A stretch of 64,000 nt of DNA from Burkholderia sp. BCC0506 (lineage in GTDB: Bacteria > Pseudomonadota > Gammaproteobacteria > Burkholderiales > Burkholderiaceae): the NCBI RefSeq assembly GCF_902833145.1, contig NZ_CADFEN010000006.1, forward strand, positions 124,001 through 188,000. Reading direction: 5' to 3'. How positions within the stretch are numbered: the first letter of the stretch is position 1; each line of letters begins with the position of its first letter. A program made the position numbers and the translations under genes. Below, piece after piece: positions 1-64,000 of this stretch. Below the pieces are notes generated by a model that worked only from the letters and a program-made list of their open reading frames with translations, was not told where the DNA came from and made no database searches.

Positions 1-733
1 ATGCGGGCACCGACGACAGGAACACGACGCCGTGATCGTCCACGACGACGAGCGGCTCGGACGCGTCGGCGCCCTGGAACCATTCGAGGTTGAGCTTCAC
101 GACGACGACGCCCGCGATCTTGCCGTCGCGCCACACCGGTTGCGAGATGTAGTAGCCGGGGTCGCGCGAGATCGTGCCGATCCCGAAGAAGCGGCCGACC
201 TGGCCGTTCATCGCATCGACGAAATACGGGCGGAAACGGTATTCGATCCCGACGAAGCTGTCGGGCGCACGCCAGTTGCTGGCGGCGACGCACAGGCCGT
301 CCGCGCCGATCACATAGGTGACGGTCGCGTGCGCGTGTTCGTTGAGATCCTCGAGATAGCGGTTGACGCGGGCGGTGTAGTCGCCCCGCTTCGGCTCGGC
401 GAGCAGCTCCTGCACGTACGGATGGCTGCCGAGCAGGTAGGGCAGCGATTCGTAGCGGTCGAGCGTGCTCTTGAGCGCGTTGGTGGTGCGCTCGACGCGC
501 ACCGCGGCATTGCGCTGCAGCTCGGCGACGCCGCGCTGCCAGGTGATCGTCCACGTGAGCGCGCACGCCGCGACGAGCGCGGCGGCAAGCACGACGAGGA
601 TGAGCAGGCGGCGCGTCACGGTCGAGGCTTCCTGGCGATGCGGATCGCCTATTGTGTCATAGGCCTCCGTCTCGATGCCCCGGCCGCCGCGGGCCGCACG
701 GCCGGCGGACGGCGCCGCCGCCTGCTCGTTCAT
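1..733 (-). CDS. dctB: C4-dicarboxylate sensor histidine kinase DctB, N-terminal part (runs off window start)
   Basis: The reading frame is open from the ATG at 733 to the window edge, giving about 244 residues. A hydrophobic segment follows the start (roughly residues 40-62, RRLLILVVLAAALVAA), then a periplasmic sensor region with FVGIEYRFRPYFVDAM and GYYISQPVWRDG, typical of the double-Cache domain of DctB kinases. The kinase domain itself would lie outside the window. The start codon is four bases after the dctA stop, so the two are almost certainly co-transcribed. In the known family DctB senses succinate, fumarate or malate and phosphorylates DctD, which activates sigma-54 transcription of dctA; the sigma-54 promoter before dctA here supports that role. 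The alternative is another Cache-domain kinase, but the dctA linkage makes DctB most likely. Confidence 0.85.
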   Translation of the reverse strand, partial: MNEQAAAPSAGRAARGGRGIETEAYDTIGDPHRQEASTVTRRLLILVVLAAALVAACALTWTITWQRGVAELQRNAAVRVERTTNALKSTLDRYESLPYLLGSHPYVQELLAEPKRGDYTARVNRYLEDLNEHAHATVTYVIGADGLCVAASNWRAPDSFVGIEYRFRPYFVDAMNGQVGRFFGIGTISRDPGYYISQPVWRDGKIAGVVVVKLNLEWFQGADASEPLVVVDDHGVVFLSSVPA

Positions 734-737
734 CGCG

Positions 738-2027
738 TCAGACGCCGGCCGTCTCGGTCGGCGCGACTTCGCTGCCGCCCTTCATTGCCTGGCGCAGCTT
801 GTTGCGGTCGAGCTCCTTCTCCCACGCCGACACGACGACGGTCGCCACGCCGTTGCCGACGATGTTGGTCAGCGCGCGGCATTCGCTCATGAAGCGGTCG
901 ATGCCGAGGATCAGCACCATGCCCGACAGCGGGATCGTCGGCACCACCGCCAGCGTCGCGGCGAGCGTGATGAAGCCCGCGCCGGTCACGCCGCTCGCGC
1001 CCTTCGACGTCAGCATCGCGACGGCCAGCAGCGTGAGCTGCTGCATCCACGTGAGCTCGATGTTGGTCGCCTGCGCGATGAACAGCACGGCCATCGTCAT
1101 GTAGATGTTGGTGCCGTCGAGGTTGAACGAGTAGCCGGTCGGCACGACGAGGCCGACGACCGAACGCGAGCAGCCGGCCTTCTCGAGCTTTTCCATCAGC
1201 TGCGGCAGCGCGGCTTCCGACGAGCTCGTGCCGAGCACGATCAGCAGCTCTTCCTTGATGTACGACACGAAGCGGATGATCGAGAAGCCGGTGAAGCGCG
1301 CGATCGCGCCGAGCACGACCAGCACGAACACGACCGACGTCAGGTAGAACGTGCCGATCAGCTTGAGCAGCGGCACCAGCGAGCCGACGCCGTACTTGCC
1401 GATCGTGAACGCCATCGCGCCGAACGCGCCGATCGGCGCCAGCTTCGTGACGATGTGCACGATGCCGAACAGCACGCGCGTCAGGCCGTCGATGAAGTCG
1501 GTCACGACCTTGCCGCGCTCGCCGAGGTGCGCGAGCACGCTGCCGAACAGCAGCGCGATCAGCAGGATCTGCAGGATTTCGCCCTGCGCGAACGCATCGA
1601 CCATCGTGTTCGGGATGATGTGCATCAGGAAGTCGACCGTCGACTGCCCGTGCGCCTTCGCCGCGTACGACGCGACGGCCTTGCCGTCGAGCGTCGCCGG
1701 ATCGATGTTGAAGCCGACGCCCGGACGCAGCAGGTGCGTGGCCGCGAGGCCGAGCAGCAGCGCGAAGGTCGACACGATCTCGAAGTACAGCAGCGCCTTG
1801 CCGCCGACGCGGCCGACCTTCTTCATGTCCTCCATGCCGGCGATGCCGGTGACGACCGTACAGAAGATGATCGGGCCGATCACCATCTTGATCAGCTTGA
1901 TGAAGCCGTCGCCGAGCGGTTTCATGTCGGTGGCGATCGACGGGTAGAAGTGGCCGAGGATCACGCCGACGATGATGGCGAAGATCACCTGCACATAGAG
2001 CACTTTGTAGAAGGGTTTCTTCTTCAC
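738..2027 (-). CDS. dctA: C4-dicarboxylate/proton symporter DctA
   Basis: This 429-residue integral inner-membrane protein matches the DctA/GltP (DAACS) family in length. It begins [17 protein letters not shown] and carries [11 protein letters not shown] and the substrate-binding region around [16 protein letters not shown]. It takes up succinate, fumarate and malate with protons. I use the GTG start at 2027 because AGGAAC lies seven bases upstream and the N-terminus matches family members. It is followed directly by dctB, so transporter and sensor form one operon. Expression is probably DctD- and sigma-54-dependent, from the promoter 208 bases upstream. The mRNA leader would be about 200 bases and contains a micro-ORF. 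Confidence 0.96.
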
Positions 2028-2140
2028 GATGGTTCCTGCTGAAGTGGATGAGCCGTGGAAACGGCGTCACGCGCGCAGGAGAATGCCTCAGGGGAGCAGA
2101 CATTCGCCCGCGCGGCTGCCGTGCCGCAACAAGCGATGCC

Positions 2141-2176
2141 TCAGAACATTCGACAGGGGGAGAAGGCGCTGGTCAT
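2141..2176 (-). CDS. Micro-ORF (11 codons) in the dctA leader
   Basis: The leader downstream of the sigma-54 promoter holds an ATG at 2176 with a near-perfect ribosome binding site (AAGGAGA, six bases upstream). It opens an 11-residue frame, MTSAFSPCRMF, ending in TGA. It lies 113 bases before the dctA start. The Shine-Dalgarno is clearly better than that of dctA itself. It may be a translated leader peptide that tunes dctA expression, or a chance ORF behind a purine-rich stretch. No function is known to me. Confidence 0.35.
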   Translation of the reverse strand: MTSAFSPCRMF

Positions 2177-2234
2177 CGATTGTCTCCTTGCTTGCTGTAG
2201 TAGTTCGGCCGGGGGATGGCCGTGCGTTTTATAT

Positions 2235-2250
2235 CGCAAGGTCGATGCCA
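2235..2250 (-). promoter_or_regulatory. Sigma-54 (-24/-12) promoter of dctAB
   Basis: Read on the minus strand the site is TGGCATCGACCTTGCG. The invariant GG and GC are separated by exactly ten bases and flanked by TGGCA and TTGC, close to the RpoN consensus TGGCAC-N5-TTGC. Transcription would start near 2225. Family knowledge (dctA activation by DctD with RpoN) fits the dctA-dctB context. Confidence 0.75.
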
Positions 2251-2311
2251 GGTTTCCGTAACCCCTCAAGCCGTTGTTTTCATTGTATTTCCCATAATGC
2301 GGCAGGCAAGG

Positions 2312-2366
2312 AAATCCGGGATTCCGGATTTCCGGAAACCATCCGTCCGGCGATCCGGACGGATGG
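2312..2366 (-). promoter_or_regulatory. Tandem inverted repeats: candidate DctD enhancer sites, or hairpins ending actP transcription
   Basis: Three dyads lie upstream of the sigma-54 promoter: AAATCCGG with a 4-base loop (2312-2331), the palindrome TTTCCGGAAA (2329-2338), and a perfect 12-base arm CCATCCGTCCGG with loop CGAT (2339-2366). Their centres are about 97, 108 and 128 bases upstream of the predicted start, the usual distance for NtrC-type activator sites. The 12-base dyad also lies 19 bases past the actP stop and could form a terminator hairpin, but only TTT follows it. Both roles are possible. Confidence 0.45.
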
Positions 2367-2384
2367 ATGCTTTGATCAGACGAA

Positions 2385-4070
2385 TCAGTGCCGCACGGCC
2401 TCGCCGGCCAGCAGGCCCGTCTGCGCATAGAACTCCTGCCGCGCGAACGCATCGCGCTCGCGGCGCGCGCGCTCGCCGCGATCCGCGAGCGAACCGACGA
2501 CGATCCCGACGAACGCGAGCGGCACCGACACGAGCGCCGGGTTGTCGAGGAACACCGGCGCATGCGCGTGGTGCAGCACGTCGACCCACACCGACTTCGA
2601 CAGCACCGTGAGCGCGACCGCCGACATGAGGCCGAGGCCGCCGCCGAGCACCGCGCCGCGCGTGGTCATCCCGCGCCAGAAGATCGACATCGCGAGCACC
2701 GGGAAATTCGCGCTCGCGGCCACCGCCGCGACGAGCCCGACCATGAACGCGACGTTCACGTGCTCGAACAGGATCGACAGCGCGATCGCGATGGCCGACA
2801 GCCCGATCGTCGCCGCGCGCGAAATGCGCATTTCGAGCCGTTCGTCCGGCTTGCCGCGCGCCCACATCTGCGCGTACAGGTCGTGCGAGATCGTCGTCGC
2901 GCCGGCAAGCGTCAGCCCCGCGACCACCGCGAGGATCGTCGCGAACGTGACGGCCGCGATGAACCCGTAGAACCCGTTGCCGCCGACCGCCTGCGCGAGC
3001 TTCACCGCGACCATGTTCGAGCCGCCGAGCAGGTCGTGCGTGAGGTTGAACGTGCCGTTCGCGCCGAGCCGGAAGAATTCCGGATGCTGCGCGAGCAGCA
3101 CGATCGCCGAGAAGCCGATCACGAACGTCAGCAGGTAGAAGTAGCCGATGAAGCCGGTCGCGTAGAGCACCGACTTGCGCGCCTCCTTCGCGTTCGGCAC
3201 CGTGAAGAAGCGCATCAGGATGTGCGGGAAGCCGGCCGTGCCGAACATCAGCGCGATACCGAGCGACAGCGCGTTGGCCGGGTCGCGGATCAGCTTGCCG
3301 GGCCCCATGATCGACAGCGCGCCCGGATGCACGGCCACCGCGCGGCGGAACATCGCGTCGACGCTGAAGCCGAACTCGCCGAGCGCGAGCAACGCGAGCA
3401 GCGTCGCGCCGGCGAGCAGCAGCACGGCCTTGATCACCTGCACCCAGGTGGTCGCGGTCATCCCGCCGAAGAACACGTAGACGACCATCAGCACGCCGAC
3501 GATCAGCTCGGCCGTGCCGTACGACAGCCCGAACAGCAGCTGGATCAGCTTGCCCGCGCCGACCATCTGCACGACGAGGTACAGCACGACGATCGTCAGC
3601 GCGTTCGCCGAGGTCAGCAGCCGGATCGGCCGCTGCGCGAAGCGGTACGCGACGACGTCGACGAACGTGAACTTGCCGAGGTTGCGCAGCGGTTCGGCGA
3701 TCAGGAACATCACGAACGGCCAGCCGACCAGGAAGCCGATCGAGTAGATCAGCCCGTCGAAGCCGAACATGAACACCATGCCGGACAGCCCGAGGAACGA
3801 CGCGGCCGACATGTAGTCGCCCGCGATCGCGAGGCCGTTCTGCAGCCCGGTGATGCCGCCGCCGGCCGTGTAGAAGTCGCGCGTCGAGCGCGTGCGGCGC
3901 GCGGCCCAGCGCGTGAGCGCGAGCGTCGCGAACACGAACGCGAAGAACATCGCGATCGCCACCGGGTTCAGCTCGACCTTGTCGGGCATCGGGCCGGCCA
4001 CGCCGGTCGCATGGGCGGCGGAGGAAACGAGAACGGCCAGCGCGCCGAGCGCGGGCGAAATGCGTCGCAT
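2385..4070 (-). CDS. actP: Cation/acetate symporter ActP
   Basis: This 561-residue sodium:solute symporter family protein has an N-terminal signal-like segment ([20 protein letters not shown]) followed by many hydrophobic helices, as in E. coli ActP (about 549 residues). Typical motifs include [21 protein letters not shown] and [15 protein letters not shown]. It imports acetate and other short monocarboxylates at the inner membrane. The ATG at 4070 is chosen because it gives the signal-like N-terminus and leaves 11 bases to the upstream DUF485 gene; the frame stays open further upstream, but that overlaps the DUF485 gene. The pair is a standard transporter unit, and dctA next door makes this an organic-acid uptake cluster. 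Confidence 0.93.
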
Positions 4071-4081
4071 GCGGGCCTCCG

Positions 4082-4387
4082 TCACGAACGTTGCAGGATC
4101 GTGTCGACGCGACGGTCGAACACACGATTCGCGCGCAGCACGTAGCACGCGGTCAGCCCGATCGCGATCAGGATGATCGCGACGCCCGCGGCGATCCCGA
4201 CCGTCGTCGTCGCGCCGCGGTACAGCGGCGCGGCGAGCACGTGCGGCGCGAGCGCGACGAGCAGGATGAAGCCGTAGTACGTGGCGATCATCAGCGCGGT
4301 GAGCGTGAAGCTGAAGCGGCGCCGCGCCCGCACGAGCTGCTGGTAGTCGCGGCGCGCCGTGACCGATTCGATGACGGAAAGCTCCAT
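4082..4387 (-). CDS. DUF485 small membrane protein (YjcH family)
   Basis: This 101-residue protein has two hydrophobic segments (about residues 27-49, [20 protein letters not shown], and 61-83) and the family-typical R-RRFSFTLT motif. DUF485 proteins are nearly always encoded just before an acetate symporter and are thought to assist it, though the mechanism is not established. The ATG at 4387 has GGAG a few bases upstream. The actP start is 11 bases after its stop, so the two are translated from one transcript. Confidence 0.88.
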
Positions 4388-4488
4388 GGTGTCTCCATTT
4401 CCTCCTCGTCATGGCGAGGGATGTCTTGTGGATGGTCGGCGCGCGTCCACTGCTCCGCCCGCGCCGCGGCGGCACGTCATGAAACGCG

Positions 4489-5694
4489 TTACACGATGCG
4501 AACCGCCCGCAGCCGCGCGACGTCCTGCGCCGACAGCCCGAGCCAGCCGCCGAGCACCGCATCGGTATCGGCACCGAGCACCGGCGGCGCGCCGCGCACC
4601 GGCAGCCGCGCGCCGTCGAAGCGGTACGGTGGCGCGAGCACGTCGACGCCGCCCGCGACCGGATGCGGCTGCCGCGTGACGAGCCCGGCACGGGTCGCGC
4701 GCTCGGACGTCAGCGCTTCGTGCAGTCCGAGCACTTCGCCGCACGGAATGCCCGCCTCGGCGAGCGCGGCCAGCAGCGTCGCACGCGAGCGGCGCGCGAG
4801 TTCCCGGCGAATCTCGGGCAGCAGGTCGGCGCGATGCTCCGAGCGGCCGAGGTTGGTCCTGTAGCGTTCGTCCGCCGCGAGATCGGGCCGCTCGATCGCG
4901 TCGCAAAAGCGCGCGAACTGCGTGTTGTTGCCGACCGTGATCACGAGCGGGCCGTCGGCCGCGTCGAACACGCCGTACGGCACGATCGACGGATGCGCGT
5001 TGCCGTAGCGCGGCGGGTCCTCACCCATCAGCAGCGCGTCGAGCCCGTAGTACGCGGTGATCATCAGCCCGCAGTCGAACAGCGCCATCTCGATGCGCCG
5101 CCCGCGGCCCGTCGCATGGCGCTCGTACAGCGCGGCGAGGATCGCCTGCGCCGAATACATGCCGGTGAACAGGTCGACCGCCGCGACGCCGAACTTCAGC
5201 GGCGGCTGGCCGGCCTCGCCGTTCAGCGCCATCAGCCCGGCCTCGCCCTGCACGACGAGGTCGTAGCCGGGCCGCGCGGCCTCCGGGCCCGAACGGTCGT
5301 AGCCCGAGATCGCGCAGTGCACGAGGCGCGGGTTCAGTTCGGCCAGCGCGTCGTAGCCGAGACCGAGCTTTTCCGCGCCGCCGCACTTGAAGTTGTGGAT
5401 CAGCACGTCGGCCTGCGTGGCGAGTTCGCGCGCAATGCGCTGCCCGGCTTCCGTCTGCAGGTCGACGCAGATCGACCGCTTGCTGCGGTTCACGCTGTTG
5501 AAATAGGTGGTCTCGGTGTCGCCGATGCGCAGCCCCCAGTCGCGCGTATCGTCGCCGCGCGCGGGATGCTCGACCTTGATCACTTCCGCGCCGAAATCGG
5601 CGAGCACCATCCCGCACCACGGGCCCGCGAGCACGCGCGAGAAATCGAGCACCTTCACGCCGGCCAGCGGCAACGCGCGCGCATCGTTCGTCAT
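4489..5694 (-). CDS. CaiB/BaiF family CoA-transferase
   Basis: This 401-residue family III CoA-transferase begins [17 protein letters not shown] and continues with [32 protein letters not shown] and [18 protein letters not shown], all diagnostic of the fold. The catalytic aspartate is expected in the G-DLVVQGE region. Members move CoA between a donor thioester and a carboxylic acid. The ATG at 5694 is preceded by GGAG. It is the last gene of the acyl-CoA operon, 29 bases after the second dehydrogenase, suggesting activation of a carboxylate that the upstream enzymes degrade. The substrate cannot be read from sequence. Confidence 0.9.
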
Positions 5695-5723
5695 TCCTGT
5701 CTCCTCCATTCGCGTTTGCGCCC

Positions 5724-6872
5724 TTACTGTTTCGACAGCGCGATGTAGCGCGCGAGATGGTGATCCTCGTCGCCGAGCTGGTGATCGATCATCACGAGCC
5801 GCTTCGCGTAGTGCGACAGCGGCAGCTCCCACGTCATCCCGATCCCGCCGTGCAGCTGGATGCTTTCCTCGGCGACGAGCGTGCCGATCCGGCCGATGCT
5901 GTACTTCGCCGCCGCGAGCGCGCGCTCGCGCACCGCGCGCGGCGCGTCGAGCTGCGCGGCCGCGTTGATCACGGCCGAGCGCGCCTGCTCGACTTCCAGC
6001 AGCAGGTCGGCCATCCGGTGCTGCAACGCCTGGAAGCTGCCGATCGGCAACCCGAACTGCTTGCGCGTGCGCAGGTAGTCGAGCGTGTGTTCCTTCGCGA
6101 CGTCCATCGCGCCGAGCGCTTCCGCCGACAGCGCGAGCAGCCCGTAGCCGAGCACGCGTTCGAGCAGTGCGGCGCCCGCTTCGTCGTCACCGTCGCTGCC
6201 CGGCACGCGGAGCACCGCATCGGCCGGCAACGCGACATGCTCGAAGCGCACTTCGGCCGCGCGGCCGCCGTCGATCTTCCGGTAGTCGCGCAGCGACACG
6301 CCCGGCGCATCGGCCGGCACGACGAACAGGCCGATGCCGGCCGCGTCGTCGTCGCGACCCGACACGCGCGCGCTGACGACGAAGAACGCCGCCTGCGCGG
6401 CCTGGTCGACGACGCCCTTCGCGCCCGTCAGCACCCAGCCGTCGCCGGCGCGTTCGGCGCGCGTGCGCACGGTCGTCAGCTCATAGTGCGAACCCGGCTC
6501 GTCGTGCGCGAACGCGGCGCTCGCGCTGCCGTCGATCAGCGCGGCGAGCCGGTCGCGATGCGCATCGCCGCCGGCGAGCGCGAGCGCGCGGCCCGCGAGC
6601 AGCGCGCCGAGGAACGGCTCGACGACGAGCCCGCGCCCGAGGCATTCGAACACCACGGCGATGTCGAAGCCCGCGCCGCCGAAGCCGCCGTCCGCTTCGG
6701 CGAACAGCGCGCCGACCGTGCCGAGTTCGGCGAAACGCTGCCACATCGCGCGGTCGAAGCCGTCGGCCGACTGCGCGATGCGATCGCGCACCGGGAACGC
6801 GTACTGTTCGGCGATGAAGCGGTTCAACGTGTCCGCCAGCATCCGGCGGTCTTCTGTGTGCTGGAAATCCAT
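5724..6872 (-). CDS. Acyl-CoA dehydrogenase (short form)
   Basis: This 382-residue FAD enzyme has the N-terminal helical domain from MDFQHTEDRRMLADTL, the middle beta domain (GWVLTGAKGVVDQA) and the C-terminal domain with RKQFGLPIGSFQALQHRMADLL and QLHGGIGMTWE. It would oxidise an acyl-CoA to an enoyl-CoA and pass electrons to electron-transfer flavoprotein. It lies 14 bases after the partner dehydrogenase, a pairing seen where two distinct subunits form a heteromeric enzyme for bulky acyl-CoAs. That reading is inference. The start at 6872 gives the canonical N-terminus; the frame is open far upstream but overlaps the neighbour. Confidence 0.92.
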   Translation of the reverse strand: MDFQHTEDRRMLADTLNRFIAEQYAFPVRDRIAQSADGFDRAMWQRFAELGTVGALFAEADGGFGGAGFDIAVVFECLGRGLVVEPFLGALLAGRALALAGGDAHRDRLAALIDGSASAAFAHDEPGSHYELTTVRTRAERAGDGWVLTGAKGVVDQAAQAAFFVVSARVSGRDDDAAGIGLFVVPADAPGVSLRDYRKIDGGRAAEVRFEHVALPADAVLRVPGSDGDDEAGAALLERVLGYGLLALSAEALGAMDVAKEHTLDYLRTRKQFGLPIGSFQALQHRMADLLLEVEQARSAVINAAAQLDAPRAVRERALAAAKYSIGRIGTLVAEESIQLHGGIGMTWELPLSHYAKRLVMIDHQLGDEDHHLARYIALSKQ

Positions 6873-6886
6873 CGTCGCGTCCCTCG

Positions 6887-8083
6887 TTACAGCCCGAGCA
6901 TCATCTTCGCGATGATGTTCTTCTGGATCTCGTTCGAGCCGCCGAAGATCGACAGCTTGCGGTTGTTGAAGTACTGCTGCGCGGCGCTCGCGGCTTCGTC
7001 GGGGCCGACCGGTTCGCCGTCGTAGTCGGCGTCGAGCGCATCGTCGACGAACGGCTGCGCGTACGGCCCCATCGCGCGCCGCATCAGCGCGGTGATTTCC
7101 TGGCGGATCTGCGTGCCGCGAATCTTCAGCATCGAGCTTTCCGCGCCCGGCACGCCGCCGCCCGCGACCGCGGCCAGCACGCGCAGGTTGGTCGTGCGCA
7201 TGTTTTCCAGTTCGATCTCGACGCGGGCAAGCCGCGCCGCGAAGAACGGATCGTCGGCCAGCGGCCGGCCGTTCTTCGCGACCTTCGCGGCCACCGCGCG
7301 CAGCCGGTCGAGCGCGGCGGTCGAGAAGCCGATCCCCGCGATGTTGGTGCGCTCGTACGTGAGCAGGTATTTCGCGTAGGTCCAGCCGCGGTTCTCTTCC
7401 CCGACGAGGTTCTCGACCGGCACGCGCACGTCGGTGAAGAACACCTCGTTCACCTCGTGCTCGCCGTCGAGCGTGATGATCGGGCGCACGTCGACGCCCG
7501 GCGTATTCATGTCGATCAGCAGGAAGCTGATGCCCTCCTGCTTGCGCACGTCCGTCGCGGTGCGCACGAGGCAGAAGATCATGTTCGCGTAGTGGCCGAG
7601 CGTGGTCCACGTCTTCTGGCCGTTCACGACGTAGTGATCGCCGTGGCGCACCGCGCTCGTCTTCACCGACGCGAGATCGGAGCCGGCGCCCGGCTCCGAG
7701 TACCCCTGGCACCACCAGTCGGTGCCGTCGAGAATGCGCGGCAGCCAGTGGCGCTTCTGCGCGTCGCTGCCGTACTTGATCAGCACGGGGCCGAGCATGT
7801 TCACCCCGAACGGCACGATGCGCGGCGCGCCGGCGAGCGCGCATTCGTTGTCGAACAGGAACTTCTGCGCGACGCTCCAGCCGGGGCCGCCGTATTCGCG
7901 CGGCCAGTGGCTCGCGAGCCAGCCGCGTGCGTTGAGGATCGCGTGCCATTCGCGCATGTCGTCGCGCGTGAGATGCAGGCCGCCCTTCACCTTGCGCGCG
8001 GTGCGCGCCGGCAGTTCGGCGGCGAGGAAGCGCTGCACTTCAGCGCGAAAGGCTTCCTCTTCGGGAGTGAAATTCAGGTCCAT
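6887..8083 (-). CDS. Acyl-CoA dehydrogenase (long form)
   Basis: This 398-residue protein begins MDLNFTPEEEAFRAEVQRFL and contains WCQGYSEPGAGSDLAS (FAD/substrate loop), YVVNGQKTWTT and the C-terminal FGGSNEIQKNIIAKMML, all hallmarks of the acyl-CoA dehydrogenase family. It is the second gene of the operon, 29 bases after the bifunctional enzyme and just before a second dehydrogenase. The two dehydrogenases differ in length and motifs, so they are not a recent duplication. They probably act together on one branched or bulky acyl-CoA; the exact substrate is not evident. Confidence 0.93.
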   Translation of the reverse strand: MDLNFTPEEEAFRAEVQRFLAAELPARTARKVKGGLHLTRDDMREWHAILNARGWLASHWPREYGGPGWSVAQKFLFDNECALAGAPRIVPFGVNMLGPVLIKYGSDAQKRHWLPRILDGTDWWCQGYSEPGAGSDLASVKTSAVRHGDHYVVNGQKTWTTLGHYANMIFCLVRTATDVRKQEGISFLLIDMNTPGVDVRPIITLDGEHEVNEVFFTDVRVPVENLVGEENRGWTYAKYLLTYERTNIAGIGFSTAALDRLRAVAAKVAKNGRPLADDPFFAARLARVEIELENMRTTNLRVLAAVAGGGVPGAESSMLKIRGTQIRQEITALMRRAMGPYAQPFVDDALDADYDGEPVGPDEAASAAQQYFNNRKLSIFGGSNEIQKNIIAKMMLGL

Positions 8084-8112
8084 CTTCGGTCCGTGGCAAA
8101 TGCGGTGGGCGT

Positions 8113-10248
8113 TCAGTCGACGCGGTTCAGGCTCGCGAAATCCGCGCCGCGCGCGACGAGATCGACGAGCAGCGGCGACGGCTTCCAGAACAGCGGGTCT
8201 TCCTTCGCGAATGCGCGGATGTCGGCGAGCACGTTCGCGAGGCCGACCGTGTCCGCGTAGTGCATCGGGCCGCCGCGATAGCGCGGGAAGCCGTAGCCGT
8301 GCAGGAACACCGCATCGACGTCGAGCGGGCGCAGCGCGATCTGCTCGTGCACGACGTTCGCGCCTTCGTTGATCATCGCGGCGAGGTAGCGGCGCAGGAT
8401 CTCGTCGTCGGTGAATGTGCGCGGCGCGACGCCCTTCTTCGCGCGTTCCGCCGCGACGATCGCGTCGACTTCCGGGTCGGGCGTGCCGATGCGCGCGCCG
8501 TCCGGATACAGGTAGTAGCCGCGGCCGGTCTTCTGGCCGAACCAGCCGCGCTCGCACAGCCGGTCCGAAATCTCGACGTAGCGCGCGTTCGGATCGCGCG
8601 TGGCCGCGCGGCGCTTGCGGGTCGCCCAGCCGATGTCGCCGCCCGCGAGGTCGACCACCTGGAACGGGCCCATCGGGAAACCGAACTCGCGCACCGCGCG
8701 ATCGATCTGGTACGGCGACGCGCCGTCTTCCATCAGGTAGTCGGCCGCAGTGCGATAGACGGCGAGGATCCGGTTGCCGATGAAGCCGTCGCACACGCCC
8801 GCGCGCACCGGCGTCTTCTTCAGTTGCTTCGCGAGCGCGAACGCGGTCGCGACGACGTCCGCGCTCACGCGCTTCGGCACGACGATCTCCAGCAGCTTCA
8901 TCACGTTGGCCGGCGAGAAGAAATGCAGGCCGATCACGTCGGCCGGCCGGTCGATGCTCGCGGCGATTTCGTCGATGTCGAGATACGACGTGTTGGTCGC
9001 GAGCACCGCGCCCGGCTTGCACACGCGGGCGAGTTCGGCGAATACGGCCTGCTTGACGGCCATGTCCTCGAATACGGCCTCGATCACGACGTCGGCCTGC
9101 GCGAGTGCGTCGTACGACGTGCTGCCCTTGAAGCGAGCCAGGCGCGCCGCGTGCGCGGCCGGCGTCATCCGGCCCTTCGCGACGAGGCCGTCGTACACCT
9201 TCTCGACGTGCGCGCGGCCGCGCGCGAGCGACGCGTCGTCGCGCTCGATCATCGTCACCGGCAGCCCGGCGTCGAGCGCCGCGACCGCGATGCCCGCGCC
9301 CATCGTGCCGCCGCCGACCACGCCGATCCGCTCGACCGGCCGCGCGCTCGCGCGCCGCGCCTCGGGCGCCTTCGCCGCTTCGCGTTCCGCGAAGAACGCG
9401 TGCACGAGGCCCGCGCGCTGCGGGCTGTCGACGCACTGCAGGAACAGGCTGCGTTCGAGCTTCATCCCCGCGTCGAACGGCTGCGTGAGCGCGGCCTCGA
9501 CCGCGTCGACGATCTTCGCCGGCGAGAACAGGCCGCGCGACTTTTTCGGCAATTCCGCGCGCGCCGCGTCGATCGCGGCCTGCGCGGCCGCGCGGTCGGC
9601 CAGGCCCTGCGCGTCGCGCGTACGGCGCACGGGCGCGCCGAGCGACACGAGTTCCTGCGCGTACGCGAGCCCTTCGGCGAGCGTGTCGTCGCTGTGCGCG
9701 ACGCGATCGACGAGGCCGAGCGCGAGCGCTTCCTCGGCGCTCGCATGGCGGCCCGTCAGCATCAGGTCGAGCGCGGCCTTCGCGCCGATCAGGCGCGGCG
9801 CGCGCTGCGTGCCGCCCGCGCCGGGCAGCAGGCCGAGCGTCACCTCCGGCAGCCCGAGCTTCGCGCCGGGCACCGCGAGCCGGTAATGCGCGGCCAGCGC
9901 GACCTCGAGGCCGCCGCCGAGCGTCGCGCCGTGCAGCGCGACCACGACCGGCTTCGCGCTCGACTCGATCCGCTCGCACACGTCGGGCAGCGACGGCGGC
10001 ACCGGCGGCTTGCCGAATTCGCGGATGTCGGCGCCCGCGATGAAGTTGCGGCCGGCGCCGACGATCAGCACCGCGCGGATCGCGTCGTCGGCCTGCGCGG
10101 CATCGATCGCATCGGCGAGGCCGCGCCGCACGTCGGCGGACAGCGCGTTGACGGGCGGATGGTCGACCGTGACGACGAGCACCTTGTCGCGCCGTTCGCG
10201 CGTGACGGGGCCGGCGGCCGATGTTGCGGGGAAAGCGGTTGAATTCAT
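8113..10248 (-). CDS. Bifunctional enoyl-CoA hydratase / 3-hydroxyacyl-CoA dehydrogenase (FadB/FadJ-like)
   Basis: This 711-residue protein fuses an N-terminal crotonase domain (VVTVDHPPVNALS, GAGRNFIAGADIREF, LPEVTLGLLPGAGGTQR) to a 3-hydroxyacyl-CoA dehydrogenase with the NAD-binding motif GVVGGGTMGAG (about residue 300) and NTSYLDIDEIA, GLHFFSPANVM, GFIGNRIL. Length matches FadB/FadJ-type proteins. It performs the hydration and NAD-dependent oxidation steps of beta-oxidation. The ATG at 10248 is chosen because GGAGA lies five bases upstream; a longer frame to 10362 lacks such support. It is the first gene of the operon, divergent from a LysR regulator. No thiolase is in the window. Confidence 0.93.
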   Translation of the reverse strand: MNSTAFPATSAAGPVTRERRDKVLVVTVDHPPVNALSADVRRGLADAIDAAQADDAIRAVLIVGAGRNFIAGADIREFGKPPVPPSLPDVCERIESSAKPVVVALHGATLGGGLEVALAAHYRLAVPGAKLGLPEVTLGLLPGAGGTQRAPRLIGAKAALDLMLTGRHASAEEALALGLVDRVAHSDDTLAEGLAYAQELVSLGAPVRRTRDAQGLADRAAAQAAIDAARAELPKKSRGLFSPAKIVDAVEAALTQPFDAGMKLERSLFLQCVDSPQRAGLVHAFFAEREAAKAPEARRASARPVERIGVVGGGTMGAGIAVAALDAGLPVTMIERDDASLARGRAHVEKVYDGLVAKGRMTPAAHAARLARFKGSTSYDALAQADVVIEAVFEDMAVKQAVFAELARVCKPGAVLATNTSYLDIDEIAASIDRPADVIGLHFFSPANVMKLLEIVVPKRVSADVVATAFALAKQLKKTPVRAGVCDGFIGNRILAVYRTAADYLMEDGASPYQIDRAVREFGFPMGPFQVVDLAGGDIGWATRKRRAATRDPNARYVEISDRLCERGWFGQKTGRGYYLYPDGARIGTPDPEVDAIVAAERAKKGVAPRTFTDDEILRRYLAAMINEGANVVHEQIALRPLDVDAVFLHGYGFPRYRGGPMHYADTVGLANVLADIRAFAKEDPLFWKPSPLLVDLVARGADFASLNRVD

Positions 10249-10370
10249 CGTGTCTCCAGGTGCGGTGCGCCGGGCGGACGGGACCGCTCGCCCGGCGGGC
10301 GGCGCCGGTTCGCGAGCGTGGTCCCGCGCGGCGGGAAACGATCCGGCGTGGTCGCCGGGCATGACTGGAT

Positions 10371-10386
10371 TCTCGATTGATCGAGA
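10371..10386. promoter_or_regulatory. Perfect palindrome TCTCGAT-TG-ATCGAGA
   Basis: This 7-2-7 inverted repeat sits between the divergent acyl-CoA operon and the LysR gene, 123 bases upstream of the hydratase/dehydrogenase start. It is a plausible repressor or activator operator. Its short spacer is more like a TetR or GntR site than a LysR box, although the only regulator gene nearby is a LysR member. Confidence 0.4.
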
Positions 10387-10418
10387 TTCATTGACAATTC
10401 CCGAGGGCTTTTACAAGC

Positions 10419-10437
10419 TGTCAAGTCTGACTTGACA
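10419..10437. promoter_or_regulatory. Perfect palindrome TGTCAAG-N5-CTTGACA, candidate LysR operator with embedded -35 elements
   Basis: The 19-base site TGTCAAGTCTGACTTGACA is a perfect 7-5-7 inverted repeat, centred 68 bases before the LysR start. Each arm contains a TTGACA hexamer, one on each strand, so the site could overlap the -35 elements of both divergent promoters. Binding there would control both directions at once, the usual arrangement for a LysR regulator and its target operon. Confidence 0.5.
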
Positions 10438-10495
10438 TTGAATGCTTTCGGACCGTTTCGGACCGTTAAGCGGGACGGATCAGGAGACACCCCGG

Positions 10496-11458
10496 ATGGA
10501 CCTGAACGCGCTGACGCTGCTCGTCGAGATCCTCGACGCCGGCAATCTCAGCAAGGCTGCGCAGCGGCTCAAGATGAGCCGGGCGAACGTCAGCTACCGG
10601 CTGAACCAGCTTGAGCGCTCGATCGGCCAGCAGCTCGTGCGGCGTACGACGCGCCGCATCGAGCCGACCGAGATCGGGCTGAAGCTGTACGAGCACGGCC
10701 GGCGCATCCGCAACGAACTGCTCGCCGCGCAGGAATCGGTGACGACGCTCGGCCAGGACCTGCAGGGACGCGTGCGGCTGTCGGTGCCGAGCGGCTACGG
10801 GCAGATGGTGATGTCCGAATGGCTGCTCGCGTTCAAGCGGCTGCATCCGGGCATCGTGCTCGACGTCGTGTTCGAGAATCGCGTGGAGGACCTGATGCGC
10901 GACGAAGTCGACATCGCGATTCGCGTGATGTCCGAGCCGCCGCAGAACCTCGTCGCGCGCGACATGGGCGCGGTGCGCTACGTCGCGTGCGCGTCGCCAG
11001 CGTTCGCGGCCGCGCACGGGATGCCGGCGAGCCTCGGCGCGCTGGCCGCCGCGCCGGTCGTCACCGCGACGGTGCTGGGCCGGCAGCTTCGCATCGCCGC
11101 GTATCTCGGCGACGAACGCCACGAGGTGCTGCTCGAACCGACGCTGATTTCGGAGAACTTCCTGTTCCTGCGCCAGGCGATCCTCGCGGGGATCGGCGTC
11201 GGCATCGTGCCCGACTACGTGATGCAGGACGACCTGCGGCGCGGCGCCGTCGTCACGTCGCTCGACGCGTACCGGCTCAGCATCTTCGGCACGCACATGT
11301 ACATGCTGTACATGCCGAACCGCCACCACACGCGCGCGACGTCGACGTTCATAGAGTTCATCCTCGAACAGGCCGGAAAGACCGGCCGGGGCGGGCCGGG
11401 CGGGATACGTCAGGGTTTCCTGTCGGATGACAAGCCGCCGGGCGCGCGGCGACAATAG
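10496..11458 (+). CDS. LysR-family transcriptional regulator
   Basis: This 320-residue protein has an N-terminal winged helix-turn-helix (residues 1-60: LNALTLLVEILDAGNLSKAA, MSRANVSYRLNQLE) and a substrate-binding-like effector domain (GRVRLSVPSGYGQMVMSEWL, VDIAIRVMSEP, GIGVGIVPDYVM). The ATG at 10496 is supported by AGGAG ten bases upstream; an earlier in-frame start at 10442 lacks a ribosome site. It is transcribed away from the acyl-CoA operon and most likely regulates it through the palindromes between them. The inducer is probably an intermediate of that pathway, by inference. Confidence 0.92.
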   Translation: MDLNALTLLVEILDAGNLSKAAQRLKMSRANVSYRLNQLERSIGQQLVRRTTRRIEPTEIGLKLYEHGRRIRNELLAAQESVTTLGQDLQGRVRLSVPSGYGQMVMSEWLLAFKRLHPGIVLDVVFENRVEDLMRDEVDIAIRVMSEPPQNLVARDMGAVRYVACASPAFAAAHGMPASLGALAAAPVVTATVLGRQLRIAAYLGDERHEVLLEPTLISENFLFLRQAILAGIGVGIVPDYVMQDDLRRGAVVTSLDAYRLSIFGTHMYMLYMPNRHHTRATSTFIEFILEQAGKTGRGGPGGIRQGFLSDDKPPGARRQ

Positions 11459-11553
11459 CGCGCCGGAGCGGGCAGCGCCGCTGCGCCCGCGCCGACCTCA
11501 ACGTCGATATCAACGCCGCCGTCTCCCGCGAATTCACTGCTGCCGAGGGTTCA

Positions 11554-13428
11554 ATGTTCGACCGGATTCGTCCGCATTCGCGTCCCTGGACGCTGCTCGC
11601 CGCCGTCGCGCTCATCGCGTTCAACGCCGGCTGCACGTCCCCGTCCGCGCCGTCGGGCGCCGTCGTCGCGGTCGCCGCCGCATCGGGCGCGGCCGTCCCG
11701 CTGCCGGGCGTTCACGCGCCCGAGCTGTCGTCCGGCTGGACGGACAAGCCGGGCTGGACCTCGCAGCACTTCATGATCGCGGCCGCGAACCCGCTTGCCG
11801 CGCAGGCCGGGTACGAGATGCTGAAGGCCGGCGGCACCGCGATCGACGCGGCGATCGCGACGCAGATGGTGCTCGCGCTCGTCGAGCCGCAGTCGTCGGG
11901 CATCGGCGGCGGCGCGTTCATGCTGTACTTCGACGGCAACGCGACGCAGGCATACGACGGCCGCGAAACGGCGCCGGCCGCCGCGACCGACCGGCTGTTC
12001 TACGGGCCGACCGGCCAGCCGATGAGCTTCTACGAGGGCGTCGTCGGCGGGCGCTCGGTCGGCACGCCGGGCGTGCTGCGCATGCTCGACGCCGCGCATC
12101 GCGCGCACGGCCGGCTGCCGTGGCGCCGGTTGTTCCAGCCGGCCATCCGGCTCGCCGAGCGCGGCTTCACGATCAGCCCGCGCCTGGCGATGCTGATCGC
12201 GAACGACAAGTACCTGAAGAACGACCCGGCCGCCCGCGCGTACTTCTACAACGCGGACGGCACGCCGAAGGCCGCCGGCACGGTGCTGAAGAACCCGGCG
12301 CTCGCGACCGTGCTGCGCCAGGTCGCCGAGCGCGGCGCGAATGCGTTCTACACCGGCGCGATCGCGCGCGACATCGTCACGAAGGTGCGCAGGCACCCGA
12401 CCAACCCGGGGCTGCTGTCGCTGCAGGATCTCGCCCGCTACAAGGCGAAGGTGCGCGCGCCGCTGTGCGCCGACTACCGGCGCTCGATCGTGTGCGGGAT
12501 GCCGCCGCCGTCGTCGGGCGGCCTCGCGATCGCGCAGATGCTCGGCATTCTCGAAGCGATGCCCGACTGGCAGCAGATCGGCGCGCAGAAGCCGGTGCGC
12601 AACGAGGTCGGCTACGAGCCGACGCCGTTCGCCGCGCACCTGTTCAGCGAAGCCGGGCGCCTCGCGTATGCGGACCGCGCCCGCTACGCGGCCGATCCCG
12701 ATTTCGTGCCGCTGCCCGGCGGCAACTGGGCGAGCCTCACCGACAAGACCTATCTCGCGCAGCGCGCGCGGCTGATCGGCGACACCAGCATGGGCGTCGC
12801 CCAGGCCGGCACGCCGCAGGGCGCGACGCTCGCGATGGCCGACGACCGCAGCCCCGAACTGCCGTCGACCTCCGACATCGCGATCGTCGACCGCTATGGC
12901 CAGGCGCTGTCGATGACGACCAGCATCGAGGATGCGTTCGGTTCGCGGCTGATGGTGCGCGGCTTCATGCTGAACAACCAGCTCACCGATTTCTCGTTCG
13001 TATCGAACGACAACGGCCGCCCGGTCGCGAACCGCGTGCAGCCGGGCAAGCGCCCGCGCTCGGCGATGTCGCCGGAACTCGTGTTCGACAAGAAGACGAA
13101 GCAGGTCACGATGATCGTCGGCTCGGCCGGCGGCCCCGCGATCATCAATCACGTCGCGAAGACGCTGGTGGGCGTGCTCGACTGGGGCATGACGATGCAG
13201 CAGGCGATCGCGCTGCCGAACTTCGGGTCGATGAACGGGCCGACGCAGTTGGAACGCGGCCGCGTGTCGGACGCGCTCGTCGACGGGTTGAAGGGGCGCG
13301 GGCACGACCTGCAGGTCGTCGAGATGAACTCCGGGTTGCAAGGGATCCAGCGGCTGAACGTGCAGGGGCAGACGGTGTGGTTCGGCGGCGCGGATCCGCG
13401 CCGCGAAGGCGTGGCGATGGGGGATTGA
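11554..13428 (+). CDS. ggt: Gamma-glutamyltransferase
   Basis: This 624-residue N-terminal-nucleophile hydrolase has an export signal (residues 10-27, TLLAAVALIAFNAGC); the cysteine at 27 could be lipidated, though the lipobox is imperfect. Family motifs are SGIGGGAFMLYFDG, YDGRETAP, PPPSSGG and MLNNQLTDF. Autoprocessing should occur before Thr439 in STSDIAIVD, splitting the chain into large and small subunits. The enzyme cleaves glutathione and other gamma-glutamyl compounds in the periplasm. In place of the usual TTH after the cleavage site there is T-S-D, a variant seen in some family branches. It has no close operon partner and converges on tauC. Confidence 0.94.
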   Translation: MFDRIRPHSRPWTLLAAVALIAFNAGCTSPSAPSGAVVAVAAASGAAVPLPGVHAPELSSGWTDKPGWTSQHFMIAAANPLAAQAGYEMLKAGGTAIDAAIATQMVLALVEPQSSGIGGGAFMLYFDGNATQAYDGRETAPAAATDRLFYGPTGQPMSFYEGVVGGRSVGTPGVLRMLDAAHRAHGRLPWRRLFQPAIRLAERGFTISPRLAMLIANDKYLKNDPAARAYFYNADGTPKAAGTVLKNPALATVLRQVAERGANAFYTGAIARDIVTKVRRHPTNPGLLSLQDLARYKAKVRAPLCADYRRSIVCGMPPPSSGGLAIAQMLGILEAMPDWQQIGAQKPVRNEVGYEPTPFAAHLFSEAGRLAYADRARYAADPDFVPLPGGNWASLTDKTYLAQRARLIGDTSMGVAQAGTPQGATLAMADDRSPELPSTSDIAIVDRYGQALSMTTSIEDAFGSRLMVRGFMLNNQLTDFSFVSNDNGRPVANRVQPGKRPRSAMSPELVFDKKTKQVTMIVGSAGGPAIINHVAKTLVGVLDWGMTMQQAIALPNFGSMNGPTQLERGRVSDALVDGLKGRGHDLQVVEMNSGLQGIQRLNVQGQTVWFGGADPRREGVAMGD

Positions 13429-13467
13429 GCGCGGCCGGCGGGCACGGGTAGCGCGTACGCGTGGCCC

Positions 13468-13483
13468 GTGACGCCGGCGTCAC
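13468..13483. repeat. Perfect 16-base palindrome between convergent ggt and tauC
   Basis: GTGACGCC followed by GGCGTCAC forms a perfect dyad with no loop, one base before the tauC stop codon and 39 bases after the ggt stop. No T-tract follows in either direction, so it is not a classical terminator. It may still help end transcription between the convergent genes, or be incidental. Confidence 0.3.
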
Positions 13484-13484
13484 G

Positions 13485-14357
13485 TCACCCCCGCCCCTTC
13501 CACGGCACCACCCGCCGCTCGATCCAGCGCATCGCGAGATCGAACAGCCACGCGATCGCGCCGATGATCAGGATGCCCATCACGACGATGTCGGTGCGCA
13601 GGAAGCTCGATGCATTGAGCACCATCTGCCCGAGCCCGGCCGTCGCGGCGACCATCTCGGCCGCGACGAGCGTCGTCCAGCCGAACCCGATCGCGATCCG
13701 CAGCCCGGTGAGGATCTCCGGCAGCGCGGCCGGCAGCACGACATGCCGCACGATCTGCGCGAAGCTGCCACCGAGCGAATACGCGGCGTTGATCTGCTCG
13801 ACGGTTGCCGCACGCACGCCGGCGCGCGCGGCCATCGCGATTGGTGCGAAGCACGCGAGGAAGATCACGACGAGCTTCGCCGTCTCGTCGATGCCGAACC
13901 AGATCACGACGAGCGGCAGGTACGCGAGCGGCGGCAGCGGTCGATAGAACTCCAGCAGCGGATCGAGCACGCCGCGTGCGATGCGGCTCACGCCCATCAG
14001 GATGCCGGCCGGCACGCCGATCGCGGTGGCGAACGCAAACGCGCCGAACACGCGCGCGGCGCTCCACAACAGATGCTCGGACAGCGGCAGGCCGCCCTGG
14101 ATACGGCCGTGCCATGCGTCGACGAAGGCCGTCCACACCGCTTCGGGCGCGGGCAGGAACAGCGGCGGCAGCCACTGAAAATGCGTCGCGACCCACCACA
14201 GCACGGCAAGCGACGCGATCGTCGCGACGCTCAGCCCGGCCGTCTTTCCCTGCCCCGGCAACCGGTAACGGCGCGCCGCCGCCCCAGGCGGCGTGCGATC
14301 GTCCTGTTCGAAACCGGCGGCCGCGCGATCGGCCGTCCACGAATCCTGTGTACTCAT
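13485..14357 (-). CDS. tauC: Taurine/sulfonate ABC transporter permease (TauC type)
   Basis: This 290-residue inner-membrane protein has about six transmembrane helices and the binding-protein-dependent permease signature around EFYRPLPPLAYLPLVVIWFG and AAYSLGGSFAQIVRHVVLPAALPEILTGLRIA (the EAA loop that contacts the ATPase). The start MSTQDSW at 14357 gives the usual cytoplasmic lead. It follows tauB by 71 bases and tauA further upstream, all on the minus strand. TauC, SsuC and nitrate-type permeases are close relatives, so the substrate assignment relies on the TauA neighbour. The usual tauD dioxygenase is not downstream; the next gene is convergent ggt. Confidence 0.87.
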   Translation of the reverse strand: MSTQDSWTADRAAAGFEQDDRTPPGAAARRYRLPGQGKTAGLSVATIASLAVLWWVATHFQWLPPLFLPAPEAVWTAFVDAWHGRIQGGLPLSEHLLWSAARVFGAFAFATAIGVPAGILMGVSRIARGVLDPLLEFYRPLPPLAYLPLVVIWFGIDETAKLVVIFLACFAPIAMAARAGVRAATVEQINAAYSLGGSFAQIVRHVVLPAALPEILTGLRIAIGFGWTTLVAAEMVAATAGLGQMVLNASSFLRTDIVVMGILIIGAIAWLFDLAMRWIERRVVPWKGRG

Positions 14358-14428
14358 GCTGTCCTGCCTGTGCAAAGTGCTGTTCCGGCCGCGCCCGACG
14401 GCCACGCCGTGCCGCGCGAGTTCGCTCG

Positions 14429-16283
<1,855 letters not shown>

Positions 16284-16918
16284 GCGGCTCTCCTTCGGAA
16301 TGCGGGCATTGCTGCGGGAGAGCCGACTTTACGAGCTTTGCGCGCGGCGGGAGCGAACTTATCCTGCGAAGCTATCGATGCCGTTTCAGCTTTGCTTTCC
16401 ATGCTTTATTGAATGCGATGGTCGATTGAGCGTCGATTAATATGTGGAGATATGGACTGCAAGCTCTCCTCCGAATCGACGATAGAAACAATCGCCGGAG
16501 CCTCAGCGGTGCTGTTGGACACGTGTGGATACCGAGGCCGTGCATCTTCATCTATCACGTCAACTAACCGCGGTTGACGCCCCCTCTCATACGAGGGCAA
16601 CGAGGAAGAACGCGATGACTCGCGAGACAGGCCAGACCAGAACGTAAATTCTGGGACCTTTAACATAAAACTCGAGCTCGATTTAAGATTTTCTGGAAAA
16701 TTCCTAGCTTCCAGATCGAATGTCTCGATTAGATCGCCAATCCAGTTCAAATATCACCTGACGCGTACCGCCATCTTGCCAGGTAATATTTCGTACAAAT
16801 CCCATATCAATTCAACGAAGTAAACGTTAGTTTTCCATATCAAACGAATAATCGTTTGACACTCGATCCGACAAAAATCACACACAAAGTTGCGCACAGC
16901 GCAACATTGCGAGGAATC
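16284..16918. other. Low-G+C region without a supported gene (left part of an acquired islet)
   Basis: Base composition drops sharply after about 16,400; a hand count of the line at 16,681 gives about 37% G+C, against about 67% in a typical core line. The first 100 bases hold the tauA promoter and leader. On the minus strand two short open frames (16942-16754 and 16750-16406) are in the same phase and separated by one TGA, which could be the remains of a gene. Neither has a ribosome site or a family I recognise. The rest appears non-coding. Confidence 0.45.
16841..16858. promoter_or_regulatory. Palindromic operator CAAACGA-N4-TCGTTTG
   Basis: The site CAAACGAATAATCGTTTG is a perfect 7-4-7 inverted repeat, 61 bases before the first small ORF of the islet. 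An 18-base dyad at this distance is typical of a TetR- or MarR-type operator. No regulator gene is present in the islet, so the binding protein would be encoded elsewhere. Confidence 0.45.
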
Positions 16919-17068
16919 ATGGAAAACGCAATTCCGATGCACTCACCCAGCCCATCTTCCAATACAGATGACCTACCTTTTCGCTTCCCAACGGAACTCG
17001 CCAAATACCGAAACGATAGCATCACGTTCAATCTCCCGAATTATCAAATAAGCACCAAAGATCAATAA
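16919..17068 (+). CDS. Small hypothetical protein (49 residues) at the head of the monooxygenase islet
   Basis: The ATG at 16919 follows GAGGA and opens a 49-codon frame rich in Ser, Pro and Asn (it starts MENAIPMHSPSPSSN and ends NYQISTKDQ). There is no signal peptide or membrane segment. It lies 37 bases before the NTF2-like gene on the same strand and could be a small precursor or accessory peptide, or non-coding. The low G+C content makes chance ORFs of this size fairly likely, so the call is tentative. Confidence 0.35.
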   Translation: MENAIPMHSPSPSSNTDDLPFRFPTELAKYRNDSITFNLPNYQISTKDQ

Positions 17069-17105
17069 CTCCGCCAAACGAGACCTTCAGCCCAAAAAAA
17101 ATTTC

Positions 17106-17519
17106 ATGAAACTCAAATACAGTTTATCGCAAATGAGGGACGTTTGGATCGACGCCTACATGAACGGCGACATCGACCAGCTTAATTTTGTGGAAAGCAG
17201 TCATTTCTTCATAAAACGAGGAAATAGGATACTGACGAAATCCCAGCAAATATCCTATATACAACGACATCTTTCCGAGAAAACTTGGCGAAATTTCGGC
17301 CTGCGTGTTCACGACGAAATTACAGAAATCACGCAAAAACAACAATGGGCGTCGTTTTCCGGCACGGGCTCGATGCGACGTGACGGAAGAATACTTACTG
17401 CGTTTGATTTTCTGGAGCTATGGTTAATCTTCGACGATCGGTGGCAAATAGCAGCGCTTTGCTATGACGAAAAGGATCGAGAAGGCCGAACAACAACAGA
17501 TCAACCGAATCGCGCATAG
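17106..17519 (+). CDS. NTF2-like / SnoaL-like small protein
   Basis: This 137-residue protein has the general pattern of the NTF2-like (DUF4440/SnoaL) cone fold: an N-terminal helix with WIDAYMNGDIDQL, a middle segment ending in ASFSGTGSM, and a final strand LELWLIFDDRWQIAALCYDE. Such proteins serve as small-molecule binding pockets, isomerases, cyclases or dimerisation modules. It uses codons rare in the neighbouring genes (AGG, ATA, TTA, AAA), consistent with recent transfer. No good Shine-Dalgarno precedes the ATG at 17106; the leader is A-rich. It lies 33 bases before the flavin monooxygenase gene and may act on the same pathway. The precise role is unknown. Confidence 0.65.
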   Translation: MKLKYSLSQMRDVWIDAYMNGDIDQLNFVESSHFFIKRGNRILTKSQQISYIQRHLSEKTWRNFGLRVHDEITEITQKQQWASFSGTGSMRRDGRILTAFDFLELWLIFDDRWQIAALCYDEKDREGRTTTDQPNRA

Positions 17520-17552
17520 CAATGCGTCGACGCTTCCTGCAATCGTCTACCT

Positions 17553-19037
17553 ATGCCCCTGATAAACATGAATGATTCATTGATGAGCTCGCCCCAATTT
17601 TCTGGTGCTCGACGCAGCGCCGATGTTATTCAGCGCTTGCGCAAACATCCTGCCGAAATCTGGCATCGCGGTGTGCGGGTCACCGACGTTATCATCGATC
17701 CGGCATTCAAAAACGGGGTGGCAACCTTGGCCGGGCTCTACGATTACCAATGGGACGCTGAGGAAATCCTGCTTGAGACGGGCCCCAGAGGTACGACGGT
17801 CAATCGCTCGTTCGGCATTCCCCGCGCCGCGTCAGACCTTGTTTCGCTCGGCAACGCTCTTCAGCATAGCGCCCAATACAGCATGGGGATGCTCGGGCGC
17901 GAACCCGCGTATCTGAATCGCGCGATATCCTCTTTCTCAGGAAGCGCGGCATTGTTCGGTGCCTCCGATCGAGCATATGGCGTAAATGCGATCCGGTACC
18001 ATGATTTCATTCGCGAAAACGACCTGTCGCTGACCCACACGGTGCTCAATCCACGCCCGGACCGCCTGGTCGGTCCAGCATTCCAGGTTGATGCGGCGGT
18101 TGCCACTCACGTGTGCGAGGAACGAGATGACGGCATCGTGATACGCGGCGCACGTCTGCTGGCGACTCTGCCATTCGCCGACGAGATCGCGCTCTTTCCC
18201 GCGCGCTTGATGGATCATTCTGACCAGTCAAAGTCATATGCATTTGGCTGCGCACTCCCGACTGCGACGCCCGGCCTGCGCTTCGTCTGCCGCGACTCGG
18301 TCGATTACGGATTCGGCGCTGCGGATCACCCGCTTAGCGCCCGATTCGAGGAAATGGACGCGGTCGCGATCTTCGACAATGTGTTTGTTCCGTGGGAACG
18401 CGTCTTTTGCTATCGAGATATCGACATTTGCAATATGGCCTACATGGCCACCGGTGCGACCGCGCACATGGCTTATCAAGTAGTTTGCAAGAATATCGTC
18501 AAGACCGAGTTTCTCCTCGGTCTTGTCTCCCTGATGATCGAAGGATCGGGATTTGAAAGATTTCAGCACGTTCATGAAAAAATGGCCGAAGTCTGGGTCA
18601 ACCTTGAAACTTTGAAGGCCTTCAGGTATGCGGCCGAAGCCGGTGCCCATAATAACGCTTTCGGGATGCTCGTTCCGGCTTGGGATCCGCTTGACGCTGC
18701 TAGAAATCTGTATCCTCGCCTCTATCCCAGAATGGTCGAGATCATTCAGCAACTGGGAGCCAGCGGTCTCGTGTCGATGCCGTCCACGATATCTCTCAAT
18801 GGACCGCTTGCCGCGGACATCAGACGCTATTACGAGGCAGCCCGCATGGATGCCTACGATCGGATCGCACTATACCGGTTAGCGTGGGACACAGCGATCT
18901 CGGCATTTGGCGGGCGCCAAATCCTATATGAGCGCTTCTTCTTCGGTGACCCTGCCCAGATGGCGTCGCGCCTGTTTAGAGAAAAGGACTGCTCCGAGGC
19001 AATGAACCGGGTCAAAGCATTTCTGGCGCGTTCGTGA
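17553..19037 (+). CDS. HpaB-family FADH2-dependent aromatic monooxygenase
   Basis: This 494-residue protein matches the oxygenase component of 4-hydroxyphenylacetate 3-hydroxylase in length and motifs: RENDLSLTHTVLNPRPDR (residues 154-171, substrate/flavin region), DNVFVPWERVF (275-285), and FGGRQILYERFFFGDP near the C-terminus (452-467). Members include HpaB, PvcC and chlorophenol monooxygenases, all needing FADH2 from a separate reductase. No HpaC-type reductase lies in the window. Composition is intermediate (about 57% G+C in one counted line), unlike the flanks. The start is uncertain; 17553, 17568 and 17583 are all possible and none has a clear ribosome site. The substrate is unknown; absence of catabolic neighbours suggests a biosynthetic role (PvcC-like), by inference. 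Confidence 0.88.
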   Translation: MPLINMNDSLMSSPQFSGARRSADVIQRLRKHPAEIWHRGVRVTDVIIDPAFKNGVATLAGLYDYQWDAEEILLETGPRGTTVNRSFGIPRAASDLVSLGNALQHSAQYSMGMLGREPAYLNRAISSFSGSAALFGASDRAYGVNAIRYHDFIRENDLSLTHTVLNPRPDRLVGPAFQVDAAVATHVCEERDDGIVIRGARLLATLPFADEIALFPARLMDHSDQSKSYAFGCALPTATPGLRFVCRDSVDYGFGAADHPLSARFEEMDAVAIFDNVFVPWERVFCYRDIDICNMAYMATGATAHMAYQVVCKNIVKTEFLLGLVSLMIEGSGFERFQHVHEKMAEVWVNLETLKAFRYAAEAGAHNNAFGMLVPAWDPLDAARNLYPRLYPRMVEIIQQLGASGLVSMPSTISLNGPLAADIRRYYEAARMDAYDRIALYRLAWDTAISAFGGRQILYERFFFGDPAQMASRLFREKDCSEAMNRVKAFLARS

Positions 19038-19120
19038 AAAGCATCCCAATTTCTCGCACCTGATTATTTAATGCCTGGACCGCCAGAAATAGCTGTTCTC
19101 GGGACATTGAAACAAAAACC

Positions 19121-19153
19121 GAATAAAAAACCCGCGTCGCGGGTTTTTTATTC
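19121..19153. terminator. Bidirectional rho-independent terminator (perfect 16-base arms)
   Basis: GAATAAAAAACCCGCG, a single T, then its exact complement form a 33-base perfect palindrome. The GC-rich core is flanked by an A-run on one side and a T-run on the other, so it terminates in both directions: the HpaB-like gene from the left and lipA from the right. It also marks the right boundary of the low-G+C islet. Confidence 0.9.
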
Positions 19154-19172
19154 ATTGAGCGTCAGCGAGCGC

Positions 19173-20165
19173 TCAGACCACCCCGGCCCCATGCGCCTGC
19201 AGATCGGCGTGATAGCTCGAACGCACCATCGCACCGACGGCCGCGTGCGTGAAGCCCATCTTGTACGCCTCTTCCTCGTACATCTTGAAGGTATCCGGAT
19301 GCACGTACGCGCGCACCGGCAGGTGGTGCTCGGACGGCTGCAGGTACTGGCCGATCGTCAGCATGTCGACGTCGTGCGCGCGCAGGTCGCGCATCACCTG
19401 CAGGATTTCCTCTTCGGTTTCGCCCAGGCCGACCATCAGGCCCGACTTCGTCGCGACGTCCGGATGCAGCGCCTTGAAGTCCTTCAAGAGCTTCAGCGAG
19501 TGCGCGTAATCCGAACCCGGGCGCGCTTCCTTGTACAGGCGCGGCACCGTTTCGAGGTTGTGGTTCATCACGTCGGGCGGTGCCGCGTTCAGGATCGAGA
19601 TCGCGCGGTCGAGACGGCCGCGGAAGTCCGGCGTCAGAATCTCGATGCGCGTGTCCGGCGACTGCTCGCGCACTTCGCGGATGCACTCGACGAAGTGGGC
19701 GGCACCGCCGTCGCGCAGGTCGTCGCGGTCGACGCTCGTGATCACCACGTACTTGAGCTTGAGCGCGGCGATCGTGCGCGCGAGGTTCTTCGGTTCATCC
19801 GCGTCGAGCGGATCGGGACGGCCGTGGCCGACGTCGCAGAACGGGCAGCGGCGCGTGCACTTGTCGCCCATGATCATGAACGTCGCGGTGCCCTTGCCGA
19901 AGCATTCGCCGATGTTCGGGCAGCTCGCTTCCTCGCACACCGTGTGCAGGTTGTGCTCGCGCAGGATCGTCTTGATCTCGTTGAAACGCGAGCTGCCGGT
20001 GGCCGCCTTCACGCGAATCCACTCGGGCTTCTTCAGCTTTTCGATCGGAATGACCTTGATCGGAATGCGTGCCGTCTTCGCCTGCGCCTTCTGCTTGGCG
20101 GTCGGATCGTAGGCAGGGGTCGCGGCCGTATCGGCCGGTGCGGGAGAAGCGGTAACGTCAGTCAT
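19173..20165 (-). CDS. lipA: Lipoyl synthase
   Basis: This 330-residue radical-SAM enzyme inserts two sulfurs into protein-bound octanoyl groups. It has the auxiliary cluster cysteines C77, C82 and C88 (in [12 protein letters not shown]) and the radical-SAM cluster motif CTRRCPFC (C103, C107, C110), followed by DVGHGRP. The C-terminal RSSYHAD supplies the serine ligand expected for the auxiliary cluster. Its start overlaps the end of lipB by eight bases, indicating coupled translation. Length is normal for the family; the first 30 residues are a variable extension. Confidence 0.97.
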
Positions 20166-20904
20166 TCGATTGTTCCAGTGCGTGCGGCGTGTCGGCGGCC
20201 GCGGGTGCGCCGTCGAGGTTGGCGATCAGACGGCGCACCAGCGTGTGGGCGACGTCGTTCCAGTCGGCGGCAACCTCGAGGCTCGCCATGTCGACGGTTT
20301 CCAGTCCGGCATAGCCGCACGGGTTGATCGCAAGAAAGGGGCGCAGATCCATCTTCACGTTCAGGCTCAGCCCGTGATAGCTGCAGCCGTTACGGATCTT
20401 CAGGCCGAGGGCCGCGATTTTCGCGCCCTCGTGCAGGCCGGATGCCACGTAGATCCCCGGCGCGCCCGCCTTGCGGACCGAAGCGAGATTATACGCCGCG
20501 AGGGTCTCGATCACGGCCTCCTCGATCTTCGTCACGAGCGTGCGCACCATCAGCTTGCGCCGGCGCAGGTCCAGCAGCAGGTAGACGACGATCTGGCCGG
20601 GGCCGTGGTAGGTGATTTGCCCGCCGCGGTCGACCTTCACGAGCGGCACGCCGCTGTCGGCCACCAGCAGGTGCGCCGGGTCGCCGGCCTGGCCGAGCGT
20701 GTAGACGGGCGGATGCTCGACCACCCAGATCTCGTCGCCGGTGTCGGCCGTACGCGTGTCGGTGAACGCGCGCATCGCGTCGAAGCTCGCCTCGTACGCC
20801 TCGCGGCCCCGCCACCGCACGGTGACCGGCTGATCCGGGGCTCCGGCGGGCGATGCGGAAACGGCGACAGGCGTGGACACGATGGAAACCGGCGAAACGG
20901 ACAT
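20158..20904 (-). CDS. lipB: Lipoyl(octanoyl) transferase
   Basis: This 248-residue enzyme moves octanoate from acyl carrier protein to the lipoyl domains of 2-oxoacid dehydrogenases and the glycine cleavage system. Diagnostic motifs are [33 protein letters not shown] and [12 protein letters not shown]-type sequence (here [20 protein letters not shown]), with the catalytic lysine and the cysteine in [10 protein letters not shown]. It overlaps lipA by eight bases. A gap of 84 bases separates it from the DUF2917 gene upstream. Confidence 0.96.
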
Positions 20905-20988
20905 GGGCGGTAGTTTACCGAAAACCCGTGGGTCTCGCCGGCCTGGGCAGAGGGACGGATCGCCGGTATCCGTCGGATGAAACGAGGG

Positions 20989-21315
20989 TCAGACGGTACG
21001 CCAGCCGTCGTGGAACAGCGCGCTCACGCGTTCGCGCAGCCGGGTCAGCCCGCCGAGCGCCACCTCCTTCGGCGGCCGCGACACCGAGAACGCGACGCAC
21101 GCGCCCTCGCGGCTTTCCGCGCTCAGCCACAGCCGCTCGCCGCGACGCAGCTTGAGCGTCTCGCCGTCGACCAGGAAGTAGTCGTCGACGTCGTTGCTGC
21201 GCGTCGCCCAGACCGGCCCGCACTGGACGGTCAGCCGCGTGCTGCGTTGCACCTTCATCGGCACGGTCTCGCCCGCGGGAATTTCAAACGTGATGCTTGA
21301 AGAAATTTCTTGCAT
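20989..21315 (-). CDS. DUF2917 protein
   Basis: This 108-residue protein contains the DUF2917 core: SITFEIPAGETVPMKV, LTVQCGPVWATRSNDVDDYFLVDGE and KLRRGERLWLSAE, which suggests a small cupin-like beta structure. The start at 21315 is preferred because GGAG lies nine bases upstream; the frame extends to 21366 without such support. It has no signal peptide. It is divergent from a GcvA-type LysR gene with about 100 bases between, a pairing that suggests the regulator controls it. Its function is unknown. Confidence 0.75.
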   Translation of the reverse strand: MQEISSSITFEIPAGETVPMKVQRSTRLTVQCGPVWATRSNDVDDYFLVDGETLKLRRGERLWLSAESREGACVAFSVSRPPKEVALGGLTRLRERVSALFHDGWRTV

Positions 21316-21347
21316 GATCGACTCCGCCAAAAAAGTGCTTCGATGGC

Positions 21348-21353
21348 TACAAT
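21348..21353 (+). promoter_or_regulatory. Putative -10 element (GCTACAAT) for the GcvA-type regulator
   Basis: TACAAT preceded by GC lies 65 bases before the LysR start, which would give a leader of about 60 bases. The same octamer occurs before three other genes in this window. No strong -35 hexamer is visible. Confidence 0.4.
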
Positions 21354-21386
21354 CGTAGTCATTCAAAGGCGTCCGACCAAACGACC

Positions 21387-21413
21387 AATTTTCACGTCGA
21401 TGTGAGGAAAATT
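21387..21413. promoter_or_regulatory. Imperfect inverted repeat before the GcvA-type gene
   Basis: AATTTTCAC (21387-21395) is mirrored by GTGAGGAAAATT (21402-21413), identical apart from a two-base insertion in the second arm. It covers the ribosome binding region of the LysR gene and may be an autoregulatory site. The evidence is only the symmetry and position. Confidence 0.25.
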
Positions 21414-21418
21414 AGCAA

Positions 21419-22408
21419 ATGGACCTCCGCCAGCTCCCGGCGCTGAACGCGATTCGCGCGTTCGAAGCCGCCGCCCGCCACGAGAACTTCTCGCGTGCCG
21501 CCGACGAGCTGTTCGTCACCCACGGCGCGGTCAGCCACCAGGTGCGCGCGCTCGAGGAAGAGCTCGGCGTGCAGCTGTTCACGCGCAACGGCAAGCGGCT
21601 GTGCCTGACCGACGCCGGCATGCGCTACGCGCAGCAGATCCGCACCGCGCTGATGGTGATCGCCGACGCGACGCGCGACGTGCGCGCGAGCGACCGCGAC
21701 CGGCGGCTGGTGGTGTCGATGCTGTCGTCGTTCGCCGCGCGCTTCATCACGCCGCGCATCGGCACGTTCATCGAACGGCATCCGGAAATCGACGTCGAGC
21801 TGCAGTCGACCAACTCGCTCACCGATTTCGCACGCGACGACGTCGATCTCGCGATCCGCTTCGGCTTCGGCAACTATCCGGGGCTCCACGTGGAGCCGCT
21901 GATCGAGGAAGTGTTCTTTCCGGCGTGCGCGCCGACGCTGAACGGCGGCAAGCTGCCGCAAACGCCCGCCGATCTCGCGCACTACCCGCTGCTGCGCTCG
22001 GACGACGAGCTGTGGCGGCCGTGGTTCGACGCGGCCGGGCTCGATACGCTGACCGAGCCGAAACGGGGGATCCTTTACCAGGATTCGTCGAACCTGCTGC
22101 TGGCCGCGATCGAGGGCCAGGGCATCGCGCTGGTGCGCCGCTCGCTCGCGGTGCACGACCTGCTCGACGGGCGCATCGTGCGCCTGTTCGACATCGACGG
22201 GCCGAGCCCGTGGCACTATTTTTTCGTGTGCCCGCCGCCGCTGCTGAACACGCCGCGCGTACAGGCGTTCCGGACCTGGCTGTTCGAGGAAGTGGCCGAA
22301 TACAAGCGGCTGTGCGACGAGCTGGATGCGCGGCGCGCGGCGGGCAAATGCCCGGCCGAGTGCGCGCTGGAGGGAGGATGGAAAGGGATCAGCGGCCGTT
22401 TGCGCTGA
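21419..22408 (+). CDS. LysR-family regulator, GcvA type
   Basis: This 329-residue regulator opens MDLRQLPALNAIRAFEAAAR, with the helix-turn-helix at about residues 20-45 (FSRAADELFVTHGAVSHQVR). That N-terminus is characteristic of the GcvA branch. The effector domain has DDVDLAIRFGFGNYPGLHVE and RRSLAVHDLLDGRIVRLFD. The C-terminus carries a cysteine-containing tail beyond the usual 300 residues. It sits inside the lipoate block, divergent from DUF2917 and converging on the DUF493 gene. Its likely target is the DUF2917 gene; a link to glycine cleavage or lipoate is speculative. Confidence 0.88.
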   Translation: MDLRQLPALNAIRAFEAAARHENFSRAADELFVTHGAVSHQVRALEEELGVQLFTRNGKRLCLTDAGMRYAQQIRTALMVIADATRDVRASDRDRRLVVSMLSSFAARFITPRIGTFIERHPEIDVELQSTNSLTDFARDDVDLAIRFGFGNYPGLHVEPLIEEVFFPACAPTLNGGKLPQTPADLAHYPLLRSDDELWRPWFDAAGLDTLTEPKRGILYQDSSNLLLAAIEGQGIALVRRSLAVHDLLDGRIVRLFDIDGPSPWHYFFVCPPPLLNTPRVQAFRTWLFEEVAEYKRLCDELDARRAAGKCPAECALEGGWKGISGRLR

Positions 22409-22432
22409 TCCCCGGACCGCGGGAACGGGCCC

Positions 22433-22744
22433 TTAGAGCACGACCTTGACCATCGGATGGCCGGTCAGCGCGCGGTAGATGTTGTCGAGCTGTTCCTGGC
22501 TCGTCGCGCGCACGGTGATCGTGAGGCCCGTGTAATTGCCGCCGCTCGATGCGCGCTCCTCGATCTTCTCGACGTCGATCTCGTTGTCGTGAACCGCGAC
22601 GACCTTGAAGATCGTGTCCTTGAATTCGGGATGCGCCTTGCCCATGATCTTGATCGGGAAGTCGCACGGGAATTCCAGCAGCGACTCCTTCCGGGCATCG
22701 ATCGCGCCGGTGACCTCGATGGTTTTGGTCGGTTCGCTCATCAC
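22433..22744 (-). CDS. DUF493 (YbeD-family) protein
   Basis: This 103-residue protein has LLEFPCDFPIKIMGKAHPEF and NYTGLTITVRATSQEQLDNIYRAL, the standard DUF493 pattern with an ACT-like fold. Genes of this family usually lie just before lipB, and a regulatory role in lipoate metabolism has been suggested but not proven. Here the normal link to lipB is broken by the LysR/DUF2917 pair. Its ATG overlaps the stop of the aminotransferase gene by four bases (ATGA), showing translational coupling. Confidence 0.9.
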   Translation of the reverse strand: MMSEPTKTIEVTGAIDARKESLLEFPCDFPIKIMGKAHPEFKDTIFKVVAVHDNEIDVEKIEERASSGGNYTGLTITVRATSQEQLDNIYRALTGHPMVKVVL

Positions 22745-23667
22745 TTTCTCCGGGTTAGGTCAAACTGTTCAAACTCGCGTGCCTTCGCACGCTGGTACGC
22801 GTCGTACAACGCCGCGAACACGGGGCCCGGCTGGCCGCCCTGCACGGGCAGATCGTCGAGCGACGTAACAGGCAGGATTTCCTTCGTGGCCGACGTGATC
22901 ATGATTTCGTCCGCGGCGCGCAGCTCGGCCTCGCTGATCTCGCGCGCGACGAACCGGATCCCGCATTCCTCGGCCAGTTGCTCGACCAGCGCATAGCGGA
23001 TCCCTTCGAGGATCTTGTTGCTGCGCGGCGGCGCGATCAGTTCGCCGTTCTTCACGATCCACACGTTCGACGACGAGCCTTCGGTCACGTTGTCGTCGCG
23101 CAGCTGGATCGTCTCGAACGCGTCGCGTTCGGCCGCATGCTGCGCCATCAGGACGTTGCCGAGCAGCGAGATCGACTTGATGTCGCAATGCAGCCAGCGG
23201 CGATCCTCGGCCGTCACGCAGCGCACGCCCTTCGCGCGCTCCTCTGCCGACGGCAGGCGCAGCGGGCTCGTCATCGCGAACACCGTCGGCACCGCGTTCG
23301 CCGGGAACGCGTGGCCGCGCTTCGCGACGCCGCGCGTCACCTGCAGGTACACGAGCGCATTGCCGTCGCCGAGGCCTTCGGCATTCGCCGCGACCAGCCG
23401 CTCGATCAGCGCGCGCCAGCCCGCCGCATCGTGCGGGTTGTCGATGCCGATCTTCTTCAGGCTGCGCGCGAGCCGCTCCAGGTGCTGCTCGATCCGGAAC
23501 GGCACGTGCGCGCCGTCGTGCGCATAAACGGGGACGACTTCATACACGCCGTCGCCGAAGATGAACCCGCGGTCGAGCACCGGCACGCGGGCTTCGGACA
23601 GCGGCACCAGTTCCTCCTGCGACGACACGCTGAGGTAGACGATCGGTTCGAATTCGGCTTGGCTCAT
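22741..23667 (-). CDS. D-amino acid aminotransferase (class IV)
   Basis: This 308-residue PLP enzyme of fold type IV carries RVPVLDRGFIFGDGVYEVV near the N-terminus, YLQVTRGVAKRGHAFP, the PLP-lysine region CDIKSISLLGNVLM, and EGSSSNVWIVKNGEL plus IMITSATKEILPV. The pattern fits D-alanine/D-glutamate transaminase more than branched-chain aminotransferase. It likely makes D-glutamate or D-alanine for peptidoglycan, in keeping with the adjacent D,D-carboxypeptidase. The frame starts at an ATG 48 bases after that gene's stop codon. Confidence 0.88.
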   Translation of the reverse strand: MSQAEFEPIVYLSVSSQEELVPLSEARVPVLDRGFIFGDGVYEVVPVYAHDGAHVPFRIEQHLERLARSLKKIGIDNPHDAAGWRALIERLVAANAEGLGDGNALVYLQVTRGVAKRGHAFPANAVPTVFAMTSPLRLPSAEERAKGVRCVTAEDRRWLHCDIKSISLLGNVLMAQHAAERDAFETIQLRDDNVTEGSSSNVWIVKNGELIAPPRSNKILEGIRYALVEQLAEECGIRFVAREISEAELRAADEIMITSATKEILPVTSLDDLPVQGGQPGPVFAALYDAYQRAKAREFEQFDLTRRK

Positions 23668-23715
23668 GGCTATGAAAGATGGGGATGAAGTCGTGAAAAC
23701 AAAGGCCCGTCGTGC

Positions 23716-25026
23716 TTACTTCTTCTTGCTGAACATCAGCAGGATCGAGTCCCAGATACGTCCGAAGATACCCGCTTCCGGTACGGCCTGCAGCGCGACG
23801 ACCGGGAATTCGGACAGCGTCTTGCCGTCGGCGACGATCTTCACGGTGCCGACCTGCTGGCCTTCCGCGAGCGGCGCGATCAGCGGCGCGTTGACGTCGA
23901 CTTCGGTCTTGACCTTGTCGCCGAGGCCGCGCGGCACGGTCGCCCACTGGTCGCCCTTCACGCCGACCTGCACGGTGTTGTCCTTGCCCTTGTAGACGCG
24001 CGGCGTCGAGATCGCCTGGCCGCCCTTGAACAGGCGCACCGAATCGAACGCGCTGTAGCCGTAGTTCAGCATCTTCATGCTGTCCTGCGTGCGGTCGTTT
24101 TCCTTCTGCTCGCCCATCATCACCGACACGAGACGCCGCTGGCCGTCGACGCCCGGAATCGCGCGCTTGGCCGATGCGATCAGGCAGTAACCGGCCGCCT
24201 GCGTATGGCCGGTCTTCAGGCCGTCGACCGTCGGGTCGAGCCACAGCAGACGGTTGCGGTTGCCCTGGCGGATGTTGTTGTACTTGAATTCCTTCTCCGA
24301 GAAGATGCCGTAGTACTGCGGAAAATCGCGGATCAGGTGCGCGGACAGCTTCGCGAGGTCGCCGGCCGTCGTGTAGTGGTTCGGATCGGGCATGCCGTTC
24401 ACGTCGGCGAAGTGCGTGCCCTTCATGCCGAGGCGCGCCGCCTCGTCGTTCATCATCGTGACGAACTGCCCTTCGCTGCCGCCGACGAGCTCGGCCAGCG
24501 CGATCGCGGCATCGTTGCCCGACTGGATGATCATCCCGTACACGAGGTCGTGCACGGACACCGGCTTGTTCGCCTCGATGAACATGCGCGACTCGTCGCG
24601 GCCGACGCGGCGCACGGCCTCGCTCGGCGTGACGATCTGCTCCATCGAGATCTTCTTCTTGTCGAGCGCCTCGAACACGAGGTACGCGGTCATCAGCTTC
24701 GTCAGCGACGCCGGCTCGACGCGTTCGTCCGCATTACCCGATGCGAGCACCGTGTTGCTGGTCGCGTCGACGAGCACCCACGAGCGCGCGTTCACGCCCG
24801 GCGGCGGCACCGCGCCCGGCATGTAGGTCGCGGGCGCGCCGGTGAACTGCTCGGCGGCCGGCGCCGCATGCGCGGCCTTGGCCTTGGCGGCCGGCTTCGC
24901 CTCGGCGACGACGATCGTCGACGCGAGTGCGACGGGCAGCATCACGCCGAGCGCGACGTTGCGCGCGGCGGTGCCGAAGGCGATGGAGGAAGCGAGGGAC
25001 TTGAGGCCTTGGGAAGACAGACGCAT
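23716..25026 (-). CDS. D-alanyl-D-alanine carboxypeptidase (PBP5/6 family)
   Basis: This 436-residue low-molecular-weight penicillin-binding protein has a signal sequence (about residues 20-43, VALGVMLPVALASTIVVAEA), the active-site SLTK (S107, K110), SGN (169-171) and KTG (271-273). A C-terminal beta domain follows, and it ends in an amphipathic membrane anchor, GRIWDSILLMFSKKK. It trims D-Ala from peptidoglycan pentapeptides in the periplasm. An alanine-rich linker (residues 44-60) precedes the catalytic domain. The ATG at 25026 is chosen because longer frames have no signal peptide. It leads the aminotransferase and DUF493 genes. Confidence 0.95.
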   Translation of the reverse strand: MRLSSQGLKSLASSIAFGTAARNVALGVMLPVALASTIVVAEAKPAAKAKAAHAAPAAEQFTGAPATYMPGAVPPPGVNARSWVLVDATSNTVLASGNADERVEPASLTKLMTAYLVFEALDKKKISMEQIVTPSEAVRRVGRDESRMFIEANKPVSVHDLVYGMIIQSGNDAAIALAELVGGSEGQFVTMMNDEAARLGMKGTHFADVNGMPDPNHYTTAGDLAKLSAHLIRDFPQYYGIFSEKEFKYNNIRQGNRNRLLWLDPTVDGLKTGHTQAAGYCLIASAKRAIPGVDGQRRLVSVMMGEQKENDRTQDSMKMLNYGYSAFDSVRLFKGGQAISTPRVYKGKDNTVQVGVKGDQWATVPRGLGDKVKTEVDVNAPLIAPLAEGQQVGTVKIVADGKTLSEFPVVALQAVPEAGIFGRIWDSILLMFSKKK

Positions 25027-25251
25027 GATCGATTCAGGCTGATGGCAGAAAGTGCGGTGCGAAACGCGCAGGGTTGAACGGCAAGGCGGCGGGCGTTTCG
25101 GGCGCTCGCCCGACACCGTCGGGCGACGCGAAACGCGCCGGTTGGACTCGTGCGGGCGCGTTCGGTTCGCGGCCGTCGCGAGCGGGCGGACAGGCGGCGA
25201 AACGAGCGCCGCATGGGCCCAGCCGGGCCGCGGGCAACGCGGAATGCGGCC

Positions 25252-25257
25252 ATTATA
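25252..25257 (-). promoter_or_regulatory. Putative -10 element TATAAT for the carboxypeptidase operon
   Basis: A perfect TATAAT on the minus strand stands out in an otherwise very G+C-rich region, 226 bases before the carboxypeptidase start. The -35 region is not recognisable. It would give a leader of about 220 bases. Confidence 0.45.
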
Positions 25258-25509
25258 CGTGGCCGCGAACGGCGTTTTCGCGAAGCTGGCGGCACACGCC
25301 CGCCCGGCGGCCGCGCGAGCATGGCGCGGGGAGGCGGCAGGCACGCGTGCTCGACGCCGCGCGACGGCGTGCGCAAGCGGCGCGCAAGTGGTGTGCAAGC
25401 GGCGTTGCGCCGCCGTGCGGCAGGCGCCGCACCGCACGATGCGGTGCGATGTCGCGTGAAGTGTCGGGAAAGATCGCGCATCACCCGGCCGGGCGCCGGT
25501 ACGCGGCAC

Positions 25510-25535
25510 GGCCGCCGGCGCTCGCGCCGGCGGCC
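25510..25535 (-). terminator. GC-rich hairpin after the alpha/beta hydrolase gene
   Basis: GGCCGCCGGCG, loop CTCG, then the exact complement form an 11-base perfect stem five bases past the stop codon. There is no U-tract, so termination would be factor-assisted or inefficient. Confidence 0.4.
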
Positions 25536-25540
25536 GCCTG

Positions 25541-26185
25541 CTAGCGCCAAGCGTCGACGATGATGCGCTTCAGCACGTGCAGCTTGCGATGGAGGAAATG
25601 CTCGGCGCCGGGGATCACGACGACCGGCAGCTCCTGCGGCCGCGCCCAGTCGTACACCGATGCGATCGGCACCGTGTCGTCGGTTTCGCCGTGGATCACG
25701 AGCGTGTTCTCGGGCACGTCGGCCACCTGCCAGCGGCTCGCGGCCGTGCCGACGAACACCATCCGCTCGATCGTCTCGCCCGCGTCGCGCAGCCGCTTCG
25801 CGACGTGCGACAGCACGAAGGTGCCGAATGAAAAGCCTGCGAGCACGAGCGGCAGGTCCGCATACGCGGGCTGCGCGCGCATGTGCGCGAGCACCGCGAG
25901 CAGGTCGTCGGCCTCGCCCGTGCCGTTGTCGTGCACGCCTTCGGTCGCGCCGACGCCGCGGAAGTTCGACCGGTAGACGACGTAGTTCAGCTGCACGAGC
26001 GTGCGCGCGAGCGTCTGCGCGACCTTGTTGTCCATCGTGCCGCCGAACAGCGGATGCGGATGCGCGACGAGCGCGATGCCGCGCGGCGCGGCGCCGCCTT
26101 CGCGCACGGCGTCGGGCAGGTCGACCGCGATTTCGATCCGGCCGACCGGGCCCGCGATCAGCGATTTCTGCGTATGAACGTTCAT
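25541..26185 (-). CDS. Alpha/beta hydrolase
   Basis: This 214-residue protein has the small alpha/beta hydrolase pattern of COG2945-type proteins: VAHPHPLFGGTMDNKV, RSNFRGVGATEG, the nucleophile elbow GFSFG, then an acid residue in HGETDDTVP and the catalytic histidine in IPGAEHFLHRKL. The substrate is unknown; many members are annotated as esterases or dienelactone hydrolase-like. It begins 12 bases after the 2Fe-2S protein stop, so the two form an operon. Confidence 0.87.
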   Translation of the reverse strand: MNVHTQKSLIAGPVGRIEIAVDLPDAVREGGAAPRGIALVAHPHPLFGGTMDNKVAQTLARTLVQLNYVVYRSNFRGVGATEGVHDNGTGEADDLLAVLAHMRAQPAYADLPLVLAGFSFGTFVLSHVAKRLRDAGETIERMVFVGTAASRWQVADVPENTLVIHGETDDTVPIASVYDWARPQELPVVVIPGAEHFLHRKLHVLKRIIVDAWR

Positions 26186-26197
26186 CGGCCGGCCCGC

Positions 26198-26515
26198 TCA
26201 GATCTTCAGGCGATCGACGACCTTGCCGTCGCGCAGGTGCGACTCGACGATCTCGTCGATGTCGGCCCGATCGACGTACGTGTACCACGTGCCTTCCGGA
26301 TACACGACCATCACCGGCCCTTCCTCGCAGCGGTCGAGGCAGCCGGCCTTGTTGATGCGGACCTTGCCGGGCCCCGCGAGGCCGAGTTCCTTCACGCGCT
26401 TTTTCGCGTATTCCTGCATGGTCTGCGCATCGCATTGCGCGCAGCTCGGGCGTTCGGCGCCCGGTTCGCGCTGGTTCAGGCAGAAGAAGACGTGGTGCTG
26501 GTAGTAGGAATCCAT
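26198..26515 (-). CDS. Thioredoxin-like 2Fe-2S ferredoxin
   Basis: This 105-residue protein has four conserved cysteines arranged as in thioredoxin-like 2Fe-2S proteins (C12 in HVFFCLNQR, C25 or C28, and C59 and C63 in KAGCLDRCEEGPVMVVYPEG). It probably transfers electrons or holds a cluster in the cytoplasm; its partner is unknown. The ATG at 26515 follows AGGAAT. A GCTATAAT -10 element lies about 90 bases upstream. Confidence 0.88.
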   Translation of the reverse strand: MDSYYQHHVFFCLNQREPGAERPSCAQCDAQTMQEYAKKRVKELGLAGPGKVRINKAGCLDRCEEGPVMVVYPEGTWYTYVDRADIDEIVESHLRDGKVVDRLKI

Positions 26516-26604
26516 GATGGTGACGAGCGGCCCGGCGCAACGCCGTGCGGAAAAGAGGGGCGATGGTTTGCCGTTGCGCGAGGCGGCAACGGAGGATGCG
26601 GACG

Positions 26605-26610
26605 ATTATA
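26605..26610 (-). promoter_or_regulatory. Putative -10 element (GCTATAAT) for the 2Fe-2S/hydrolase operon
   Basis: On the minus strand TATAAT preceded by GC lies 90 bases before the 2Fe-2S gene start, giving a leader of about 80 bases. No clear -35 is seen. Confidence 0.5.
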
Positions 26611-26670
26611 GCGACCGGCGCACGCGGCTGCCCGCGGCACGGCCGCCGCGGCACGGCCTCGGCCGCCGCG

Positions 26671-27822
26671 TCAGCGGCGCAGCGCGGCCGGCAGCCACGC
26701 GTGTTCGACGCGCTGGCCGAGCCAGATCAGCGCCGCGTAGGGCCAGACCCATGCGAGCCAGCGCGCGATGCTGTTGAAGTGCACGTAGCGGCCCTGGCGC
26801 CAGCCCGACAGCGTGAAATCGAAGAACGGGTTGACCGGCAGCAGGTTCACGAGCGCGACGCCGGCCACCAGCGCGAGCGCCGCGAGCAGCGCGCGCCATG
26901 TGGCCGGCACGCGCAACGCGACGAGCGCCGCCGCGAAACCGAGCTCGATGCCGAGCCGCGCGCCCGGCGTCGCCCACACGACGGCGAGGCCGGTGGTCGA
27001 CTGCATGAACGTCGCGGCGGCCTTCAGCGCGAGCGTGGCGACCACCAGCGCGATGAGCAGCCGGATGCGCGGCGCGCGCGGGCGCATCGCGAGCGACGCG
27101 ATCGCCAGTGCGGCGAACAGCATCGTCCCGCCGAGCACGGCCTCCCACGCGGAATCGGACAGCCAGCCGTCAACCCGCTCGGGCCATCCGCTGACGTGCC
27201 ACGCAGCGGGTAGCCACGCGAGCAGCGCGTCCTGCATCGACGCGTCGGCGCGCTCCCACAGCGCGGCCGGCCAGTCGCCGATGCCGAACAGGAACGGTGA
27301 CGGAAACACGATCGCGAACGGCCACAGCGCGGCGAGCAGCAGCGGCGTCGACCCGTCGGCCTCCAGCCACGCGAAGCGCAGCCGGCGCAGCACGCCGCGG
27401 TCGAGCAGCGCGCCGGTGGCCGGCGCGGCGAGCGCCGCGCCGAGCAGTGCGCCGAGCGCGTTGGCGCCGAGATCGAGATTCGACGCGACGCGCGTCGGCA
27501 GGTACGTCTGCAGCGCTTCCATCGTGCCCGACAGCAGCACGCCGAGCCCGGCCGCGATCAGCGTCGCGGCCACGCCGCGCCAGCGCGGGTGCAGCGCGAG
27601 CACGCCGAGCGCGCCGAACGGCAGATAACCGAGCACGTTCGTGACCACGTCGAACGCCGTCACGTACCGCTGCATCGGCGCGAACAGGTAATCGAGCGGA
27701 CCGATGCCGAGCGACACCCAGCCTTCGAACGGATACAGCGACGCATAGACGATCAGCGCCGCATAAGCGGCAAACGCCTGTCGCGCGAGCGGCGACGCGC
27801 GATGCGTGCCGGGCACGTTCAT
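26671..27822 (-). CDS. VanZ-family integral membrane protein
   Basis: This 383-residue protein has about nine hydrophobic helices. Its N-terminal half matches VanZ-like domains (YASLYPFEGWVSLG, DVVTNVLGYLPFGALGVL, GTMEALQTYLPTRVASNLDLGANALGALLGA). The C-terminal half continues as further helices with LPVNPFFDFTLSGWRQG. VanZ domains are named for teicoplanin resistance, but most chromosomal members have no proven role. The ATG at 27822 gives a sensible N-terminus; the longer frame to 27948 runs through a 12-base tandem repeat and the preceding gene. It starts 44 bases after the lipoprotein gene and may be the last gene of the Mla-type operon. Confidence 0.82.
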   Translation of the reverse strand: MNVPGTHRASPLARQAFAAYAALIVYASLYPFEGWVSLGIGPLDYLFAPMQRYVTAFDVVTNVLGYLPFGALGVLALHPRWRGVAATLIAAGLGVLLSGTMEALQTYLPTRVASNLDLGANALGALLGAALAAPATGALLDRGVLRRLRFAWLEADGSTPLLLAALWPFAIVFPSPFLFGIGDWPAALWERADASMQDALLAWLPAAWHVSGWPERVDGWLSDSAWEAVLGGTMLFAALAIASLAMRPRAPRIRLLIALVVATLALKAAATFMQSTTGLAVVWATPGARLGIELGFAAALVALRVPATWRALLAALALVAGVALVNLLPVNPFFDFTLSGWRQGRYVHFNSIARWLAWVWPYAALIWLGQRVEHAWLPAALRR

Positions 27823-27851
27823 CGCGGATGCAATCGCGGATGCAATCGCGG
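27821..27851. repeat. 12-base tandem repeat
   Basis: The unit ATCGCGGATGCA occurs twice and then partially (ATCGCGG), directly at the VanZ start codon. It covers the ribosome binding region of that gene, so a change in copy number could alter its translation or its start. Confidence 0.6.
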
Positions 27852-27865
27852 CTGGGCGTCGGGCG

Positions 27866-28483
27866 TCACGGCGTGCCCGCGTACGCCTGCACGCCGACCC
27901 ACGCGGCGATCTGCGACACGAGTTCGTCGCTGGCCGCCGCGAGCGCACGCGCGCCGCCCGCCGCGTCCGGCGTGCTCGACGGCGCGCGTGCGACGAACGT
28001 GCGCTGGCCGAGCACCTTGCCGTCGAGCGTCAGCGTCGCGCGTGCGGTCACCGGGCTTTGCGACTGCCCGTCGAAGACCTGTTCGAATTCGTTCAGGTCG
28101 ACCTTCAGGGTCGGCGCCCGCACGCCGTCGGAGCCTTCGAGCACCGCGCCGCGCGACGACAGCGCGCCGCGCAGCCGCTGCGTGAGCAGTTGCGCGGGCG
28201 GCGCGGTCCAGCGGCTGTCGCGATAGACGGCCACGTGCTGCGCATCCGCGTACGCGAGGCGGTACGCGAACTTGTCCGAATCGAGCGCGTCGGGCGCGAC
28301 GACGTCGAGCACCTTCAGCGCGGGGCCCGACCCGGTGCTCGTCACCGACGACGCAGGCCCGAGGTCGTAGCGGATGTTCGACAGCACCGCGCTGTTGCCG
28401 GCGCAGCCGGCCGCCAGCGCGAGCGTCAGCACGGCCAGCGCGGCCGCGGCCGGGCGCAGCGCGCGGTCAAGGATTCGTGGCAT
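27866..28483 (-). CDS. ABC-type transport auxiliary lipoprotein (PqiC-like)
   Basis: This 205-residue lipoprotein has a signal peptide with lipobox LALAAGC and then the conserved start of the auxiliary-lipoprotein family, AVLSNIRYDLGP, followed by DSDKFAYRLAYADAQHVAVYRDSRWTAPPAQLLTQRL. Such proteins sit in the outer membrane facing the periplasm and complete Mla/Pqi-type lipid transporters. I prefer the ATG at 28483 because AGGA lies ten bases upstream; the ATG at 28498 is also possible. It follows the MCE protein gene in the operon. Confidence 0.86.
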   Translation of the reverse strand: MPRILDRALRPAAAALAVLTLALAAGCAGNSAVLSNIRYDLGPASSVTSTGSGPALKVLDVVAPDALDSDKFAYRLAYADAQHVAVYRDSRWTAPPAQLLTQRLRGALSSRGAVLEGSDGVRAPTLKVDLNEFEQVFDGQSQSPVTARATLTLDGKVLGQRTFVARAPSSTPDAAGGARALAAASDELVSQIAAWVGVQAYAGTP

Positions 28484-28579
28484 GGCGTATTCCTGCATGA
28501 TGTTTCCGGTTTCGATGGGCGTCTTGTCCGGCCGCTCCCGGCCGGACGATCGATCAACTGCTGCCGTGCGTCCCGTGCG

Positions 28580-29509
28580 TCACTTCCCGGCCGTCGCGCC
28601 CGGCCACACGAAGCCCGCTTCGCCGGGCCCCGGCGCCGCGCCGGGCGACCCGAACAGCAGGCTGCGCGGGTTGCGGCCGAGCTCGCCGGCGACGTCCTTC
28701 AATTGCCGCGACGCGTCGCCGACGCTGCCCGCCAGCGCATTGAAGCGCGGCAGCGTGTCGTACTGCACGCGCGCGTTGAGGTCGTTCAGCGCGACGCCGA
28801 CCTGCTCGGCGGCCGTGCCGGCCTTGTTCAGGTTCGACACGAGCGGCCCGTTCGGCTGCAGCAGCGTGTTCGCCGACGCCATCGCGCGGTTCACCTCGTG
28901 CATCGTCTCCGGCAGCGCGGTGACGGCCGGGCCGAGCTGCTTCGTCAGCGTCGCGGCGCCGTCGGCCGCGTGCTGCAGGCTCTCGGCCGTCGCGCGCAAC
29001 TGCTCGCGCATCTCGGGCGACATCAGCGCGTTCGCGCTCTTCGCGGCCAGCTCGAGCTGCCGCAGCAGCACGTCGCCGCGCTCCTGGATCTGGTCGAACA
29101 GGCTCGGCCGCATCGGGATCTGCGCGATCGCCTTCGGCGACGACGGCAGCGGCGACAGATCGCGCCCCGTATCCTCCAACTGCACGAACGCGATGCCGGT
29201 CACGCCCTGGAAGCCGAGGCTGCCGTAGGTCGACTGCGTGATCGGCGCATCGTGATCGACGAGGATGCGGATCCGGATCTGGCCCGGATGCGCGCGATCG
29301 AAGCCGATCGACTGCACCTTGCCGACGTCGAGGCCGCGAAAGCGCACGGCGGCGTCCGGGAACAGCCCCGTCACGTTGGTCCGCGCGAGCAGGTCGTACG
29401 GCACGCGCACGGTGCGGTCGACGTTGAACCAGAACACGGTGCCCGCGATCGCGAGCGTCAGCGCGATCGTGAACAGGCCGGCCCAGAACGCATGTGATTT
29501 GTTTTCCAT
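28580..29509 (-). CDS. MCE-family (MlaD-like) substrate-binding protein
   Basis: This 309-residue protein has one N-terminal membrane helix (FWAGLFTIALTLAIAGTVFW), an MCE domain (VPYDLLARTNVTGLFPDAAVRFRGLDVGKV, about residues 38-120) and a long helical C-terminal region. MCE proteins form hexameric rings that carry lipids across the periplasm. It ends in a Pro/Gly-rich tail. The ATG at 29509 lies 17 bases after the ATPase stop. Longer than E. coli MlaD (about 183 residues), it resembles the single-MCE proteins with long helical tails. Confidence 0.9.
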   Translation of the reverse strand: MENKSHAFWAGLFTIALTLAIAGTVFWFNVDRTVRVPYDLLARTNVTGLFPDAAVRFRGLDVGKVQSIGFDRAHPGQIRIRILVDHDAPITQSTYGSLGFQGVTGIAFVQLEDTGRDLSPLPSSPKAIAQIPMRPSLFDQIQERGDVLLRQLELAAKSANALMSPEMREQLRATAESLQHAADGAATLTKQLGPAVTALPETMHEVNRAMASANTLLQPNGPLVSNLNKAGTAAEQVGVALNDLNARVQYDTLPRFNALAGSVGDASRQLKDVAGELGRNPRSLLFGSPGAAPGPGEAGFVWPGATAGK

Positions 29510-29526
29510 TCGCGGGTTCCTTGCTT

Positions 29527-30441
29527 CTACAGCTCGACGCTCGACAGCGCCGGTTCGAGAGCCGCCTTCGGCAGCTTCGCGCGCCGCTCGGGCGGCAGCG
29601 CCTGCAACGCGCGGCGCCCGCGCAGCCCCAGGAAATATTCGTGGATGAACGGATGGTCGACGTTCGCGGCCTCCTCGACGGGGGCCGCGACCAGCACCTT
29701 GCGGTCGGCCAGCACCGCGACGCGCGTCGACAGCGCGACCATCGTGTCGAGGTCGTGCGTCACCATCACGACGGTCAGCCCGAGCGTGCGGTGCAGCGTC
29801 GCGATCAGCTCGACGAATTCGTCGGACGCCTGCGGATCGAGGCCGGCCGTCGGCTCGTCGAGGAACAGCAGCTCGGGCTCGAGCGCGATCGCGCGCGCGA
29901 TGCCGACCCGCTTCACCATCCCGCCCGACAGCGCGGCCGGCATCTTGGACGCGTGCTTGCACGGCAGCCCGACCATCTCGAGCTTCAGCATCACGATGTC
30001 GTGCAGCAGGTCCGGCGGCACGCGGCCGAGCTCGCGCAGCGGCTGCGCGACGTTGTCGAACACCGTCATCGACGAGAACAGCGCGCCCTGCTGGAACAGC
30101 ATCCCGGAGCGCGTGCGCATCATCCGCGCGCTCGCGTCGTCGATCGTCGACGTATCCTCGCCGAACACCTTGATCGTGCCCGACGTCGGCCGCTCGAGGC
30201 CGAGAATCTGGCGCACGAGCGTCGTCTTGCCGGAGCCCGACCCGCCGACGATCGACACGATCTCGCCGCGCCGCACGTCGAAATCGAGCTTCTGGTGAAC
30301 GATGTTGCGCCCGTAGCGCTTGGTCAGGTTGCGCACCTCGATCACGAGGTCGCCGGTATCGGCGGCCGCCGCCGGCCGGGGGCCGACCGACCCGGCGCCG
30401 ATGGCCGCGGCATGCGCGGTCGTTTCGTTCGATGCGTTCAT
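29527..30441 (-). CDS. Mla-type ABC transporter ATP-binding protein
   Basis: This 304-residue ATPase has Walker A GGSGSGKTT (residues 66-74), Q-loop LFQQGALFSSMTVFDNVAQPLRE, signature LSGGMVKRVGIARAIA, Walker B LLFLDEPTAGLDP and switch histidine in VMVTHDLDTM. The LFQ-GALF-S-TVFDNV pattern is typical of MlaF-type ATPases. An N-terminal extension of about 30 residues is unusual and low-complexity, and the true start might be later. Its ATG overlaps the permease stop by four bases. Confidence 0.91.
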   Translation of the reverse strand: MNASNETTAHAAAIGAGSVGPRPAAAADTGDLVIEVRNLTKRYGRNIVHQKLDFDVRRGEIVSIVGGSGSGKTTLVRQILGLERPTSGTIKVFGEDTSTIDDASARMMRTRSGMLFQQGALFSSMTVFDNVAQPLRELGRVPPDLLHDIVMLKLEMVGLPCKHASKMPAALSGGMVKRVGIARAIALEPELLFLDEPTAGLDPQASDEFVELIATLHRTLGLTVVMVTHDLDTMVALSTRVAVLADRKVLVAAPVEEAANVDHPFIHEYFLGLRGRRALQALPPERRAKLPKAALEPALSSVEL

Positions 30442-31562
30442 CCGAGCCCCACGTTCTGGAACAGGATCGCGAACACCGCGTCGGCGAGGATCACGACCGT
30501 GATCGACGACACCACCGACGTCGTCGTGCCTTCGCCGAGGCTCTGCGAATTCGCCTTGATCCGGAAGCCGAAATGGCACGCGACCAGCGCGATCAGCATG
30601 CCGAACACGACGCCCTTGCCGACGCCGATGTACAGGTTCGCGATCGGCACGACGCCCGGCAGCGAGCGCACGAAATAGTTGATGTCGATGCCGAGCACCA
30701 GCTTCGCGGCGAGCGCGCCGCCCGTCAGCGCGATGATGTTGGTCCACATCACGAGCAGCGGCATCGCGACGCCGAGCGCGAGCACGCGCGGCAGGATCAG
30801 CCGCAGCCCGTGCGGGATGCCCATCACGCGCATCGCGTCGAGTTCCTCGGTCACGCGCATCACGCCGATCTGCGCGGTGATCGCCGAGCCCGAGCGGCCC
30901 GCGACGAGGATCGCCGACAGCACGGGGCCGAGCTCGCGGATCACCGACAGCCCGAGGATGTTCACGATGTAGCGGTTCGCGCCGAACATCTGCAGCTGCT
31001 GCGCGGACAGATAGCTGAGCACGATGCCGATCAGGAACGCGACGAGCGCGGTGATCGGCAGCGCCTGCGCGCCGGCGCTGTAGATGTTCGCCGAGGTTTC
31101 CTTCCACGGCATCGTCTTCGGACGGCGCAGCACCGACAACGCATCGAGGATCACGCGGCCGAACATCGCGATGCCGCCCTGCAGGTGTTCGCCGAACGCG
31201 AAGATCGCCAGGCCGAGCCGCGTGACGGGATCGACGCGCACCACGCGCTCGGGCGCCTCGCGTTCGCTGTCGAGCCGCTCGATGCGCTCGAAGATCGTGC
31301 GCTGCGTGGCGCTCAGCGCGACGCCGGGCGGCAGCTTGCGGCCCCACACGCGCCACAGCGCCTGGCCGCCGACGTGGTCGAGCCGCTCGATGCCGGACAG
31401 ATCCCATTCGCTCACGCGCCCGGCGGCGATGCTCGCGACGCGGCGCGCGACGGCGCCCCGGTTGCGCGCGAGCGCGAGCGCGGTCCACTGGCCGGTGAGG
31501 CGCACCGTCTGGCCCTGGCCGCCGGCGTCGACCGACAGGCCGGGAGGAGTCTCGAAGTCCAA
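30438..31562 (-). CDS. Mla-type permease with N-terminal STAS-like domain
   Basis: This protein of about 374 residues has a STAS-like domain at residues 1-110 (LSVDAGGQGQTVRLTGQWT, EWDLSGIERLDHVGGQALWR) fused to an MlaE-type permease (ALPITALVAFLIGIVLSYLSAQQL, ILVAGRSGSAITAQIGVMRVTEELDAMRVMG). No in-frame ATG exists at the N-terminus; the best start is a TTG at 31562 or the CTG at 31568, since the -10 element at 31596-31601 excludes starts further upstream. It is the first gene of a permease, ATPase, MCE protein, lipoprotein operon for phospholipid or other lipid movement. It is distinct from canonical mlaFEDCB, where the STAS protein is separate. Confidence 0.88.
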   Translation of the reverse strand: MDFETPPGLSVDAGGQGQTVRLTGQWTALALARNRGAVARRVASIAAGRVSEWDLSGIERLDHVGGQALWRVWGRKLPPGVALSATQRTIFERIERLDSEREAPERVVRVDPVTRLGLAIFAFGEHLQGGIAMFGRVILDALSVLRRPKTMPWKETSANIYSAGAQALPITALVAFLIGIVLSYLSAQQLQMFGANRYIVNILGLSVIRELGPVLSAILVAGRSGSAITAQIGVMRVTEELDAMRVMGIPHGLRLILPRVLALGVAMPLLVMWTNIIALTGGALAAKLVLGIDINYFVRSLPGVVPIANLYIGVGKGVVFGMLIALVACHFGFRIKANSQSLGEGTTTSVVSSITVVILADAVFAILFQNVGLG

Positions 31563-31595
31563 GGGCAGGTTGTTTGCAAAAGGATGACAGCGGCC

Positions 31596-31601
31596 ATTGT
31601 A
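31596..31601 (-). promoter_or_regulatory. Putative -10 element (GCTACAAT) for the Mla-type operon
   Basis: On the minus strand TACAAT preceded by GC lies 33 bases before the proposed TTG start. Transcription would begin near 31589, leaving a leader of about 27 bases. This position argues against longer versions of the permease. Confidence 0.5.
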
Positions 31602-31878
31602 GCGAACCGCCCGACGCCGCGACGGGAGGATTTCCTGGGAGCGCCCGGCCCGGGACGCGCAGCGGCGGGCGGCGGGCCGGCGCCCGCGGCGGCACCGGCC
31701 CCGGTCCGCGCCGACGCCGCCGGCGGCCACCGCACGCTGCCGGCATCGCCACCTTTCATTGTTCCGTCACGTTTCCTTTCGATACTCTCACGCGCCGCAC
31801 GTCAGGCCGTCGGCGCGCCGCGCCGCCATTCGTGCGTACCTCGCGTTTCATAAAACAGAACACCGAACAGGACAACCG

Positions 31879-33945
31879 ATGCGTCTCCCCCCGCTTTCCC
31901 GCCGCCACGTGCCGGCCGCCGCCGCGCTCGCCAGCCTCGCCTTCGTCCTTGCCGGCTGCGGCGGCGACGACGTCACCGCCACGCCGCCGTCGCAGGACGC
32001 CCGGGCGCCCGTCGGCACGACGGCCACGCTCGCGCTGCTCGAGACGACCGACCTGCACACCAACGTGCTGTCGTACGACTATTTCAAGCTCGCCGCCGAC
32101 AATTCGCTCGGCTTCGAGCGCGTGTCGACGCTGATCGCGCAGGCGCGCAAGCAATACCCGAACACGCTGCTGCTCGACAACGGCGACACGATCCAGGGCA
32201 CCGCGCTGTCCGATTACCAGGCGCTCGTGAAGCCGGTCGGCTGCGACCAGACGCTCGCGATCTACAAGGTGATGAACGCCGCGAAATTCGACGGCGGCGG
32301 AATCGGCAACCACGAGTTCAACTACGGGCTGCCGTACCTGTCGCAGGTGACCGGCAACACGTTCGAGATCGACGGCCTGCCGGCGCCGGCCCAGCAGAAG
32401 AAGTGCGCGGGCCCGAACTTTCCGCAGGTGCTCGCGAACGTGATCAGCGCGAAGACCAACGCGCCGCTGTTCACGCCGTACACGATCCTGACGCGCACGG
32501 TGACGGCCACGACGCCGGACGGCAAGACGGTCAGCGCCCCCGTGAAGATCGGCATCATCGGCTTCACGCCGCCCGCGATCATGAACTGGGACAAGCGCTG
32601 GCTCGACGGCAAGGTCTATACGACCGGGCTGAAGGAAGCGGCCGAGAAGTACATTCCGGAAATGCGCGCGAAGGGCGCCGATCTCGTCGTCGCGATCTCG
32701 CACGGCGGCCTCGACAATTCCGCGTACTCGCCGACGATGGAAAACGGCAGCTGGTGGCTGTCGAAGGTGCCGGGCATCGACGCGATGCTGATCGGCCACT
32801 CGCATCAGGTGTTCCCGGACGCGAACAGCACCGTATCGCAGTTCAACCTGCCGGGCGTCGACAAGGTCAAGGGCACCGTCAACGGCGTGCCGACCGTGAT
32901 GGCCAACTACTGGGGCAAGCATCTCGGCGTGATCAAGCTCGGCCTGAAGTTCGACGGCAAGACGTGGAGCGTCGACAAGTCGCAGACGACCGTCGAGGCG
33001 CGGCCGATCCAGAACGCCGACAAGAGCTACGTCGCGGCCGACCCGTCGGTCTCCGCCGCGATCGCCGCCGAGCACCAGGCGACGATCGACTACGTGAAGA
33101 CGCCGATCGGCTCGACCGACTACCGGATGAACTCGTACTTCGCGGACGTCGGCGATCCGGGCGCGATCCAGATCGTCAACGAGGCGCAGGCCGACTACGT
33201 GAAGACCTACGTGCAGGCGAACCTGCCGCAGTACGCGTCGCTGCCGGTGCTGTCGGTCAGCGCACCGTTCAAGAGCGGCTTCGGCGGCGGCACCGACTAC
33301 ACCGACGTCGCGCCGGGCGCGCTCGCGATCAACAACGCGGCCGACCTGTACCTGTATCCGAACACCGTGTACGCGGTGAAGGTGAGCGGCGCCGACGTGA
33401 AGAACTGGCTCGAGACGGCCGCGAAGCGCTTCAACCGGATCGACCCGACCCAGGCGACCGTGCAGCCGCTCGTCGGCACCTTCCCCGGCTACAACTTCGA
33501 CATGTTCACGTCGGCCGATCTCGCGTACGAAATCGACGTCACGCAGCCGGTCGGCAGCCGGATCAGGAACCTGACGTACAAGGGCGCGCCGATCGACCCG
33601 AACGCGCAGTTCATCGTCGCGACCAACAACTACCGCGCGAGCGGCGGCGGCAACTTCCCGGGCCTCGACGGCAGCAAGACGATCTTCGCGTCGCCCGACG
33701 CGAACCGCGACGTGCTGATCGCGTTCATCAAGAAGCGCGGCGCGATCACGCGCGCGGCCGACGGCGCGCAGCGCAGCTGGCGCTTCACGAAACTCGCGAG
33801 CTCGGTCGCGCACGTGCAGTTCGCATCCGCGCCGAACCGCCTCGCCGACGCGGCGGCGGCCGGCCTGACCGGGATCACGCAGGTCGCGGCCGACGACGGC
33901 TCGGGCAAGAACCTCGCGACCTACGAGATCGACCTGACGCAATGA
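31879..33945 (+). CDS. Bifunctional metallophosphatase / 5'-nucleotidase lipoprotein
   Basis: This 688-residue exported protein has a lipoprotein signal (LASLAFVLAGCGG, Cys at about residue 26). The calcineurin-like phosphatase domain follows (LLETTDLHTNVLSYDY, LLLDNGDTIQG, GNHEFNYGLPYL, ISHGGLD, IGHSHQVFPD, holding the metal ligands D, H, N and H), then a 5'-nucleotidase C-terminal domain (PNTVYAVKVSGADVKNWLE, NNYRASGGGNFPG). The length and RMNSYFADVGD region match 2',3'-cyclic-nucleotide 2'-phosphodiesterase/3'-nucleotidase (CpdB). It hydrolyses extracellular nucleotides for scavenging. The start at 31879 gives the signal peptide. The next ORF overlaps its stop by four bases. Confidence 0.92.
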   Translation: MRLPPLSRRHVPAAAALASLAFVLAGCGGDDVTATPPSQDARAPVGTTATLALLETTDLHTNVLSYDYFKLAADNSLGFERVSTLIAQARKQYPNTLLLDNGDTIQGTALSDYQALVKPVGCDQTLAIYKVMNAAKFDGGGIGNHEFNYGLPYLSQVTGNTFEIDGLPAPAQQKKCAGPNFPQVLANVISAKTNAPLFTPYTILTRTVTATTPDGKTVSAPVKIGIIGFTPPAIMNWDKRWLDGKVYTTGLKEAAEKYIPEMRAKGADLVVAISHGGLDNSAYSPTMENGSWWLSKVPGIDAMLIGHSHQVFPDANSTVSQFNLPGVDKVKGTVNGVPTVMANYWGKHLGVIKLGLKFDGKTWSVDKSQTTVEARPIQNADKSYVAADPSVSAAIAAEHQATIDYVKTPIGSTDYRMNSYFADVGDPGAIQIVNEAQADYVKTYVQANLPQYASLPVLSVSAPFKSGFGGGTDYTDVAPGALAINNAADLYLYPNTVYAVKVSGADVKNWLETAAKRFNRIDPTQATVQPLVGTFPGYNFDMFTSADLAYEIDVTQPVGSRIRNLTYKGAPIDPNAQFIVATNNYRASGGGNFPGLDGSKTIFASPDANRDVLIAFIKKRGAITRAADGAQRSWRFTKLASSVAHVQFASAPNRLADAAAAGLTGITQVAADDGSGKNLATYEIDLTQ

Positions 33946-34799
33946 GACACGCGATGCAACCGATCCGGACGATGCGGCCCGCCGAAACCGGCCTCGCCGC
34001 CGCCGCGCGGCGCGTGCTGCGCGCGAAACTTCCGCCCGCCGCGCTGCTCGCGGCGGCAGCCGTGACCGTCGCGGCCGTCGTCGCGGCGACCGGCTGGCGT
34101 GCGGCCGGCCCCGCGCCGAGCGCCGCGCAGCTCGACGAATGGCAGGCGATGGTCACGCAGGCGACCGAGCCGCATGCACTGGACCAGTTGCGCACGCTCG
34201 CGCGCCGCGGCTCGGGCGCCGCGCAGGCGGCGCTCGGCATCGCGCTCGTCGACGCGCATGAACCGGGGCTGCGCGACGAGGGGCGCGGCTGGCTGGAAAC
34301 GGCCGCGGCGGCCGACGGCAACGCCGACGCGCCGGCGGCACGACGCGCGCAGCTCGCGCTCGGCAAGGCGTTGCTGCTCGGCAGCGGCGACATGCCGAAG
34401 GACTATGCGCGCGCCCGCGCGCTGCTCGGCGCAGCGGCTTCGAGCGGCGACCCGGCCGCCGCGTACTACCTCGGGCTGATCTATCGCAGCGGTTACGGCA
34501 TCGCGGCCGATCCGGTGCAGGCCGCACACTGGTTCGAGGTCGCGTCGCTCGCGGACATCCCGGCCGCCGACTTCATGCTCGCGAACGCGTACCGCGACGG
34601 CAGCGGCGTGCCGCGCGACGACGCGCGCGCGCTCGCGCTGTATCGCCGGGCCGCCGAGCACGAGCTGCCGGAAGCCGTGCAGACGCTCGCGATGGCCTAT
34701 CGCAACGGCGAACTCGGGCTTCGGCCCGACGCGGACGCGTTCCACGCGCAATGGATCGAGACCGCGCACGCGCTGAAGCACCCGGTCGTCGCGCCGTGA
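33942..34799 (+). CDS. SEL1-repeat (tetratricopeptide-like) protein
   Basis: This 285-residue protein has an N-terminal membrane segment (AALLAAAAVTVAAVVAATGW, about residues 32-52) and at least three SEL1 repeats (AAASSGDPAAAYYLGLIYRS, ASLADIPAADFMLANAYRD, AAEHELPEAVQTLAMAYRN). SEL1 proteins are scaffolds or protein-interaction modules, here likely facing the periplasm. Its ATG overlaps the stop of the nucleotidase gene (ATGA), so the two are translationally coupled. The specific partner is unknown. Confidence 0.82.
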   Translation: MRHAMQPIRTMRPAETGLAAAARRVLRAKLPPAALLAAAAVTVAAVVAATGWRAAGPAPSAAQLDEWQAMVTQATEPHALDQLRTLARRGSGAAQAALGIALVDAHEPGLRDEGRGWLETAAAADGNADAPAARRAQLALGKALLLGSGDMPKDYARARALLGAAASSGDPAAAYYLGLIYRSGYGIAADPVQAAHWFEVASLADIPAADFMLANAYRDGSGVPRDDARALALYRRAAEHELPEAVQTLAMAYRNGELGLRPDADAFHAQWIETAHALKHPVVAP

Positions 34800-34840
34800 C
34801 GGTCGTTTGGCCGGGTCGCACGCGCGCGTGACCCGGCCTG

Positions 34841-35316
34841 GTGGACGCCACCTACGACACCGCGACGGCGTCCGACCCGAAGCCGGGCAAGTCGATGCCG
34901 GGTGCCGCGGTCTATCGTCTGCCGGAGCCGATCCTCCGCGACGGCTTCACGACGCAGCAGGCGGTGTCCGTCAGCGCCGGGATCGGCGTGCTGATCGACG
35001 GCGAACTCGCCGACCGGCTCGCCGAGCACTATCGGCTCACACGCGAGAAGGGCCACCTGCTCCGCGCGTCGTCCGTCGGCTACTCGCGCCGATTGACGGT
35101 GCGCGGCTCCGGCGGCGCGCTGATCCTCGTGTCGGCCCGCCGAGGCCCGCGCCGAAGGGCAAGACGCTGCGCGCGCGCGAGATGGCGTCGGAAGCGGACA
35201 TCGAGGCGCTGGAGCGGATAGCGATGCAGCGCCAAGCCGCGCCGTATCGTCCTGCCGGTCGCGTACGCCGTGCGACGCCCGCCGACGCCCGCCGACGCCC
35301 CCTGTCGCTACAATAG
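34841..35316 (+). pseudogene. Frameshifted hypothetical gene
   Basis: A protein-like reading starts with GTG at 34841 (DATYDTATASDPKPGKSMPG) and continues through DGELADRLAEHYRLTREKGH to GSGGALILVSA. It then degenerates into an Arg-rich run ending at 35221. Near 35,130-35,150 a different frame resumes with protein-like sequence, APKGKTLRAREMASEADIEA, ending at 35316. The two halves together would give roughly 155 residues, so a small indel has probably broken the gene. I do not recognise the family. A sequencing error would give the same picture. Confidence 0.45.
35309..35314 (+). promoter_or_regulatory. Putative -10 element (GCTACAAT) of birA, suggesting a leaderless mRNA
   Basis: TACAAT preceded by GC ends seven bases before the birA ATG, so transcription would start at or next to the A of the start codon. 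No ribosome binding site precedes the ATG, consistent with leaderless or near-leaderless translation. The -35 region is not clear. Confidence 0.5.
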
Positions 35317-35321
35317 GCGCC

Positions 35322-36242
35322 ATGAACGCCCCCACCTCCTCCGACACGCCCGAATCCGGCGACGCGCACATCGCGCGCAACCGGCTCGAGGCGCACCTGG
35401 ACGCCGCGCCGCGCGCGTGGCCGCTCGACATCGTCGCCGCCACCGGCTCGACCAACGCCGACGTCGCCACGCGCCTCAAGGCGCTGCCGCGCAGCGCGAA
35501 CGCATTGCCCGCGCCGCTCGTGCGCGTCGCGTTCGAGCAGACGGCCGGCCGCGGCCGGCAGGGCCGCCCGTGGTTCGCGCAGCCCGGCAATGCGCTGCTG
35601 TGCTCGGTCGGCTGCATCGTGCCGCGCGCCGTCGATGCGCTCGGCGGCCTCAGCATCGCGATCGGCGTCGCGCTCGCCGAAGGGCTGGCCACGCTGCCGC
35701 TCGACGCCCGCCTGCGCGTCGCGCTCAAATGGCCGAACGACCTGCTGCTGACGAGCGACGACGACGGCACGCCGCGCATCGTCGGCAAGCTCGCCGGGAT
35801 CCTGATCGAAACCGTCTGGACCACCGCCGACGCGACCGCCGTCGTGATCGGCTTCGGCATCAACGTGCGCGGCGCGGAAGCCGTGGCCGCGCAGGTCGAC
35901 GCGCTGCGTGCGCGCGAAGCGACGCTCGCGAGCGGGCTGCCGCCCGCCGCGCTGTCGATCGCGTGCGCGTCGGCGAACCTCACCGATACGCTCGCCGCGT
36001 CGCTGAACGCGCTCACGCCCGCGCTCGCGCAGTTCGGCGCCGACGGCCTCGCGCCGTTCCTGCCGCGCTGGCACGCGCTGCACGCATACGCGGGCCGCGA
36101 AGTCGTGCTGCTCGAACAGGGCGTCGAACGCGCGCGCGGCATCGCGACGGGCATCGACGCGACCGGCCAGTTGCTGCTCGACACGCCGAACGGCGTGCAA
36201 ACGGTCGCGGCCGGCGACGTGTCGCTGCGCGAAGTGCAATGA
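35322..36242 (+). CDS. birA: Biotin--[acetyl-CoA-carboxylase] ligase
   Basis: This 306-residue enzyme attaches biotin to the biotin carboxyl carrier protein. Motifs are [15 protein letters not shown], the biotinyl-AMP loop [26 protein letters not shown] and [11 protein letters not shown], followed by a small C-terminal SH3-like domain ([14 protein letters not shown]). There is no N-terminal DNA-binding domain, so unlike E. coli BirA it is probably not a repressor. The stop overlaps the coaX start by four bases. Confidence 0.94.
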
Positions 36243-37039
36243 GCGAACCGTACCTGCTGATCGACGCCGGCAACAGCCGGATCAAGTGGGCGCTCGCCGA
36301 CGCGCGGCGCACGCTCGTCGACACGGGCGCGTTCGGCCACACGCGCGACGGCGGCACCGATCCCGACTGGTCGCAGCTGTCGCGTCCGCGCGGCGCGTGG
36401 ATCTCGAACGTCGCGGGCGCCGACGTGGCCGCACGGATCGACGCGCTGCTCGACGCACGCTGGCCGGGCCTGCCGCGCACGACGATCCGCGCGCGGCCCG
36501 CGCAATGCGGCGTGACGAACGGCTATACGACACCCGAGCAGCTCGGCAGCGACCGGTGGGCCGGCCTGATCGGCGCGCGTGCGGCGTTTCCGGGCGAGCA
36601 TCTGCTGATCGCGACGTTCGGCACCGCGACGACGCTCGAGGCCCTGCGCGCCGACGGCCGCTTCACGGGCGGGCTGATCGCGCCCGGCTGGGCGTTGATG
36701 ATGCGCGCGCTCGGCACGCACACCGCGCAGTTGCCGACGCTGACCACCGAGATCGCGAGCGGCCTGCTCGCGGGCGCGCAGGCCGAACCGTTCCAGATCG
36801 ATACGCCGCGCTCGCTGTCGGCCGGCTGCCTGTACGCGCAGGCCGGCCTGATCGAACGCGCGTGGCGCGATCTCGTCGCTGCGTGGCAGGCGCCCGTGCG
36901 GCTCGTGCTGGCAGGCGGTGCGGCGGACGACGTCGCGCGCGCGCTGACGGTCGCGCACACGCGGCATGATGCATTGATCCTGTCCGGGCTCGCGCTGATC
37001 GCAGCCGATGCGGGCGATCCGGCGACGGCGACGGATTGA
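36239..37039 (+). CDS. coaX: Type III pantothenate kinase
   Basis: This 266-residue ASKHA-fold kinase starts [17 protein letters not shown] and has [35 protein letters not shown] and [23 protein letters not shown], the phosphate and pantothenate binding motifs of CoaX. It performs the first step of coenzyme A synthesis and is coupled to birA by a four-base overlap, a common arrangement in betaproteobacteria. [16 protein letters not shown] contributes the substrate pocket. Confidence 0.95.
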
Positions 37040-37163
37040 CGCAACGGCGTCGGCATCGCGCCGGCACGTGGCGACACAGGCCAAAGCGGGCCCGTATCAC
37101 GCGGACGATGCAATACGCGCGGAGCGGCGCCCACGGCCCGCCCGAGCGGTCGACGCAAGCCAT

Positions 37164-37189
37164 GAAAAAAGCCGGCCCTGCGGCCGGCT
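37164..37189 (-). terminator. Rho-independent terminator, minus direction
   Basis: On the minus strand AGCCGGCC, loop GCAG, GGCCGGCT is followed by a T-run. It lies past the small membrane protein gene, so it would end transcripts that come from rfaE2 and run antisense through that gene. Confidence 0.65.
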
Positions 37190-37236
37190 CGACTGAACGA
37201 CGTGAATCACGTCAATGACGACAAGGAGTTTCGACG

Positions 37237-37479
37237 ATGCTGCGCTGGCTGATCGCTGTTCTCTTTCTCGCCAACATGCTCGCGTTCGTGGTGGCGCGCG
37301 GCGTGTTCGGGCCGCTGCCGGCGGCCGGCCCTCGCGAACCCGGCGTGCTGTCGCGGCAGGTACAGCCCGACGCGCTGCGCGTGACCCCGCTCGTGCGGGC
37401 GACCGACCAGCCCGTCGTCGGCGGCCCGATCGCGGCGCCGGCCGTCACGACCGCACCGCTCGCGGCATCCGCCCCGTGA
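37237..37479 (+). CDS. Small membrane-anchored protein next to coaX
   Basis: This 80-residue protein has one N-terminal helix (LRWLIAVLFLANMLAFVVARG) and a short periplasmic tail with REPGVLSRQVQPDALRVTPL and an Ala/Pro-rich end. A strong ribosome site AAGGAG lies nine bases before the ATG. The EPG-L-RQVQPDALRV segment resembles the juxtamembrane part of SPOR-type proteins found after coaX in related bacteria, but no SPOR domain is present; it could be a shortened version. Function unknown. Confidence 0.7.
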   Translation: MLRWLIAVLFLANMLAFVVARGVFGPLPAAGPREPGVLSRQVQPDALRVTPLVRATDQPVVGGPIAAPAVTTAPLAASAP

Positions 37480-37495
37480 CGGCGCCGCGCCGCGC

Positions 37496-37981
37496 TCACG
37501 GCTGTTGCGCGCGCACCTTCTTCAGCAGCGCCGTGGTCGAGCGGTCGTGCTCGAACGGAATCGCCAGCGCCCGGCCGCCCCAGCCGCGCACGAGCGCCGA
37601 TTCCGGCAACGCATCCATGTCGTAATCGCCGCCCTTCACGAGGATGTCCGGCCGGACGGCCTCGATCAGCGACACGGGCGTCTTTTCTTCGAACGTCACG
37701 ACCCAGTCGACGCTTTCCAGCGCGGCCAGCAATGCCGCGCGATCCTCTTCGCGGTTGATCGGCCGGTCGTCGCCCTTGCCGAGCATGCGCACCGACGCAT
37801 CGCTGTTCACGCCGACGATCAGGCAGGCGCCGAGCGCTTTCGCATCGGCGAGGTACGTGACGTGACCGCGATGCAGGATATCGAATACGCCGTTGGTGAA
37901 CACGACGGGCGACGGCAGCGATGCGCGCAGCGCGACGAGGGCATCGCGGGTGATCAGCTTGCGTTCGAAGGTGGCGGACAT
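37496..37981 (-). CDS. rfaE2: D-glycero-beta-D-manno-heptose 1-phosphate adenylyltransferase
   Basis: This 161-residue nucleotidyltransferase has VVFTNGVFDILHRGHVTYL (with the HxGH motif), VGVNSDASVRMLGKGDDRPINRE and RPDILVKGGDY, matching the stand-alone C-terminal half of E. coli HldE/RfaE. It makes ADP-heptose precursor for the lipopolysaccharide core. The kinase half is not in the window. The ATG at 37981 gives the usual MSATFERKL start; no good ribosome site is visible. It ends 16 bases from the convergent small membrane gene. Confidence 0.93.
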   Translation of the reverse strand: MSATFERKLITRDALVALRASLPSPVVFTNGVFDILHRGHVTYLADAKALGACLIVGVNSDASVRMLGKGDDRPINREEDRAALLAALESVDWVVTFEEKTPVSLIEAVRPDILVKGGDYDMDALPESALVRGWGGRALAIPFEHDRSTTALLKKVRAQQP

Positions 37982-38032
37982 GATGGAGATCGGACGGAAT
38001 GAACGACGGCGCGCGCGACGGCGGCACCCGAT

Positions 38033-38062
38033 AAAAAGCCCGCCGGACCGGCCGGCGGGCTT
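38033..38062 (-). terminator. Rho-independent terminator of the ferritin-like gene
   Basis: On the minus strand AAGCCCGCCGG pairs with CCGGCGGGCTT across a short loop and is followed by TTTAT. It lies 46 bases after the ferritin-like stop codon and before rfaE2, which is therefore transcribed separately. Confidence 0.8.
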
Positions 38063-38108
38063 CATGCGACGAACGCGACGCGGGGCCGCGCGCCCCGCGC
38101 CGCCGGCC

Positions 38109-38987
38109 TCAGGCCGGTTGCGCGGCCGACGACGGGCCGCTTTCGGCCTGCAGACGGCTGGTGACTTCCTTGCGATAGCGGTTCAACTCCTGCGCGGTCG
38201 CGAACGTGCGCTCGAACAGGATCGACAGGTTGTGCAGGATCCGCTCGACCACCTTCTTCTCCCACTCGCCGTCGAAACGGATCTGCTCGTCGAGCCAGCG
38301 CTCGAGCCATTCCGGATCCGGCAGACGCGATTGCACGGTGTCGCGCGGGAACAGCGCCTGGTTCACGTGCAGGTTGGTCGGGTGCAGCGGCTTCTCGGTA
38401 CGGCGCGCCGACGCCATCAGCACGCCGATCTTCGCGAACGCGGCACGCGCGACGTCGCCGCAGTTGTTCAGCGCCTTCTTCATGTAGCGCAGGTACGCGC
38501 CGCCATGACGCGCTTCGTCGCGCGAAATCGTTTCGTAGATCTGCTTGATGACGGGCTCGGTATGCCAGTCGGCCGCGCAGCGGTACCAGTGGTTCAGGCG
38601 GATCTCGCCGCAGAAGTGCAGCATCAGCGTCTCGAGCGGCGGCGCCGGATCGAACTGGAAGCGCACCGCGTGCAGTTCCTCCTCGGTCGGCACCATCTCC
38701 GGCTTGAAACGGCGCAGGTATTCCATCAGCACGAGCGAATGCTTCTGCTCCTCGAAGAACCACACGCTCATGAACGCGGAAAAGTCGCTGTCGTGCTGGT
38801 TGTCGCGCAGGAACATTTCCGTCGCGGGCAGCGCCGACCATTCGGTGATCGCGTTCATCTTGATCGTCTTCGCCTGCTCGTCGGTGAGCAGCGAAGCGTC
38901 GAACTTGTCCCACGGAATGTCCTTCTCCATGTCCCAGCGGACGGCTTCGAGCGACCTGTAAAGTTCCGGATAAAGCATGGTGTTCAT
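38109..38987 (-). CDS. Ferritin-like diiron protein
   Basis: This 292-residue protein carries two ExxH motifs, E80-x-x-H83 in FFEEQKHS and E158-x-x-H161 in SRDEARHG, plus EIRLNHWYRC between them. That is the diiron signature of ferritin-like proteins and acyl-ACP desaturase relatives. It is likely a cytoplasmic diiron oxygenase or oxidase of unknown substrate; some relatives are annotated as acyl-ACP desaturase. It stands alone on the minus strand with its own terminator and a 466-base upstream region. Confidence 0.82.
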   Translation of the reverse strand: MNTMLYPELYRSLEAVRWDMEKDIPWDKFDASLLTDEQAKTIKMNAITEWSALPATEMFLRDNQHDSDFSAFMSVWFFEEQKHSLVLMEYLRRFKPEMVPTEEELHAVRFQFDPAPPLETLMLHFCGEIRLNHWYRCAADWHTEPVIKQIYETISRDEARHGGAYLRYMKKALNNCGDVARAAFAKIGVLMASARRTEKPLHPTNLHVNQALFPRDTVQSRLPDPEWLERWLDEQIRFDGEWEKKVVERILHNLSILFERTFATAQELNRYRKEVTSRLQAESGPSSAAQPA

Positions 38988-39453
38988 GATGGTCCCACCC
39001 CTGTTCTGCGCAATGCGACTTCTCTAAACGTGACTGTTGCCGCGCAAGCGCGCCACGCGCGCTTTTTGCAGCCAAGACTGTAATTTTACGCGGGAAACCG
39101 GCCCGCCGGACGCTGATTCCTCGTCCGGCTGCCGGGCGGCCGCGTTGCCGCCGTTGGGCATGCCGCAACCCGCTCCGTTCGGACGGAGCCGGCCGCGCTT
39201 GCCTGAGTGGGGGCCGGCGCTGGCCGGCTCGGTGGCGCGCCCGTCCCCTGCCCCAGGCGGGTTCCCCGAAAGGTCCCGTGCGGATGCCGGATCGGCGGGC
39301 TGCTCGATATGGTGTATACGGCGGCGGCCATGATAGCACGCGTGCATGACGGTTCCGAGACGCTTGCCCGGTCGTGCACCGCCAATCGGGGGTGCGGCGA
39401 TCGGTCGCGGCCGACCGTCGCGAAAACGCAACCTTACATTGCGCCTGCATGTG
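38988..39453. other. Intergenic region, 466 bases
   Basis: This lies between the ferritin-like gene and the patatin gene, both on the minus strand, so it holds the promoter of the former and the 3' end of the latter. A possible -10 element TAAAAT is at 39083-39088 on the minus strand, about 96 bases before the ferritin-like start. No gene, strong dyad or repeat is evident in the remainder. Confidence 0.5.
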
Positions 39454-40680
39454 TCAGACCCGTATTTCTCCCGCCGCGAGGCCGCCTTCCGGCGGCGTGC
39501 CGGCCACCGGCGCGCTGCTGCCGTCCGCCTGCGCGATCCAGCCGGCGAGCGTCTCGCGCTGCGCGCGGCCGTCGCGGTAGCCGAGCTCGATCAGCTCGCG
39601 CGTGAAAGCCTCCTCGAACAGCAGGTAGCTCGCGAACGACGCGCCGGCCGGCTGGCTGCCGCCGACCGCGCCGAGCAGCCCGCGCATCGTCGCGGGCATC
39701 TGCTTCAGGTGTTTCGCGGCGATCAGTTCGATGCGCTCGGACGGCGCGATCGCGAGCACGTCGACGTGCCGCCAGCCGCTGTCGACCTCGACCTGATGCG
39801 GCAGGTGCTCGATCATCCGGTTGATGTGCTCGATCCGTTCGATGTCCGAACCGATCGAGTCGAGGAAGACGCTCGCGAGCACCTGCTGGCCGATCTGCGC
39901 GAGCGTCGGGTAGCCGCGTGCGCGTCCCGCGCCGTTCGCGGCCGGAATCTCGGGCCGCGGATCGGCTGCACCGACGACGACGATCCGGTCCGCGCCGAAG
40001 TGGATCGCCGGCGACAGCGGCGCGATCTGCCGGATCGAGCCGTCGCCGAAGTACTCGACCTGCCCGTCGAGCACGAGCGGCACGGCGGGGAACACGAACG
40101 GAATGGCCGACGACGCGAGCAGGTGCGACGCCGACAGGTCGACGAGCCGCGCGGTGCGCTGCGCGCGCCGCCACGCCTGGATCGGCTCGGCGGCCTGATA
40201 GAACGTGAGGTGCCGGCCGCTCGAATAGCTGAGCGCGGTGACCGCGAGCGCGTGCAGCAGGCGCGCCTCGAGCATCTGCTCGATCCGGTGGAAGCTCAGC
40301 TCGCGCTGCAGCAGGTGCGCGAGCGGCGTGTTGTCGAGCAGCCCGCGGGGCGAGCGGCGGGCCGCCCAGCCGAACGTCATCGTCGCGAGCCAGCGCGCGC
40401 CGGCCGCCGCGATGCCGAGCCAGTCCGTGCGATAGACGTAATCGGCGCGCAGCGGCTCCCAGAATTCGAGCAGGCGCCGCACGCCGTGCGAGAAGTCGTC
40501 CGCGTGGCTCGCGATCGACGTCGCGTTGATCGCGCCGGCCGACGAGCCGCACACGACCGCGAACGGCAGCGTGTGGCGTTGCGGATCGGCCTCGCGCGCG
40601 ATCTCGGCCAGCGCCTTCAGCACGCCGACCTGGTATGCGGCGCGCGCGCCGCCTCCCATCAGAACGAGCGCGAGTCGCAT
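39454..40680 (-). CDS. Patatin-like phospholipase
   Basis: This 408-residue protein has the oxyanion hole GGGARAAYQVG (residues 9-19), the nucleophile motif GSSAG (Ser47) and a catalytic aspartate in YFGDGSIRQIAPLSPAI, so the patatin Ser-Asp dyad is complete. It resembles RssA/YchK-type bacterial patatins and would hydrolyse phospholipid acyl chains. No signal peptide is present. It follows phaM by 24 bases and may share its transcript. Confidence 0.9.
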   Translation of the reverse strand: MRLALVLMGGGARAAYQVGVLKALAEIAREADPQRHTLPFAVVCGSSAGAINATSIASHADDFSHGVRRLLEFWEPLRADYVYRTDWLGIAAAGARWLATMTFGWAARRSPRGLLDNTPLAHLLQRELSFHRIEQMLEARLLHALAVTALSYSSGRHLTFYQAAEPIQAWRRAQRTARLVDLSASHLLASSAIPFVFPAVPLVLDGQVEYFGDGSIRQIAPLSPAIHFGADRIVVVGAADPRPEIPAANGAGRARGYPTLAQIGQQVLASVFLDSIGSDIERIEHINRMIEHLPHQVEVDSGWRHVDVLAIAPSERIELIAAKHLKQMPATMRGLLGAVGGSQPAGASFASYLLFEEAFTRELIELGYRDGRAQRETLAGWIAQADGSSAPVAGTPPEGGLAAGEIRV

Positions 40681-40704
40681 GATCGGCCTGCTACCTGCGT
40701 CGCC

Positions 40705-41457
40705 TCACGTCGAGCGCTTCGGCGGCCGCGTTTCGGGCGACGAAGCGGCCGCCGCGCGCGCCGCGGCCGAACCGGACGGCTTCGCGCGCTTCGCGGCGGG
40801 CCGGCGCGGCGCGGCCGCGGCGGGCTTCGCGGCGGGTTCGGGCGCGGCGGCGGCCTCCGGCGGCGCGGCACCCGGCGCCGCGGGCTGCATGCCCGGCTGC
40901 GCCATCGCGAGACTCGCGAGCTGGTTGAATTGCGTCTGCAGCAGGTTCCACCAGCCGGCCGGGTCGAACGGCTGCTGCGCGGGGTCGCCCGCCGGCGCAT
41001 CCGTGGCGGACGCCGCGGCATCGGGCGCAGGCGCGGCCTCGCCCGCCGACGCCGACGCGGGCTTCGCGGCCTGCGCGGCGGCCACGGCCGCGTCCTCGGC
41101 CGCCGCCATCGAGCTTTGCGCGAACGCGCCGAACGCGCGCAGCGTCGCGAGCGTCGCGCGCTGCACCTCGAGCGCCTGGATCGCGGACTGCAGCATCCCG
41201 AGATTGAGCTTCAGCCACTGCTCGACCGCGCGCAGATCGGTGATCCGCTTGTCGAGCTCCTCGACGTTCGTGAGCGGCGCCATCATGTCGGACATGCTCG
41301 ACAGCGACGGCGGCAGCCCGTGCGTGGCGCCCGGAAACGGCGCCATCCCGCCGAACGGCGACATCCGGATCATCTCCCACATCCGGTCCATCATGTCGGC
41401 GGGCTGGAACCCGGCAAAGCCGGCGAAAGGGTTGGCGCCGGAGGCATCGGTCGTCAT
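40705..41457 (-). CDS. phaM: Polyhydroxyalkanoate granule protein PhaM
   Basis: This 250-residue protein starts with the PhaM-type region (residues 20-110: ADMMDRMWEMIRMSPFG, LTNVEELDKRITDLRAVEQWLKLNLGMLQSAIQALEVQ), a helical coiled-coil-like core. It ends in a long Ala/Pro/Lys-rich tail with PAAKRAKPSGS, like the DNA-binding tail of Ralstonia PhaM. Known PhaM activates PHA synthase and tethers granules to the nucleoid. The tail is low complexity and probably disordered. No other pha gene is nearby. Confidence 0.85.
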   Translation of the reverse strand: MTTDASGANPFAGFAGFQPADMMDRMWEMIRMSPFGGMAPFPGATHGLPPSLSSMSDMMAPLTNVEELDKRITDLRAVEQWLKLNLGMLQSAIQALEVQRATLATLRAFGAFAQSSMAAAEDAAVAAAQAAKPASASAGEAAPAPDAAASATDAPAGDPAQQPFDPAGWWNLLQTQFNQLASLAMAQPGMQPAAPGAAPPEAAAAPEPAAKPAAAAPRRPAAKRAKPSGSAAARAAAASSPETRPPKRST

Positions 41458-41523
41458 ACGGGCATCCTGGTTGACTGGGGGAGCGAGGCGGCCGCCGTGC
41501 GTCGCGCAGCCGCGCGTGGTTCG

Positions 41524-41529
41524 ATCATA
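41524..41529 (-). promoter_or_regulatory. Putative -10 element (GCTATGAT) for phaM
   Basis: TATGAT preceded by GC on the minus strand lies 67 bases before the phaM start, giving a leader of about 60 bases. No clear -35 is present. Confidence 0.35.
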
Positions 41530-41538
41530 GCGCGCGCA

Positions 41539-42366
41539 TCAGAACGGCGCGTCGCCGGGGAACGCGGGCGGGCGCCGCTCGCGCAGCGAACGGATGCCTT
41601 CCTGCACGTCGGGCCCGGAAAAACCCATGAATTCGAGCGCGAGCGACGTATCGAAGGTCGGCCCGGCCGTGCGCAGCCAGTTGTTCAGCGCGTACTTGGT
41701 CCAGCGGATCGCCGACTGCGAACCGTGCGCGAGCCGCTCGGCCACCTCGTACGCCTTCGGCAGCAGGTCGGCCGGCTCGACCGCGAGCGAGACCAGCCCG
41801 ATCCGCTCGGCCTCCTCGCCGCTCACGGGCTCGCACAGCATCAGGTAGTACTTCGCCTTCGCCATCCCGCACAAGAGCGGCCACACGATCGCCGCGTGGT
41901 CGCCGGCCGCGACGCCGAGCCGCGTATGGCCGTCGATGATGCGCGCATCCTTCGCGGCGATCGAGATGTCGGCGAGCAGCCCGGCGACGAGCCCCGCGCC
42001 GACGGCCGGGCCGTGCATCGCCGACACGATCGGCTTGCCGCAGTTGATCACGTTGTAGACGAGGTCGCGCGCCTCGCGCCACACGCGGGCGCGCACGTCG
42101 AAATCGTTCGCCATGTCCTCGACGAGCGCGAGATCGCCGCCCGCCGAAAAGCCCTTGCCTTCGCCGCGGATCACCGCGACGCGCGTGTCGGGATCGCGAT
42201 CGACGTCGCGCCAGATGTCGGCGAGCTCGCGATGCATGCGCGCGTTCGCGGTCGCGAGGCCGCTGCGGTTCGCGCCCTCGCCGCTCATCACGATGTCGAG
42301 CACGCCATGGTCGCGGCGCGTCACCTTCAGTGCTTCGTAACCGCCGTACGCGGCAAGATCGGCCAT
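41539..42366 (-). CDS. Enoyl-CoA hydratase/isomerase family protein
   Basis: This 275-residue crotonase-fold protein has [34 protein letters not shown] (oxyanion hole), [19 protein letters not shown] and [19 protein letters not shown]. The two glutamates of classical enoyl-CoA hydratase are not both evident, so it may be an isomerase or hydrolase variant. A -10-like TACACT lies about 40 bases upstream. It stands between phaM and the FAH-family gene on the same strand but appears to have its own promoter. Confidence 0.87.
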
Positions 42367-42405
42367 CTGCTGCTCCCTGTTCGAGGCGCTCGAACGCTTG
42401 AATCG

Positions 42406-42411
42406 AGTGTA
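42406..42411 (-). promoter_or_regulatory. Putative -10 element (GCTACACT) for the enoyl-CoA hydratase gene
   Basis: TACACT preceded by GC on the minus strand lies 40 bases before the start codon, giving a leader of roughly 33 bases. It lies just past the hairpin that follows the FAH gene. Confidence 0.4.
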
Positions 42412-42438
42412 GCCAAGCCCGCGCGGTCAAACATCGGG

Positions 42439-42472
42439 CGAAACCCGGCGCGCGGGCCGAAGCCGGGTTTCG
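42439..42472 (-). terminator. Hairpin after the FAH-family gene
   Basis: CGAAACCCGGC and GCCGGGTTTCG form a perfect 11-base stem with a 12-base loop, 13 bases after the FAH stop codon. No T-run follows, so termination efficiency is uncertain. Confidence 0.5.
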
Positions 42473-42484
42473 CCGTCGCGTGGC

Positions 42485-43477
42485 TTACGCCGCGCCGTCG
42501 GGCGGGGAAACCGACTGCTCGATCGCGCCGAAGATCGACTTGCCGGCCTCATCGAACATCTCGATGCGCACGGTATCGCCGTAGCGCATGAATTCGGTCT
42601 GCGGCGCGCCGTGCTCGATCGTCTCGAGGCAGCGCTTCTCGGCAATGCAGCAGTAGCCGCGCTTCGCGTCCTTGTTCGATACCGTGCCGGAGCCGACGAT
42701 CGAGCCGGCACGCAGGTTGCGCGTCTTCGCCGCGTGCGCGATCAATTGGCCGAAGTGGAACACCATGTCGGTGCCCGCATCGGGCTGGCCGACCTTCTTG
42801 CCGTTCCAGTGGACGATCATCGGGCGGTGCACGCGGCCTTCGCGCCACGCGTCGCCGAGCTCGTCGGGCGTGACGGCGACCGGCGCGAACGCGGTGGCCG
42901 GCTTGCTCTGGAAGAAGCCGAAGCCCTTCGCGAGCTCGGCCGGAATCAGGTTGCGCAGCGACACGTCGTTCGCGAGCGTGACGAGCCGCACGGCCTTCAG
43001 CGCATCGTCGGGCGACGCGCTCATCGGCACGTCGCCGGTGATCACCGCGACTTCCGCCTCGAAATCGATGCCCCATTCCTCGGACGGGCACACGACGTCG
43101 TCGCGCGGCCCCAGGAAATCGTCGCTGCCGCCCTGGTACATCAGCGGATCGGTCCAGAACTCGGGCGGCATCTCGGCGCCGCGCGCGCGGCGCACGAGCT
43201 CGACGTGGTTCACGTACGCGGAACCGTCGGCCCACTGGAACGCGCGCGGCAGCGGCGCCATGCAGTTGGCCGGATCGAACGCGAACGCGTTGCGCGCGCG
43301 GCCGTGGTTCAGCGCGTCGTACAGGTCGCGCAGTTGCGGCGCGTAGAACGCCCAGTCGTCGAGGACGCGCTGCAGCGTCGGCGCGATCGCATCGGCAATC
43401 GCCGCGGTGTGCAGGTCGCGCGACACGACGATCAGCTGGCCGTCGCGCGTGCCGTCCTTCAGCGAAGCAAGTTTCAT
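42485..43477 (-). CDS. Fumarylacetoacetate hydrolase family protein
   Basis: This 330-residue protein has the FAH fold signature: EEWGIDFEAEVAVITGDVP with the acidic metal ligands, LVTLANDVSLRNLIPAELAKGFGFFQSKPATAFAPVAV, and AGSIVGSGTVSNKDAKRGYCCIAEKRCLE. It closely resembles the 330-residue fumarylacetoacetases of Burkholderiales that act in tyrosine/homogentisate breakdown, but no homogentisate dioxygenase is nearby. Alternatives are acylpyruvase or other beta-diketone hydrolases. It is divergent from an IclR regulator, which probably controls it. Confidence 0.88.
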   Translation of the reverse strand: MKLASLKDGTRDGQLIVVSRDLHTAAIADAIAPTLQRVLDDWAFYAPQLRDLYDALNHGRARNAFAFDPANCMAPLPRAFQWADGSAYVNHVELVRRARGAEMPPEFWTDPLMYQGGSDDFLGPRDDVVCPSEEWGIDFEAEVAVITGDVPMSASPDDALKAVRLVTLANDVSLRNLIPAELAKGFGFFQSKPATAFAPVAVTPDELGDAWREGRVHRPMIVHWNGKKVGQPDAGTDMVFHFGQLIAHAAKTRNLRAGSIVGSGTVSNKDAKRGYCCIAEKRCLETIEHGAPQTEFMRYGDTVRIEMFDEAGKSIFGAIEQSVSPPDGAA

Positions 43478-43498
43478 AGGGAGGATCTGCCGTTGTAG

Positions 43499-43528
43499 TG
43501 ACGATGGAGGGAATCTATTTTACGATGG
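43499..43528. promoter_or_regulatory. Direct repeat ACGATGG with 21-base period, candidate IclR operator
   Basis: ACGATGG occurs at 43501-43507 and 43522-43528, flanked by similar bases (TGACGATGGAGGGAAT and TTACGATGGTGAATCC). The period of 21 bases is two helical turns, so both copies face the same side of DNA. It sits between the divergent FAH gene and the IclR gene. Confidence 0.35.
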
Positions 43529-43606
43529 TGAATCCATGCGGCGCGCCACGATCGCGCACGCCGTTTTCGCCCCGTTTCCCGTCGCCTTTTCGCGCACCCG
43601 TTGCCC

Positions 43607-44473
43607 ATGCCCGCCAGCCCGCTTCCCGACGACGATCTCGCCGACTCAGATACCGACGACGCCGCTGCCGGCGAACACGGCGAGAAGGTCCGCTCCGGCA
43701 TCCAGTCGATCGAGGTCGGCTTCCGCCTGCTCGACGTGCTCACGAGCGAGCCGCGCGCGATGATGCTGCGCGATCTCGCGCAGCGCGCGGGCATGAGCCC
43801 GGCGAAGGCGCACCGCTACCTGGTCAGCTTCTCGCGGCTCGGCGTCGTGTCGCAGGACCCCGTCTCGGGCCGCTACGAGCTGGGCGGCTTCGCGCTGCAG
43901 ATGGGCCTCGCGCGGCTCGCGCGTGTCGACGGCGTGAAGCTCGCGCGGATCGCGCTGACCGAATTCCGCGACCGTCTCGACCAGACGGTCGGCATCGCGG
44001 TCTGGGGCAACCAGGGGCCGACGATCGTGCACTGGATGGAATCGAGCCATCCGGCGAAGGCGTCGCTGAAGCTCGGCGACGTGATGCCGCTGCTCGGCTC
44101 CGCGACCGGCCTGCTGTTCGCCGCGTACCTGCCGCGCAGCAAGACCGCCGCGATGCTGGAGCGCGAACTCGCCGATACGCGCCGCTCGCCGCACCACGGC
44201 GGGCCGCGCACGCTCGACGAAGTCGACGCGGTGCTCGCCGACGTGCGTGCGCACCAGGCCGCGCGCGTCGAGGGGATGCTGCTGCCGACGATCCATGCGT
44301 TCTGCATGCCGGTGTTCGACGCGGTCGGCGAACTCGCGCTCGCGATCGTCGCGCTCGGCCAGGAAGGCTCGTTCGACATCGCGTGGGGCGGCGAGATCGA
44401 CACCGCGCTGCGCGCCTGCGCGCGGAAACTGTCTTACGAACTCGGCTATAGTCCCGACGCACGCGACGCCTGA
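43607..44473 (+). CDS. IclR-family transcriptional regulator
   Basis: This 288-residue protein has an N-terminal winged helix (IEVGFRLLDVLTSEPRAMMLRDLAQRAGMSPAKAHRYLVSFSRLG, about residues 33-77) and an IclR effector domain (ETVGIAVW-type region GIAVWGNQGPTIVHWMES, TGLLFAAYLP, EGMLLPTIHAFCMPVFDA, ALGQEGSFDIAW). It is divergent from the FAH gene and likely regulates it in response to an aromatic or organic acid. An ATG at 43607 is chosen over the TTG at 43601; neither has a good ribosome site. Confidence 0.9.
   Translation: MPASPLPDDDLADSDTDDAAAGEHGEKVRSGIQSIEVGFRLLDVLTSEPRAMMLRDLAQRAGMSPAKAHRYLVSFSRLGVVSQDPVSGRYELGGFALQMGLARLARVDGVKLARIALTEFRDRLDQTVGIAVWGNQGPTIVHWMESSHPAKASLKLGDVMPLLGSATGLLFAAYLPRSKTAAMLERELADTRRSPHHGGPRTLDEVDAVLADVRAHQAARVEGMLLPTIHAFCMPVFDAVGELALAIVALGQEGSFDIAWGGEIDTALRACARKLSYELGYSPDARDA
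44447..44452 (+). promoter_or_regulatory. Putative -10 element (GCTATAGT) for the DUF3108 gene
   Basis: TATAGT preceded by GC lies within the last codons of the IclR gene, 130 bases before the DUF3108 start. It fits the GCTA-type -10 pattern seen elsewhere in the window. No clear -35. Confidence 0.35.
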
Positions 44474-44581
44474 CGCATCCGCCTCACGTCACGCCGCGCG
44501 AACGCGCAGCGCATCCGGCGGTCCGATTCCTGTGGCGCGCGCCGCGCGTCCGACGTCACCCACGCGCCCGACCCTGTTCCG

Positions 44582-45838
44582 ATGCCCAAGCAGCCTGCCG
44601 ACCTTCGCCCGACTCATGCCCTGCCGCGCCGCTGGCTGCGCGTGGGCGTCGCGCTCGTCGCCGTGCTGGTGCTGCATGCGCTTGCCGGGCTCTGGCTGAT
44701 GCGCAACCGCGAATCGTTCACGCCGCCGCCGGCCGCCGACATCCCCGTGCAGATCGAGCTGCTGAAACCGCAGCCGATCGAGCGCCAGCCGGCCCCGCCG
44801 GCGCCGAAGCCGGCCGAACGTCCGGCCGCGCCCGCCGCGCCGCAGGCGGCCCCGCCGAAACCCGCGCCGTCGCACGAGCCGGTGCTCACGTCGACGCAGA
44901 CGGCCGAGCACGGCGAACCGCCGGCGGCCGCCGCGTCCGCGGCGAGCGGCACACCGGGCGCCTCGGGCGCGCACGCCGCGTCGGCCGCCGGCGCCAGCGC
45001 CGCGACACCGGGCCCCGCCACGAGCGGCGTGAAGTTCGCCGCGCCGCCGTCCGGCGACCTGCAGTACGACACGTTCTACAACGGCATGCAGAACATGATC
45101 GGCACGATCCACTGGCGCACCGACGGGCACACGTACGACTTGTCGGTATCGATGCCGGTGCCGTTCGTCGGCCCGTTCGCCTATCGCAGCGAAGGCCGCA
45201 TCGACGCGTTCGGCGTCGCGCCCGACCGGTACGTCGAAAAGCGCGGCAAGCGGCCGGAAGACATCGCGATCTTCAACCGCGAGATCCGGCAGGTCGTGTT
45301 CACGCGCACGCCGAACAACGCGCCGCTGCCAGACGGTGTACAGGACCGCTTCAGCATGCTGATGCAGTTGTCGGGGCTCGTGCGCGGCAATCCCGCGGCC
45401 TACAAGCCGGGCGTCACGCAGCAGTTCTTCGTGATCGACAACAACAGCGGCGAGACCTGGCCGATCACCGTGATCGGCGACGAGCAGGTGCAGACGCAGG
45501 CCGGCATCATCGCGGCACGGCACTTCATGCGCCTGCCGCGCCGCGAGGGCGACACGCGCCGCATCGACATGTGGCTCGCGCCGTCGCTCGGCTGGCTGCC
45601 CGCGCGGCTCGTGCAAAGCGAGCCGAACGGTGCGCAGATCGAGCTGCTGTGGCACGGCCGCCTCGCCGCCCCGGGCGTGCCCGCCGACGCCGCGCCGGCC
45701 GGCGCCGCAACGAACGCGCCTGCCGCCGCACCGGCATCCGATGCATCGGCCGCGCCGCCCGCGGAATCGGCACAACCGGTGCAATCGGCACCGCCCGCGA
45801 CGATGCAACCGCCGGCCTCGCCGGCTGTCGCACAGTGA
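44582..45838 (+). CDS. DUF3108 membrane-anchored protein
   Basis: This 418-residue protein has an N-terminal membrane helix (LRVGVALVAVLVLHALAGLWLM, residues 20-41), a Pro/Ala-rich linker (about 45-155, with PIERQPAPPAPKPAERPAAP), and a DUF3108 domain (GDLQYDTFYNGMQNMIGTIHWRTDG to about 370), then another Pro/Ala-rich tail. DUF3108 has a beta-sandwich-like outer-membrane character and unknown function; some are exported. The linker resembles TonB-type periplasm-spanning segments. The frame starts 108 bases after the IclR stop. Confidence 0.8.
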   Translation: MPKQPADLRPTHALPRRWLRVGVALVAVLVLHALAGLWLMRNRESFTPPPAADIPVQIELLKPQPIERQPAPPAPKPAERPAAPAAPQAAPPKPAPSHEPVLTSTQTAEHGEPPAAAASAASGTPGASGAHAASAAGASAATPGPATSGVKFAAPPSGDLQYDTFYNGMQNMIGTIHWRTDGHTYDLSVSMPVPFVGPFAYRSEGRIDAFGVAPDRYVEKRGKRPEDIAIFNREIRQVVFTRTPNNAPLPDGVQDRFSMLMQLSGLVRGNPAAYKPGVTQQFFVIDNNSGETWPITVIGDEQVQTQAGIIAARHFMRLPRREGDTRRIDMWLAPSLGWLPARLVQSEPNGAQIELLWHGRLAAPGVPADAAPAGAATNAPAAAPASDASAAPPAESAQPVQSAPPATMQPPASPAVAQ

Positions 45839-45926
45839 ATGTGCATGAATCGGCAATTTCGACCGATTACAGATTTTCCGGAAATGGCCGATGACACTCT
45901 TTAACAACTATTTCAGTCCACCGGCT

Positions 45927-46083
45927 CACAATGAGAAACGTTTGATAGACATCGGCTTCTAACCGATACACCCCACGCGAACGGGAGGAACGGGGTGTGC
46001 AGCGCAAGCCCCTTGAAACCGGCAAGGCTCGCCCCACCTAGGGGACAACAAGGCCAGATGCCACTGCGAAGAGGAGTGCCGCC
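45927..46083 (+). promoter_or_regulatory. Structured 5' leader of the DUF3567 gene (candidate regulatory RNA)
   Basis: A -10-like CACAAT at 45927-45932 would start a leader of about 144 bases packed with hairpins: ATCGG/CCGAT (about 45950-45966), ACACCCC/GGGGTGT (45967-45997), AGCC-CC-TTG/CAAGGCT (about 46006-46030), CCCC/GGGG (46032-46044), and CACT/AGTG (about 46060-46077). The last loop contains the ribosome site GAGGAG, eight bases before the ATG, so it could be hidden or exposed by folding. The element does not match the cobalamin, SAH or SAM riboswitch consensus I know. Confidence 0.5.
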
Positions 46084-46341
46084 ATGCAAATGATCTACAA
46101 CAGCCCCAACTACTGCGTCGTCGAATTTGCGCCGCAGGCCGGCCATCACCTGATGAATGCCGGCGGATACGAAATCGTCGACAAGAACGCGCAGCGCGAG
46201 ATCTTCATCGACGGCGAACTTGCCGAACGATTCCGCGCACACGTGAAGCAGCTGATCGAGGATGAACCGTCGCTCGACGAGGTCGACGAATTCCTCGGAC
46301 AATTCGACAGCCTGATGATGATGCCCGTCGTGCTGCACTGA
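46084..46341 (+). CDS. DUF3567 protein
   Basis: This 85-residue protein is a full DUF3567 member: MQMIYNSPNYCVVEFAPQ, MNAGGYEIVDKNAQREIFIDG, FRAHVKQLIEDEPSLDEVDEFL and a final Met-rich MMMPVVLH. The family is restricted to betaproteobacteria and has no known role. Small size, charged surface and lack of export signals suggest a cytoplasmic regulator or accessory factor. It has its own structured leader and a terminator after it, so it is a single-gene unit just before metH. Confidence 0.88.
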   Translation: MQMIYNSPNYCVVEFAPQAGHHLMNAGGYEIVDKNAQREIFIDGELAERFRAHVKQLIEDEPSLDEVDEFLGQFDSLMMMPVVLH

Positions 46342-46416
46342 CGACCGCGGCCCGGCGCGTCACGCGGCCGGGCCATTCGCCGCGCATCGACGCGGCGCCG
46401 CGTGCACTCCGATCCT

Positions 46417-46450
46417 GCCCCCGTCCGGTTCGCCGGCGGGGGCTTTCCTT
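46417..46450 (+). terminator. Rho-independent terminator of the DUF3567 gene
   Basis: GCCCCCG (46417-46423) pairs with CGGGGGC (46437-46443), followed by TTTCCTTT. It lies 76 bases after the DUF3567 stop and separates it from metH. Confidence 0.8.
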
Positions 46451-46503
46451 TGGCGGGCCGTCCGGCCGCGCGGCGAGGGCCGGCGACCGCTTGACGCACC
46501 GGC

Positions 46504-46509
46504 TACAAT
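46504..46509 (+). promoter_or_regulatory. Putative -10 element (GCTACAAT) for metH
   Basis: TACAAT preceded by GC lies 33 bases before the first metH ATG. The leader would be about 26 bases, too short for a riboswitch. -35 not clear. Confidence 0.5.
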
Positions 46510-46541
46510 GACGGTTTTCCGTCTTCGCCGGTCTTCCGCCC

Positions 46542-47609
46542 ATGTCTGCGACTCCTCTCGCCGCTTCCGTCCCGCTCGACGCGCCCTACACGCGCGGCGC
46601 CGCCCTGCCCGCGCTGCTGAAATCGCGCATCCTGATCCTCGACGGCGCGATGGGCACGATGATCCAGCGCTACAAGCTCGACGAAGCCGCGTATCGCGGC
46701 GAACGCTTCAAGGATTTCCCGCGCGACATCAAGGGCAACAACGAGCTGCTGTCGCTCACGCAGCCGCAGATCATCCGCGAGATCCACGACCAGTACTTCG
46801 CGGCCGGCGCCGACATCGTCGAGACCAACACGTTCGGCGCGACGACCGTCGCGCAGGCCGACTACGGGATGGAAGATCTCGTCGTCGAGATGAACGTCGA
46901 ATCGGCGAAGCTCGCGCGCGAATCGGCCGCGAAATACGCGACGCCGGACAAGCCGCGCTTCGTCGCGGGCGCGATCGGGCCGACGCCGAAGACGGCCAGC
47001 ATCTCGCCGGACGTCAACGATCCGGGCGCACGCAACGTCACGTTCGACGAGCTGCGCACCGCGTACTACCAGCAGGCGAAGGCGCTGCTCGACGGCGGCG
47101 TCGACCTGTTCCTCGTCGAGACGATCTTCGACACGCTGAACGCCAAGGCCGCGCTCTTTGCGCTCGACGAGCTGTTCGAGGACACCGGCGAGCGCCTGCC
47201 GATCATGATCTCGGGCACCGTCACCGATGCGTCGGGCCGGATTCTCTCGGGCCAGACCGTCGAGGCGTTCTGGAATTCGCTGCGCCACGCGAAGCCGCTC
47301 ACGTTCGGCCTGAACTGCGCGCTCGGCGCGGCGCTGATGCGCCCGTACATCGCCGAGCTCGCGAAGCTGTGCGACACCTACGTGTCGTGCTACCCGAACG
47401 CGGGCCTGCCGAACCCGATGAGCGACACCGGTTTCGACGAAACCCCCGACGTCACGTCGGGCCTGCTGAAGGAATTCGCGCAGGCCGGGCTCGTGAACCT
47501 CGCGGGCGGCTGCTGCGGCACGACGCCCGAACACATCGCCGAGATCGCGAAGGCGCTCGCCGACGTGAAGCCGCGCCGCTGGCCGAGCCAGTACGGCGAG
47601 AACGCCTGA
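46542..47609 (+). CDS. metH: Methionine synthase MetH, homocysteine-binding subunit
   Basis: This 355-residue protein is the N-terminal homocysteine S-methyltransferase module of cobalamin-dependent methionine synthase: [28 protein letters not shown] and the zinc ligands C259 (GLNCALGA) and C324/C325 ([11 protein letters not shown]). In E. coli this is fused to the rest of MetH. Here the chain ends cleanly and a second gene 42 bases downstream carries the other modules, so the enzyme works as two polypeptides. The stop is followed by a non-coding spacer, so this is not a simple frameshift. Confidence 0.93.
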
Positions 47610-47651
47610 CCCGACCGCCCCACGTCCTTCATCAAAAGAATTCGCACCGCC

Positions 47652-50369
<2,718 letters not shown>

Positions 50370-50414
50370 TCGACGCACACGGGCGGCCCGGCCGCCTTTT
50401 CGTCAGACAAAATG

Positions 50415-50442
50415 AAAAGCCCGCTCGAAAGCGGGCTTTTTT
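50415..50442. terminator. Bidirectional rho-independent terminator
   Basis: AAAAGCCCGCT, tetraloop CGAA, AGCGGGCTTTT plus TT forms a strong stem with an A-run and a T-run on opposite sides. It ends metH (plus) and the DUF1840 gene (minus). Confidence 0.9.
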
Positions 50443-50485
50443 GTCAGGCGAACGCTTCGATCCGCCCGGCAACGAAGCAGGAAGC

Positions 50486-50809
50486 TCAGAAGCCCCAGTG
50501 CACGTCGGCCTCGCCGGCCTTCGCTTCGCGCAGCATCGTGAGGAACGGCGCGACGCGCTGGGCCAGGCTCGGCGGCACTTCGTGGTGCGCGTGGTCGGCT
50601 TCGTCCTCGTGGAAATGGCCGGCGTGCTCGGCGCGCTCCTGCTTCGCCTGCGCGACCGCGCCTTCCAGCTTGGCGATCGCGTGGTCGAGTTCGTCATGCG
50701 TGATCACACCGCGCTCGCCCAGCTGCTTGCCGACGAGACCCAGCACATACACGGCGAAATCCTTCAGCACGTCGAGATCCTGTGCCGCCTTGCTCTTGAA
50801 CGTAATCAT
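50486..50809 (-). CDS. DUF1840 protein
   Basis: This 107-residue protein begins MITFKSKAAQDLDVLKDFAVYVL and has GVITHDELDHAIAKLEGAVAQA and a His/Glu-rich segment (EHAGHFHEDEADHAHHE) that could bind metal. It ends VAPFLTMLREAKAGEADVHWGF, a common DUF1840 tail. A strong ribosome site GGGA precedes the ATG at 50809; longer frames are unsupported. Function unknown; the family is typical of betaproteobacteria. Confidence 0.83.
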   Translation of the reverse strand: MITFKSKAAQDLDVLKDFAVYVLGLVGKQLGERGVITHDELDHAIAKLEGAVAQAKQERAEHAGHFHEDEADHAHHEVPPSLAQRVAPFLTMLREAKAGEADVHWGF

Positions 50810-51009
50810 GACAATTCCCTTTTCATCTTGTTGTGCCTGCGCGACGCGGTTGGGGGACGCCGGCAGACCGGCGTCCGGCCTCGCGGACGCGGGCCGCCTG
50901 AGCGGCATATTAGCACCTGTTAAAATTCTGCGATCCCTGAAACGCGCGCTTAAAAAGCACGCCGGCGGGCCGGCGTTTCCGGCCCCCACCAACGAAGCCT
51001 TCTACCAGC

Positions 51010-52806
51010 ATGCTGCCAGCACACAAACAGACCCTCGAAGCCCTGCTCGCGGATAGCGTCAAGCAGGTCGCACACGCGCTGAAAGGCGCCGACGCGGCAA
51101 ACGCCGACGTGGCATTCGTCGCCCCGGCCATCACGCTGGAGCGCCCGAAGGTCGCCGCGCACGGCGACGTCGCGTGCAACGTCGCGATGCAGCTCGCGAA
51201 GCCGCTCGGCACGAACCCGCGCCAGCTCGCCGAGCAGATCGTCGCCGCACTGACCGCGCAGCCGGCCGCGCAAGGCCTCGTCGAAGCCGCCGAGATCGCC
51301 GGCCCCGGCTTCATCAACCTGCGCCTGTCGGCCGCCGCGAAGCAGGCGGTGATCGCCGCCGTGTTCGACCAGGGCCGCGCGTTCGGCACGTCGGATCGCG
51401 AGAAAGGCAAACGCGTGCTGATCGAGTTCGTGTCGGCCAACCCGACCGGCCCGCTGCACGTCGGCCACGGCCGCCAGGCCGCGCTCGGCGACGTGCTCGC
51501 GAACGTGATCGCGAGCCAGGGCTACGCGGTGCACCGCGAGTTCTACTACAACGACGCGGGCGTGCAGATCGGCAACCTCGCGATCTCGACGCAGGCGCGC
51601 GCCCGCGGCCTGAAGCCGGGCGACGCGGGCTGGCCGGAAGCCGCGTACAACGGCGAGTACATCGCCGACATCGCGCGCGACTACCTGAACGGCGAGACGG
51701 TCGCCGCATCGGACGGCGAGCCGGTCAAGGGCGCGGGCGACGTCGAGGATCTCGACGCGATCCGCAAGTTCGCGGTCACGTACCTGCGTCGCGAACAGGA
51801 CATGGACCTGCAGGCGTTCGGCGTGAAGTTCGACCAGTACTACCTCGAATCGTCGCTGTACAGCGAAGGCCGCGTCGAGAAGACGGTCGACGCGCTGATC
51901 AAGGCCGGCATGACCTACGAACAGGACGGCGCGCTGTGGCTGCGCACGACCGACGAAGGCGACGACAAGGATCGCGTGATGCGCAAGTCGGACGGCACGT
52001 ACACGTACTTCGTGCCGGACGTCGCGTACCACGTGACGAAGTGGGAGCGCGGCTTCACGAAGGTGATCAACATCCAGGGTTCGGACCACCACGGCACGAT
52101 CGCACGCGTGCGCGCCGGCCTGCAGGGGCTGCACATCGGGATCCCGAAGGGCTATCCCGACTACGTGCTGCACAAGATGGTCACGGTGATGCGCGACGGC
52201 CAGGAAGTGAAGATCTCGAAGCGCGCGGGCAGCTACGTGACGGTGCGCGACCTGATCGAATGGTCGGGCGGCGCGGCGGCGGGCCAGGAGGCGGCACCCG
52301 ACCTGATCGACGAGGCGACCATCACGCGCGGCCGCGACGCGGTGCGTTTCTTCCTGATCTCGCGCAAGGCCGATACCGAGTTCGTGTTCGACATCGACCT
52401 CGCGCTGAAACAGAACGACGAAAACCCGGTCTACTACGTCCAGTACGCGCATGCGCGGATCTGCTCGGTGCTCAACGAGCTGAAGTCGCGCTACAACGTC
52501 GACGTCGCGCAACTGCCGGGCGCCGACCTGTCGCAGCTGACGAGCGCGCAGGCGGCATCGCTGATGCAGAAGCTGGCCGAGTATCCGGACATGCTCACGC
52601 ACGCGGCGAACGAGCTGGCGCCGCACGCGGTCGCGTTCTACCTGCGCGATCTCGCTGGCGAATTCCACTCGTTCTACAATGCGGAGCGCGTGCTGGTCGA
52701 CGACGAGGCGCCGCGCAATGCGCGCGCCGCGCTGCTCGCCGCGACCCGGCAGGTGCTCGAAAACGGCCTGACGGTGCTCGGCGTGTCCGCACCCGCCAAG
52801 ATGTAA
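51010..52806 (+). CDS. argS: Arginyl-tRNA synthetase
   Basis: This 598-residue class I synthetase charges tRNA-Arg. The N-terminal Add-1 domain (to about residue 110) is followed by the HIGH-like motif in [14 protein letters not shown], then [15 protein letters not shown] and the KMSKS-equivalent [13 protein letters not shown], and a C-terminal DALR anticodon-binding domain. Length is normal for betaproteobacteria. The SPOR protein gene follows by 120 bases. Confidence 0.96.
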
Positions 52807-52926
52807 CGATGTCAGCGCGGCCCGAACCGGGCTGCGAATGGCTGCGGCAGCGCCCGTCGTCGGATTGCCGGCCGCCGGGTGCCCGTCGCAGCCCTCTCAC
52901 GATTCTTTTTGCAGGTGACTCAAGCA

Positions 52927-53820
52927 ATGGCACAACCACGCCGAACTTCGAAGCAATCGAAACAAGCCGGAGGGACATTTCTTGGAATCGTGCTGGGCCT
53001 GATCGTCGGCCTCGCGATCGCCGTGGTGGTGGCGCTCTACATCACGCGCTCGCCGTCGCCATTCGTGTCGAAGGTCGCGCCGCCGCCGGCCGACAACGGC
53101 GCGAGCCAGCCGCAGCAGTTCGACCCGAACCGCGCGCTGCAGGGCAAGACGCCCGGCCAGCCGGTGCCGCAGGCCGCGCAGTCCGCGCCGCCCAACACCG
53201 CGCCCGGCCAGGCCGCGAACCAGACGCAGGGCGGCCTGCTGCCCGAGCCGCAGATCGTCGAAGTGCCGCCGTCGGGTAACGCGAACGGCTCGTCCAGCGG
53301 CTCGAGCAACGCCACCGCGTCGAACACGCCGTCGTCGGGCAACGGCGTCGCCGTCGCGCCGAAGCCGGCCGACACCACGCCGCCGCCGAAGAAAACGCAA
53401 CAGGCGCAGCAACAGCAGCAAGGCGGCGAGGACGATCTCGCCCGCTTCGCCGCGCAGAAGCAGGCGCAGCAGGCTGCCGCGCAAAAGCAGCAGCAACAGC
53501 AGCAGGCCGCGAACACGCCGAAGCCGACGTCGTCGGCCGCGGCGGCGGCAGCGGCGAAGCCGCCGACCGCGAACGACGCGAACACCGGCTACTTCCTGCA
53601 GGTCGGCGCGTACAAGACGGAAGGCGACGCCGAGCAGCAGCGTGCGCGCCTCGGCTTCCAGGGCTTCGAATCGAAGGTGTCGAAGCGCGACGTCAGCGGC
53701 GTGACCTATTTCCGCGTGCGCGTCGGCCCGTTCTCGAAATTCGAGGATATGAACTCGGCCCGTCAGCGCCTGTCCGATGCAGGTGTCGACACGGCGGTGA
53801 TCCGCTTCACGAAGCAGTAA
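52927..53820 (+). CDS. SPOR-domain membrane protein
   Basis: This 297-residue protein has one membrane helix near the N-terminus (TFLGIVLGLIVGLAIAVVVALYIT, residues 17-40), a long Pro/Gln/Ala-rich periplasmic linker with Gln runs (about residues 160-210), and a C-terminal SPOR domain (TGYFLQVGAYKTEGDAEQQRARLGFQGFE, FRVRVGPFSKFEDMNSARQRLSDAG). SPOR domains bind denuded peptidoglycan at the septum, so it is probably a FtsN-like cell-division protein. The next gene, dsbA, is in the same direction. Confidence 0.9.
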   Translation: MAQPRRTSKQSKQAGGTFLGIVLGLIVGLAIAVVVALYITRSPSPFVSKVAPPPADNGASQPQQFDPNRALQGKTPGQPVPQAAQSAPPNTAPGQAANQTQGGLLPEPQIVEVPPSGNANGSSSGSSNATASNTPSSGNGVAVAPKPADTTPPPKKTQQAQQQQQGGEDDLARFAAQKQAQQAAAQKQQQQQQAANTPKPTSSAAAAAAAKPPTANDANTGYFLQVGAYKTEGDAEQQRARLGFQGFESKVSKRDVSGVTYFRVRVGPFSKFEDMNSARQRLSDAGVDTAVIRFTKQ

Positions 53821-53890
53821 GCCAACCGGCCGAGCCCACGCAGAACCCGTTACGTTTCGTAACCCGAGCAACCGATTCGACGTTCACAAC

Positions 53891-54529
53891 ATGAAAAAAC
53901 TGCTTAGCACGCTTCTTCTGTCCCTGGGCCTGGCTGCCGGCCTCGCCCAGGCTTCGCCCGCCGCCCCGGTGTCCGGCAAGGACTTCGAGGTGATGAAGTC
54001 GCCGCAGCCGGTGTCCGCGCCGGCCGGCAAGGTCGAGGTGATCGAGTTCTTCTGGTACGGCTGCCCGCACTGCTACGAGTTCGAGCCGACGATCGAGGCC
54101 TGGGTGAAGAAGCAGGGCAACAACATCGACTTCAAGCGCGTGCCGGTCGCATTCCGTGACGATTTCCTCCCGCACTCGAAGCTGTTCTATGCGGTGTCCG
54201 CGCTCGGCATCTCGGAGAAGGTCACGCCGGCGATCTTCAACGCGATCCACAAGCAGAAGAACTACCTGCTGACGCCGCAGGCGCAGGCCGACTTCCTGGT
54301 CACGCAGGGTGTCGACAAGAAGAAGTTCATGGACGCGTACAACTCGTTCAGCGTGCAGGGCGAGGTGAACCAGTCGGCCAAGCTGCTGAAGGACTACGCG
54401 ATCGACGGCGTGCCGACGGTCGTGGTCCAGGGCAAGTACAAGACGGGCCCCGCTTACACGAACAGCATCCCGGGTACCGCCCAGGTGCTCGATTTCCTCG
54501 TGAAGCAGGTTCAGGACAAGAAGCTCTGA
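53891..54529 (+). CDS. dsbA: Thiol:disulfide interchange protein DsbA
   Basis: This 212-residue periplasmic oxidoreductase has a signal peptide (KKLLSTLLLSLGLAAGLAQA, cut near residue 21) and the thioredoxin-fold active site C58-P-H-C61 in FFWYGCPHCYEFEP, with the cis-proline loop VPTVVVQGKY. It introduces disulfides into exported proteins. It is preceded by a short spacer after the SPOR gene, and followed 19 bases later by a dehydrogenase gene. Confidence 0.96.
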   Translation: MKKLLSTLLLSLGLAAGLAQASPAAPVSGKDFEVMKSPQPVSAPAGKVEVIEFFWYGCPHCYEFEPTIEAWVKKQGNNIDFKRVPVAFRDDFLPHSKLFYAVSALGISEKVTPAIFNAIHKQKNYLLTPQAQADFLVTQGVDKKKFMDAYNSFSVQGEVNQSAKLLKDYAIDGVPTVVVQGKYKTGPAYTNSIPGTAQVLDFLVKQVQDKKL

Positions 54530-54548
54530 TCCCCGCCCGCGCGCCGGC

Positions 54549-55322
54549 ATGACTACTCCGCTGAAGGTCTTCATCACCGGTGCGTCGAGCGGCCTCGGCC
54601 TCGCGATGGCCGAGGAATACGCCCGCCAGGGCGCCACGCTCGCCCTCGTCGCGCGACGCACCGATGCGCTCGATGCGTTCGCGCGGCGTTTCCCGAAGCT
54701 GTCCATCTCCGTCTATTCCGCCGACGTGCGCGACGCCGATGCGCTCGCGACCGCCGCCGCATCGTTCATCGCCGCGCACGGCTGCCCCGACGTCGTGATC
54801 GCGAACGCGGGCATCAGCCAGGGCGCCGTCACGGGCCAGGGCGATCTCGCGGCGTTCCGCGACGTGATGGACATCAACTACTACGGGATGGTCGCGACGT
54901 TCGAGCCGTTCGTCGGCCCGATGACGGCCGCGCGCCACGGCACGCTGGTCGGCGTCGCGAGCGTCGCCGGCGTGCGCGGCCTGCCCGGCTCCGGCGCGTA
55001 CAGCGCGTCGAAATCGGCGGCAATCAAGTATCTCGAAGCGCTGCGCGTCGAGCTGCGCCCGGCCGGCGTCGGCGTCGTGACGATCGCGCCCGGCTACATT
55101 CGCACGCCGATGACCGCGCACAATCCGTACCGGATGCCGTTCCTGATGGATGCCGACCGCTTCGCCGCACGCGCGGCGCGGGCGATCGCCCGGCAGCACG
55201 CGTTCCGCGTGATCCCGTGGCAGATGGGCGTCGTCGCGAAGGTGCTGCACGTGCTGCCGCGCTGGCTGTACGACCGCCTGTTCGAAAAGGCGCCGCGCAA
55301 GCCGAAGGCCGGCGCGCACTGA
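54549..55322 (+). CDS. Short-chain dehydrogenase/reductase
   Basis: This 257-residue Rossmann-fold enzyme has the NAD(P)-binding TGASSGLGLAMAEEYARQG (residues 10-28), NAGISQG, the catalytic serine in GVASVAGVRGLPGSGAYSASKSAAIKYL and YxxxK in YSASK. The substrate is unknown; the C-terminus (LPRWLYDRLFEKAPRKPKAG) is Lys/Arg-rich. It lies just after dsbA and could share its transcript. Confidence 0.9.
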   Translation: MTTPLKVFITGASSGLGLAMAEEYARQGATLALVARRTDALDAFARRFPKLSISVYSADVRDADALATAAASFIAAHGCPDVVIANAGISQGAVTGQGDLAAFRDVMDINYYGMVATFEPFVGPMTAARHGTLVGVASVAGVRGLPGSGAYSASKSAAIKYLEALRVELRPAGVGVVTIAPGYIRTPMTAHNPYRMPFLMDADRFAARAARAIARQHAFRVIPWQMGVVAKVLHVLPRWLYDRLFEKAPRKPKAGAH

Positions 55323-55757
55323 GCGCGTCGTGGCTCCGGCGCGCGTCTCGCCGGATCGCTGCCGGGCCGCGGCCTGATCCGTATCGCCATACCGCGCGAA
55401 TCCGCGCGGGTCTCCACTCTCGTATCGCCCCACACGCTCTCGCACGACTGTCGCGATCCGGCCCGTTCCGGCGTTTGCGCCGCGCCGCGCATTTCCGCCC
55501 CGCATTCGCAGCCGCCTGCCCGTCCCCCTCGCGTCCCTCGCCTCCCTCGCGCGCGCCCCTGCGGGGATCGCCGCATCAACGCCCGTTCCGTCGCGAACGC
55601 AGCCGTTTTTCGCTCAATTCGCCGCGTTCCGGCGCCTTTTTTCACGCGTCGCGCGCTTTGACGGTATGCTATTCGCCAGCCGCGCCGGCCCTGCCTGGTC
55701 ACGGGCCGCGCCTGCCTTCGTCATCCAGCGAAAAACACAAGCCACGTGGGAGATCCT
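55323..55757. other. Intergenic region, 435 bases
   Basis: No gene is supported. It contains the promoter of the binding-protein gene: a possible TTCACG (55640-55645) and TATGCT (55664-55669) pair spaced by 18 bases, about 90 bases before the start. The remainder is C-rich and shows no clear dyad or repeat. Confidence 0.5.
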
Positions 55758-57353
55758 ATGCACGTCAAGCTGTTCGCCGCGGCCGCCGTTGCCGCCGCCC
55801 TTGCCGCCCCCGGCCTCGCCGCCGCCAAGCCGCTCACCGTCTGCACGGAATCGAGCCCGGACGGCTTCGACGTCGTGCAGTACAACTCGCTCGTCACGAC
55901 CAACGCATCGGCCGACGCGATCTTCAACACGCTCGTGTCGTACGACGAAGCCGCGAAGAAAGTCGTGCCCGCACTCGCCGACAAGTGGGAAGCGAGCGCC
56001 GACGGCCTCACGTACACGTTCCACCTGCGCCCGAACGTCGCGTTCCAGACCACCGACTATTTCAAGCCGGGCCGCCCGCTGAACGCGGACGACGTCGTGT
56101 TCACGTTCTCGCGAATGCTCGACGATGCGAACCCGTGGCACAAGGTCGCCGGTGCGAGCGGCTTCCCGCACGCGCAGTCGATGGGCCTCGTGAAGCTCGT
56201 GAAGTCGGTCACGAAGGTCGACGACAACACGGTGAAGTTCGTGCTGAACGAACCGAACGCGACCTTCGTGTCGATCCTGACGATGGGCTTCGCGTCGATC
56301 TACTCGGCCGAATACGCGGACCAGTTGCTGAAGGCCGGCAAGCAGGCCGACCTGAACGCGAAGCCGGTCGGCACCGGCCCGTTCGTGCTGAAGAGCTACA
56401 CGAAGGACGCGCTGATCCGCTACGACGCGAACCCGACGTACTGGGGCACGAAGCCGAAGGTCGACCGGCTGATCTATGCGATCACGCCCGACCCGTCGGT
56501 GCGCCTGCAGAAGGTGAAGGCCGGCGAATGCCAGATCGCGCTGTCGCCGAAGCCGCAGGACGTGCTCGCCGCAAAGGGCGACGGCGCGCTGAAGGTCGTG
56601 CAGACGCCCGCGTTCATGACCGCCTTCGTCGCGCTGAACACGCAGAAGAAGCCGCTCGACAACGACAAGGTGCGCGAGGCGCTGAACCTCGCGTTCGACC
56701 GCGCGACCTACCTGAAGGTCGTATTCGACAACACGGCGACGGCCGCGAACAATCCGTATCCGCCGAACACGTGGAGCTATGCGAAGGACATCGCGGCGTA
56801 TGCGTACGATCCCGCGAAGGCGAAGCAGCTGCTCGCGCAGGCCGGTTTCCCGAACGGCTTCTCGACGACGATCTGGACGCGCCCGACCGGCAGCGTGCTG
56901 AACCCGAACCCGAAGGCCGGCGCGGAACTGCTGCAGGCCGACCTCGCGAAGATCGGCGTGAAGGCCGAGGTGAAGGTGATCGAATGGGGCGAGCTGATCA
57001 AGCAGGCGAAGCTCGGCCAGCATGACATGCTGTTCATGGGCTGGGCCGGCGACAACGGCGATCCGGACAACTACCTGTCGCCGCTGTTCAGCTGCAACGC
57101 GGTGAAATCGGGCATCAACTTCGCGCGCTTCTGCGATGCGCAGCTCGACAAGCTGATCGCCGACGGCAAGTCGACCGCCGACCAGGCCAAGCGCGCGAAG
57201 CTGTACGAAAGCGCGCAGAAGATCATCCACGACGAGGCGCTGTGGATTCCGCTCGGCTACCCGACCGCAGCCGCGTTGACGCGCACGAACGTGAGTGGTT
57301 ATCACGTGAGTCCGTTCGGACGACAGAATTTCACGACGGTAAGCGTTCAATAA
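55758..57353 (+). CDS. Dipeptide/oligopeptide ABC transporter substrate-binding protein (DppA-like)
   Basis: This 531-residue exported protein has a signal peptide (KLFAAAAVAAALAAPGLAAA) then the solute-binding family 5 pattern: KPLTVCTESSPDGFDVVQYNS, VVPALADKWEASADGLTYTFHLRPNVAFQ, GTGPFVLKSYTKDALIRYDANPTYWG and DMLFMGWAGDNGDPDNYLSPLFSC. The last motif is typical of DppA-type proteins that bind dipeptides or haem. The ATG at 55758 follows GGGAG. No permease or ATPase genes follow; the next genes are flagellar, so the rest of the transporter is elsewhere. Confidence 0.9.
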   Translation: MHVKLFAAAAVAAALAAPGLAAAKPLTVCTESSPDGFDVVQYNSLVTTNASADAIFNTLVSYDEAAKKVVPALADKWEASADGLTYTFHLRPNVAFQTTDYFKPGRPLNADDVVFTFSRMLDDANPWHKVAGASGFPHAQSMGLVKLVKSVTKVDDNTVKFVLNEPNATFVSILTMGFASIYSAEYADQLLKAGKQADLNAKPVGTGPFVLKSYTKDALIRYDANPTYWGTKPKVDRLIYAITPDPSVRLQKVKAGECQIALSPKPQDVLAAKGDGALKVVQTPAFMTAFVALNTQKKPLDNDKVREALNLAFDRATYLKVVFDNTATAANNPYPPNTWSYAKDIAAYAYDPAKAKQLLAQAGFPNGFSTTIWTRPTGSVLNPNPKAGAELLQADLAKIGVKAEVKVIEWGELIKQAKLGQHDMLFMGWAGDNGDPDNYLSPLFSCNAVKSGINFARFCDAQLDKLIADGKSTADQAKRAKLYESAQKIIHDEALWIPLGYPTAAALTRTNVSGYHVSPFGRQNFTTVSVQ

Positions 57354-57385
57354 CCCGACACGACCGAAACCGGTCACAGACTTAG

Positions 57386-57418
57386 AGCCCGGCCGCACAT
57401 TGCGGCCGGGCTTTTTTT
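57386..57418 (+). terminator. Rho-independent terminator of the binding-protein gene
   Basis: AGCCCGGCCGC and GCGGCCGGGCT form an 11-base stem with loop ACATT followed by a T-run. It is strong and sits 32 bases after the stop codon. Confidence 0.92.
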
Positions 57419-57629
57419 ATAGGTTTGTTTCAGTTGAACGAATCGAAACGGCATCCCCACGCCGACGCGGGCGTAGTGCCATTCAGCTGTTTAAAACAAC
57501 CAAATCAGCCGACCAAATTCATACGCGTCCCATATCAAACCAGCAAATCGGCCTATACACTTTTTTCCACTCTGAAACATCGCAACACCAACTATTCAAC
57601 GAATATCCACTCCGAGACAGGGATGTCCG
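57419..57629. other. AT-rich leader of the flagellar operon
   Basis: Base composition falls here; a counted line at 57,541 is about 42% G+C. The short open frames through it have no protein-like features. It must contain the operon promoter. A GCCGACCA at about 57516 resembles a FliA -10, but the TAAA upstream is spaced three bases too short. No sigma-54 site was found. Confidence 0.5.
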
Positions 57630-57896
57630 ATGTCAGAAAGCCAAGCATTACAGATGCTCGCACAGCTCATCTGGAATAGTTTCATGATCGCAGGCCCCGT
57701 GCTTGTCGCGACACTCATCGCCGGCCTGCTCGTCAGCATTTTCCAGGTTGTCACGCAACTGCAGGAGATGAGCTTGAGCTACGTGCCCAAGCTCGTCGTC
57801 GCCGGCATCGTCATCGTGATGCTTGCCCCGTGGATGCTCGGCCGTCTGACAGGCTTCACCACCACGTTATTCGCCGGCATTGCGGATCTCCGCTGA
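57630..57896 (+). CDS. fliQ: Flagellar export protein FliQ
   Basis: This 88-residue protein has two hydrophobic helices and the FliQ pattern: SQALQMLAQLIWNSFMIAGP, ATLIAGLLVSIFQVVTQLQEM, LSYVPKLVVAGIVIVML and APWMLGRLTGF. FliQ is part of the export gate of flagellar and type III systems. The ATG at 57630 follows AGGGA. It is the first gene of the operon; fliP, normally before it, is missing. FliR starts three bases after its stop. Confidence 0.92.
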   Translation: MSESQALQMLAQLIWNSFMIAGPVLVATLIAGLLVSIFQVVTQLQEMSLSYVPKLVVAGIVIVMLAPWMLGRLTGFTTTLFAGIADLR

Positions 57897-57899
57897 ATC

Positions 57900-58658
57900 A
57901 TGCTCACCGTAACCTTCACCGGTTGGGCAACGGCAGCGCTGCTGCTGTCACTGCGCCTCGGTCCGCTGTTCGTGTTCGCGCCGCCATTTTCGCAACTCCG
58001 CGTGCCGGTGCGGATTCGCGTCTGCCTCGTGCTTGCACTGGCCGGAGCACTCGCCACGCCCATGCCAGTCCCGCTCCGAGACACCCCCTCGGCGCTCTTC
58101 ACCGGTGTGCTTTCCGAGCTCGCGCTGGGGCTCGCGCTCGCCTTTCCGTTCCAGGCCGCGTTCGCCGCGCTGTCGTTCGCCGGCCGCGCACTCGATGTAC
58201 AGGCCGGCTTCGGCCTTGCGACAGTCATCGATCCCGGTTCGCGCGGGCAAGCCCCGCTGTTCGGCACGCTCCTTACGCTCGGCGCCGGTGCCGTCTGCTT
58301 TGCGAGTGGCGCACACCTCGAGCTGCTGCGGCTCGTCGTCGCCTCGGTGGAGCGGATGCCACCCGGCACGGCACGCGTCGTCGCATCGCCGCAGGCGTTC
58401 ATCGGCTACTTCGGCACGGTCATGAGCATCGGTATCGGTGCGGTCGCAGCCGTGATGCTCGCACTGTTCCTGATCGATCTGTCGATCGCGTTCCTGTCGC
58501 GCACGTTGCCTCAATTGAACGCGTTGATGCTGGGCCTGCAGGTCAAGGCAATCGCCGCGATCGTCGCCACGGCGCTATCGATCGGTCTCCTCGCGCCCAT
58601 CGCCTTGCGGTTGCTGCGCAAGGCACTCGAATTCGCCCCCGCATCGGGAGCATTCTGA
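57900..58658 (+). CDS. fliR: Flagellar export protein FliR
   Basis: This 252-residue protein has about six hydrophobic segments and the FliR pattern (RLGPLFVFAPPFSQLRVPVRIRVCLVLALAGA, ELALGLALAFPFQAAFAALSFAGRALDVQAGFGLA). FliR forms the export gate with FliP and FliQ. It overlaps flhB by one base in the TGATG arrangement, so translation is coupled. Confidence 0.92.
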   Translation: MLTVTFTGWATAALLLSLRLGPLFVFAPPFSQLRVPVRIRVCLVLALAGALATPMPVPLRDTPSALFTGVLSELALGLALAFPFQAAFAALSFAGRALDVQAGFGLATVIDPGSRGQAPLFGTLLTLGAGAVCFASGAHLELLRLVVASVERMPPGTARVVASPQAFIGYFGTVMSIGIGAVAAVMLALFLIDLSIAFLSRTLPQLNALMLGLQVKAIAAIVATALSIGLLAPIALRLLRKALEFAPASGAF

Positions 58659-59722
58659 TGGCCGACCAGGAACAGGAAAAATCCGAGCAGGCGTCTCGCC
58701 ACAAGCTCGCCAGCGCACGCAAGCGGGGGCACTTGCCGCGCAGCCAGGAGCCCGGCATCGTGCTCGCCATCGCGGCCAGTACCGGCTATCTGTGGCTGTC
58801 CGGCGAGCAGATGGCCGGTCGGGTGGCCGCGCTCGCCACGCGCATGCTCGACGACGCAGCCGGCCTCCCGGCCGACGGCCGCGCGATCGCGCACTGGCTC
58901 GGCGCGCTGCTGCCCGACGCGCTGGCCATCATCACGCCCCCGGTCACTGCGGCGGCGGGAGGCGCACTCGTCGGCGCGCTCGCGCAGGCCGGCTTCCTCT
59001 TCGCGCCCGACGCGCTGAAGGCCGATTTCTCGCGCCTGAACCCGGCGACCGGGATCAAGCGCCTGTTCTCGATGCAGATCGTGCTTGACGCGGCCAGAGC
59101 CTGCATCAAGCTGGGCGTCTACTGCACGCTCGCCTATCGATGCATCGCCGACACCGTGCGCGCCGCATCGCATGCCGGACTAACCGCGGCCGGCTTGGCC
59201 CGTACGCTCGGCTCGGCCGGCATCGCGCTCGCGGCACAACTGTTGATTGCAGCGGCACTCTTCACCGTGTTCGATTACGCATTGGTTCGGCGCCGGTTTG
59301 CCAAGCAAATGCGAATGAGCCGACATGAGATCAAGCAGGAATTCAAGCAGCATGACGGCGATCCCCGCATCAAACAACGCCGTCGACAACTGCAGCGCGA
59401 GCTGCTGCAGCGTTCGCGCAGCCTGCGGGGGATCCGCGGAGCGGACGTGCTCGTGACCAACCCGACGCACTACGCGGTGGGCCTGCGCTACGTCCCCGTC
59501 GAGATGGCCGCGCCGACCGTCGTGTCGAAGGGCGCCGGCGAGTTTGCGTTGCGCCTCAGGAAGCTCGCGTTCATCCATCGCGTGCAGATTGTCGAGGCGC
59601 CGGAGCTCGCCCGTCAGTTATTCCGCCACGGCTCGCTCGAAAGAGATATCCCGCCGCAGTTGTTCGCCGCAACCGCCGCGGTCTACCTGCATGTCCGACG
59701 TACGCGGGAGCCCGCACGATGA
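58658..59722 (+). CDS. flhB: Flagellar export switch protein FlhB
   Basis: This 354-residue protein has four transmembrane helices and a cytoplasmic C-domain with the autocleavage site NPTH (N268-H271) in ADVLVTNPTHYAVGLRY. It starts DQEQEKSEQASRHKLASARKRG, which is typical. FlhB switches export from rod/hook to filament substrates. It overlaps both fliR (one base) and flhA (four bases). Confidence 0.93.
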   Translation: MADQEQEKSEQASRHKLASARKRGHLPRSQEPGIVLAIAASTGYLWLSGEQMAGRVAALATRMLDDAAGLPADGRAIAHWLGALLPDALAIITPPVTAAAGGALVGALAQAGFLFAPDALKADFSRLNPATGIKRLFSMQIVLDAARACIKLGVYCTLAYRCIADTVRAASHAGLTAAGLARTLGSAGIALAAQLLIAAALFTVFDYALVRRRFAKQMRMSRHEIKQEFKQHDGDPRIKQRRRQLQRELLQRSRSLRGIRGADVLVTNPTHYAVGLRYVPVEMAAPTVVSKGAGEFALRLRKLAFIHRVQIVEAPELARQLFRHGSLERDIPPQLFAATAAVYLHVRRTREPAR

Positions 59723-61806
59723 GCTGGCTCGAGACCCGGCTGCGCGGTCAGTCCGATCTCGCGCTCGTGTTCGCGGCGAGCGCGATCCTGTTGATCCTGT
59801 TCGCGCCGGTGCCTGCGGCGGTGCTCGATCTCCTGATCATCGTCAACTTCGCGTTTGCGTTCACGATTCTCCTGCTGACGTTCTACGTGACCCGGCCGGT
59901 CGAATTCTCGACGTTTCCTTCACTGCTGCTGATCGCGACGCTGTTCCGGCTGTCGCTCAACGTCGCGGCGACGCGTCTCATCCTGTCCGGCGCCCATGCC
60001 GGGCAGGTCATCGACGCGATTGGACAGTTTGCGGTGCAGGGCAACTACGTGATCGGGTTGATCGTGTTCTTCATTCTGGTCGTCGTCCAGTACGTGGTGG
60101 TCACCAACGGCGCGCAACGCGTATCCGAAGTCGCCGCGCGCTTCGTGCTCGATGCGATGCCTGGCCAGCAGATGAGCATCGATGCCGACCTCAACATGGG
60201 GCTCATCGATCAGGACGAGGCAAAACGCCGTCGCAAAACGCTCGAACGCGAAGCGGGCTTTTATGGCTCGATGGACGGTGCCAGCAAGTTCGTCAAGGGC
60301 GACGCGGTCGCCGGCATCATTATTCTGCTCATCGACATTCTCGGCGGCTGGGCGGTCGGTGTCGCGCAGATGGGCATGTCGTTCGGCGACGCGGTGCGCA
60401 CGTTCACGCTGCTCACCATCGGTGACGGCATCGTCACGCAAGTGCCCGCCCTCGTGATCTCGGTCGCGACCGGGATCATCGTCACTCGTTCGTCGGCGGA
60501 CAACGCGCTGAGCCATGAAGCGCTGCGCCAGCTCGCGCGCTTTCCGAAGATTCAGCTGCTTGTCGCGGCGGCGCTGACGGGCCTCGTCGCATTGCCCGGC
60601 ATGCCGAAGTGGCCCGCCGCCCTCCTCGCGCTCGCAGCGTTCGGTGTCTGGGCCGGCACGCGGGTCCGCCCCACGCCGGCGAGCGACGACACCATGCCGG
60701 CGGCGCAGGCGTCCAGCGCTGCGGGCCCGGCCGCCCTGCCGGCCGTCGAGGTCGCGTTCGGCGCGGCGCTGACGGCCGCCTGGCAGCCGATGCAAGCCGT
60801 CTTCGCCGAGCGCATCGCGGCCTTTCGCGACCAGTATGCCGACGAAAGCGGCTTTATTGCACCCGCCGTCGTGTTTCGGGATTCGGCGCAACTCCCACCG
60901 GACGAGTACCAGATACGGCTGTTCGGTACCCGCTTCGGGCAGGCCGTGATGTATCCCGGCCGCACGCTCGCGATACACCCTGCGGGCGTGACGGGTACCC
61001 TGCCCGGCGACGCGACACGGGATCCGGCGTTTGGCCTGCCCGCCGTCTGGATCGACGATGACCAGCGGGATCGCGCGAAAGCGCTCGGTCACACGTGCGT
61101 CGATCCTGTCACCGCGCTTCTCACCCACGTCGCGGAGCTGATCAAGACCCACGCTGCGCGCCTGTTCGGCCGCGCCGAAACGATCGCGCTGCTCGACGGC
61201 GTGCGCGCGCGTCAGCCCGGTCTCGTCGACGAAGTCGTGCCGAACCTGCTTGCCATCGGCGACGTCCAGCAGGTATTGCAGGGACTGCTCGCCGAGCAGG
61301 TTCCGATCCGCGATATCGATCTGATCGTGCAGACGCTCGCCGACGCCGGGCGCCACGAGAAAGATAGCGCGCGGCTTGTCGAGGTTGTGCGCCAGCGCCT
61401 CGGCCATGCGATCTGCCAGCGTGTGCAAGGCGAGCGAGACACGCTTGCAGTCATGACGCTCGACCCGGCACTGGAAGCCGAAATCGCGCGCAATCTCGCC
61501 GGCGCCGACGGCCACGGCACGCATGTGCTCGATCCGCGGCTCGCCGAACCCTTCCTGGCCCGGCTGCTCGCGCACACCGAAGCGATGATGCGCCAAGGAC
61601 ACACACCCGCGCTGCTGTGCCGGCCCGATGTCAGACGCGCGCTCAAGACCTTCTCCCGCCGCGTCGCACCACGGCTCGTCGTGCTGTCGATCAATGAAGT
61701 GCCGGATGTGATCCCGCTACGTGCGTTCGCGACCGTCAGCATCGATCCGCAGCCCGCCGCGTCGCCCGCTTCCTCCTCCGCGCCCACTGCGCCGCTCGCT
61801 GCATAA
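59719..61806 (+). CDS. flhA: Flagellar export protein FlhA
   Basis: This 695-residue protein has an N-terminal membrane half with the FHIPEP signature (RPVEFSTFPSLLLIATLFRLSLNVAATRLIL, about residues 57-87) and SKFVKGDAVAGIIILLIDILGG, and a cytoplasmic C-terminal half that forms the nonameric ring. Its length and motifs are normal for FlhA. A Pro/Ala-rich tail is unusual. It overlaps flhB by four bases; flgF follows after 25 bases. Confidence 0.95.
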   Translation: MSWLETRLRGQSDLALVFAASAILLILFAPVPAAVLDLLIIVNFAFAFTILLLTFYVTRPVEFSTFPSLLLIATLFRLSLNVAATRLILSGAHAGQVIDAIGQFAVQGNYVIGLIVFFILVVVQYVVVTNGAQRVSEVAARFVLDAMPGQQMSIDADLNMGLIDQDEAKRRRKTLEREAGFYGSMDGASKFVKGDAVAGIIILLIDILGGWAVGVAQMGMSFGDAVRTFTLLTIGDGIVTQVPALVISVATGIIVTRSSADNALSHEALRQLARFPKIQLLVAAALTGLVALPGMPKWPAALLALAAFGVWAGTRVRPTPASDDTMPAAQASSAAGPAALPAVEVAFGAALTAAWQPMQAVFAERIAAFRDQYADESGFIAPAVVFRDSAQLPPDEYQIRLFGTRFGQAVMYPGRTLAIHPAGVTGTLPGDATRDPAFGLPAVWIDDDQRDRAKALGHTCVDPVTALLTHVAELIKTHAARLFGRAETIALLDGVRARQPGLVDEVVPNLLAIGDVQQVLQGLLAEQVPIRDIDLIVQTLADAGRHEKDSARLVEVVRQRLGHAICQRVQGERDTLAVMTLDPALEAEIARNLAGADGHGTHVLDPRLAEPFLARLLAHTEAMMRQGHTPALLCRPDVRRALKTFSRRVAPRLVVLSINEVPDVIPLRAFATVSIDPQPAASPASSSAPTAPLAA

Positions 61807-61831
61807 CCACCACACCACGCCTGAGGCCCCG

Positions 61832-62536
61832 ATGGATGACCTGATGACGTTGTCGCTACGCCTGATCTCGCTCGAAACGCAGCGCGCGGAAACGGCCGCA
61901 CGCAATCTTTCGAACGTCGCGACCCCTGGCTATCAGCGCGAGATCGCCTTCCAGGACATGCTGACAAGCGATGCAACACAAGCAGGCGGCGAGCCGTCGA
62001 TCCGCCGGCTAACCGATTTCTCGGCCGGCCGGCTCGTCCGGACCGGCGATCCGTTCGACCTGGCCATCGCCGGCGACGGTTTCTTCAGAGTACTGACCGA
62101 TGCCGGCCCCGCATACACGCGTACCAGCTCGTTCCGGCGCGCGGCCGACGGGCGCCTCGTCACCCGCGCAGGCGGCTGGCCGCTGCAGGGCGCGCACGGC
62201 GACATCGTCGTCAGCCTGGACGGCTGGCGGATCGAACCGGACGGCACCGTGCTCGATCACGGGATACCGACGTCCGTCATCCGCGTCGCGACGTTCGACA
62301 CTCCGTCGCGCCTGCAGCCCGTCGCGAACGGACTGTACGTGCCGCGCGACACGACCGGTATGCGGGACGTCCCGCCCCGGCTCGCCCAAGGTTTCGCCGA
62401 GACGTCCAACGTCAGCGCGGCCGACGACATGGTGCGGCTCATCGAGGCAATGCGTCGCGTCGAAACCGGACAAAAGCTCGTCCATGCGTACGACGACTTG
62501 ATGGGCACCGTCCTGCAACGCCTCGGAGGCATGTGA
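61832..62536 (+). CDS. flgF: Flagellar basal-body rod protein FlgF
   Basis: This 234-residue protein of the FlgE/F/G family has the N-terminal rod motif (RAETAARNLSNVATPGYQREIAFQDML) and the C-terminal motif (QGFAETSNVSAADDMVRLIEAMRRVETGQKLVHAYDDLMGTVLQRLGG). FlgF forms the proximal rod. Its start at 61832 gives the normal short N-terminus; longer frames overlap flhA. One base separates its stop from flgG. Confidence 0.88.
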   Translation: MDDLMTLSLRLISLETQRAETAARNLSNVATPGYQREIAFQDMLTSDATQAGGEPSIRRLTDFSAGRLVRTGDPFDLAIAGDGFFRVLTDAGPAYTRTSSFRRAADGRLVTRAGGWPLQGAHGDIVVSLDGWRIEPDGTVLDHGIPTSVIRVATFDTPSRLQPVANGLYVPRDTTGMRDVPPRLAQGFAETSNVSAADDMVRLIEAMRRVETGQKLVHAYDDLMGTVLQRLGGM

Positions 62537-62537
62537 C

Positions 62538-63314
62538 ATGAACAACCTGTTCTACATCGGCGCAACCGGTCTCGCCGCACAACAGACCGCCGTCGATACG
62601 ACCGCGCACAACATCGCCAACCTGAACACCCCGTCCTTCAAGCGCAGCGCCGTCACGTTTTCGACGCTGCTGACCTCGGGCTTCCTGCCCGCGCCTCGGC
62701 AGGAAGCCGTCGCGGCGGGTGGCATCGCGACCGGCGCAGGGGTGACCGCATCGGCCCGGCCTGTGTTCTCGCCCGGCACGCTGCGGCAGACCGACGATAC
62801 GTGGGATCTCGCGATCCGCGGCGAAGGCTTCGTCGAACTCGATGCGGCCGACGGCAACGTGACGCTGTGGCGCGGCGGGCGTCTGCGCGTCGGCGACGAC
62901 GGCTATCTGCGCGCGTCGAACGGAATCCCGCTGAAAGCGGCGATCTCGGTGCCGCGCGACGCCGAGCGGCTCGAGATCGCGCCGGACGGCCAGGTGCTTG
63001 CCGTCATCCCGAATCAGGTCGCGCCGCTGGAGATCGGCCGGATCGAGATCGCACAGGCGACCGACCCTCGCGCGCTGCAGGCGCTCGGCGACGGAACCTA
63101 CCGGATCGCCGACGACGGCGTCGCCGTGATCCGCTCGCGCCCCGGCGAGGACAACGCAGGCACGCTCGCGCAGGGCTTCGGCGAAGCGTCGAACGTCGCG
63201 CTCGCGGACGAGCTCGCCGGTTTGATGCTCTACCAGCGCGCCTATGCCGCGAGTGCGAAACTCGTCCAGGCGGGCGACGAGTTGATGGCGATCGCGAATG
63301 GCCTGAAGCGATGA
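62538..63314 (+). CDS. flgG: Flagellar basal-body rod protein FlgG
   Basis: This 258-residue protein has the FlgG-type start (NNLFYIGATGLAAQQTAVDTTAHNIANLNTPSFKR), the middle domain (TWDLAIRGEGFVELD) and the C-terminal LAQGFGEASNVALADELAGLMLYQRAYAASAKLVQAGDELM. The NTPSF in place of the usual NTNTPGF/Y is a variation. FlgG forms the distal rod. It overlaps flgH by four bases. Confidence 0.88.
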   Translation: MNNLFYIGATGLAAQQTAVDTTAHNIANLNTPSFKRSAVTFSTLLTSGFLPAPRQEAVAAGGIATGAGVTASARPVFSPGTLRQTDDTWDLAIRGEGFVELDAADGNVTLWRGGRLRVGDDGYLRASNGIPLKAAISVPRDAERLEIAPDGQVLAVIPNQVAPLEIGRIEIAQATDPRALQALGDGTYRIADDGVAVIRSRPGEDNAGTLAQGFGEASNVALADELAGLMLYQRAYAASAKLVQAGDELMAIANGLKR

Positions 63315-63943
63315 GTCGGCTCTCACGCAAGTACCATCCGCACGGCGCGACGAAATATTCACGCCGCCTCGGGCCGGCCGCGGCGATCACCTGCGGCGTG
63401 CTGATGACGGCGCTCTCCAGCCGCGCCGACACGCTCTACCGCCCCGACGCGTTCCAACCGCTGATCGCCGACCGTCGCGCGACCACGATCGGCGACATCG
63501 TCACGATTCTCGTCTACGAACAATCGAGCGCGAGCCAGACGGCCGACACGTCGACGCGCGCCGGTTTCTCGGTCAACGGCAGTGTCTCGACGTTGTACGC
63601 CGGAAACAATCGCGCGCAGGTCGGTGCGGGGGACGACTATGGCGGCCGCGGACAGGTCCAGCGCAGCGGCCGCCTGCTCGCACAACTGAGCGCGTCCGTC
63701 GTCGACGTGCTGCCGAACGGCGACCTCGTCGTTGCAGGCGAGCAGCGCATCGACGTCAACGGCGAGAAGACCGGCATCCGTCTGAACGGGCGGGTACGCG
63801 CGATCGACATCGGCTCCGGCAATACGGTTCTGTCGACGCGGCTTGCCGACGCCCGGATCGACTACACGGGCGACGGCTTCGTCACCGACCGCACGAAACC
63901 CGGACTCATTCCCCGCTTTTTCGCGTGGCTCGGCCTATGGTGA
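63311..63943 (+). CDS. flgH: Flagellar L-ring protein FlgH
   Basis: This 210-residue protein matches FlgH from about residue 40: DTLYRPDAFQPLIADRRATTIGDIVTILVYEQSSAS, LSASVVDVLPNGDLVVAGEQRI, NGEKTGIRLNGRVRAIDIGSGNTVLSTRLADARIDYTG, LIPRFFAWLGLW. The signal region (PAAAITCGVLMTALSSRA) lacks a good lipobox; the cysteine is not in a lipidation context and an ordinary signal-peptidase site (SRA) is present. FlgH is normally an outer-membrane lipoprotein, so this is unusual. Confidence 0.88.
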   Translation: MSRLSRKYHPHGATKYSRRLGPAAAITCGVLMTALSSRADTLYRPDAFQPLIADRRATTIGDIVTILVYEQSSASQTADTSTRAGFSVNGSVSTLYAGNNRAQVGAGDDYGGRGQVQRSGRLLAQLSASVVDVLPNGDLVVAGEQRIDVNGEKTGIRLNGRVRAIDIGSGNTVLSTRLADARIDYTGDGFVTDRTKPGLIPRFFAWLGLW

Positions 63944-64000
63944 ACTGCCTCGAGACATGGCTGCGCCGCCTGTCGCTACCGCTCGCGCTTGCGCTGGTCG
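63937..64000 (+). CDS. flgI: Probable flagellar P-ring protein FlgI, first 21 codons (runs off window end)
   Basis: An ATG at 63937 overlaps the last codons of flgH and opens a frame to the window end: MVNCLETWLRRLSLPLALAL, which looks like a signal peptide. GTG at 63940 is an alternative start. FlgI normally follows flgH and is exported by a Sec signal peptide, so the identity is inferred from position and this short sequence. FlgA is less likely. Confidence 0.6.
   Translation, partial: MVNCLETWLRRLSLPLALALV

What the first reader, a model, noticed from the sequence alone, without database searches (positions are those of the whole stretch)
16400..19120. Low-G+C islet with an HpaB-type flavin monooxygenase, NTF2-like protein and small ORF
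Directly seen: G+C falls to about 37-48% in counted lines at 16.6-17.1 kb and about 57% in the monooxygenase, against about 67% in core genes; codons rare in neighbours are common; a palindromic operator precedes it and a long bidirectional terminator closes it. Known: HpaB-type enzymes need a separate FADH2 reductase, and NTF2-like folds are common in natural-product pathways. Inference: an acquired mini-pathway that hydroxylates an aromatic or tyrosine-derived compound, possibly one made by another locus or carried on the small peptide encoded first. No reductase or transporter is nearby, so it must borrow host partners. I do not know of a described three-gene unit like this.
Basis: partly seen in the sequence, partly recalled or inferred. 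Interest (0 to 1): 0.72.

Follow-up and report, generated by a model that had tools for sequence, protein, structure and literature searches.

The report
Leftover microcin operon with immunity gene
This low-G+C patch looks like the worn-down remains of an operon for an antibacterial peptide (a microcin); the parts that survive are a probable immunity protein and an enzyme that may once have added hydroxyl groups to tyrosines of the peptide.

Summary
The islet is real: G+C 52% in a window of 68%, starting at about 16406. It is not a three-gene mini-pathway. Related cassettes occur in Pseudomonas flavescens, Paraburkholderia lacunae and three unnamed Burkholderiaceae: GRDP-like precursor (MctA) - ABC exporter (MctB) - JmjC/cupin protein (MctC) - DUF2164 protein (MctE, absent in two) - NTF2-like protein (MctD) - HpaB. 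The first five are the genes of E. coli plasmid microcin Mcc1229, where mctA, mctB and mctC are needed for activity and mctD plus mctE give immunity. The window keeps mctD and hpaB. Its small ORF is best read as a deletion scar joining the start of mctA to the end of mctC, not as a peptide gene. Five relatives at the same lipA site keep only an upstream block plus mctD, which shows purifying selection in the four without a stop: an orphan immunity gene is its likeliest present role, though E. coli mctD alone did not protect. HpaB is not in the E. coli operon; in all five cassettes that carry it, the Cys-rich MctA tail holds two or three tyrosines, where E. coli has none. I infer that HpaB makes DOPA (catechol) on the microcin.

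The parts
16406..19119 (.). low-G+C islet inserted between a tauA-like gene and lipA; left edge within about 10 bp, right edge approximate
   Evidence: 23 of 30 relative loci examined have an empty 245-286 bp intergenic region
16785..16846 (+). block upstream of the first ORF conserved in relatives with the same islet (81-85% identity over 56-62 bp in four of five, weaker in the fifth), with a CCATATCAA direct repeat (16802, 16835); perhaps the promoter region
16919..17068 (+). 49-aa ORF: probable deletion scar, start of mctA (FRFPTELAKYRNDSI) joined in frame to the end of mctC (FNLPNY)
   Evidence: mctA N-terminal profile 0 of 3000 shuffles, mctC C-terminal profile 4 of 3000, in cassette order; no credible homologue; against:
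17106..17519 (+). mctD homologue, NTF2-like protein, probable immunity component
17553..19037 (+). HpaB-type two-component flavin monooxygenase of the microcin-linked clade (about 60% identical to the five cassette HpaBs)
19120..19154 (.). bidirectional terminator-like hairpin, probably the resident lipA terminator

Best explanation
The islet is the decayed remnant of a horizontally acquired Mcc1229-like microcin cassette, mctA-mctB-mctC-(mctE)-mctD-hpaB, inserted between a tauA-like gene and lipA. In intact relatives MctA would be the precursor (a conserved GRDP-like body with a Cys-rich C-terminal tail), MctC (JmjC/cupin) and HpaB would modify it, MctB would export it, and MctE+MctD would protect the producer. 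In this genome deletion removed most of mctA, all of mctB, most of mctC and all of mctE, leaving a 49-aa scar ORF. mctD (NTF2-like) and hpaB remain. mctD is probably kept as an orphan immunity gene against microcins of neighbours; hpaB is probably a relict with no substrate left here. In intact cassettes HpaB most likely ortho-hydroxylates tyrosines of the MctA tail to DOPA, with reduced flavin from a host reductase. Shown: homology, gene order, empty sites, purifying selection on mctD. Inferred: the immunity role here, the substrate of HpaB, the course of the deletions.
For: Cassettes with the same order in L051, L056, L085, L091, L181. E. coli plasmid homologues: tblastn against all plasmids MctA 3e-34, MctC 2e-49, MctD of L091 3e-6 to 5e-7; BLASTP against the five E. 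coli proteins alone MctA 4e-44, MctB 4e-28, MctC 2e-61, MctD 2e-13, window MctD 3e-8; NTF2 profile against E. coli MctD P=7e-12 over 114 columns; DUF2164 for mctE (cassette copies 20.8-26.5 bits, just under the cut-off of 27). Published function (PMC8853679). Scar tests. Same insertion site in the window and five relatives. dN/dS of mctD 0.09-0.34 among five of the six lipA-site genes. Traces or copies of other cassette genes beside the NTF2-like gene in 8 of 21 loci outside the five cassettes, window included; far control one general ABC transporter. No MctA match in the window genome at E 0.001, no MctC match at 1e-20 or 1e-30. HpaB triad kept, carboxylate-binding Ser/Thr replaced by Ala/Arg in 6 of 6. 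Tyrosines in the last 24 residues of MctA in 5 of 5 HpaB cassettes (2-3 each), 0 in E. coli.
Against: In E. coli neither mctD nor mctE alone protected, and mctE is missing here; a chromosomal DUF2164 gene exists, but it is only marginally similar to cassette MctE and its partnership is speculation. Window NTF2 is 22% identical to E. coli MctD. The small ORF did not reach E 0.5 with the whole mctA profile in the scan of all loci; the significant tests used sub-profiles chosen after I saw the likeness. Window HpaB has an open frame and its triad, unexpected for a useless relict, yet departs from 65 of 300 residues invariant in the other five, more than any other member. The HpaB-tyrosine link rests on five related cassettes, one with a broken mctA, and one operon without HpaB.
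Confidence: 0.74

Rival explanations
1. Pure decay: mctD and hpaB are both useless leftovers that have not yet been lost.
For: Three of the 19 genus genomes with an NTF2-like match have a stop codon inside it (G007, G020, G027), and in G010 a second copy is split in two by another cluster. mctE is missing beside mctD here.
Against: dN/dS 0.09-0.34 for mctD at the lipA site and 0.14-0.33 in five loci at, or sharing a flank with, a second site; the block before the islet genes is conserved and stands next to mctD in relatives; open 494-aa HpaB frame with the catalytic triad.
Confidence: 0.25
2. Functional two-gene unit for a small aromatic compound: HpaB hydroxylates a free phenol and the NTF2-like protein assists as a cyclase or dehydratase.
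For: HpaB scores above the TIGR02309 cut-off; similar NTF2 folds occur in polyketide pathways (SgcJ, ActVI-ORFA, Aln2).
Against: The residues that hold the carboxylate of 4-hydroxyphenylacetate are changed in all six clade members; the islet holds no other degradation or biosynthesis gene; the six clade members seen stand with microcin genes or their probable traces; the characterised relative of the NTF2-like gene with the same neighbours is part of an immunity pair.
Confidence: 0.12
3. The 49-aa ORF is a new ribosomal peptide gene modified by HpaB, unrelated to mctA.
For: It has an ATG start, stands just before mctD and has two tyrosines.
Against: No credible homologue in 65 genus genomes; its two halves match mctA start and mctC end in cassette order; no exporter in the islet.
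Confidence: 0.06

Closest known systems
Microcin Mcc1229 operon mctABC with mctDE (E. coli plasmids p0.1229_3, pHUSEC41-3; PMC8853679: abstract, passages, sections 7 and 11 read)
   Same: The cassettes related to this islet have homologues of mctA, mctB, mctC, mctD and mctE, with a Cys-rich precursor tail; the end of mctE overlaps the start of mctD.
   Different: The Burkholderiaceae and Pseudomonas cassettes put all genes on one strand and add an HpaB hydroxylase, with tyrosines in the MctA tail; three of the five lie on contigs of 3 Mb or more (L051, L056, L181), the other two on draft contigs. The window keeps only mctD and hpaB.
4-hydroxyphenylacetate 3-hydroxylase, oxygenase component HpaB (Thermus thermophilus 2YYG; review PMC10537072, passages read)
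   Same: Same family over the full length; catalytic Arg100-Tyr104-His142 equivalents kept (R116, Y120, H162).
   Different: Ser197-Thr198, which bind the carboxylate of 4-HPA, are Ala217-Arg218; no flavin reductase gene in the islet.
Mcc17978 locus of Acinetobacter baumannii (PMC10333792, passages read)
   Same: A microcin locus that also has a cupin-like protein, iron control and a catecholate receptor in the target.
   Different: There the cupin-like protein gave immunity; the exporter is of HlyD/SunT type; no NTF2-like, DUF2164 or HpaB gene is mentioned in the passages read.

Membership tests
Mcc1229-type microcin operon | mctA precursor with Cys-rich C-terminus | tested here: not met
   Window holds only a probable N-terminal scar; no MctA match in the genome. 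Met in the five related cassettes (one with an in-frame stop).
Mcc1229-type microcin operon | mctB ABC exporter and mctC cupin protein | tested here: not met
   Absent from the window islet; no close MctC in the genome. Present in L051, L056, L085, L091, L181.
Mcc1229-type microcin operon | mctD (NTF2-like) gene | tested here: met
   Profile comparison P=7e-12 over 114 columns with E. coli MctD; same place in the cassette.
Mcc1229-type microcin operon | mctE (DUF2164) gene next to mctD | tested here: not met
   No trace in the window nor before mctD in L051 and L056; present in L077/L092, L085, L087, L091, L095, L181, broken in L088, trace in L082.
Mcc1229-type microcin operon | immunity conferred by mctD/mctE; killing by the product | not testable with these tools
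   Known for E. coli (PMC8853679).
HpaB (TIGR02309) | score above the curated cut-off; catalytic Arg-Tyr-His | tested here: met
   546 bits, cut-off 480; R116, Y120, H162.
HpaB acting on 4-hydroxyphenylacetate | Ser197-Thr198 carboxylate site | tested here: not met
   Ala-Arg in 6 of 6 clade members.
NTF2-like superfamily | alpha+beta NTF2 fold | tested here: met

The most novel reading that the evidence does not exclude
There is an HpaB-bearing branch of Mcc1229-like microcins in Burkholderiaceae and Pseudomonas in which a two-component flavin monooxygenase turns tyrosines of the Cys-rich C-terminal tail into DOPA, so that the ribosomal peptide itself carries catechols and can imitate a catecholate siderophore at TonB-dependent receptors (Mcc1229 enters through CirA). 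Its immunity gene mctD outlives the cassette and persists as an orphan in Burkholderia; the mctE-mctD pair without mctABC seen on an E. coli IncF plasmid would be the same phenomenon.
Probability: 0.33. Interest if true: 0.8.

Novelty: new variant of a known kind. Interest (0 to 1): 0.6.

Why it matters
A 2022 review (start of abstract seen in the listing) counts only 15 microcins, all from Enterobacteriaceae; one from Acinetobacter followed in 2023; and the chemical identity of Mcc1229 is not known. The relatives found here show its gene set in Burkholderiaceae and Pseudomonas, give conserved residues for the precursor tail, and suggest a concrete, testable modification (tyrosine to DOPA). 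The window shows how such a cassette decays and which gene survives.

Tried and rejected
Peptide-substrate reading of the small ORF: dropped. Palindrome as operator: dropped. Fur box: no match with 6 or fewer mismatches to the recalled consensus before the window ORFs; one 6-mismatch match each before E. coli mctA and in L046. Phage or viral carriage: no NTF2 match in phages, no relative in viral contigs for NTF2 or MctC, a weak partial MctC match on one Agrobacterium phage (two records). Plasmid carriage of the HpaB form: 17 plasmid records at E 1e-80, none from Escherichia; the 10 listed are 43-46% identical, all Deinococcus. DUF2164 query L085 on plasmids: no match, although E. coli mctE is annotated there, so that query was too distant. 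Aureibacter plasmid MctA-like hit: neighbours are heme/TonB-type genes, no mctB/mctC. PADLOC: nothing for six proteins. NCBIfam: nothing for four cassette proteins and E. coli MctC, one hit far below cut-off for E. coli MctA. MctC in 369 class genomes: 3 hits at 25-30% identity, not followed. PDB sequence search with the NTF2 profile: best E 0.1. Motif before orphan mctD genes: most carriers share a site or flank, so not independent; left as a note. HpaB dN/dS for the window could not be computed (dS saturated). L075 (stop inside) was left out of the dN/dS set. Of 59 genomes with the tauA-like gene, 30 loci were examined: 23 empty, 2 with the islet, 5 (one the window itself) without lipA in reach; of the 23, six were aligned. 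HpaB loci were sought by HpaB itself only in the genus and on plasmids, so HpaBs of this clade without NTF2 elsewhere could have been missed.

Not in print, as far as searched: (open-access PMC library only) found no paper linking HpaB to a microcin; one search lists five papers with the string Mcc1229, of which only PMC8853679 was opened.
Full report

THE SITE. Of 30 relative loci with the tauA-like gene that I examined, 23 have an empty 245-286 bp intergenic region of G+C 59-65%, 2 carry a short islet, and 5 (one the window) do not reach lipA. Six of the 23 were aligned: the match ends at 16405 in three, 16401 in one and about 16414 in two. Five relatives (G008, G010, G027, G046, G047; loci L074, L043, L075, L076, L042) have an islet at the same place that makes the intergenic region only 815-986 bp long (2892 in the window): the same left part, a conserved 56-62 bp block (in four by BLASTN, weaker in L043) and the NTF2-like gene, but no small ORF and no HpaB. 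One of the five (G027) has a stop in the NTF2-like gene.

HOW THE GENES TRAVEL. HpaB of this clade is rare: of 65 genus genomes 29 have any HpaB-type match, but besides the window only G009 and G035 have a full-length 61% relative; G062 has a C-terminal remnant. In all of these the NTF2-like gene is immediately upstream. The NTF2-like gene is commoner: 19 of 65 genus genomes, at several sites. A flank comparison of 27 loci gives a group of six at lipA, a group of seven at a second site with two more sharing one flank, a pair (L051, L056) with L050 sharing one flank, and singletons. The named search (18 loci) added Paraburkholderia lacunae, two Cupriavidus, Trinickia, Pseudomonas flavescens and an unclassified Burkholderiaceae.

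THE CASSETTE. L091 (Pseudomonas flavescens), L085 (Paraburkholderia lacunae) and L181 (unnamed G1088, same family) carry six genes in order: a GRDP-like protein of about 230 aa with a Cys-rich C-terminus (the label GRDP-like is recalled; Pfam gave no hit), an ABC transporter of about 553 aa, a 290-aa JmjC_2 protein, a 77-78-aa DUF2164-like protein whose end overlaps the next gene, the NTF2-like protein, and HpaB. L051 (G009) and L056 (G035) have the same without the DUF2164 gene, of which a profile finds no trace there. In L085 the first gene has an in-frame stop. G+C is 38-44% over most of the L091 cassette, 46-51% in L051, 41-50% in L181 and 47-58% in L085.

WHAT THE CASSETTE IS. A protein search of plasmids found the JmjC protein at 33% identity on 25 E. 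coli records, 23 of them 7.9-kb plasmids. One carries, in order, a hypothetical protein, an ABC transporter and a cupin protein, and on the other strand a DUF2164-DUF4440 pair. BLASTP of the L091 proteins against these five alone: MctA 4e-44, MctB 4e-28, MctC 2e-61, MctD 2e-13; window MctD 3e-8. Against all plasmids MctA reaches 3e-34, MctC of L085 2e-49 and MctD 3e-6 to 5e-7. The NTF2 profile of 15 relatives matches E. coli MctD over 114 columns, P=7e-12. This is the operon of microcin Mcc1229: its plasmid, 12.9 kb, is among the hits. PMC8853679 (abstract, passages, sections 7 and 11 read) reports that mctA, mctB and mctC are each needed for activity, that mctD and mctE together but neither alone give immunity, that CirA and TonB are needed for entry, that production rises when iron is short, and that the chemical identity is unknown. 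Its authors had noted that MctD belongs to the NTF2 clan.

THE SMALL ORF. It has no credible homologue in 65 genus genomes: five others match at E 0.37-0.96 only. Residues FRFPTELAKYRNDSI resemble the start of MctA (FTYPTELEKYEHSGV in L091) and FNLPNY resembles the end of MctC (FNLPKF in L181). A profile of the MctA N-terminus scores the ORF above all 3000 shuffles; a profile of the MctC C-terminus is equalled or beaten by 4 of 3000. The order is that expected of one deletion removing the rest of mctA, mctB and most of mctC. Caveats: the sub-profiles were chosen after I saw the likeness; with whole-length profiles the ORF gives 6 of 3000 for mctA and 982 of 3000 for mctC, and the scan of all loci did not report it at E 0.5.

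DECAY AND RETENTION. In 21 loci with the NTF2-like gene (the five cassettes and the split copy in L055 left out), profiles found traces or copies of other cassette genes beside it in 8: window hpaB; L044 mctC; L050 hpaB; L077 mctC and mctE; L082 mctE; L087 mctE; L088 mctC and mctE; L095 mctE. The far controls gave one general ABC transporter. In 13 of 21 nothing else was found. Among five lipA-site NTF2 genes dN/dS is 0.09-0.34, among five of the second group 0.14-0.33 (some dS values are saturated). So the gene is kept while the rest is lost, as an immunity gene without its microcin would be. E. coli gives a parallel: 76 plasmid records (70 Escherichia) match the NTF2-like protein of L091, against 25 E. 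coli records with mctC (the sets were not compared record by record), and the one I opened has DUF2164-NTF2 on an IncF plasmid with no mctABC annotated in the 12 kb shown. Against: mctD alone was not protective in E. coli. The window genome has a DUF2164 gene elsewhere; 63 of 65 genus genomes have a match, which in one (G041) is the cassette mctE itself. Its likeness to cassette MctE is marginal (E 0.01-0.4), to E. coli MctE better (3e-6).

HPAB. The catalytic Arg-Tyr-His of Thermus HpaB is kept (R116, Y120, H162), whereas the two residues reported to bind the carboxylate of 4-HPA are Ala-Arg in all six members of the clade (PMC10537072 passages). No Escherichia plasmid record matches HpaB at E 1e-80, and none is annotated on the two plasmids opened. 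The MctA tails of the five HpaB cassettes follow CGxxxCGxYCxCNS..LY(A/S/T), with tyrosine at two invariant places and a third in two tails; the E. coli tail reads CGCSGKGCGAGCSCNSR. The simple inference is that HpaB hydroxylates these tyrosines. A catechol-bearing tail would suit entry by a catecholate receptor; Mcc1229 uses CirA and Mcc17978 uses Fiu/PiuA. This is inference from six sequences, five of them related.

WINDOW HPAB TODAY. It is open and keeps the triad, but departs from 65 of 300 residues invariant in the other five, where the next most divergent (L091) departs from 26 of 261. That fits either an older branch or relaxed selection; with no MctA in the genome I favour a relict. Four flavin-reductase matches exist elsewhere in the genome, so a reductase need not be lacking.

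VERDICT. Origin as a decayed Mcc1229-like cassette: about 0.85. Orphan immunity as present role of the NTF2-like gene: about 0.5. DOPA-forming HpaB in the intact cassettes: about 0.33. The kind (microcin operon) is known; the HpaB-bearing branch outside enterics appears to be a new variant.

Noticed in passing
L055 4001-11199 (G010:C3): An NTF2-like/mctD gene is split by a 7-kb low-G+C cluster with YcaO, TfuA, ThiF-rhodanese, ThiS-like, methyltransferase and transporter-like genes (thioamide-RiPP-like); residues 1-37 lie left and 85-124 right of it.
   Followed up: partly
L045, L046, L047, L048, L049, L050, L052, L053 before the NTF2-like gene; L051 and L056 before mctA: A motif like RACTTGTCCWATTG stands 104-115 bases before the start codon (L046: 155); 10 of 27 loci, background 0.011 per 300 bp for the loose form. 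Most carriers share a site or flank, so they are not independent.
   Followed up: partly
L182 5810-6360 (E. coli plasmid NZ_CP068849): DUF2164 and NTF2-like genes side by side on an IncF plasmid without mctABC annotated nearby: a possible orphan immunity pair.
   Followed up: partly
G000:C13:22512-22727 (L208): DUF2164 gene outside any cassette in the window genome, with matches in nearly all genus genomes; apparently a resident gene of unknown role.
   Followed up: partly
L154, L156, L157, L158: Four tauA-like loci in which lipA is not within the stretch fetched; they may hold other inserts at this site.
   Followed up: no
L180 7965-8468 (Aureibacter tunicatorum plasmid): An MctA-like protein beside TonB-dependent receptor, CobN and ExbB-type genes, without mctB or mctC.
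   Followed up: no
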